Of a stretch of 29,730 bases of DNA, positions 1-29,730 are shown piece by piece. Numbering within the stretch: position 1 is the stretch's first letter; every line of letters starts with the position of its first letter. Below the pieces are notes generated by a model that was given only the letters and a program-made list of their open reading frames with translations, searched no databases and was not told where the DNA came from. Source of the stretch: a virus. The DNA lies in the IMG/VR virus record IMGVR_UViG_3300032293_000711, positions 1-29,730 of that record; one strand, written 5' to 3'. The position numbers were made by a program, and so were the translations under genes.

Positions 1-123
1 AATTGGAGATGAGAAAGAGGATATGATGTCCGCAGCAGAATTGACTGACGGAACAAAGATTGAAACAGACGAAACAGGTGATTTTAAGGTAGGACAAAAA
101 CTCTACGTTATTACAGAAGCCGG
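1..123. repeat. Terminal direct repeat (circular-assembly overlap), left copy
   Basis: Bases 1-123 are identical to 29608-29730. The reading frame that begins at 29303 continues through the second copy and on into position 466 without a break. The repeat is therefore best read as the overlap left when a circular or circularly permuted genome is written linearly, giving a unit length of 29,607 bp. A genuine short terminal repeat is less likely because it would lie inside a structural gene. Confidence 0.9.
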
Positions 124-466
124 TGAGAAAGTTTCAGCACCAGAAGGAGAACACACAACATCATCAGGTATTACATTAGTAGTAAATGGTGAAGGTTTCA
201 TCACGGGAGTAAAATACCCTGATAGAGATGGTGAAGGTTCTTTGAGTGAAATGAAAAAAATGAAAGAGGCTATGGCAGAAATGATTGGATTGATTAAAGA
301 CCTAAATGATTTTAGAACAGATTTTAACAAAATGAAAACTGACTTTGAGGCATTTAAGAAACAACCCGACAGAGAACCAGTAGTTAAAAAGTTCAGCACA
401 ACCTCTGCTGATAGATTAGATTGGAAATTGGAATTGATTAAAAGTTCCAGAGGAGTAAAAAAATAA
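1..466 (+). CDS. Scaffold-like capsid assembly protein, C-terminal part (gene starts at 29303)
   Basis: This is the 3' part of a gene that starts at 29303 and crosses the circular join; the whole protein is 256 residues. The frame enters at base 2, so the ATGs at 23 and 26 are internal. This half holds the second copy of a roughly 60-residue beta-rich module (GDFKVGQKLYVIT, then APEGEHTTSSG). It is followed by a charged, heptad-like helical stretch of Lys, Met, Glu and Phe (SEMKKMKEAMAEM to FEAFKKQ) and a basic C-terminus. The gene lies between the protease fusion and the major capsid protein, where scaffolding proteins normally sit, and a coiled-coil C-terminus fits that role. A decoration protein is the alternative. 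The role is inferred from position and composition. Confidence 0.65.
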   Translation, partial: IGDEKEDMMSAAELTDGTKIETDETGDFKVGQKLYVITEAGEKVSAPEGEHTTSSGITLVVNGEGFITGVKYPDRDGEGSLSEMKKMKEAMAEMIGLIKDLNDFRTDFNKMKTDFEAFKKQPDREPVVKKFSTTSADRLDWKLELIKSSRGVKK

Positions 467-499
467 AACAAATAAAAATAAAAACTAATAAAAATTAAA

Positions 500-803
500 A
501 TGGAAAATAAAAAAACTGGTTCTAAAACAACCAAAATGAACTTTAACTATGATTTGACGAACTTACCGACATACAATAGTTATGGAGACGAAATGCTTAT
601 CAAGGCTTTCTTGGGATTGACCCTTCCAAAGTATTCTATGGTAAGACCTAACTTAAAAGGAACTACTGAAAAAGTAGGTTTCGTTACAGATGAAATCTTT
701 TTACAAGACCTTTCTTGTGGATTTGACCCTTCTGGAACAACTACTCAAAACGTAGTTACGATTGACTTATGTAACAAAAAGTTAAATCAGCAACTTTGTC
801 CGT
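500..803 (+). CDS. Major capsid protein, exon 1
   Basis: This exon encodes the N-terminal 101 residues of the shell protein, starting MENKKTGSKTT after an A-rich leader with no Shine-Dalgarno. The frame runs on only to a TAA at 812-814 inside the intron, so unspliced RNA would give a useless 104-residue product. The 5' splice site is placed after T803 because GTCCGT (798-803) pairs with GCGGAC (820-825), with the U-G wobble at the cut that group I introns require. Joined to exon 2, the protein is about 317-320 residues, a normal size for an HK97-fold capsid protein. Position after protease and scaffold genes and before a tail-tube-like gene supports the call. Homology could not be searched. 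Confidence 0.75.
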
Positions 804-1072
804 TAGAGTATTAAATTAAGCGGACATTAAATCGGGTGAATTGCTGGGAAACCTGGAGACAGACAATCAGCAGCCAAATCTACGAAGTGAATTAAAGTAG
901 TAGAGAGGTTCAACGACTAATAGGTGAGTATCACACACAATAATCCTAACACGAGCGCCCGACACCGATAAAAAGGTGATGATATAGTCTAATCACTACG
1001 AATAATCGTAAATAAAGGTAGTGAAGGTAAGGATAAAGAGCCATACCGATAATAAAAATGATGATTTATACG
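804..1072 (+). ncRNA. Group I self-splicing intron in the major capsid gene
   Basis: About 260-270 bases without coding potential interrupt the capsid gene and contain a full group I core. P1 is exon GTCCGT with GCGGAC at 820-825. P3 is TCGGG (832-836) with CCCGA (958-962). The P4 region is TTGCTG (841-846) with CAGCAG (868-873). P7 is GACTA (915-919) with TAGTC (985-989), inside the classical R (TTCAACGACTA) and S (GATATAGTCT) boxes. P8 is CACC (963-966) with GGTG (975-978). P9 is TCACTAC (993-999) with GTAGTGA (1018-1024). A further GGTA/TACC hairpin lies at 1026-1047. No homing endonuclease is encoded inside. The 3' end must be a G that keeps frame: G1072 is preferred, but G1063, G1060 and G1048 are possible. 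Confidence 0.92.
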
Positions 1073-1722
1073 ACACATACTTATCTCAATATTTGAGTGA
1101 TAGTAATTTCCAAGAGAGCGTCCCATTTGAGGAAGTAATCTTAACAGACATCTCTAACAGAGTGGCTAATGAAATTGAAATCCAATTGTGGAGAAATACT
1201 ACAGCAACTGGTGCTACTCAATACAATAATCAGTGCTTTAATGGTGTTAAATCTTTGATTACTTCAGGTAATGGTGCTACAGCGGTTGCTTACACTGCGG
1301 CTACTCCAACAAACGGATTAGATGTATTCACAACTTACTACCAAAATATCCCTCAAAACGTATTACACAGAGACGATTTGGTAATCTATTGTGGATATGC
1401 TGACTATCGTGCGTTAGTTGCTTCTATGAGAAACTCAAGTTACGTCAATCTATTCAGTTTTGATGATAAGTCAGCGGCTGCGGGAGACACCTGGAGTGTT
1501 ATGCTTCCTGGAACTAATGTAAGAGTAATTCCTACACAAGGTTTAACAGGACAGAACTACGTAACCGCAGGTGCGGCGGGTTATATAATGGTGGGTATGA
1601 ATAATGAGATGATGACTATTCGTAGTATGTATGACCCGTTCCAAGATGTAATTAAGATAAACCTTCACGCTACTTATGGCGTTGGTGTATTTGATGTAGC
1701 ATCATTTATGGCAACAGCATAA
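1073..1722 (+). CDS. Major capsid protein, exon 2
   Basis: This is the C-terminal two thirds of the shell protein. The open frame can be read from a GTG at 1021, but bases 1021-1047 are intron stem sequence, so the coding part starts near 1060-1073. Joining T803 to A1073 gives ...QQLCPYTYLSQYL in frame. The exon then reads SVPFEEVILTDISNRVANEIEIQLWRN, a helix typical of capsid E-loop/spine regions. It continues into a beta-rich P/A-domain-like portion with DDLVIYCGYADYRAL and ends VGVFDVASFMATA. Twenty-five bases separate it from the next structural gene, so the two are probably co-transcribed up to the hairpin at 2313. The exact first codon depends on the 3' splice site. Confidence 0.78.
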
Positions 1723-1747
1723 ACTAATCTAATATAAAGATATAGAT

Positions 1748-2296
1748 ATGAGTTGTTTTATAGAGGAGGGTTATACCCTTGATTGTCGTAATGCTTCAAC
1801 AGGAGGCATTAAAGCGCTTTGGATTTTAGGCGCAAGTGGAAACACTATTTCAGGTTGGACGTCCAACGTGGATAATGAAATCACATCAATATCAGGTGCT
1901 GGAACTTTCTACAAGTTTGAGTTAGTTAAACAAAGTTCATCTCTTACAGAGGCGATTGCTGTGAATACAACATCGCAGTCAGTAGTGTTTGAACCAACTT
2001 TGGTAATCAACTTACCAAAGATGAACTCTAATTTGAGAAACTTGTTTCAAAGTTTGGTTTCACAAAATAACATCTACGCTATTGTTTTAGACAATAACGA
2101 TAGATATTGGAGTTATGCTTTCGCAAACGGAGGTTTAGTTAGTTCTGGAACATTACAGACAGGTCAAGCATACGCTGACTTAAATGGTATTTCTGCTTTA
2201 ACTATCTCTGCGGGAGAACCTAACTCAACACAAGAAATCGTGGTGACTACTACCCTTGCTGCGATTATGACTGGTATTTCAGTATCTGCTGAATAA
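1748..2296 (+). CDS. Structural protein, probably major tail (tube) protein
   Basis: A 182-residue protein with no signal peptide or membrane segment. It is mostly beta-strand in character and opens with a Cys-containing N-terminus (SCFIEEGYTLDCRNASTGGIKALWI). It contains FYKFELVKQSSSLTE and VLDNNDRYWSYAFANGGL, patterns I associate with abundant structural proteins lying just downstream of the capsid gene in Bacteroidetes phages. Size and beta content suit a tail-tube subunit, and no better tube candidate is seen among the tail genes at 17-21 kb. A capsid decoration protein is the main alternative. It sits 25 bases after the capsid gene and is followed by a strong hairpin, as expected for a highly expressed late unit. 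Confidence 0.55.
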   Translation: MSCFIEEGYTLDCRNASTGGIKALWILGASGNTISGWTSNVDNEITSISGAGTFYKFELVKQSSSLTEAIAVNTTSQSVVFEPTLVINLPKMNSNLRNLFQSLVSQNNIYAIVLDNNDRYWSYAFANGGLVSSGTLQTGQAYADLNGISALTISAGEPNSTQEIVVTTTLAAIMTGISVSAE

Positions 2297-2312
2297 CCAA
2301 TAAAAAAAAACC

Positions 2313-2336
2313 AAAGGGGGGTTAAAATCCCCCTTT
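2313..2336 (+). terminator. G/C-stem hairpin after capsid-tail tube unit
   Basis: AAAGGGGG (2313-2320) pairs with CCCCCTTT (2329-2336) across an 8-base loop. This is the strongest stem in the late region and directly follows the two most abundant virion genes. The plus-strand tail is only weakly U-rich (TTTATAG), so it may attenuate or stabilise rather than stop transcription. The A-run at 2302-2310 gives a good U-tract for minus-strand transcription. Confidence 0.6.
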
Positions 2337-2362
2337 ATAGCCTTATATTAAAAAAGAACAAA

Positions 2363-3406
2363 ATGAAGTGGAACGGAAGGAATTATAGACCCGCAGGACA
2401 ATACATCAGGCACTCAAAGAACAATAAAGATTTTAACTTTGAGGACGCCTTAAAACCTTTGGGTGAAAAGGAAAATAAAGGAAATGTATGGGTGCCTGTG
2501 AAACAGGTTATTATGAACGTTCCAGAGACAACATCAGCAGTTCCTGTATCACCTACTCCTACTCCGTCAATTACCCCTACAAATACTTTAACTCCTACCC
2601 CGAGTGTAACCCCCACTTTAACAAACACTCCAACGAATACACAAACCCCAAGTATTACTCCAACAAATACTTTAACACCTACTAACACAACAACAACAAC
2701 TCCAACGCCTACAAGGACGCCAACTCCAACAACTCAAAAAGTTATATTGAGTGGTGGAACAATTACTGATGCTGGTGGATTTAGAACTCACACCTTTACA
2801 TCAAACGGGACTTTATCTGTTATACAGGGTGGTCCTGTGACTTTATTGATGGTCGCTGGTGGTGGTGGCGGTGGTGGAGGTAAAAGTGTTGGTGGAACAG
2901 GTGGAGGCGGTGGTGGAGGCGGTCAAATCTATACCGCTTATACAATCTCAACAGGAGGTGCGATTGTTATAGGACAAGGTGGCGCAGGTGGTGGTAATTC
3001 ATCACCAGGAACACAAGGACAAAATACAACAGGATTAGGATTTACCGCTATAGGTGGTGGATTTGGTGGTGCTGGAGGACTTACTGGTGGTGCTGGAGGT
3101 AATGGTGGTAATGGTGGTGGCGGAGGTTGTGGAGATGCTAATAATGGTAATATACAAGGAGCCGGTGGTAATGGAACTATAGGACAAGGAAATAATGGTG
3201 CTGCTGGTGCTGGTAATGGTGGTTCATCAAATAATCAGGCAGGATATTCTATTGGTGGAACAGGATTAGGTTGTGCCGCAAGTGGTGCGAATAATGGTGC
3301 TAATGGTAATGCTAATACAGGAAATGGTGGAGGTGGTGCTCGTGGTTCAACAGGTATAAGTGGTTCAGGTGGTTCAGGTATAGTTAAAATAACCTACGCA
3401 CTATAA
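2363..3406 (+). CDS. Adhesin: PT-repeat linker plus glycine-rich domain
   Basis: A 347-residue protein in three parts. Residues 1-55 form a short basic, Asn-rich head (MKWNGRNYRPAGQYIRHSKN) that may attach it to the virion. Residues about 58-125 are a Pro-Thr-Ser repeat of the [15 protein letters not shown] type. From about 127 a strand-rich lead-in (GGFRTHTFTSNGTL, then LLMVAGGGGGGGG) passes into about 190 residues of Gly-rich, Asn/Ala-containing sequence, ending GSGIVKITYAL. This matches the layout of Gly-rich phage tail-fibre/adhesin domains, whose runs pack as polyglycine II helices and carry receptor-binding loops. It opens the adhesin cluster and is preceded by a hairpin, so it may be transcribed separately from the capsid genes. 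Receptor binding is inferred from family knowledge, not shown. Confidence 0.7.
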   Translation: MKWNGRNYRPAGQYIRHSKNNKDFNFEDALKPLGEKENKGNVWVPVKQVIMNVPETTSAVPVSPTPTPSITPTNTLTPTPSVTPTLTNTPTNTQTPSITPTNTLTPTNTTTTTPTPTRTPTPTTQKVILSGGTITDAGGFRTHTFTSNGTLSVIQGGPVTLLMVAGGGGGGGGKSVGGTGGGGGGGGQIYTAYTISTGGAIVIGQGGAGGGNSSPGTQGQNTTGLGFTAIGGGFGGAGGLTGGAGGNGGNGGGGGCGDANNGNIQGAGGNGTIGQGNNGAAGAGNGGSSNNQAGYSIGGTGLGCAASGANNGANGNANTGNGGGGARGSTGISGSGGSGIVKITYAL

Positions 3407-3410
3407 ACTA

Positions 3411-3614
3411 ATGTATAGAATTGGGGATATAGCGTTTGATAATTATTATGTTAGAAGTGTGGAATTAGAATTAGAAAGTTGTGATTTAACAATAAAAGTA
3501 ATATTCCATAAAGACGATATAACAAGAGAAAAACATTACAAGATACAAACAGATTGTAATGTGGATATAAATAAGTTGATTGATAATTTAAGTGAGATAT
3601 TAAAAGATGAGTAG
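3411..3614 (+). CDS. Small hypothetical protein between adhesins
   Basis: A 67-residue protein ([16 protein letters not shown]) with beta-hairpin-like charged strands ([20 protein letters not shown]) and a C-terminal helix ([15 protein letters not shown]). It starts 4 bases after the Gly-rich adhesin and its end overlaps the next adhesin by 8 bases, so it is almost certainly translated as part of the cluster. There is no signal peptide or membrane segment. I do not recognise the family. Adhesin chaperone or small virion component are the options suggested by its place. Confidence 0.65.
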
Positions 3615-4716
3615 AGTATTTTTAAGAAAACAATTTTCTAACTATCTTGGTGAGAACCGAGCGATAGATGATATTATTGTTAGATTTGTTGCTGATGGTC
3701 CATCACCATCACCTACTCCTGTTCCGGTGACCCCTACTCCAACGCCGACCCCGTCAATTACTCCAAGTATCACCCCTTCAGTTACTCCAACAAGGACTTT
3801 AACGCCTACTCCTACAAAGACAAGCACACCAACTCCTACAAGGACACCTGCTCCTGCTTGTGATATTACTTATACAGAATTACCATCACCAACTCCAAGT
3901 CCTACCCCTACGATTACACCGACATTAACTCAAACACCAACACCAAGTCCTGCTGTTGTATATGACCCTAACGCACAATTATTCTTTAACGCAATTACAG
4001 CATCGGGTGGAACTTTAACAAACACAGAAAAAACAGCAGTAAATACTTTGGTTATTGACTTAAAAGGATATGGATTATGGACCAAAATGATTGGTTTATA
4101 TCCAGTTGTTGGAACTACAAGTGTTACTCAATCATTTAACTTAAAAAATCCATCACAATATAATTTAGGATTTAATGGAACTTGGGCTCACACGGCAGGT
4201 GGAGCAGAACCAAGTGAAATAAATGGATATGCTACAACGGGAATTATTCCATCTGTAATCAATTTCCAATTAAGCGGTTCAATTCACTATTCTATGTATA
4301 TTACTGAAAACTATGCTTCTGGTGGATATGATATTGGTGTATCAAATAACGGACAAGATTTTGCTTTAATTAGTTCTTATGGAGGTAATAATACAGCCTA
4401 CATAAATGTAGGTTCTGGATATTTAACAATCGCTAATGGTGGAAGCACAAAGAAAAATTGGTTAATGACGAATAGTGGCGGAACATCAAACATTTATAGA
4501 GATGGTGTTTCACTTGTTAGTGGTTCATACGCAATAAACACAGGTTCAATAACACAGATGTTATTATCCGCCATCAACTTAAATGGAATACCAAATCAAT
4601 TTAGCGGAAGGAGTTGGGCTTTAGCATCAATAGGATTAGGTATGGACGCAACAGATGCTACAAATTACAATAACGCAGTCGTAGCATTCCAAACAACATT
4701 AGGAAGACAAAATTAA
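3607..4716 (+). CDS. Tail fibre/adhesin with PT-repeat linker
   Basis: A 369-residue protein. Residues 1-35 are a short head ([20 protein letters not shown], then IVRFVADG). Residues about 35-118 are two Pro-Thr-Ser blocks broken by a short Cys-containing insert ([10 protein letters not shown]). Residues about 118-369 form a globular domain beginning [17 protein letters not shown] and [22 protein letters not shown], with [19 protein letters not shown] and a closing [15 protein letters not shown]. That domain resembles a widespread phage tail-fibre domain with the DLKxxGLWxKM and NLKxPxxxxxxF patterns. It sits inside the adhesin cluster, overlapping the gene before it and followed after 4 bases by another PT protein. 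It is likely a virion surface adhesin; receptor unknown. Confidence 0.7.
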
Positions 4717-4720
4717 AGAT

Positions 4721-5368
4721 ATGGCAACACAGATACAATTACAATCCACGAACTATAACGGACAAATAGCCGATATTACCTTCTATCCTTGTAGTGGTGG
4801 AACTATTAGTTTGGGTAATCAAACAATACCATATACTTACACAAATGATAATTATGAGGGAACTTATGATTTGTATTTTTCAGCGTTTAATCAAACTTGC
4901 CAATTAGTAATTATTTGTCTTAGCCCAACACCAACGCCTACTTTAACACCAACAACGACACAAGGTATAACCCCAACCCCAACCCCAAGTGTTACGGCAA
5001 CATTAAGCCCTACACCAACGAATACAGGGACACCTACTAATACTCCAAGTGTTAGTCCAAGTGCTACACCAACGATTACCCCAACCAATACAAGCACACC
5101 AACCAATACTCCAAGTGTTAGTCCAAGTGCTACACCGACTATCACTCCAACCAATACAAGCACACCAACCAATACTCCAAGTGTTAGTCCAAGTGCTACA
5201 CCGACTATCACTCCAACAAACACGGGGACACCTACAAATACACCAACGAGCACTTTAACTCCAACACCAACACCGAGTGGAGCAGTAGTTGGAGGACATA
5301 AATTACAAGCCGAAAACGCTGATTTCTTACAAGCAGAAAACGGAGACGATATAAACATAGAACATTAA
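4721..5368 (+). CDS. PT-repeat virion surface protein
   Basis: A 215-residue protein. The first 68 residues are a small beta domain ([21 protein letters not shown], then [10 protein letters not shown]) with three or four Cys. Residues 69-188 are almost entirely Pro-Thr-Ser-Asn, including three copies of a 22-residue unit encoded by a 66-bp tandem repeat. The last 27 residues contain a doubled LQAENxD motif ([18 protein letters not shown]). It looks like an anchoring domain carrying a long flexible stalk and an acidic tip. It begins 4 bases after the adhesin gene. I know no function; an adhesin that lost its terminal domain, or a spacer protein, are both possible. Confidence 0.62.
5041..5238 (+). 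repeat. 66-bp tandem repeat, three copies
   Basis: Copies start at 5041, 5107 and 5173 with the period repeating exactly. Copies 1 and 2 differ at only a few third-codon positions, and copy 3 diverges over its last 20 bases. Each encodes a 22-residue unit ([18 protein letters not shown] plus four residues). Near-identity at the DNA level suggests recent expansion by slippage or unequal recombination, so copy number may vary between relatives. Confidence 0.9.
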
Positions 5369-5384
5369 AAAAAAATAAAATAAA

Positions 5385-6464
5385 ATGGCAAATACGAGAA
5401 TTAGTCAATTACCTCTTTATTCTGGCTCCGCTGCGGATTTAAGATGGTTCGTAATGAATAACAGCGGTGAAACTGAAACCTTTAAGTATAGTGGATATTC
5501 AAGTCCATTTTTATCTACAGGAACAACAAATAAAGTAATTCAACCAGTAGATGGTAAAGCATTATTACAAGTTGGTAGTGGTAATACATTTAATGATTAT
5601 TCAGGCACAAATCTTAAAAATGCTATTGTTATAGGTAATAGAAACAAAGTTGATGGTGGCGCTGATACACCAGTAATGTTTATTGGTAATGATTTAGATA
5701 GTCAGCAATTCGGTTCATACGCATTACACATAGGAAACGGACACTACGCATCAGGTTCTTACAATTTAAGTATTGGTGATAGTGGTATAGAAATGAACGG
5801 AAACTATGGTTTAATCATAGGACACTCGGGGGGTATTCAAGCACACAAATCTTGGGGAACAGACAACTATAATTTAGGACAATCAAACCAAACACAAGGT
5901 ATTACAGGAGCATATACATTTGGTAGAAACCATACAATATCAAGTGGTGAGTGGGGCGGTATATTTGGTGGTTCTAACCATACTATAAGTTCATCAGGTA
6001 ATTACAACGCAATTCTTGGTGGGTATAATTCATCAATTACAGGTGGAACAAATGTCGTAATGTTGGGAACAAGTGGTAGAACAGCAGATGCTTCTAATAC
6101 GACTTATGTTGAAAACTTAAAAGTATTCGGTCAATCACAATCACAATCAAATAACGTAGGTAGTGTTTCAACAGGAACAAGAACATTAGATTTCAACACA
6201 GGTAATATTCAATATTTCCAACTAACATCAGGTTCTACAATTGTATTAGACGCTACAAACTATAAAGATGGTGCGACTTATATTGTTAAAGTAAAACAAC
6301 CATCATCTGGAACAAACGCAACTATGACTTTTACATCACCATTATTTAAGTTTCCAAATGGTGTGGCACCGACATTATCAACAGGTAATAACGAGGAGGA
6401 CATTTTGTCTTTCATTTGTATAGGAACAACATTATACGGAAACATACAAAAAACCTTTATTTAA
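5385..6464 (+). CDS. Tail fibre protein with beta-helix-like repeats
   Basis: A 359-residue protein opening MANTRISQLPLYSG, a start commonly seen in fibre proteins. Residues about 60-240 carry loose repeats rich in Gly, Asn, Ile and Ser (IVIGNRNKV, FGRNHTISSGEWGGIFGGSNHTISSSG, ILGGYNSSITGG, VVMLGTSGRT). These suggest a beta-helix or a trimeric, YadA-head-like shaft. The end (YVENLKVFGQ, LDFNTGNIQYFQLTSG, FKFPNGVAPTLS, ILSFICIGTTLYGN) resembles a distal fibre beta-sandwich found in many aquatic phages. It has an A-rich leader and no Shine-Dalgarno, and lies in the adhesin cluster 1 base before the next gene. Host-receptor contact is inferred. Confidence 0.68.
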   Translation: MANTRISQLPLYSGSAADLRWFVMNNSGETETFKYSGYSSPFLSTGTTNKVIQPVDGKALLQVGSGNTFNDYSGTNLKNAIVIGNRNKVDGGADTPVMFIGNDLDSQQFGSYALHIGNGHYASGSYNLSIGDSGIEMNGNYGLIIGHSGGIQAHKSWGTDNYNLGQSNQTQGITGAYTFGRNHTISSGEWGGIFGGSNHTISSSGNYNAILGGYNSSITGGTNVVMLGTSGRTADASNTTYVENLKVFGQSQSQSNNVGSVSTGTRTLDFNTGNIQYFQLTSGSTIVLDATNYKDGATYIVKVKQPSSGTNATMTFTSPLFKFPNGVAPTLSTGNNEEDILSFICIGTTLYGNIQKTFI

Positions 6465-6465
6465 G

Positions 6466-7203
6466 ATGACTATACCATTTAACTTTTCATTTTGGGCTGA
6501 ATACCAACCACCAATTGTAACGACTGGTTTATACGCATATTTTGATGGTAGTAATCCAGCATCATTACCAACAAGTGCGACAACTGGTTCTATATGGACG
6601 AGTATAAGTGGGACATCTACGGGAACAACGGCTGTAATAAACTCTGTAATTGAGGGACCAGCAGTATCTTATACTGGTGATTATCAAGGTGGATTAAACC
6701 TTAACGCATACGGACATCAAGGAGTTAGTGTAAATAAACTTTTATTACCTTCATCAGGGACTACTAATTGGTCTTATGAAACTTGGATAAATACGGCAAC
6801 AGGAACTACTGGTTTAGATGCTTTATATGCTGTTGGTGGTAATTTGAGTATAAGGGTTGGTTCTAACGACCAAAAAATCTATGTAAATCCATATTCACCA
6901 TCAACTTATGGTGTGATTGGTAGTGGTGCTACGAACGGACAAAACATACATATTGTGGTGACTTACAACTATACTACAAAAGAAACCAAATGTTATGTAA
7001 ATAATGTTCTACAACCACAGGTTTTATCTCCTGTTTGGACTTATAGTATTACACAAACATTTAGCACACTTGCTATTGGGGCAGCACTTGGTGGTAGATG
7101 GTTAGGAACTATGTATAAAGTTAGAACCTATGCGGGTATTCTAACAGCAAGTCAGGTAGAAAATAACTGGAATGCTGAAAAACAACAATACGGATATTAT
7201 TAA
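6466..7203 (+). CDS. Lectin-like (LamG/concanavalin-fold) adhesin
   Basis: A 245-residue protein with the pattern of a Laminin-G/concanavalin A-like jelly roll. It has an opening strand TTGLYAYFDGSNPASLP, a central WSYETWINTATG strand and an IHIVVTYNYTTKETKCYVNNVL pair (the usual typical 'vvyty d g..k.YvNg' motif). It closes with STLAIGAALGGRWLGTMYKVRTYAGILTASQVENNWNAEK, the common 'yrvyn raLs..Ei..Ny' ending. Such domains bind carbohydrate in phage tails. The whole protein is essentially one domain, without a PT linker. It follows the fibre gene by 1 base. Sugar binding is family knowledge; the ligand is unknown. Confidence 0.72.
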   Translation: MTIPFNFSFWAEYQPPIVTTGLYAYFDGSNPASLPTSATTGSIWTSISGTSTGTTAVINSVIEGPAVSYTGDYQGGLNLNAYGHQGVSVNKLLLPSSGTTNWSYETWINTATGTTGLDALYAVGGNLSIRVGSNDQKIYVNPYSPSTYGVIGSGATNGQNIHIVVTYNYTTKETKCYVNNVLQPQVLSPVWTYSITQTFSTLAIGAALGGRWLGTMYKVRTYAGILTASQVENNWNAEKQQYGYY

Positions 7204-7215
7204 AAGAAAATAAAT

Positions 7216-7653
7216 ATGGTATATATAAATCAAGGTCAATATAACGAACCAGCGGTGGTATGTAGTAGGAATAAAACCCTACCTAATCCTACTTACCTTT
7301 GGTCTATGTTTCATAAACTCTCGGGGCGTGTATGGAGATTTATACCATACAGAATACCACCGAGCGTATCATACTCACCTGCCTATGATTTATTTGGAGT
7401 TACTATTGATGATAGTATCCCTGAAAGTTTAACAGGAAATACTGGTGCTACTATGTGTAACGTTCATCTTATACCAGGTGAATATTATTGTAAAATATAC
7501 GAGCAAGTATCTACAACAAATCTAAATCCTGCTTTATCTTATGATGTAGTATATGAAACCATCTTTAATGTGGTGGGAATAAACCAAAATACACCTGTTT
7601 CATATAGTGGAACACCTGATGTATTTATTATTTACAACGAGAATAATGATTAA
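7216..7653 (+). CDS. Small virion-type protein upstream of portal
   Basis: A 145-residue protein (MVYINQGQYNEPAVVC), with strand-turn-strand character and segments YLWSMFHKLSGRVWRFIPY and GEYYCKIYEQVSTTNLNPA. I associate this arrangement with an uncharacterised structural-protein family in Bacteroidetes phages that accompanies fibre genes. It has an A-rich leader, and its 3' end overlaps the portal gene by 8 bases (ATG at 7646, stop at 7651-7653), indicating co-translation. There is no membrane segment. Its role is unknown; fibre-associated or neck-associated are both consistent with its place. Confidence 0.55.
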   Translation: MVYINQGQYNEPAVVCSRNKTLPNPTYLWSMFHKLSGRVWRFIPYRIPPSVSYSPAYDLFGVTIDDSIPESLTGNTGATMCNVHLIPGEYYCKIYEQVSTTNLNPALSYDVVYETIFNVVGINQNTPVSYSGTPDVFIIYNENND

Positions 7654-8719
7654 AATAGATAAATTAAACTTTTCAATAGATGATATTTCCACACGATTTA
7701 TTGAGAAAGTAAATCGCAACGAGTATTTTGTGAGGTGGGGTTTGGATAATATGGAAATTGAGAGATGGTATGACTATGCTGATTTTTCACCAATACACTC
7801 CGCTTGTATCCGTTCTAAAGTAGATAATGCTGCGGGCAGAGGATTTACGAACGACTATAAAATCAATAACAAAGAAAGCCTAAACGATGTTGTTAAACAG
7901 ATGTTTTGGGAGTTTTTGGTGGGTGGAAATCTTTTTTTGGAAATTATTTGGCGAAATAACAGAGCCGATGGTATAGCGGGTTTCCACATTATTCCATCAA
8001 AGTTTATGAGAGCTAAAGCACCAAAAGAAGGTGAGATTAGAACTGATGGTTGGTTGTATTGTAATGATTGGTTAAATTGGAGAAAACACGGAGTAATTGA
8101 GTTCGCAGAGTTTGACCCAAATAACTTTACTGATAGACAGATTATCCACATTAAACAATATCAACCAGGTTACTTGTTTTATGGAGTGCCTGATTACTTA
8201 TCATCTATTTTGGATATTAGATTATCAAGGGCTATATCAGCATTCAATTTGAGTAATATTTCTAACGGAGCAAGTCCCTCTATGTGGGTTCATTTTCCAA
8301 CAGAGGCACCCGACAGCCAAAACGACCAAGAGGACATTTTAAGACGTTTAGAGGAAAGATATAGGGGAAGTAATAACGCAGGTAGGATTATGGTAAGTTA
8401 TGGTGGTGAAGGTGGAAAACCTGAAATCACACAGATTACCCCAACTATGGCTACAGGTGGTTATGCCGAGATATTCGCATTGGTAAGGGAAAACATCTTG
8501 GCGGGTCACAAAGTCGTTGATGGTTCAATAATCGGTCTCCCATCACCAACAGGTTTTAATTCATCAGCGGAACAATTGGAAACCACATATAAGTTATTTA
8601 TGAATACTTGTGTAAAACCATTACAAGAGTTCCTTTTAAGAGAAATTAAACCAGTGGTTGAACTTATTTATCCTAATGAGGATATAAAATTAGAAATAGA
8701 ACAAAACCAAATACTATAA
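7646..8719 (+). CDS. Portal protein
   Basis: The protein forms the portal ring at the capsid vertex through which DNA is packaged. It is 357 residues from the ATG at 7646; an upstream in-frame ATG at 7607 would intrude 47 bases into the preceding gene and is rejected. Portal-like features are WYDYADFSPIHSACIRSKVDNAAGRGF near the N-terminus, FWEFLVGGNLFLEIIW, a conserved-looking IIHIKQYQPGYLFYGVPDYLSS, and the long C-terminal helix with FNSSAEQLETTYKLFMNTCVKP. It is on the short side for a portal but complete. It overlaps the following connector gene by 1 base (8719). It lies about 27 kb from the large terminase going clockwise on the circle, which is unusual, but no other portal candidate exists here. 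Confidence 0.85.
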   Translation: MIKIDKLNFSIDDISTRFIEKVNRNEYFVRWGLDNMEIERWYDYADFSPIHSACIRSKVDNAAGRGFTNDYKINNKESLNDVVKQMFWEFLVGGNLFLEIIWRNNRADGIAGFHIIPSKFMRAKAPKEGEIRTDGWLYCNDWLNWRKHGVIEFAEFDPNNFTDRQIIHIKQYQPGYLFYGVPDYLSSILDIRLSRAISAFNLSNISNGASPSMWVHFPTEAPDSQNDQEDILRRLEERYRGSNNAGRIMVSYGGEGGKPEITQITPTMATGGYAEIFALVRENILAGHKVVDGSIIGLPSPTGFNSSAEQLETTYKLFMNTCVKPLQEFLLREIKPVVELIYPNEDIKLEIEQNQIL

Positions 8720-9351
8720 TGATTTACAACGTTTTACTTATTAGTGAGGACAAACTGAAAGCGAATACTCCAATCAACGAAAACGTGGATACACAGGAGT
8801 TACGATTTTCAATTCAACAGGCACAGCAGATTTTCATACAGGAAAGCCTTGGAACGAACCTTTACGAATACATTTTAAGTTTGGTAAGTAATGGTGATAT
8901 TGATGACCCAAGTAAAATCCATTACAAAGAGTTATTAAATAACTTTATTCAACCTACTCTTATATCTTATGCTTACTATTTGGCGTTAGACAATTTTTAT
9001 ATCAAGTTTGTAAATATTGGTCTCCAACAAATGCGTAGCGAACAGGGAAATCCTGTTACAATTAAAGATTTGGTTTATCTTAAAAACAACGCAAGAGATA
9101 ATGCGCAGTTCAACGATAATTTATTACGCAGACATCTTGTATTTAACAACCAAAACTTTCCTCAATATACTCTTACAACAAACAACGGACAACTTATTCC
9201 AGAGTTTGGTGGAGCGTTTAAGTCACCTATCACTTTACCACCTGCTGGTAATGGAGGTAGAATAGTTGGTGGTGGAAACTATGGTGCTGGTATTTTGGGT
9301 AGTTGCGGAATACCCTGGTGGTATAGTGGGAGAAATGGTAATATCTCTTAA
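8719..9351 (+). CDS. Head-tail connector (neck) protein
   Basis: A 210-residue protein beginning MIYNVLLISEDKLKANTPINENVDTQELRFSI, with QQAQQIFIQESLGTNLYEYIL. This resembles a DUF6712-like neck/adaptor protein family common in Bacteroidetes phages: an all-helical N-terminal domain of about 110 residues. Here it is followed by an extended Gly/Pro-rich C-terminus (PPAGNGGRIVGGGNYGAGILG). It starts on the last base of the portal gene (TAATG type), so the two are translationally coupled. Its stop at 9349-9351 overlaps the stop of the minus-strand endonuclease-type gene, leaving no space for a terminator between the convergent units. Confidence 0.72.
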   Translation: MIYNVLLISEDKLKANTPINENVDTQELRFSIQQAQQIFIQESLGTNLYEYILSLVSNGDIDDPSKIHYKELLNNFIQPTLISYAYYLALDNFYIKFVNIGLQQMRSEQGNPVTIKDLVYLKNNARDNAQFNDNLLRRHLVFNNQNFPQYTLTTNNGQLIPEFGGAFKSPITLPPAGNGGRIVGGGNYGAGILGSCGIPWWYSGRNGNIS

Positions 9352-9803
9352 AGAGTTTTTCTTTGATTTAATCTTTGTTCTGTTGGTGTAGCCCATCTAC
9401 AATTAGAAGGTTCATAATTACCATTTACATCTATTCTATCAATAGAATATTCCGGTGATGGTTTCTTACCCATATCACTAATAAAGTTCTCAAACGAGTT
9501 TAACCATCTATCACAAACGATTATTCCTCTACCTCCATAATTTGGATAATCTTTTACATTTTTATTGTAGCATCTTTTTTTCATTGCTTTCCAAATACTA
9601 TATTCACGTGTTCCTGTTCCTCCGTGTTTATAGTTTCCTACTCTTGTTTCATTATACAAACAACCACAGGATTTAGTTTTACCTGATTTAAGATTACATA
9701 AATAATAAGTTCCCGTATTTCCACAATCACATACACATTTTACCTTTTTATTTTTACCAGGTATTATTTCAATAATTGATAATCTATTATATTTTTCCAT
9801 CAC
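9348..9803 (-). CDS. Mobile HNH-type endonuclease-like protein with Cys cluster
   Basis: A 151-residue protein. Residues 1-50 hold a Cys cluster (CVCDCGNTGTYYLCN, then SCGCLYNETR), likely a zinc-binding element. Then come HGGTGTREYSIWKAMKKRCYN, YPNYGGRGIIVCDRW, SFENFISDMGKKPSPEYSIDRID and NGNYEPSNCRWATPTEQ. This chain of motifs belongs to a very common family of free-standing phage genes usually described as HNH- or AP2-like endonucleases. The SIDRID...NGNY.PSNCRWAT part lines up with the HNH finger of ordinary homing nucleases (EIDHKDDNR...NLEWVT). It abuts the next minus gene with no spacing. It is probably a selfish homing element; activity cannot be judged from sequence. Confidence 0.7.
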   Translation of the reverse strand: MMEKYNRLSIIEIIPGKNKKVKCVCDCGNTGTYYLCNLKSGKTKSCGCLYNETRVGNYKHGGTGTREYSIWKAMKKRCYNKNVKDYPNYGGRGIIVCDRWLNSFENFISDMGKKPSPEYSIDRIDVNGNYEPSNCRWATPTEQRLNQRKTL

Positions 9804-10286
9804 TTAAGCATCTTTATACAAGATGTTCCTAACAATTAGGGATATTTGACTTTTATGTATGTTAAACATTTTACCTAATTTTACACAATTAAAATCTTTG
9901 GAGTATTTTTTGTAATTTCCTCTAATATACCTTATATCATCATCTGTAAGTTTGTGTGGTGATATATCACTTTGTCTGGCTCTATCTCTATTCTCCTCAC
10001 CAGTAACCCACTCTAAATTGGTATAATGATTATTAAATCTATTATCGTCCTTGTGGTCTATCTCGGGTAAATCATTAGGATTTGGTAGGTATAATTCACC
10101 TACTAATCTATGAATATAAATTGTTTTCTTTTTACCATTTTTGTAAATATCAACACAATAATACTTATCCTTTATAGGAACACCATTTTTGTAATTTCTT
10201 TTAATACGTGGTTTTAATTGTTTTCCATTACGGAATACATCACCATACTCATTTACAAAATAATCTGTATCTCTAAATCTTTTCAT
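9804..10286 (-). CDS. HNH homing endonuclease (NUMOD4/HNH_3/HTH layout)
   Basis: A 160-residue protein with the standard free-standing HNH layout. A NUMOD4-like N-terminus (YFVNEYGDVFRNGKQLKPR) is followed by a beta region (YYCVDIYKNGKKKTIYIHRLV). The HNH core has EIDHKDDNRFNNHYTNLEWVT (His in EIDH, Asn in NRFNN and NLEW) at about residues 75-97. A DNA-binding helix-turn-helix lies at about 112-155 (KLTDDDIRYIRGNY, LGKMFNIHKSQISLIVRN). These enzymes nick or cut at target genes and spread themselves. It lies downstream of a terminator that ends the small-gene operon, has no clear promoter of its own, and is directly followed by a second endonuclease-like gene. The intron-bearing capsid gene is about 8.5 kb away. 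Confidence 0.88.
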   Translation of the reverse strand: MKRFRDTDYFVNEYGDVFRNGKQLKPRIKRNYKNGVPIKDKYYCVDIYKNGKKKTIYIHRLVGELYLPNPNDLPEIDHKDDNRFNNHYTNLEWVTGEENRDRARQSDISPHKLTDDDIRYIRGNYKKYSKDFNCVKLGKMFNIHKSQISLIVRNILYKDA

Positions 10287-10290
10287 AATC

Positions 10291-10330
10291 TATAAAAATA
10301 AACCCCCCAATATTTCTATCAGGGGATTTT
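10291..10330 (-). terminator. Rho-independent terminator of minus-strand small-gene operon
   Basis: Read on the minus strand, AAATCCCC is followed by a loop of about 14 bases, then GGGGGTTT and a U-rich tail (ATTTTTAT). On the plus strand the C-run is at 10303-10308 and the G-run at 10322-10325. It lies between the 52-residue gene and the HNH gene, so it should separate the HNH genes from the operon upstream. Confidence 0.7.
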
Positions 10331-10341
10331 ATTGTGGGACA

Positions 10342-10500
10342 TCACTTACGCTCTTTGTATAATTTCTCTAATGTGAGTTCTGTAATCCTCATATCTCTTT
10401 TAAGATAATCAGGTGTCTTATATCCCGATGAGTTAAATGTTGCTTCTTTAATTCTCAACTTATTTAACTTTTGTGTGAAGTATTCAATCTTATTATCCAT
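10342..10500 (-). CDS. Small hypothetical protein (52 residues)
   Basis: A short gene on the minus strand, starting MDNKIEYFTQKLNKLRIKEA and ending at TCA 10342-10344. It is highly charged and predicted helical at both ends (ITELTLEKLYKERK), with no membrane segment or Cys. It follows the 80-residue gene after 11 bases, reads in the same direction, and is directly followed by a terminator, so it is the natural last gene of the operon. Function unknown. Confidence 0.55.
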   Translation of the reverse strand: MDNKIEYFTQKLNKLRIKEATFNSSGYKTPDYLKRDMRITELTLEKLYKERK

Positions 10501-10511
10501 AATAATAAGTA

Positions 10512-10754
10512 TTACTTCTTATTCTCTAACCATTTATCCAATCCCTCAAAGAAATCAGTATCACCATTTTCAATCATTTTAAGAAATCTCATATACAACG
10601 CTCTCAAGTCCATCGCTGAATATGTGATGTTGTTGTTTGAGAAAAAGGATTGTGCTGCGTTTAACGCTGATTGTCTCCTAATCATAGGTCCTTCGTATTC
10701 CTTGTAGAGTTGAGTTCTATCAAAACCCAATTGGTATTCATCGTATTTTTTCAT
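10512..10754 (-). CDS. Hypothetical protein (80 residues)
   Basis: A helical, charged protein (MKKYDEYQLGFDRTQLYKEY, LNAAQSFFSNNNITYSAMDLRAL, FFEGLDKWLENKK). Its ATG at 10752-10754 lies 1 base after the stop of the preceding gene, so it is co-translated with it. No signal, membrane segment or metal-binding motif is seen. I do not recognise it. It belongs to the minus-strand small-gene operon driven from the promoter at 10958-10988. Confidence 0.65.
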   Translation of the reverse strand: MKKYDEYQLGFDRTQLYKEYEGPMIRRQSALNAAQSFFSNNNITYSAMDLRALYMRFLKMIENGDTDFFEGLDKWLENKK

Positions 10755-10755
10755 A

Positions 10756-10938
10756 TCAGTTTTCTATTAGTTGTTCTTGTTCTTTTTTTGCTTGGTATTC
10801 ATCATCAGCCTCGTCTTGGTTTTTAGGTCCAAATAGTTTCATAATGATTTCTTGTTGTGTAAGTTCCTCAACTAATTTTCTGCGTTGTGATGGAAATACT
10901 GGTAGTGTATATTCCAAAGTGTGTTTTGATTGTCCCAT
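10756..10938 (-). CDS. Hypothetical protein (60 residues)
   Basis: A 60-residue protein starting MGQSKHTLEYTLPVFPSQRR, with a helical acidic C-terminus (DEADDEYQAKKEQEQLIEN). It is the first gene of a three-gene unit (this one, 80 residues, 52 residues) that ends at the hairpin at 10291-10330. A Bacteroidetes-type promoter lies about 20 bases upstream. There is no recognisable domain. Confidence 0.65.
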   Translation of the reverse strand: MGQSKHTLEYTLPVFPSQRRKLVEELTQQEIIMKLFGPKNQDEADDEYQAKKEQEQLIEN

Positions 10939-10957
10939 TTTTGTTTTCTTTATAGTA

Positions 10958-10988
10958 TAAATATAGTAAAAAATTAAAAAGTATCAAA
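10958..10988 (-). promoter_or_regulatory. Bacteroidetes-type promoter for 10938-10342 operon
   Basis: On the minus strand a -33 TTTG (plus CAAA 10985-10988) is followed after 19 bases by TATATTTA (plus 10958-10965), which matches TAnnTTTG at seven of eight positions. The predicted RNA start is near 10954, giving a leader of about 16 bases. Confidence 0.6.
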
Positions 10989-11014
10989 TAATATGAAAAA
11001 TAAATTAAATTATT

Positions 11015-11209
11015 TTAGTCCATCATAGCATCAACCCAACCTGAAATGAAAGATGACTTACTCTCATTATATTCACCATCATCATCATAGTCAGGTTGCT
11101 TACTGAAATCGTTGTAAATCCTTTCAGCAATCTCTTTTTGTTTTACATCACCATAAAGTTTGTTGATGCCTTGTGTTCGTCCTTCGTTGTAAAATGTTTC
11201 GTTTCTCAT
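11015..11209 (-). CDS. Hypothetical protein (64 residues)
   Basis: A small acidic protein (MRNETFYNEGRTQGINKLYG, QKEIAERIYNDFSKQPDYDDDGEYNESK, FISGWVDAMMD), helical with a central Asp/Glu-rich segment. It has its own near-leaderless promoter at 11217-11247 with the GTAGAAAA tandem repeat in the spacer. It stands alone: about 76 bases separate its end from the next gene start. Function unknown; small size and acidic character would allow an anti-host or DNA-mimic role, but nothing in the sequence proves this. Confidence 0.65.
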   Translation of the reverse strand: MRNETFYNEGRTQGINKLYGDVKQKEIAERIYNDFSKQPDYDDDGEYNESKSSFISGWVDAMMD

Positions 11210-11216
11210 AATGATA

Positions 11217-11247
11217 CAAATATACTACTTTTCTACTTTTCTACAAA
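11217..11247 (-). promoter_or_regulatory. Promoter with tandem GTAGAAAA operator-like repeat
   Basis: The minus strand reads TTTG (plus CAAA 11244-11247), a 19-base spacer and TATATTTG (plus 11217-11224), a full match to TAnnTTTG. Between and overlapping the boxes is GTAGAAAAGTAGAAAA (plus 11229-11244). The predicted start is near 11210-11213 and the ATG is at 11209, so the mRNA would be leaderless or nearly so. Confidence 0.75.
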
Positions 11248-11556
11248 ATCTTTTTTTAAGTATTTTTCTAAACCAGAATAATCAATATCCAACTTGTTAA
11301 AGTGGGGGAACATCTCTTTTAATGTGGTTATTATTTGATGTCCTACAATACCTATTTTTTCGCAACCATAATAGTAAAACCCACTATATACTTTCATTTC
11401 AACAACCAGTTTATTTAACATCAAGTATGATTGTAGGTTCTTGGTTGTGGATTTAATCCTAACTCTAATATCAGTATCTGTAGTATCAATCTTAAACTCA
11501 ATACCCAATCTATCAATTAAAAACTCAATCGGTATTTTATTGTTTATGATTTCCAT
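11233..11556 (-). CDS. Hypothetical protein (107 residues)
   Basis: Starts MEIINNKIPIEFLIDRLGIEFK at the ATG at 11556. A TTG 15 bases upstream would also be open but overlaps the previous gene, so ATG is preferred. The protein has alternating strands and helices (DIRVRIKSTTKNLQSYLML, VEMKVYSGFYYYGCEKIGIVGHQI) and an amphipathic C-terminal helix. It follows the 80-residue gene after 5 bases and shares its promoter at 11838-11868. Its stop codon and last few codons lie inside the promoter of the next gene. Family not recognised. Confidence 0.68.
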   Translation of the reverse strand: MEIINNKIPIEFLIDRLGIEFKIDTTDTDIRVRIKSTTKNLQSYLMLNKLVVEMKVYSGFYYYGCEKIGIVGHQIITTLKEMFPHFNKLDIDYSGLEKYLKKDFVEK

Positions 11557-11561
11557 ATCAA

Positions 11562-11804
11562 TTAGTCCCAAAATGGTAGTGAGTAAGTCATAGGTATAAT
11601 TTTTTCAACCTCATCAATCAACATAGATAAATGCCTTAAATCTTTATCTCTCTCTTGTTTTGTTAGGTGTGGGTTGTTCTTTACCCTCTCAATCATAGTG
11701 TTATATGATTTTAGTTGTTTGGTAATCATAGCGTTTAATGTTCCACCCATTAAAGTTGTTGAGTTTCCGTCCTCATCTGTGATAGTTAAAATTGGTTGTG
11801 CCAT
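11562..11804 (-). CDS. Hypothetical protein (80 residues)
   Basis: MAQPILTITDEDGNSTTLMG is followed by helices (TLNAMITKQLKSYNTMIERV, KQERDKDLRHLSMLIDEVEKII), giving a beta-hairpin plus helical-pair impression. It is preceded by an A-rich leader of about 30 bases downstream of a strong Bacteroidetes-type promoter. It is first of a two-gene unit. No catalytic or metal-binding motif is visible and I do not recognise it. Confidence 0.66.
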   Translation of the reverse strand: MAQPILTITDEDGNSTTLMGGTLNAMITKQLKSYNTMIERVKNNPHLTKQERDKDLRHLSMLIDEVEKIIPMTYSLPFWD

Positions 11805-11837
11805 AGTGTTTATTTTTTATAGTGTGATTGTGTCTTA

Positions 11838-11868
11838 CAAAGATAATACTTTTCTACTTTTCTACAAA
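11838..11868 (-). promoter_or_regulatory. Promoter with tandem GTAGAAAA operator-like repeat (second copy)
   Basis: The minus strand reads TTTG (plus CAAA 11865-11868), a 19-base spacer and TATCTTTG (plus 11838-11845), an exact TAnnTTTG match. The spacer carries GTAGAAAAGTAGAAAA (plus 11850-11865), identical in sequence and position to the promoter at 11217. Predicted start near 11834; unlike its twin it leaves a leader of about 30 bases. Confidence 0.75.
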
Positions 11869-11875
11869 ATTATTT

Positions 11876-12190
11876 TTAGAAAGGTAAGTAAGGGTCAATT
11901 CCAACCGCTTTGTTTGCGTTCATCTCTTTTTTAGAGTTCATCTTATAGTTTGTGTATTCAATATCTCTAATACCCTGAATACATTTGTGAGTGAAACTAC
12001 CAGAAAAGATTACCAATTCTTTTTCTTTGTTTGTAAAACTAACAATAATTTCAACCTCCTCATTATTGACGATGGCATTAAACACATAACCACCTTTTCG
12101 TTTCATAAAACGCATCTTGTGGCAGTCAGTTTGGTTGAAAGATTTTGCGAAGTGTTTAAGTGATTTGTAGTGTTTCATATTGTTTTCCAT
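11876..12190 (-). CDS. Hypothetical protein (104 residues)
   Basis: Begins MENNMKHYKSLKHFAKSFNQ. It is basic at the N-terminus, then has a strand-rich core (GGYVFNAIVNNEEVEIIVSF, KEKELVIFSGSF) and ends NANKAVGIDPYLPF. The ATG at 12190 is chosen over Met-5 because the promoter box ends at 12195 and predicts an RNA start at about 12191. It is a single-gene unit with no neighbour overlap. No family recognised. Confidence 0.66.
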   Translation of the reverse strand: MENNMKHYKSLKHFAKSFNQTDCHKMRFMKRKGGYVFNAIVNNEEVEIIVSFTNKEKELVIFSGSFTHKCIQGIRDIEYTNYKMNSKKEMNANKAVGIDPYLPF

Positions 12191-12194
12191 ACAT

Positions 12195-12224
12195 CAAAGA
12201 TACAACAAAAAACCGAACCACAAA
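12195..12224 (-). promoter_or_regulatory. Bacteroidetes-type leaderless promoter
   Basis: The minus strand reads TTTG (plus CAAA 12221-12224), an 18-base spacer and TATCTTTG (plus 12195-12202), an exact match to TAnnTTTG. The box ends 5 bases before the ATG at 12190, so the mRNA should start at or next to the start codon. Its spacer lacks the GTAGAAAA repeat. Confidence 0.72.
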
Positions 12225-12226
12225 AA

Positions 12227-12436
12227 TTATTTTAACTTTTTTACAAAATTGTTGTGATACTCCCTGAATACTTCATAATCCAACTTACTCTCAAATATCT
12301 CATCACCATACTCACAATCTTTGTCTAACGGAGTTTCTATACAATAGGTAAGTGAATATACCTTTTTACCATTAAAGTCCCTTAAAACCTGTTCTGTGGA
12401 GTAATTTACCCCATATACGATAGTGTGTGTTTTCAT
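12227..12436 (-). CDS. Hypothetical protein (69 residues)
   Basis: MKTHTIVYGVNYSTEQVLRD is followed by strands (KKVYSLTYCIETPLD), an acidic turn (DCEYGDEIFESK) and a helix (YEVFREYHNNFVKKLK). It overlaps the upstream zinc-ribbon-type gene by 4 bases (ATGA), so it is the last cistron of the four-gene operon 13230-12227. Its 3' end lies next to the -33 box of the promoter for the following gene. Function unknown. Confidence 0.65.
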   Translation of the reverse strand: MKTHTIVYGVNYSTEQVLRDFNGKKVYSLTYCIETPLDKDCEYGDEIFESKLDYEVFREYHNNFVKKLK

Positions 12437-12741
12437 ACCAAATTATGTTTCATTAAAAATTGTTCGTTGATAGTATATGGACTATTGTAATCATATCCAA
12501 TTCTCTCCAACATTAGTTTTGATTGTTGTTCCACATACTCATTTCTATCTTGTGCTCCGGTTGTATAATTCTTGGCTCTATCCTCATAAACAATTTCAGC
12601 ACACTTGTTACAGAATAATTTGTAATTACCTTTTTTATCGTAATCAAACTCCTCATTATGGATATACTCCTTTTCGTGGGAACACCAAACAAACTCCTCA
12701 TCATCAATATAGATTACCTTACTTCTCTTGTGGTATGCCAT
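12433..12741 (-). CDS. Zinc-ribbon-like small protein (102 residues)
   Basis: Starts MAYHKRSKVIYIDDEEFVWC at 12741. An upstream in-frame ATG at 12768 is rejected because GGAGGAG, a rare good Shine-Dalgarno here, lies 8 bases before 12741. The protein has a Cys pair and more Cys (VWCSHEKEYIHNEEF, LFCNKCAEIVYEDRA) suggesting a zinc ribbon. Its end (LMLERIGYDYNSPYTINEQFLMKHNLV) shares a pattern with the end of the 13230 gene. It overlaps the HTH gene by 23 bases and the next gene by 4. A nucleic-acid-binding role is plausible but unproven. Confidence 0.66.
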   Translation of the reverse strand: MAYHKRSKVIYIDDEEFVWCSHEKEYIHNEEFDYDKKGNYKLFCNKCAEIVYEDRAKNYTTGAQDRNEYVEQQSKLMLERIGYDYNSPYTINEQFLMKHNLV

Positions 12742-12898
12742 AACTTTCTCTCCTCCACCTATTATCATTTATTATTTTAGTTATGTGTCCGCGCGAACAC
12801 TTAAACTTTTTGGAAAGGGACAAGTGGGTCCAACCTCCTTGAAGGTATAAATTACGGATATGTTCCGCCTTTGTCTTTGATAATTTAATTATACTCAT
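12719..12898 (-). CDS. Small helix-turn-helix DNA-binding protein (59 residues)
   Basis: This minus-strand frame reads MSIIKLSKTKAEHIRNLYLQ, then GGWTHLSLSKKFKCSRGHIT and KIINDNRWRRESYG. The layout is that of a helix-turn-helix of the kind seen at the C-terminus of HNH homing enzymes and in small resolvase/transposase-type HTH proteins: first helix, glycine turn, LSxxFxCSRGHITKII recognition helix, then Trp. Its start overlaps the stop of the 13230 gene as ATGA (12895-12898), strongly supporting translation. It could be a transcription regulator of the phage or the remnant DNA-binding end of a homing nuclease. Confidence 0.72.
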   Translation of the reverse strand: MSIIKLSKTKAEHIRNLYLQGGWTHLSLSKKFKCSRGHITKIINDNRWRRESYGIPQEK

Positions 12899-13230
12899 TT
12901 TTCTAAATTATGTCGTTTAAGGAACTGAATATGAACCGATGGTGTATCTACCCCAAACTCGTATCCAAGTGTCTCTAATAGTTTCTGTGTCCCTATAAAG
13001 TCCTCATCTTGTAACCTATTGAGTTTAAGATAATCCATCTCTCCGTCATCATCAACATCTTTTTTGGTGTAATGTATTTTACACTTTGTATCCAACTTAA
13101 ATGGACCTGTATTTGATTTATAGAAATTGTCCTCTCTTAAATAATCTCCGCATATTCTACAAAAGTAATATACCCCATCATTTCTCCACATACGTCTTTT
13201 TAGATTGTATTGTATTCCTTCATTACCCAT
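12895..13230 (-). CDS. Zinc-finger-like small protein (111 residues)
   Basis: The N-terminus is basic and aromatic (MGNEGIQYNLKRRMWRNDG). It is followed by a compact Cys cluster (YYFCRICGDYLREDNFY, then DTKCKIHY: CxxC plus C and H), matching the zinc-binding part of HNH-like or recombination-type small phage proteins. The tail (QKLLETLGYEFGVDTPSVHI, QFLKRHNLEK) is similar to the tail of the 12741 gene, so the two are likely paralogues. It is the first gene of the four-gene operon 13230-12227 and is preceded by a promoter at 13236-13267. DNA or RNA binding is inferred. Confidence 0.68.
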   Translation of the reverse strand: MGNEGIQYNLKRRMWRNDGVYYFCRICGDYLREDNFYKSNTGPFKLDTKCKIHYTKKDVDDDGEMDYLKLNRLQDEDFIGTQKLLETLGYEFGVDTPSVHIQFLKRHNLEK

Positions 13231-13235
13231 ATTGA

Positions 13236-13267
13236 TAAATATACAAGAAATAAAAATAATTTACAAC
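13236..13267 (-). promoter_or_regulatory. Weak Bacteroidetes-type promoter for 13230-12227 operon
   Basis: The minus strand reads GTTG (plus 13264-13267), a 20-base spacer and TATATTTA (plus 13236-13243), seven of eight matches to TAnnTTTG. The box ends 6 bases before the ATG at 13230, the same spacing as the other near-leaderless promoters here. Confidence 0.5.
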
Positions 13268-13496
13268 TTATTTGGTTTTTTCATTTTTTCCATTATATTT
13301 ATTGATGTAATATCTGTAATGGTATTACTCACTTGTAGATAATTCAGGGACTTATACCTCTACAACCTCAAAAAACTCTAATTGGGTATTATGAGAAAGT
13401 GATAATCACCTGGCTTAACATACTTGTTTTTCAGTATGGGGGGCTGGGGGGACTTATCACCTTCCTTAAATCCTCTAATAATTTATCCAGCATTAG

Positions 13497-13528
13497 ATAA
13501 GCAACCAGTAAAATAAGCAATTAGTAAA
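13497..13528 (+). repeat. 16-bp tandem repeat (iteron-like), two copies
   Basis: ATAAGCAACCAGTAAA (13497-13512) is immediately followed by ATAAGCAATTAGTAAA (13513-13528), differing only at two central bases. It lies 30 bases before the -33 box of the promoter for the ribbon-helix-helix gene and could be an operator or replication iteron. Confidence 0.75.
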
Positions 13529-13557
13529 TAAATGCTCTGGTTAAAAGAAATATTTAA

Positions 13558-13589
13558 TTTGTTATTACAAATTAAATTATATATCTTTG
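13558..13589 (+). promoter_or_regulatory. Strong Bacteroidetes-type promoter, leaderless
   Basis: TTTG (13558-13561), a 20-base spacer, then TATCTTTG (13582-13589), an exact TAnnTTTG match. The box ends 5 bases before the ATG at 13594, so transcription should start at or within a base or two of the start codon. Confidence 0.78.
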
Positions 13590-13593
13590 TAGT

Positions 13594-13866
13594 ATGAAAT
13601 CATTAAAGATAGACGAAACGTTACATCGCCGTATCAAACAACAATCATTAGATAATAACCAGTCAATCCAAGAGTTTATTACTATGGTATTTGATGAATA
13701 CTTCAACGAGTGTAAAAGTAGAAAAGTAGAAAAAGATACTATACCTACTGAAGGACCTACCCAAGACCCTACCGAAGTGGGTAGTGATGTTGAAAACTTA
13801 TTTGAGAACTGGTTAGGAAATAGAAATGATAATAAGTTTAACCCAAAACAACCCAAAACAACCTAA
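13594..13866 (+). CDS. Ribbon-helix-helix (Arc/MetJ-type) DNA-binding protein
   Basis: A 90-residue protein. Residues 1-40 fit the ribbon-helix-helix fold: a short basic strand (MKSLKIDETL), helix A (HRRIKQQSLDNN), turn, then helix B (QSIQEFITMVFDEYFNECKS). This fold binds DNA as a dimer through the strand. Residues 45-90 are an acidic, Pro/Thr-rich tail (TIPTEGPTQDPTEVG). It has the clearest promoter in the window, with near-zero leader, and is the first gene transcribed rightward from the gene-free region, so it is a likely phage repressor or early regulator. Its coding DNA contains GTAGAAAAGTAGAAAA (13718-13733), also present in two minus-strand promoters. It ends in a 10-bp repeat array. 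Confidence 0.78.
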   Translation: MKSLKIDETLHRRIKQQSLDNNQSIQEFITMVFDEYFNECKSRKVEKDTIPTEGPTQDPTEVGSDVENLFENWLGNRNDNKFNPKQPKTT

Positions 13867-13881
13867 AACAACCTATCGGTT
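13841..13881 (+). repeat. 10-bp direct repeat array and AACC/GGTT inverted repeat
   Basis: ACCCAAAACA (13841-13850 and 13851-13860), ACCTAAAACA (13861-13870) and ACCTA (13871-13875) form 3.5 head-to-tail decamers across the end of the ribbon-helix-helix gene. They run into AACC-TATC-GGTT (13870-13881). The 10-bp period puts each copy on the same face of the helix, as in ribbon-helix-helix operator arrays. The next gene's -7-like box begins 10 bases later. Confidence 0.7.
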
Positions 13882-13903
13882 AAATTGGGTTATATTTAGT
13901 AGT

Positions 13904-14071
13904 ATGGATAAAGATACTTTAATAGCAGCATCAAATATACTCACACCAGTATCCGTAGGGATTGCTGTAATGAACCCGGTTACATATTTAACCATATTAT
14001 CTATCTCAACGTCAATTATTCTAAATGGGATACTAATATACAAAAATCTCAACAAGAAAGAAAAAAAGTAA
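13904..14071 (+). CDS. Small membrane protein (55 residues), possible holin-type
   Basis: Begins MDKDTLIAASNILTPVSVGI at the ATG at 13904; the longer frame from 13826 overlaps the upstream gene and repeat array and is rejected. Two hydrophobic stretches (about residues 9-24 and 27-46, PVTYLTILSISTSIILNGIL) are followed by a basic end (YKNLNKKEKK), the layout of a small one- or two-pass membrane protein with a cytoplasmic positive tail. Small holins look like this, and no other lysis gene is seen, but many unrelated phage peptides do too. A TATATTTA box at 13891-13898 ends 6 bases before the ATG. A terminator follows at 14147. Confidence 0.6.
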   Translation: MDKDTLIAASNILTPVSVGIAVMNPVTYLTILSISTSIILNGILIYKNLNKKEKK

Positions 14072-14146
14072 TATTACTTTACTGCTGTAAAAACTACTAC
14101 TATAATTATTTTAATAATAGGAAAACCCATTTTTGTTATTTGATAG

Positions 14147-14186
14147 TCCCACTTTTACCCTGAATTAAAGTGGGATTTTCGTTTTA
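14147..14186 (+). terminator. Strong rho-independent terminator
   Basis: TCCCACTTT (14147-14155) pairs perfectly with AAAGTGGGA (14167-14175) across an 11-base loop, followed by TTTTCGTTTT. It ends the ribbon-helix-helix/membrane-protein transcript. Confidence 0.9.
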
Positions 14187-14208
14187 ATAAGAATTGTGTA
14201 TAATTACT

Positions 14209-14264
14209 GATTGTAAGAATTGCTTATTGTTTTTCCCTGATAAATTACCAAGATGCTTACAATC
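14209..14264 (+). ncRNA. Candidate small structured RNA closed by a 9-bp stem
   Basis: GATTGTAAG (14209-14217) pairs perfectly with CTTACAATC (14256-14264), closing a 38-base apical region. It sits between two terminators with no protein frame, and the second terminator begins 3 bases after the stem. A TATAAT hexamer at 14199-14204 lies where a -10 box would be. It is too short for a tRNA. It may be a small RNA, a leader element for the next gene, or chance structure in AT-rich DNA. Confidence 0.4.
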
Positions 14265-14266
14265 CA

Positions 14267-14298
14267 AACCCTCATATATTTATGGGGGTTTTTTATTT
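14267..14298 (+). terminator. Rho-independent terminator
   Basis: AACCCTCAT (14267-14275) pairs with ATGGGGGTT (14282-14290), nine pairs with one G-U, followed by TTTTATTT. It is the second terminator within 150 bases and isolates the 14209-14264 element and the upstream unit from the packaging genes. Confidence 0.85.
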
Positions 14299-14305
14299 AT
14301 ATTAT

Positions 14306-14337
14306 ATTGTTATTATGAATTATTTTGTTTATATTTA
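14306..14337 (+). promoter_or_regulatory. Bacteroidetes-type promoter for packaging/late genes
   Basis: ATTG (14306-14309), 20 bases, then TATATTTA (14330-14337), seven of eight matches to TAnnTTTG. The box ends 7 bases before the ATG at 14344. It follows the terminator and is the best candidate for starting the long rightward transcript. Confidence 0.55.
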
Positions 14338-14343
14338 TATAGT

Positions 14344-14592
14344 ATGGTTGAATTGATTGAACTTACAAAAGATTACTATTCCAAGACAGATGAGGAAAAA
14401 TTAGTAATTAAAAAATTGATATATGATGATATGATTTTCATAGCAGATGAAAATGATTTGGGGTATTTGGACTTAAAGTTTAACTTGGAAAAGTTTATAG
14501 ATGTAATGATAAAAAACGAGGATTACGAAGTGGCTGACTTATTGAATATTGTATTCAAGGAAGTAGAAATAAACTATTATGGAATAAAGTAA
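14344..14592 (+). CDS. Hypothetical protein (82 residues)
   Basis: Starts MVELIELTKDYYSKTDEEKL; the longer frame from 14194 runs through a hairpin and a terminator and is rejected. It is acidic and helical (IKKLIYDDMIFIADENDLGY, FIDVMIKNEDYEVADLLNIV). It is the first gene after the second terminator, has its own promoter-like box, and precedes the packaging genes by 1 base. No recognised domain. Confidence 0.68.
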   Translation: MVELIELTKDYYSKTDEEKLVIKKLIYDDMIFIADENDLGYLDLKFNLEKFIDVMIKNEDYEVADLLNIVFKEVEINYYGIK

Positions 14593-14593
14593 T

Positions 14594-14863
14594 ATGGGTT
14601 GTAATTGTAAGGGTGGTAAATCTAAACCACTAAATAATGTGAATAACCAAGATACTCTCAAAGTAGTAAAAGAGATTTACGATAGAGTTATTGATGGTAA
14701 AGAAATAAATGAGTTTAATGATTTTGATAAATTGGAAACCTTCAACGCATATAGTATGTTGTATCCCAATAGTTCTCAACAACCAAGTATAACAGATGCG
14801 ATAAATAATATTACACACGCATTACAATTCTTGGTAATAAATAAAACAAAAGTTAAAAGATAA
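14594..14863 (+). CDS. Small CNCKGG protein (89 residues)
   Basis: Begins MGCNCKGGKSKPLNN, an N-terminal CxCKGG motif that I associate with small proteins of Bacteroidetes phages. The rest is helical and acidic, with DAINNITHALQFLVINKTKVKR at the end. It lies 1 base after the previous gene and 5 bases before the small terminase, so it is part of the packaging transcript. Function unknown; a metal-binding N-terminus is possible from the two Cys alone but not established. Confidence 0.68.
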   Translation: MGCNCKGGKSKPLNNVNNQDTLKVVKEIYDRVIDGKEINEFNDFDKLETFNAYSMLYPNSSQQPSITDAINNITHALQFLVINKTKVKR

Positions 14864-14868
14864 AATAT

Positions 14869-15300
14869 ATGGAAAACGAAAAAAAAGGTGTTGGACGACC
14901 AAAGTTGGAATACACTATGAACCCCGAGTGGTATAGTATCATCATAGATGCTGGTAAAACAGGAAAACATATTACCCAATTTCTTATTGAAATTGGAATA
15001 AGTTGGGAAGGTCACTACAAATTATTAAAGAGAAATACCAAATATAATGAAGCAGTCGGTGAGTATAACAAACTATGTGAAAACTATTGGTATAATATGG
15101 CTCATACATCTATGAGTGATAATGGTGGAGTAGGGTTTAATTCCCGTCTATGGGCTCTCATAATGAAAAATAAGTTCTCTAACAATTGGACCGACCAATC
15201 CAAGTTAGATATTACAACTGGTGGTGATAAAATTGATAATAAACCTATACAGATTGAGATTATCAAATCAACGTTAGATGGAACTGAAGGGGAACTTTAA
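14869..15300 (+). CDS. terS: Terminase small subunit
   Basis: A 143-residue DNA-recognition subunit of the packaging motor. It starts with a basic, AT-hook-like GVGRPKLEY. An HTH-like helical region follows (HITQFLIEIGISWEGHYKLL), then a long helix (YNEAVGEYNKLCENYWYNMA). The end WTDQSKLDITTGGDKIDNKPI is a very typical small-terminase tail (W-D+s-k-DITTGGdki). It lies just upstream of the large terminase, separated by two unknown genes. Its 3' end overlaps the next gene by 23 bases. The packaging start site often lies in or near this gene; none can be pinned down here. Confidence 0.85.
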   Translation: MENEKKGVGRPKLEYTMNPEWYSIIIDAGKTGKHITQFLIEIGISWEGHYKLLKRNTKYNEAVGEYNKLCENYWYNMAHTSMSDNGGVGFNSRLWALIMKNKFSNNWTDQSKLDITTGGDKIDNKPIQIEIIKSTLDGTEGEL

Positions 15301-15805
15301 TCTACCAAAGAAGGGTTCTACCTTTAAGACAAAAAACAACTTTGATAATGTAACCTTTGAGACACAGACAATAGATAAAGTCAATTTCAAGTCAGTCATT
15401 ATTACTATTGGGGGTTGGTTTATAGTAGATGAGAACCATAAACCAAAAAGGAGAATAATAAAATTGTTGGAACAAATAACAAAGACAATTAAAGAAAGTT
15501 CCAACAAACATTATTTTAATGGTATGATAATAGATGTGGCTGAAATACCATATACATTTGACGAACAGAGAACAGGTTACATTACATTAGAATACACCTT
15601 GTTTATCAATAAACACATAAGGTTCAACAAACAGGATATGACGATGATAATGAACGAAATGATTGATGAGGTATATAAGGAACATTTCAAGGAACCAGTA
15701 GGATTTGATGTGTATAAAAATAGAGTGGAGTTTAACGAAAATAAAAATTGGAACCCTGACGATTATTTCCCTGGTGATGAGACACCAACAAATGAGAGAT
15801 TATGA
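15278..15805 (+). CDS. Hypothetical protein between terminase subunits (175 residues)
   Basis: Begins MELKGNFNLPKKGSTFKTKN, overlapping the small terminase by 23 bases in another frame. Its core has beta-strand alternation (FKSVIITIGGWFIVDENHK, GYITLEYTLFINKHIRF), a helical region (QDMTMIMNEMIDEVYKEHF) and an acidic end (PDDYFPGDETPTNERL). It overlaps the following 37-residue gene by ATGA. No motif I recognise. Its position suggests packaging or capsid assembly, but fold and role are unknown. Confidence 0.7.
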   Translation: MELKGNFNLPKKGSTFKTKNNFDNVTFETQTIDKVNFKSVIITIGGWFIVDENHKPKRRIIKLLEQITKTIKESSNKHYFNGMIIDVAEIPYTFDEQRTGYITLEYTLFINKHIRFNKQDMTMIMNEMIDEVYKEHFKEPVGFDVYKNRVEFNENKNWNPDDYFPGDETPTNERL

Positions 15806-15915
15806 AAATACAAAGACAAAGAAAATCAAAACACAATAGACGTAAAGATAAAGTTTATGTAATACTCCAATCTATAAAGTGGAGTTTAGATTTACACAAC
15901 TATTTTGGATTATGA
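15802..15915 (+). CDS. Very small basic protein (37 residues)
   Basis: The frame reads MKIQRQRKSKHNRRKDKVYV, then ILQSIKWSLDLHNYFGL. It is joined on both sides by ATGA overlaps: its start with the stop of the 175-residue gene (15802-15805) and its stop with the ATG of the large terminase (15912-15915). Two such overlaps strongly suggest that it is translated. Ten or more Lys/Arg in the first 20 residues suggest nucleic-acid contact. It may be a packaging accessory, or serve to couple translation of the large terminase. Confidence 0.7.
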   Translation: MKIQRQRKSKHNRRKDKVYVILQSIKWSLDLHNYFGL

Positions 15916-17063
15916 GTGTTAAAACTACGATAGTATTTGAGAAATTATTAGAGAGTGATGAACTTGGAAAAAGGATTGTCGTAGCACAGGGTGGAAGTAG
16001 AAGTGGTAAAACGTTTAACATATTGATATATTGGATTTACAGGTTACTCAAAGAAAACAACAAGACATTATCAATTGTAAGAAAAACTTTACCATCATTA
16101 AAAAACTCCGTATTAAAAGATTTAGTTGAAGTATTAGAAATCTTTGGAATATATGACCCAACAAAGTTCCACAAACAAGATGGATACTATGAATTGGGGA
16201 CAAACATAATCAACTGGTTCTCTGTTGATGAACCACAGAAACTACGTGGTAGTAAAAGGGATTGGTTATATTGTAATGAGAGTAATGAGTTAAACATAGA
16301 GGATTGGAACCAACTTATATTTAGAACGACAGACAAGGTAATCTTGGACTTAAACCCGAGTGAATTATCCTGTTGGGTATATGACTTGGAAAATAGGGAG
16401 GATTGTTTTTATTTTAAGACGACTTGGAGAGATAATCCATTTGTGGATAAAAATATTATCAAGGAGTTAGAAAACCTAAAAGACAAAGATGAGAACCTGT
16501 ATCGTATCTATAACTTGGGTGAGAAGGGTATAGCAACAACTCTGGTATTCAACAGATGGAATACAATACAACAAATACCCGATGGTTGTAAATTACTTGG
16601 ATATGGAGCGGATTTTGGATACAACGACCCTTCAACACTTGTGGCAGTTTATCAAAGGGGAGATGAGTTGTATTACAAAGAACTTATCTATGGTAAAAAT
16701 CTAACCACACAGGACTTTATCTACAAGATAAAAGAATTGGATATAGATAAAACTGATACGATATGGTGTGATAGTTCCCAACCGGCAACCATAGAGGAAA
16801 TGAGGAGGGAAAAAATAAACGCAAAACCTGTAAATAAGAAAACTATTTTACACGGAATAGATTTAATGCGTAGGCATCATAACTATATTTTAGAGACATC
16901 AAAGAATATCTTATATGAGTTTGGTTCTTACAAGTGGAAAACTGACCGAGATGGTAATTTGTTAGACGCCCCGATGGATACGGACAACCATACAATAGAT
17001 AGTATCAGGTATGTATTAGAAAGCACAATAGGTAATAAACCGAAAAAGTTTGTAATAGTATGA
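15912..17063 (+). CDS. terL: Terminase large subunit (ATPase-nuclease)
   Basis: A 383-residue packaging motor protein. The ATG at 15912 is chosen because it overlaps the previous stop and gives MSVKTTIVFEKLL; a longer frame from 15879 has no support. Walker A is GGSRSGKT at residues 27-34. The Walker B/catalytic region is RDWLYCNESNEL. The motor domain ends with VILDLNPSELSCWVYD. The C-terminal RNase H-like nuclease shows GADFGYNDPSTLVAVY, TIWCDSSQPATIEEMRRE and TDNHTIDSIRYV, placing the acidic residues expected for a two-metal nuclease. The order matches Terminase_3-type proteins. It is somewhat short but complete. It overlaps the chaperone-like gene by 4 bases. Confidence 0.93.
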   Translation: MSVKTTIVFEKLLESDELGKRIVVAQGGSRSGKTFNILIYWIYRLLKENNKTLSIVRKTLPSLKNSVLKDLVEVLEIFGIYDPTKFHKQDGYYELGTNIINWFSVDEPQKLRGSKRDWLYCNESNELNIEDWNQLIFRTTDKVILDLNPSELSCWVYDLENREDCFYFKTTWRDNPFVDKNIIKELENLKDKDENLYRIYNLGEKGIATTLVFNRWNTIQQIPDGCKLLGYGADFGYNDPSTLVAVYQRGDELYYKELIYGKNLTTQDFIYKIKELDIDKTDTIWCDSSQPATIEEMRREKINAKPVNKKTILHGIDLMRRHHNYILETSKNILYEFGSYKWKTDRDGNLLDAPMDTDNHTIDSIRYVLESTIGNKPKKFVIV

Positions 17064-17746
17064 TAGAAATAAAATTAGATGATAGGAAAATTAAAGTTGA
17101 TGAGGAATTGACTATTAAAAAATACCAAGAGATAAGTAAGAACCCAATAAAGTATAATGATAATATTGAGATATTGTCTTTGTATTTGGATATACCAACT
17201 GATGAACTTAAAGAATTACCTTACAAAGACGTAAAGTTTATTGAGGCATACCTTACACAAAAATACACCAAAGATGTTGATAAACAAATTGTTTTTACCT
17301 TCAACTACAAAGGTGTTGATTATGGTTTGGAAAACGACTGGAAAAATATGACTTGGGGTCAGTGGATTACTATGGAGGTTATATCTCAACCTGATAGAAT
17401 AGCAGATAATATAGCGCATATTATGGCATTACTTTACAGACCGATTAAATCACAAAATGGAACAAAATATACTTTGATGCCATACAAAGAAAAAGAGGTT
17501 GAGGAGAGAAAACTATTGTTCCAAGAATTACCAATTAAATATTGGTTTGGGGCAGCCACTTTTTTTTTTCTCATAGTAAAAATATACACACAAGATATAA
17601 AGAGTTCTTTGGATACGAGGAACCGAGTGGAGAAACTACTGAAACCGATGAGGAGGATATTACCCAAATGGGCGCAACCGAAGCCACTTTACGCTTCTAC
17701 TTTCAACTCACTTATGAACTCGCAAATAGAGACATTACTAAAATAG
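17060..17746 (+). CDS. Tail assembly chaperone-like protein, frame-0 product
   Basis: A 228-residue protein starting MIEIKLDDRKIKVDEELTIK, with a helical, acidic first two thirds (YQEISKNPIKYNDNIEIL, KFIEAYLTQKYTKD, WGQWITMEVISQPDRIADNI, IMALLYRPI) and then a hydrophobic patch WFGAATFFFLI encoded by a T10 run (17560-17569). The frame-0 tail is basic (KLLKPMRRILPKWAQPKP). It is placed between terminase and neck genes, upstream of the tape measure. Siphovirus tail chaperones are usually made as short and frameshifted long forms, and the T10 run with an open -1 frame of 98 codons fits. The homology call is tentative; frame-0 continuation for 58 codons after the run is unusually long. Confidence 0.6.
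   Translation: MIEIKLDDRKIKVDEELTIKKYQEISKNPIKYNDNIEILSLYLDIPTDELKELPYKDVKFIEAYLTQKYTKDVDKQIVFTFNYKGVDYGLENDWKNMTWGQWITMEVISQPDRIADNIAHIMALLYRPIKSQNGTKYTLMPYKEKEVEERKLLFQELPIKYWFGAATFFFLIVKIYTQDIKSSLDTRNRVEKLLKPMRRILPKWAQPKPLYASTFNSLMNSQIETLLK
17560..17569 (+). promoter_or_regulatory. T10 slippery site (putative -1 ribosomal frameshift)
   Basis: Ten consecutive T, read as T-TTT-TTT-TTT in frame 0, allow tandem -1 slippage with perfect re-pairing. Moving back one base opens the frame that ends with the ATGA overlap at 17862-17865. A one-base homopolymer indel in the assembly would produce the same picture. Confidence 0.55.
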
Positions 17747-17865
17747 AACAAATAGAAAATACTAATTTATATTTATGTCTAAATACCGCATCTTTAATGA
17801 AGGATATGATTATTAAAGAACGTAATGAATTAAAGAAATTAGAAAACCAGAATAAAACAAGATGA
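17569..17865 (+). CDS. Tail assembly chaperone-like extension (-1 frame)
   Basis: Read after -1 slippage at the T10 run, this gives 98 more residues and a total product of about 268. The segment is acidic and Thr-rich (GYEEPSGETTETDEED), then helical (RFYFQLTYELANRDITKIEQ, MKDMIIKERNELKKLENQNK). It has no ATG near its beginning, so independent translation is unlikely. Its stop overlaps the ATG of the next gene by ATGA (17862-17865), which shows that this frame, not frame 0, is joined to the operon. In known chaperone pairs the long form carries the tape-measure-binding tail; that role is by analogy. Confidence 0.6.
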   Translation, partial: SHSKNIHTRYKEFFGYEEPSGETTETDEEDITQMGATEATLRFYFQLTYELANRDITKIEQIENTNLYLCLNTASLMKDMIIKERNELKKLENQNKTR

Positions 17866-18413
17866 ACGAATATATAACCTTTCATAAGATTTTAGATTAC
17901 TTACAGGAGTGGGTAGATGGCTCACCCATAATGAATACCTTTGGATATGGTAATCTTGTAGATTTTGGTAAAAACATATCAGGGACTACAACACCAAATT
18001 ATCCTTTCTTATTCGCTGTTCCACAGGGAATTACCTATGATGAGAATACAACAACTTATCAACTTACACTTATCTTTGCCGATATTCTAAACACAGATGT
18101 TGATAATGAAAAAGATTGTGTGAGTGATATGTCCTTACAAGCCAGAAGGTTCTTATCATCTATCAAGTGGGGTAGTAAAACTTATCCGTATATGTATGAT
18201 AATATGGATTGTATTATACCAGCACAAGCCATACCATTTTTTGAGCGTATGAGCGACCACGTGGCAGGTGTGGCATTAGATACAAACATCATTATATTTG
18301 AGGACTTAAACGCTTGTGATTATTATGTTAGTCCAACACCAGTAGTTAGTTCATCACCAACACCAACAATCACTCCTACACCGACTATAACCCCATCACC
18401 AACACATACATAA
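17862..18413 (+). CDS. Neck/tail-completion-type protein with PT-repeat tail
   Basis: A 183-residue protein. Residues 1-155 (MNEYITFHKILDYLQEWVDG, FLFAVPQGITYDENTTTYQL, FADILNTDVDNEKDCVSDMSLQ) show an alpha/beta layout that I associate with a head-tail joining family in Bacteroidetes phages, adjacent to an HK97 gp10-like gene as usual. From about 160 to the end a bare Pro-Thr-Ser tail ([19 protein letters not shown]) is added with no domain after it. It starts within the stop of the -1 chaperone frame (ATGA) and is followed after 1 base by the next gene. Role inferred from position. Confidence 0.6.
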   Translation: MNEYITFHKILDYLQEWVDGSPIMNTFGYGNLVDFGKNISGTTTPNYPFLFAVPQGITYDENTTTYQLTLIFADILNTDVDNEKDCVSDMSLQARRFLSSIKWGSKTYPYMYDNMDCIIPAQAIPFFERMSDHVAGVALDTNIIIFEDLNACDYYVSPTPVVSSSPTPTITPTPTITPSPTHT

Positions 18414-18414
18414 G

Positions 18415-19011
18415 ATGAACGAGGAGGAATTAAAAGCACTTATTAGTAATCTTATCAAAGATGAGTTACAGGCACAACTATTACAAGTTGGAGCAGCAAA
18501 ATCTTATAGTGGTATTCCAAAACCTACAAGTGGTAGATTTCCTGGTAGTATAGGAAACAAAATATCATCAGGGGAATTGTATAATTCTATACAAGTAGAT
18601 TTTGGGACTGACTTTGATAAAGGTGGATTACAATTAGAGGTTAGTATGGCACCCTATGGTAAGTATGTAGATGAAGGTAGATTACCTGGTGTTGAAATAC
18701 AAAAGACAAGAACCAGTAAAAGAGGTAATCAAATTACTTACAAGATATATACAAAGTTTCCACCCTTATCAGCGATAAAGAATTGGGTTCAACAAAAACC
18801 AGCACTTACGGCACCCAATCTAACAACAGACCAAAGAGCATTCTTGGCAGCCCGTAGTATTGCCCGTGATGGTATATTCCCAACAAACTTTATAGATAAA
18901 GCCATTACAAATGTAACTGATAAGGTTGTATATTATTTAGGAGAATATGCTGGTGAATATTTAGAAAACTTATTGGCACAAGGACAATTAAAAATACTTT
19001 TTAAGAACTAA
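18415..19011 (+). CDS. HK97 gp10-like neck/tail-completion protein
   Basis: A 198-residue protein. It has the N-terminal helix MNEEELKALISNLIKDELQA, then SGRFPGSIGNKISSGELYNSI, an antiparallel strand pair (LQLEVSMAPYGKYVDEGRLPG) and FPPLSAIKNWVQQKP. It ends with QRAFLAARSIARDGIFPTNF followed by a membrane-like amphipathic helix. The pattern 'sG.L..Si....... ....Y..yvd.GtrP' and 'ai..WiqqK' is characteristic of HK97 gp10-type proteins, which join head and tail. It is tightly spaced (1-2 bases) with both neighbours. Confidence 0.72.
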   Translation: MNEEELKALISNLIKDELQAQLLQVGAAKSYSGIPKPTSGRFPGSIGNKISSGELYNSIQVDFGTDFDKGGLQLEVSMAPYGKYVDEGRLPGVEIQKTRTSKRGNQITYKIYTKFPPLSAIKNWVQQKPALTAPNLTTDQRAFLAARSIARDGIFPTNFIDKAITNVTDKVVYYLGEYAGEYLENLLAQGQLKILFKN

Positions 19012-19013
19012 AA

Positions 19014-20438
19014 ATGAGTGTAATTTTTACAAATACCCCCGAACAATTCCAGCCCGTATTGAGTGATGGAATATTTTTTACAGCATCTGCTGATACAACC
19101 AATACATACAATTTTAGATATATCTATGACTTGTATGTGAATAATGATTTAGTATTTCAAGGTAAAGCAACTCCTAACCCTTTTGGATTGGGGATTATTG
19201 ATTTACAACAGATATTAGAAACATATTGTTTTAATAACGTTATAGCCGATTGGAACGGAACACCAATTTACACCCATACAACATTTCCATTTTCCAAACC
19301 TTACTATGATGAGACAATCACATATTTCATCAAGTGTGGATATGAATACTCATCAACTCCATTAGGAGCGATTACAGGATTTACTGGTAATGGTAATGCG
19401 ATTGGAACACCAGGTTATTCATCACAACAATACAAAACTTTCCGTTCTACTATGGGAGTAAATGGTAGAGCAACACAACAGGATTTTAACATAGACCCAT
19501 TTGTATTATCAGGTGACCCAACAACAACTAACCCTACTACTTCTGGTTTGTTTTTAACTAACTCTCCAAGAAATAGAAACATACAACCAACAGAGTATTA
19601 CACATTAGGATTTACAAACTACTTTATGGGTGGAGCAATATTGAGTGAGCCTTACTATGTGAAATACACGTTCTATGATAATCAAGGAGTAGAGATTACA
19701 GGAACAACTTATGAGAACATTACAACTAATGGTGGAGGACCGAGAACATCAAGTAGTCAGGTTTATCAATCAATTTATTTAATTGACCCAATTAGTGCTT
19801 CTACTTGGAATACACTTTATGTGGGAGCAGGACCCAAGAATATTCCTAATTTCCCACCTAATACCGCTCAATACACTATTCAGTTATTCGGGGTATTCAC
19901 AGGGACAACAGCACCAATACAACCCACTCCAACCCCTACTCCGTCGCCTACCTCAACACCACTAACTCCAACCCCAACTCCTACCCCGTCAGCAACTCCT
20001 GGTTGTAGCGGTTGTAGTGAATACGCAGTTACACTTACAGGTGGGTCATCAGCAACAATCTACATCGTAAATTGTGCTAATAATCAAACACAATCATTTA
20101 ATGTTGTTTCAGGTCAGTCATACGTAGTGTGTTCTTGTATCACACCATATAGTGATAGTTTGGGTATTGAGGTTCAACTATTAGGACCTTGTAGTGCTCC
20201 CGTTCCATCACCAACTCCTACTCCGTCAAATACTCCTTCACCCGAAGCGATATGTGTTTGTTTGGAATATGAATTAAATACAGGGGCTTCTTTTGGAATT
20301 GTAAATTATACAGATTGTAATGGAAACCCAGCACAAATCTACATAAACCCTAATGATACTCAATACATCTGTGCTTGTGAAAACACACCAGTAGGATTTG
20401 GTGATGTAACCATTACAGAGAGCGGACCATTTTGTTAA
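19014..20438 (+). CDS. Tail protein with PT linkers and two Cys-rich beta modules
   Basis: A 474-residue protein. Residues 1-300 form the main domain (MSVIFTNTPEQFQPVLSDGI, FRYIYDLYVNNDLVFQGKAT, GLGIIDLQQILETYCFNN), of a kind I associate with tail proteins of Bacteroidetes phages. Residues about 303-328 are a PT linker. Two similar modules follow, each about 60 residues: CSGCSEYAVTLTGGSSATIY to LLGPC, and CVCLEYELNTGASFGIVNYT to ITESGPFC. A shorter PT linker (PSPTPTPSNTPSP) separates them. Each module has a Cys pair, a central DC or NC, and a closing GPxC, suggesting disulphide or metal cross-links. It is followed after 13 bases by what looks like a companion tail domain. Confidence 0.68.
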   Translation: MSVIFTNTPEQFQPVLSDGIFFTASADTTNTYNFRYIYDLYVNNDLVFQGKATPNPFGLGIIDLQQILETYCFNNVIADWNGTPIYTHTTFPFSKPYYDETITYFIKCGYEYSSTPLGAITGFTGNGNAIGTPGYSSQQYKTFRSTMGVNGRATQQDFNIDPFVLSGDPTTTNPTTSGLFLTNSPRNRNIQPTEYYTLGFTNYFMGGAILSEPYYVKYTFYDNQGVEITGTTYENITTNGGGPRTSSSQVYQSIYLIDPISASTWNTLYVGAGPKNIPNFPPNTAQYTIQLFGVFTGTTAPIQPTPTPTPSPTSTPLTPTPTPTPSATPGCSGCSEYAVTLTGGSSATIYIVNCANNQTQSFNVVSGQSYVVCSCITPYSDSLGIEVQLLGPCSAPVPSPTPTPSNTPSPEAICVCLEYELNTGASFGIVNYTDCNGNPAQIYINPNDTQYICACENTPVGFGDVTITESGPFC

Positions 20439-20451
20439 AAATATAAAAACT

Positions 20452-20985
20452 ATGGGAATTATACCACAACCAAACCCAACAGGATATACACAAGGTAATC
20501 TATCTGGATTTACACCTTGTAGTGAATTATTCACTTTTAATTGTGAGGACATTTGTTCTCGTTCATCAAATCAATTATTACAATTGATGTTTCTAAATCG
20601 TTATGGGCATTACGATTACTATACCCTAACTGCCAACAAGTATGATGGTATTGATATACAAAGGGAGACATATAGTAGTTGGAACTTGGATTGGGGAAGT
20701 AATAACCCAAACAAAACTCAATATTCAAGGGGACTTACAGATAGTGAGGTTGTAATGGCTGAAACTATTGTTGCCAATACTGGTTTCTTAAACCAACCTG
20801 ACTTTATGTTCTTGGAGGAATTATGGACCTCTAATGAGGTTTATGAGATACAACCAAACGGAGGATTATATCCTGTGAATATCTTAAATACAGAGTTTAT
20901 TAAAAAGATTGAAGGTAATAGAACTTTATACAATTTAGAACTTACTTATGTGTATAGCAACAACATAAAACTATTGGGTAAATAA
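20452..20985 (+). CDS. Tail protein, companion of the preceding gene
   Basis: A 177-residue protein (MGIIPQPNPTGYTQGNLSGF). Its body has LLQLMFLNRYGHYDYYTLTA, a WNLDWGS segment and an ending LNTEFIKKIEGNRTLYNLEL. The NRYGHYDYY segment followed by 'EELWTSNEVYEIQPNGGLYPVNI' is a pattern I recall at the C-terminus of single, larger Bacteroidetes phage tail proteins whose N-terminus resembles the start of the 474-residue gene. Here the two halves are separate genes. It lies 7 bases before the next tail gene. Role in tail tip or baseplate is likely but inferred. Confidence 0.6.
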   Translation: MGIIPQPNPTGYTQGNLSGFTPCSELFTFNCEDICSRSSNQLLQLMFLNRYGHYDYYTLTANKYDGIDIQRETYSSWNLDWGSNNPNKTQYSRGLTDSEVVMAETIVANTGFLNQPDFMFLEELWTSNEVYEIQPNGGLYPVNILNTEFIKKIEGNRTLYNLELTYVYSNNIKLLGK

Positions 20986-20992
20986 TACTACT

Positions 20993-23548
20993 TTGGATAC
21001 TACATTACTATTATTTCTAAATGGTGCCTACAGGAGAGTAGATATATTTGAGGATATACAAATCACCATTACAATACAACAAGCGGATTTACAACCATTA
21101 AATGGAAGGAGAGCACCATACTCAAAGGTTATACAAATACCATCTACCAGCAATAATGATATATTGTTGGAGCATTTTTTTGAGCCTAACGGGGTGGATT
21201 ACAACCCATTATTCAAGGTGCCAGCCGTGGTTCAGTATAGGGGCACAGATATATTCTCTGGTGTATTGAGATTAAATAGTGTTGTATCTGTCGGTGGTAA
21301 AAGATACTACGAGGTTTATATCTTGGGTGATGTTGCTGATTTTACAACAGAGTTCAAGGAGTTACTATTACAGGACTTAAATTGGAGCGAACTAACACAC
21401 GAACTAAACTACTCTGCTGTAACTAACTCTTGGTATGCCAACGGAGATGGAACATCAGGTATTTTTAATGGTAATGTTATTTACCCTCTAATCAATTATG
21501 GATTGGAATATGAAGGAGCATCTACGGCATCAACATACTCTATGAGTTTTGGTTTAGACAATAGTTTTGATAGTGCGGGATATGCTATACCACCCGAGAA
21601 CTTTAAGCCCGCCTTAAAGGTAAAATATGTGTTAGATAAGATATTTGAGACAACCAAATACAAAGTCAATTCTACCTTTTTTGAGACAGATTATTTTAAG
21701 AGTATCTATATGGATACTTTCCTAAATGGTAAGATTGGTATTACAACAGCATCAGCCGTTACAAATCAAAATATCTTTTTAGCACAAAGAGAAAAACTTA
21801 CCACTATTAGGTATAGAAAAGAAACAACAATACCTTTTCCGTTTAATGATAATTTCGCAGGTTGTTATGACCCACTTGGTAATTTTAATAACTTGGGGAC
21901 ATTACAAAACCCAACAAATAGTTTTTTCATAGCCCCTTATGCCGGCACCTATTCATTTAACTTAAAGTTTGGATTTAAGCCAGCAGAAACTACAATCCTA
22001 ACTGGTAGTATCAATATCTTATGTAAGGTAAATGGAGTTACTCAATACACCTCACAAGAGTTAAAGATGTCCCAAAATGGAACTCTTGGTATTGACCTCA
22101 ATTTATTTTTCAACCTATCACTTACAAATGGTGATATTGTTGAATTGTTTATACAGATGAACGAAGGTATTGTAAAGTTCGCTGGTGAGGTAGGACAAAC
22201 CAACTTTATTATCCGTGAGTTTGGAGTAAATACAGATTTTGATAATACCCCTCCATCTTGGGATTTATACAACTCACCATCTTTGGTTGGGGAACAACTT
22301 GTAGATTTCAAGTTAGGTGTTCCAAACATCAATTGTTATGAGTTCTTTAAGAGTATGATTACTATGTTTAACTTGGTAGTTATACAAGATGAAAAATCAA
22401 AGGAGATTTTAATTGAACCTTACAACTGGTATTTTAATGATGAGGACAGAGTTGTTAGAGATTTTACAAATATCTTGGATACTGATAGTGCTTACAAAGT
22501 AGAACCATTATCGTTTGATTTATCAAAGGAGGTAATATGGACTAACTCATACACAGATTTTGAGTTTCTAAATAAACAATTTACCGATGCTAATGACTTT
22601 GTTTTTGGTAGATACAGATTTACGGCAGATGGAGACATTTTGTCGGGAACTCAAACATACGAATTACCATTTGGTAGTTGTCCTACATCGGGTCTTACAG
22701 GAGCACCAAACTTTATCATACCAAAGTTTTATTACTTAAACAACGGATTAGAAACTGGTTACTCAACAAAAGCACACTTATTCTTTTGGGTTGGAAATAG
22801 ATACGCATACAAAGATGAGTTCAAGCAACAACCGGGATATTGGTATTTATTATCAGGGACAACAGGAATACAACAAACAACATATCCGGCAGTATCTCAC
22901 TTATCGTTTTTAGATAGTGCGCTTCCATCTGTTGTGAGTGACTTAAACTTTTTACCTACCTTTGATTTCTTTGGTAATAGTAATACCCAAATAACTCAAT
23001 TCACACCATACAATTTATTTGATTTGTATTGGAGTGATTATATTACCAATATCTATTCAAGGGAAACAAGGAGAGTTTCAGGTAAGTTTTTCTTGCGTCC
23101 AATAGACATTTACAAAATCAAATTAAATGATAAAATCTTTATCAAAGATGGTAATTATACAATTGAGAAAATAACAGATGCGAACCTTGTGGATAAAGTC
23201 CTTACAGAGGTTAGTTTAATAAAAGATGTTTCCCCTTATTACAAAGTATTACCACCATCACCATATTATTTAGTATCACCAAATGAACCATACCCTGGAT
23301 TAGAACCAGCGTTTAATTATATGGCTTATGTTTCAACTAATAGTAATTTGGTATGTAATGGAACAACACCATCACTAACACCTATTGTAGTATTCGGTGG
23401 AAGTGTTGAAAATGGTAGTAGAGTATGGTATGAAGTAGGGGGTCAATTATCAGTAATACCACTTGGTAATTTTGTAAGAACAACTACTTCCGCAGATACA
23501 TTTGTTGTGGTAGATAATTATGGAACAATACTACAATATAATTGTTAA
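20993..23548 (+). CDS. Large tail-tip/baseplate protein
   Basis: An 851-residue protein that begins at a TTG (20993); no ATG, GTG or other normal start exists between the upstream in-frame stop and there. The N-terminus LFLNGAYRRVDIFEDIQITI, then GRRAPYSKVIQIPSTSNNDI and VVQYRGTDIFSGVLRLNSVV match a family of large tail proteins found next to tape measures in Bacteroidetes phages. The middle carries strand-rich jelly-roll-like segments (APYAGTYSFNLKFGFKP) and a helix (CYEFFKSMITMFNLVVIQDE). The last 75 residues form a small beta domain with two Cys (SNLVCNGTTPSL to YGTILQYNC). Placement before the tape measure suggests distal tail or baseplate hub; I cannot distinguish these. Confidence 0.68.
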   Translation: MDTTLLLFLNGAYRRVDIFEDIQITITIQQADLQPLNGRRAPYSKVIQIPSTSNNDILLEHFFEPNGVDYNPLFKVPAVVQYRGTDIFSGVLRLNSVVSVGGKRYYEVYILGDVADFTTEFKELLLQDLNWSELTHELNYSAVTNSWYANGDGTSGIFNGNVIYPLINYGLEYEGASTASTYSMSFGLDNSFDSAGYAIPPENFKPALKVKYVLDKIFETTKYKVNSTFFETDYFKSIYMDTFLNGKIGITTASAVTNQNIFLAQREKLTTIRYRKETTIPFPFNDNFAGCYDPLGNFNNLGTLQNPTNSFFIAPYAGTYSFNLKFGFKPAETTILTGSINILCKVNGVTQYTSQELKMSQNGTLGIDLNLFFNLSLTNGDIVELFIQMNEGIVKFAGEVGQTNFIIREFGVNTDFDNTPPSWDLYNSPSLVGEQLVDFKLGVPNINCYEFFKSMITMFNLVVIQDEKSKEILIEPYNWYFNDEDRVVRDFTNILDTDSAYKVEPLSFDLSKEVIWTNSYTDFEFLNKQFTDANDFVFGRYRFTADGDILSGTQTYELPFGSCPTSGLTGAPNFIIPKFYYLNNGLETGYSTKAHLFFWVGNRYAYKDEFKQQPGYWYLLSGTTGIQQTTYPAVSHLSFLDSALPSVVSDLNFLPTFDFFGNSNTQITQFTPYNLFDLYWSDYITNIYSRETRRVSGKFFLRPIDIYKIKLNDKIFIKDGNYTIEKITDANLVDKVLTEVSLIKDVSPYYKVLPPSPYYLVSPNEPYPGLEPAFNYMAYVSTNSNLVCNGTTPSLTPIVVFGGSVENGSRVWYEVGGQLSVIPLGNFVRTTTSADTFVVVDNYGTILQYNC

Positions 23549-23554
23549 AATAAA

Positions 23555-26500
23555 ATGGCAAAAAACATAGCACTTACCCTTACCTTAAATGGTGTAGAAC
23601 AAACAATAACATCGGTTCAACAATTAGAAACGGCGATTAAAGATGCGAGAACAGCACTAACCACAACTTTTGAGGGAACACAAGATGAGTTAAAAGCGTT
23701 TAACAAACAGATAAGCGATGCTCAACAATCGTTAGATACTTTAAGAAATAAAAAAGGACAAGAGGAAAGTATTAAAAGTATTGGTAATCTTGCCAAGGTA
23801 GGTAGTGCTGTAACCAGTTCGTTCGCAGCGGCAACTGCGGCTGTATCATTATTTGGTGGAGATACTGAAAAGGTTAGTAAGGCAGCAGAACAAGCCCAAA
23901 ACGCTTTAACTCTTGCTTTAACAGGTAGAGAAATCGCAGAAGGGGCAGTAGCCATCGCAACAGGAGTAGCAAACTTACAAACGACTTTACAGACCGCATC
24001 AACGAACGCAGCAAACGCAGCCACCAAAAGGTTCTATGCCACCCTTGCGGCGAACCCATATACAGCCATAGCAGTCGCTATTGGTATTGTAATCGCTGCC
24101 GTATATGCTCTTACAGAGGCGGAAAATGAAAACTTGGAATTACAAAAAAAACTTATAGGTGTTAGACAAAATGCGGCTAAAGAATTAAAAGCACAACTTA
24201 CAATTCTTACTGATAATGTAAAAACTCAAAACTTGGAGTTAGATGCTATTGAGGCATTAAAGAAATCATACCCTGGTTTTAATGCGTTTGTGGATAAAAA
24301 TAACCAACTCAATTCTGCGGGTATTGTATTCTTAAAAGCCAAGATTGGTTTGATGGAACAAGAGGCGATAATTCAAGCAGGACTTGCCATCAAAGCAGAA
24401 GCACAGATAAAGTATGAGGAGAGAATAGCAGAGATAAATGCCAGGAAGGCAACGTTCTTTAAGAGCCAAGGTAGATTAGAAGCAGAGAACGCTGTAGATA
24501 GATTTTTGGCTCAACAGGAATTAGAGAAATCCACTAAAGCGGCAACCCAAGCCATAGCAACAGCAACCCAAAAGAGCGAACAATATTCAGGGGCTATAAG
24601 ACAGGGTAATAAGATTTTAGAAAACCAAGTTCAGTTAGAGGAAGCAGGTAAGAAAGCCAAAGAGGACGCTGCCGATGCGATTGAGAAACAAAGACAAGAA
24701 TATCTTAAATTGTTAGACGCTCAAAATGAGGTTATTAAAAACTATGGTAAGTTAAATGAGGGTGAGGTTGAAATATCAAATGAAACTTTGGATAGAGCCA
24801 AAGCGTTTGAGGAAAAAGGGAAAAAACTATTAGAGGATAGAAAAACGTTTTTTACAAGATTGAATAATGAGTTGGTTGATGAGACCCAAAAATTGTTATT
24901 TGATATTATCCCAACAGGTGAGGAGTTAAAATCTATAGAGGACATCTATGTTGAATTGTTTTTTAGTATTGGTAGTGCTGTATCATCAGGGGCTGTTAAA
25001 CTATTAGATGAAAATGGTAAGGCAATTAAACTTACATTAGATAATGTTAAAGAATTACAAAAAGAGGCAATTGATGGATTAAAAAAACAACAAGAGGAAA
25101 TATTAAAGGATACAAGTTTAACAAAAGATGAAAGAGCAATTAGAGTATTAAATATAGATAGACAAATAGTTTTATTAAAAAAAGATTTATCATCAGCAAC
25201 TCCAGAAGCACAAAACGCTTTAATTACCTTTTATCAAAGAATAGCCAAAACCGCAGAGATTTATGGTAAGGGTATTAAAATTGGGGATAGGATTGTATCA
25301 CCAACAACGACAAAAGATATTACCACAACTTTAAGTGATTTAACAAAAGAAGTAGAGAAAATATTAAACGACCCAACAATATTGGCGGGATTAAAAGATA
25401 GTGCCATAACTGATGTTGTTAGTAATCTATTCAAGTTCCCTCAATTATCTATTGATAGTTTTGGTGGGTCAAAAGAAGCATTAGACAAATATAATGAGGG
25501 TGTAAAAATAGCCAAACAAAACTTGGTTGATTTTGGTAAAGCACAAGCGGAACAAAGAATAGAGAGTATTAAAGTAGCGAAAGAATTAGAAAACGAAACT
25601 CAAAAGTTATTAAAGTTAAGACAAGAATTGGGTGCTACTGCTGATATGAGGACTGGAACTGAAGGATTAGTTCAACTATCAAAAGAACAGATTACCTCTT
25701 ATATTGAGTTTGTTAAAGACAAGGTAAGCCAAGAACCAGAATTACTTGCTGGTTATTTGGAAAGTGTGTATAAAAAGAGAGGTGAGTTATTAGAGAGATT
25801 AGGAGAACAAGGGGTAATAGATTTGTTCGCTGGTATATCAACAGGTTTTAACGACTTAAAAGGTAAGAGTGAGGAGGACTTGGTTAAACTAATTTCTTAC
25901 TTGGAAACTGCTGCCAAAGATATTGAGAATAAGTTTGGAAAACCAGCAGCACAATCATTTATTGATTTAGCAAACAACGCTAAAAAAGCACTAACATCAA
26001 TCACAGACCAAAAGTTTTTAGCATCATTACAAAAAGGTATTACAGAGTTTATTTCAACGTTGAGTGATTTAAGTTCAACTATAAATGATTTTTACTCATT
26101 ACAACTTACAAAGTTAGAAAACCAAAACACCAGAATACAAGCACAGATTTTGGGTGATAGTGTAAAGAGTAATGAAAAAAGATTAGAACAAGAAAAAATA
26201 TACCAAGAGGACAAAGCCAAATTGGAGAAAAAGGCAGCACTTCGTTCATTACAGATTTCAAGGGCTACAGCACTTGCCAACGCCGCTGAAAGTATCACCA
26301 AGATTTTCGCTAAAAACGAACCTGTATCTGCGGCAATATTCGCAGCAATTGTGGCAGCAAACAACTTGGTTCAAGTAGGTATTATTTCCGCTCAAATTGG
26401 AGAATTGGAAACATACCAAAGAGGAGGTGTAATTAAAGGACAGGGCGGATTATTAGTAGGTCCAGCACACGAACAAGGTGGTATTAGATTTGGTGCTATG

Positions 26501-26749
26501 GGATTGGAATTAGAAGGTGGAGAAAGCGTAATCAATCGTCAATCTACGATGAACTATGGAGCATTACTATCACAGATAAATCAAAGTGGAGGTGGAAAAC
26601 CTTTAGTTACTAATAATTTTGACGATAGTAGAATATTAGAAGCACTTGCTAAACAAAGAAGCGAACCTATTAGGGCTTATGTTGTAGAAAGTGAAATCAC
26701 AAATAAACAGGGTATAACCAAAAGATTAGAACAATTATCGCAGTTCTAA
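23555..26749 (+). CDS. Tape measure protein
   Basis: A 1064-residue protein, the longest here, setting tail length and acting in DNA entry. The N-terminus has coiled-coil character (VQQLETAIKDARTALTTTFE, QISDAQQSLDTLRNKKGQEE). An Ala-rich hydrophobic region with a membrane-like stretch (TAIAVAIGIVIAAVYAL) lies near residues 170-190. Long helices of Lys/Glu/Gln repeats follow over 190-880. The end contains GGVIKGQGGLLVGPAHEQGGIRFG and ESVINRQSTMNYGALLSQIN, a typical tape-measure C-terminal signature. It sits at the end of the tail module and begins 6 bases after the tail-tip gene, with an A-rich leader. Confidence 0.88.
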   Translation: MAKNIALTLTLNGVEQTITSVQQLETAIKDARTALTTTFEGTQDELKAFNKQISDAQQSLDTLRNKKGQEESIKSIGNLAKVGSAVTSSFAAATAAVSLFGGDTEKVSKAAEQAQNALTLALTGREIAEGAVAIATGVANLQTTLQTASTNAANAATKRFYATLAANPYTAIAVAIGIVIAAVYALTEAENENLELQKKLIGVRQNAAKELKAQLTILTDNVKTQNLELDAIEALKKSYPGFNAFVDKNNQLNSAGIVFLKAKIGLMEQEAIIQAGLAIKAEAQIKYEERIAEINARKATFFKSQGRLEAENAVDRFLAQQELEKSTKAATQAIATATQKSEQYSGAIRQGNKILENQVQLEEAGKKAKEDAADAIEKQRQEYLKLLDAQNEVIKNYGKLNEGEVEISNETLDRAKAFEEKGKKLLEDRKTFFTRLNNELVDETQKLLFDIIPTGEELKSIEDIYVELFFSIGSAVSSGAVKLLDENGKAIKLTLDNVKELQKEAIDGLKKQQEEILKDTSLTKDERAIRVLNIDRQIVLLKKDLSSATPEAQNALITFYQRIAKTAEIYGKGIKIGDRIVSPTTTKDITTTLSDLTKEVEKILNDPTILAGLKDSAITDVVSNLFKFPQLSIDSFGGSKEALDKYNEGVKIAKQNLVDFGKAQAEQRIESIKVAKELENETQKLLKLRQELGATADMRTGTEGLVQLSKEQITSYIEFVKDKVSQEPELLAGYLESVYKKRGELLERLGEQGVIDLFAGISTGFNDLKGKSEEDLVKLISYLETAAKDIENKFGKPAAQSFIDLANNAKKALTSITDQKFLASLQKGITEFISTLSDLSSTINDFYSLQLTKLENQNTRIQAQILGDSVKSNEKRLEQEKIYQEDKAKLEKKAALRSLQISRATALANAAESITKIFAKNEPVSAAIFAAIVAANNLVQVGIISAQIGELETYQRGGVIKGQGGLLVGPAHEQGGIRFGAMGLELEGGESVINRQSTMNYGALLSQINQSGGGKPLVTNNFDDSRILEALAKQRSEPIRAYVVESEITNKQGITKRLEQLSQF

Positions 26750-26754
26750 CAAGA

Positions 26755-26762
26755 TATATTTA
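26755..26762 (+). promoter_or_regulatory. Possible -7 box before the capsid-maturation genes
   Basis: TATATTTA matches TAnnTTTG at seven of eight positions and ends 7 bases before the ATG at 26769, the spacing seen at the other promoters. No TTTG is found at the -33 position, so this is weak. Confidence 0.3.
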
Positions 26763-26768
26763 TAGATA

Positions 26769-29300
26769 ATGTTAAAAGTAATAGAGTTACAAATTGAGGA
26801 GGCATTAAGTGCCGATACTGGTGTTTGGGAAGTGGCTTGGGTTGAATATCCGGCAATTGAGGAGGAGTTGATGTATTTTGGGAGACAAAAGTTTTACAGG
26901 GCTCCTGTAAATGTTTCCAAAATAGCGTGCCAAGCCATAAGGGAAAATGAGAAAAGGAAAAACAAGGCGGCAACACAGGTGGGGAAAATTAGAGCACAGC
27001 AATTGTGTAAAAGAGAAACCATTTCATTAGAAACAATAAATCGTATGAAATCATACTTGGAAAGAGCCAAGGTGTATAATACTGATGATTGGGACGATAA
27101 GGGCACCATCTCTTGGAAACTATGGGGTGGTAGAGAAGGATTGGAGTGGGTAGATAGTATTTTATCCTCAATTAAAAATAAGGAGAATATGGAGATTGAG
27201 GACGCTTGTTGGGAAGGATACGAACCTTATGGTATGAAAGAGAAAGATGGTAGATTAGTTCCAAATTGTGTCCCTATTCAACAGAGTAGAGAAAACTTTG
27301 TTAAACCAAATCCTGGTGAAAGTAAAAACGATTATATTAGTAGATGTATTCCTTATGTATTAAATGAGGGAGCATCACAAGAACAAGCAGCGGGTAAGTG
27401 TTATGGTATGTGGGAAGGTAAAGAGGATTTTGACTATGATATTTCAGCATTACCTGCGTATGATAATTACCCTAAATCAGGTGATACTGACGCTATGTTA
27501 GTTAAACCATTTTTAGGTGAGGTTGATGATTGTGGTTGTATGGCTTCCAATAATGAGTTAGATGTATTTGGATATAACACCAAGTATTTCTATATCTGTC
27601 CTGGTGCTACAGCAACATTTACAGATTTAATAAACAACTCATCATCTTACCCTGATGATACTTTTGGTATGATTAGAGGTGCTGCGGTTATAGCCGATGC
27701 TGTGTTTAAGATTGAGAAAGATGTTTTAGAAAGTGAAGTATCAACAGAAGCCCAAGTAAAAGAGGCAACTATGTTAGTTGATGACTTTAAGGATATTATG
27801 GTAGAGATTACCAAACTGACTGGTAAAGATTATGACGTGTCTTATATGGATAATCATATAAAAACAATATCATCTTACCTAAACAGAGAACAATTTACTT
27901 TAATGGGTTATATTGATGGAGAACCAATCTTTTCAACCAAACAAGAAGCAGAGGATTACGCTGTGAATAAAGGTTGTGTAGGTTCTCACGAACACAAAGA
28001 CGAAAATGGTAATTTGGTTTATATGGCTTGTGAAACTCACCCAAGTAATCCAAATACAATTATCGCAAAAGATTATGATATTAAATCTATTGGGGGACAA
28101 GAAAATATTGATGTGATATTCAGTAGTGAATATAACGATGAGGAAAAAGAAGCATTAGTTTTACTGGCTAAATTAGGAGAAATTGACTATGAAAAGTTTG
28201 AGGCAGTAGTAGGTCAGTTGAGAGGTGCTACATTAGAACAAGTTAAAAGGAGAAACCATAAAACAGCAACTCCATATTACTTGTATAAAAGAGTTTTACA
28301 GGGAGAACCTAACAGGGATTTCTGTAATAGTATTGAAGGTAGATATTTCCGTAGATTTGAGATTGATTTATTAGATGGATTGAATACTCAATTCGGTCAT
28401 AATAGACAACCATACTCAAAGTGGTTATACAAGGGAGGACCTAATTGTAATCACGCCTTCTATCGTGTTTTGGTTGTGGGTAATAATGTAACTGAAATAG
28501 GACCTGAACCAGGATTACCAGGAACTCCACCGATGAATATGCCGAACAACGGATATTATAGTGAGGAAACAAAAAGAAAAAGTGAAATCGCATACATCAT
28601 TTCTCAACAGAATATGAGTAAGATGGATTTTGATTTGATTGGTGATTTAACACCACTTGGATATGTTGAAGGATTACCAATTTATGATGATGAACTTATC
28701 GCAGCAGATGCGTCATACGCTATTGGTTGTGGAGGGATTTATGAGAGTGTAATGTTTGAGGGAAAACAAAGGTTCCAGGCTTGTTCTTACAAAGCACAAA
28801 AGAAGGAAAAGGGAGATGCTCTGTTCCGTGCTGTTGTGGAAAAGAAAATGATTTACACACCACTAATGCTCCCAAATATTTTAATTCCAAGATTAGATGA
28901 GGTTACTGGTGAAAGATACTTTGTAAAGTTCTCACCTGAAACAATTGAGAAAATCCAACAAAAGTTTATGATAGAACAGAGAATGCGTGATACAAACTAC
29001 GAACACACCGATAAAAAGTTCCAAGATTTGGTAATGGTGGAAAGTTGGATTGTAGATGGGGATAGTGATAAAGCATATTCATTAGGATATACACCACAAC
29101 AAATACCAAAAGGAGCCTGGATGGCAGGGTATAAAGTATTAGATACTGATGAAGGAAATGAGGTTTGGAATAAATACATCAAAACGGGTAAGGTAAAAGG
29201 TGCTTCGGTTGAAGGAAACTTTTTACTAAACTTTTCCCGCTCAAAAAATGATGAATATTTATTAGAACAGATAATAAACATAATTAAAGAAATAAATTAA
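26769..29300 (+). CDS. Multidomain capsid maturation protease fusion (XkdF-like C-terminus)
   Basis: An 843-residue protein. Residues 1-140 contain ACQAIRENEKRKNKAATQVG and SWKLWGGREGLEWVDS, a module common at the start of phage prohead proteases. Residues about 140-220 hold short Cys modules (DACWEGYEPYGMKEKDGR, GESKNDYISRCIPYVLNEGA). Two related Cys modules sit at about 375-425 (LMGYIDGEPIFSTKQEAEDY, GCVGSH) and 627-672 (LGYVEGLPIYDDELIAADAS, GCGG). Residues about 486-590 resemble a MuF-type minor head domain (FCNSIEGRYFRRFEIDLLDG, LYKGGPNCNHAFYRV). The C-terminus (752-815: VMVESWIVDGDSD, PKGAWMAGYKVLD, KGASVEGNF) matches the XkdF-type serine protease family. Followed by the scaffold-like gene, as expected. 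Cleavage sites and active residues cannot be assigned. Confidence 0.78.
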   Translation: MLKVIELQIEEALSADTGVWEVAWVEYPAIEEELMYFGRQKFYRAPVNVSKIACQAIRENEKRKNKAATQVGKIRAQQLCKRETISLETINRMKSYLERAKVYNTDDWDDKGTISWKLWGGREGLEWVDSILSSIKNKENMEIEDACWEGYEPYGMKEKDGRLVPNCVPIQQSRENFVKPNPGESKNDYISRCIPYVLNEGASQEQAAGKCYGMWEGKEDFDYDISALPAYDNYPKSGDTDAMLVKPFLGEVDDCGCMASNNELDVFGYNTKYFYICPGATATFTDLINNSSSYPDDTFGMIRGAAVIADAVFKIEKDVLESEVSTEAQVKEATMLVDDFKDIMVEITKLTGKDYDVSYMDNHIKTISSYLNREQFTLMGYIDGEPIFSTKQEAEDYAVNKGCVGSHEHKDENGNLVYMACETHPSNPNTIIAKDYDIKSIGGQENIDVIFSSEYNDEEKEALVLLAKLGEIDYEKFEAVVGQLRGATLEQVKRRNHKTATPYYLYKRVLQGEPNRDFCNSIEGRYFRRFEIDLLDGLNTQFGHNRQPYSKWLYKGGPNCNHAFYRVLVVGNNVTEIGPEPGLPGTPPMNMPNNGYYSEETKRKSEIAYIISQQNMSKMDFDLIGDLTPLGYVEGLPIYDDELIAADASYAIGCGGIYESVMFEGKQRFQACSYKAQKKEKGDALFRAVVEKKMIYTPLMLPNILIPRLDEVTGERYFVKFSPETIEKIQQKFMIEQRMRDTNYEHTDKKFQDLVMVESWIVDGDSDKAYSLGYTPQQIPKGAWMAGYKVLDTDEGNEVWNKYIKTGKVKGASVEGNFLLNFSRSKNDEYLLEQIINIIKEIN

Positions 29301-29302
29301 AA

Positions 29303-29730
29303 ATGAACGCGCAAGAAGCATTACAAAAAATATCTAACTTGTTAAACATCAATTTTAATTCTAAAACAGAAAAGTTCTTTACCACTAAATTAGTAGATGG
29401 TATAACTGAAATCACAAACAACAAAACCGATGACTTTATGATTGGTGATGAGGTTTATGTAGTAGGTGAGAGCACTTTAGCACCAGCGTTAGAAGGTGAA
29501 TACACTACCCGTGAGGGTCTTGTAATCTCTTTGGATACTATGGGTAAAATCGTATCTATGAGCGAAAAAGCAGAGGACGAAAGTAACACAACTGAAATAG
29601 AAATTGAAATTGGAGATGAGAAAGAGGATATGATGTCCGCAGCAGAATTGACTGACGGAACAAAGATTGAAACAGACGAAACAGGTGATTTTAAGGTAGG
29701 ACAAAAACTCTACGTTATTACAGAAGCCGG
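29303..29730 (+). CDS. Scaffold-like capsid assembly protein, N-terminal part (continues at base 1)
   Basis: The gene starts MNAQEALQKISNLLNINFNS two bases after the protease gene and runs off the window end. It continues in the same frame through the repeated bases to the stop at 466 (256 residues in total). This part holds the first copy of the beta-rich module (DFMIGDEVYVVGE, then APALEGEYTTREG) and an acidic spacer (EIEIEIGDEKEDMM). The order protease, scaffold, capsid is standard for tailed phages. The two-module N-terminus could bind the protease or the capsid. Functional assignment rests on position plus the coiled-coil C-terminus. Confidence 0.65.
   Translation, partial: MNAQEALQKISNLLNINFNSKTEKFFTTKLVDGITEITNNKTDDFMIGDEVYVVGESTLAPALEGEYTTREGLVISLDTMGKIVSMSEKAEDESNTTEIEIEIGDEKEDMMSAAELTDGTKIETDETGDFKVGQKLYVITEA
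29608..29730. repeat. Terminal direct repeat, right copy
   Basis: Identical to bases 1-123. It should be removed when the circle is closed, giving 29,607 bp. Confidence 0.9.

Follow-up and report, generated by a model that had tools for sequence, protein, structure and literature searches.

How does a phage gene work when a pure run of T's divides it into two reading frames, both of which stay open for a long distance beyond the run? Genes for tail assembly chaperones are described as classical frameshift genes, and a gene of a virus recorded in IMG/VR (IMGVR_UViG_3300032293_000711) seems to present an unusual variation on that theme. The stretch analysed here, called the window, is the whole 29,730 nucleotides of this record. 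A first-pass annotation made from the letters of the window had pointed out ten consecutive T's joining two frames of a tail-chaperone-like gene, and several questions follow. Is the run a programmed switch or an accident of sequencing? Are the products of both frames of use to the phage? If the frame is switched, is it the ribosome or the RNA polymerase that slips?

The window ends in an exact direct terminal repeat of 123 bases (positions 1-123 and 29608-29730) and therefore probably represents an entire phage genome in circularly closed form, with one gene, from 29303 onwards, crossing its ends. The gene in question lies on the plus strand among structural genes. Directly upstream of it is the gene for the terminase large subunit (15879-17063, plus strand), which overlaps the frame-0 open reading frame in an ATGA, and further downstream, after five open reading frames, comes a gene for a probable tape measure protein of 1064 amino acids (23555-26749, plus strand), so named from its size and place since its PHROG matches are weak only. 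Long stretches rich in proline and threonine (SPTPTPT) occur in the open reading frames of the structural region at 3607-5368, 17862-18413 and 19014-20438, and two small open reading frames on the minus strand within 9348-10286 resemble, by eye, homing endonucleases of the HNH type. The sole pointer to a host is the Nonlabens phages among the relatives described below, which suggests a member of the Bacteroidota.

The frame-0 open reading frame (17060-17746, plus strand) encodes 228 amino acids, comprising an ordered N-terminal domain of about residues 1-170 followed, past the T run, by a basic tail of 58 residues. The T10 run itself (17560-17569, plus strand), which is the only run of at least eight T's in the 29,730 bases, starts 500 bases inside this frame with the third base of an ACT codon and contains two in-frame T_TTT_TTT heptamers (17560-17566 and 17563-17569). 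Past the run, the -1 frame is open for 98 codons plus a stop (17569-17865, plus strand) and is predicted to form a C-terminal domain that is mostly helical; its stop shares a second ATGA (17862-17865, plus strand) with the start codon of the following gene (17862-18413). Upstream of the run the -1 frame is open for 10 codons only, and frame +1 meets a stop after one codon past it. Joining the upstream part to the -1 extension gives a fusion of 269 amino acids, and the dual-coded overlap of the two frames (17570-17746, plus strand), which was analysed through its substitution patterns, would give the two products C-termini of opposite charge, with a net charge of +7 in the frame-0 tail and -5 in the -1 part. 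The ten T's, the 58 and 98 codons and the terminal ATGA are thus all as the first-pass annotation had read them.

If the run is a programmed site, normal reading would produce the 228-residue protein with its basic tail, and slippage on T10 would send some of the product on in the -1 frame, yielding 269 residues of which the last 98 are predicted to be mostly helical. On the analogy of G and GT in lambda, a fixed ratio of the two forms may serve tail assembly.

Such a site should be recognizable in relatives, and at least 145 distinct genes were assembled from IMG/VR and from P12024S and P12024L, isolated phages of Nonlabens (Persicivirga) sp. IMCC12024. In two of the wider scans the best 80 of 154 and the best 80 of 550 matching loci were taken; the set was built from 71 genes (the gene was present at 114 of 115 loci, after exclusion of seven phages used for comparison) and 76 genes (82 of 82 loci), with two in common. 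The first three relatives from IMG/VR, with 100, 86 and 82% identity, all have T10 and the same two frames. Among the matches listed, the run is T9 in 111 of 145 genes and T10 in the other 34, and none of these genes has T7, T8 or T11 at this position. Its first T is position 1 of a codon in 7 genes, position 2 in 88 and position 3 in 50. In this comparison of sequences it is the relation between the frames that is preserved, not the codon phase, and the frame needed is always -1. The -1 frame stays open for 81-106 codons past the run in 143 of the 145 genes, and frame 0 for 25-79 codons. One of the two exceptions (L198) is truncated where the DNA ends; the other (L196, the gene at about 1460) has a -1 stop 5 codons past T10 and is the only relative with an early stop in this frame, its near relatives L204 and L205 being open, so that the stop may be a variant, decay or an error. 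Between the clade of the window and the genes L005-L009, T10 becomes T9 through substitution, with no insertion or deletion at the run, and on a tree of the 71 genes drawn from the part preceding the run, T9 and T10 have been exchanged about eight times. The first-pass annotation had proposed a tail-chaperone-like programmed frameshift at a pure T run, to be checked by aligning relatives for conservation of the run, and had named a run length that fuses the frames, or relatives with one continuous frame, as findings that would speak against it. The proposal is supported by a T9 or T10 run, with an unchanged -1 relation, in every one of the 145 distinct genes, and a frame-fusing length was seen in no relative found.

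No cultured-phage relative was found by blastn, and tblastn found just the Nonlabens pair, both phages being listed under two accessions each, and none when the relative L043 served as the query. In GTDB genomes 236 stretches fit the search pattern, of which none was confirmed, and the nine phage records inspected, the two Nonlabens phages and seven more, contained no other case of a T run; the A7 and A8 matches in FpV9 and RAP44 lie a few codons from the end of a gene, ahead of another long gene. Flavobacterium phage 6H was considered as a relative and rejected, its structural match being weak (E 8e-4, TM 0.28) and its run being T6 only, with an immediate stop in the -1 frame. One record met along the way, Dulem virus 31 (PP511318.1, L064), is classed in the Microviridae, yet has genes for a terminase, a sheath and a tape measure protein.

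Is the frame-0 tail a product in its own right, or does only the -1 product matter, frame 0 being open past the run by chance? In five clades the synonymous difference of the -1 frame is lower in the overlap than after the frame-0 stop (0.12 and 0.40, 0.03 and 0.23, 0.20 and 0.39, 0.19 and 0.36, and 0.12 and 0.43, respectively), and a sixth clade of near-identical sequences is uninformative (0.05 and 0.05). Variable columns were counted in the 8 of 11 clades that have no length differences: 13.8% of the -1 wobble positions vary in the overlap, about half as many as the 30.7% beyond it (p = 2e-8), and the frame-0 wobble positions, which are expected to be more variable in the overlap if frame 0 is still read there, vary in 15.2% of cases in the overlap versus 8.9% after it (p = 0.01), the p values being guides because independence of the columns was assumed. 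Evidence of selection in both frames is weak in the second subfamily (24.4% of -1 wobble positions in the overlap versus 30.8% after, p = 0.04). The openness of frame 0 was also compared with chance by redrawing the -1 codons synonymously with the codon usage of the phage itself in 20,000 draws. For the window, frame 0 is open for at least 58 codons in 0.8% of draws (P = 0.008), and the same procedure on 33 genes, which are related so that the tests are not independent, gave P < 0.05 in 21. In the remaining 12 the length is not surprising, as a chance opening would have it, and the tails of the remotest relatives bear little resemblance to that of the window. Nevertheless, chance is an unlikely explanation of the frame-0 tail, because the -1 wobble positions are constrained where the frames overlap and the motifs of the tail are preserved across the clades of the subfamily to which the window belongs. 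Substitution patterns thus indicate that both frames of the overlap are under selection in most clades of this subfamily.

Two further explanations would do without a programmed switch. Homopolymers are prone to error, and the true run might be one base longer, making the gene one continuous frame. A continuous form seems indeed to be present in distant phages, judging from protein models: three single-chain proteins of 258-267 amino acids in BFVD (A0A6J5N0W0, A0A516L611 and A0A516L5A8) match the frame-0 model with E values from 2e-12 to 3e-6 and that of the -1 part weakly (E 0.03-0.08, probability 0.91-0.98). The reservation of the first-pass annotation about relatives with one continuous frame is accordingly borne out in these three distant proteins, with a weak match over the second half, and in none of the 145 genes. 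These single chains support the existence of the long product, and they also imply that not every member of the fold family uses the switch. As an account of the run, an error of sequencing or assembly has a negligible probability and is rejected for the family on the evidence of the relatives: in all 145 distinct genes, which come from two cultured phages and numerous IMG/VR datasets, T9 or T10 breaks the frame in the same direction, the T9 and T10 genes differ by substitution rather than by insertion or deletion, and frame 0 past the run is under selection. Alternatively, there might be two separate overlapping genes, the -1 part being begun independently by re-initiation. This is how the homologues in P12024S and P12024L were deposited, as two hypothetical genes each (genes 38/39 and 40/41; L004 and L063), and the window does have a TTG in the -1 frame just ahead of the run. 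However, the -1 frame, searched between the stop upstream and the eighth codon beyond the run, lacks ATG in 59 of 71 genes and in 12 of the 71 has neither ATG nor GTG nor TTG, hence no possible start, and with independent starts nothing else would maintain the T run, which makes separate genes very improbable. A programmed arrangement yielding two products from one gene, as read from comparison of the sequences, is by far the most probable interpretation.

Which machinery makes the switch? The RNA polymerase might add a U in some transcripts, or ribosomes might shift to -1 at U_UUU_UUU on a uniform mRNA, giving the same two products. On sequence evidence we lean slightly towards slippage by the RNA polymerase, which appears likelier than a ribosomal slip because the floor of nine T's holds in all codon phases, the ribosomal heptamer is poor and no RNA structure is shared. 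Ribosomal frameshifting is what lambda, HK97 and others are reported to use in such genes, and a T9 or T10 run in any of the three phases always includes an in-frame T_TTT_TTT. Yet a ribosome would need 7, 8 or 9 T's depending on the phase, and the minimum seen is nine in every phase; in the two phases where 7 or 8 would suffice, none of 138 genes has fewer than nine. Nine bases is the run length that PMC1088944 reports for transcriptional slippage across many bacterial genomes, and from this paper the threshold for a conserved A/T run at a frame junction was taken; runs that reach it, T9 or T10, occupy the junction in 145 of 145 genes. U_UUU_UUU is reported to be far less prone to shifting than A_AAA_AAG in E. 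coli (PMC5009743); further background came from PMC10885494, PMC3711429, PMC4615864 and PMC10367356. When 41 of the 145 genes were folded, no common, possibly stimulatory, RNA structure was found beside the run (mean z -0.07 for the 50 bases upstream, -0.27 and 0.02 for the 60 and 100 bases downstream), and a consensus structure of 20 genes had 6 pairs and no covariation. In the window taken by itself there is a strong hairpin immediately before the run (z -2.3), which is missing from the sister genes L002 and L003, and a z of -1.98 downstream. Early stops in frame +1, another sign of transcriptional slippage, gave no signal, the first stop coming on average 3.6 codons past the run versus 4.2 elsewhere. 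The transcriptional reading is held to moderate strength because protein constraint in two frames can fix the outer T's, which a ribosomal mechanism could equally invoke, and because frame +1 has no excess of early stops; ribosomal frameshifting thus keeps somewhat less than an even chance.

Is the protein a tail assembly chaperone? Neither half belongs to a named Pfam or PHROG family, and there is no convincing match among PDB sequences. For the frame-0 protein, a model with pLDDT 78 and order as far as about residue 170 gave no match in a Foldseek search of the PDB at E 0.001; in a second look by alignment with 140 chains, none reached Z 5, and the best was weak, the HK97 tail assembly chaperone 2ob9 with Z 3.3 over 73 residues. 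No link was found by hhalign to gene 38 of Flavobacterium phage 11b, to the annotated chaperone of FpV9 or to HK97 gp13. From the two-product anatomy, the gene order (a neighbouring terminase gene, other genes of the structural region and, at 23555, the probable tape measure gene) and this structural match, we infer that the product may be tail-assembly-chaperone-like.

Comparison with known systems shows both likeness and difference. As in lambda G/GT and HK97 gp13/gp14, the gene stands among structural genes, and two overlapping frames with a -1 shift at a slippery site, here deduced by comparison, would let a common N-terminal part end in either of two C-termini, the shift coming late in the first frame. 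The chaperone genes of lambda and HK97 adjoin the tape measure gene, lying directly upstream of it, whereas the gene of the window adjoins and follows the terminase gene, and because of this place we call it chaperone-like rather than a member of the lambda/HK97 type. Another difference is the extent of the overlap: from the last -1 stop to the frame-0 stop there are at most 20 codons in lambda G, 16 in HK97 gp13 and 8 in 11b gene 38, as against 58 codons past the run here, and the impression of the first-pass annotation that so long an overlap of two open frames is unusual holds good. Gene 38 of 11b shares with the gene of the window a homopolymer followed by a long -1 frame (A9, then 115 codons) and is situated two genes ahead of a large gene; it differs in that the run is of A's, only 6 frame-0 codons follow it and homology is not detected by hhalign. 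That A9 and its 115-codon frame (L069:17864-18528) are in themselves an unannotated chaperone-like arrangement. Runs of at least nine A/T linking two frames are also reported for Thermus dnaX, Shigella mxiE and IS elements; these are cellular or IS genes, and slippage has reportedly been measured for some of them, whereas for the phage gene it is deduced from sequence. The nearest cultured counterparts are the homologous genes of P12024S and P12024L, which likewise follow the terminase gene, with T9 and an 81-codon -1 frame, but have a frame-0 tail of 25 codons and are annotated as two separate hypothetical genes.

A long selected frame-0 tail and an invariant T run, both recognized by sequence comparison, thus distinguish this gene family from lambda G, HK97 gp13 and 11b gene 38. 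In the open-licence literature, from which subscription journals are mostly absent, no published description of a T9-T10 run or of transcriptional slippage in tail chaperones was found; PRFect lists a slippery motif named 'six', so that prediction tools may already know sites made of a pure run.

What would this mean for the phages? We tentatively suggest, at nearly even odds, that in a large phage group including phages of Flavobacteriia, slippage of the host RNA polymerase on an invariant T9-T10 run sets the ratio of the chaperone forms through two mRNAs, about 60 dual-coded codons giving each form its own selected C-terminus. The family appears to be an example of a frame switch whose unshifted product retains a selected tail of its own, and such a switch would explain the annotation of these genes as pairs of hypothetical fragments. 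It offers a widespread natural system for asking which slips in a phage chaperone gene, the ribosome or the RNA polymerase, and since P12024S and P12024L have been isolated and their host is known, a test is feasible.
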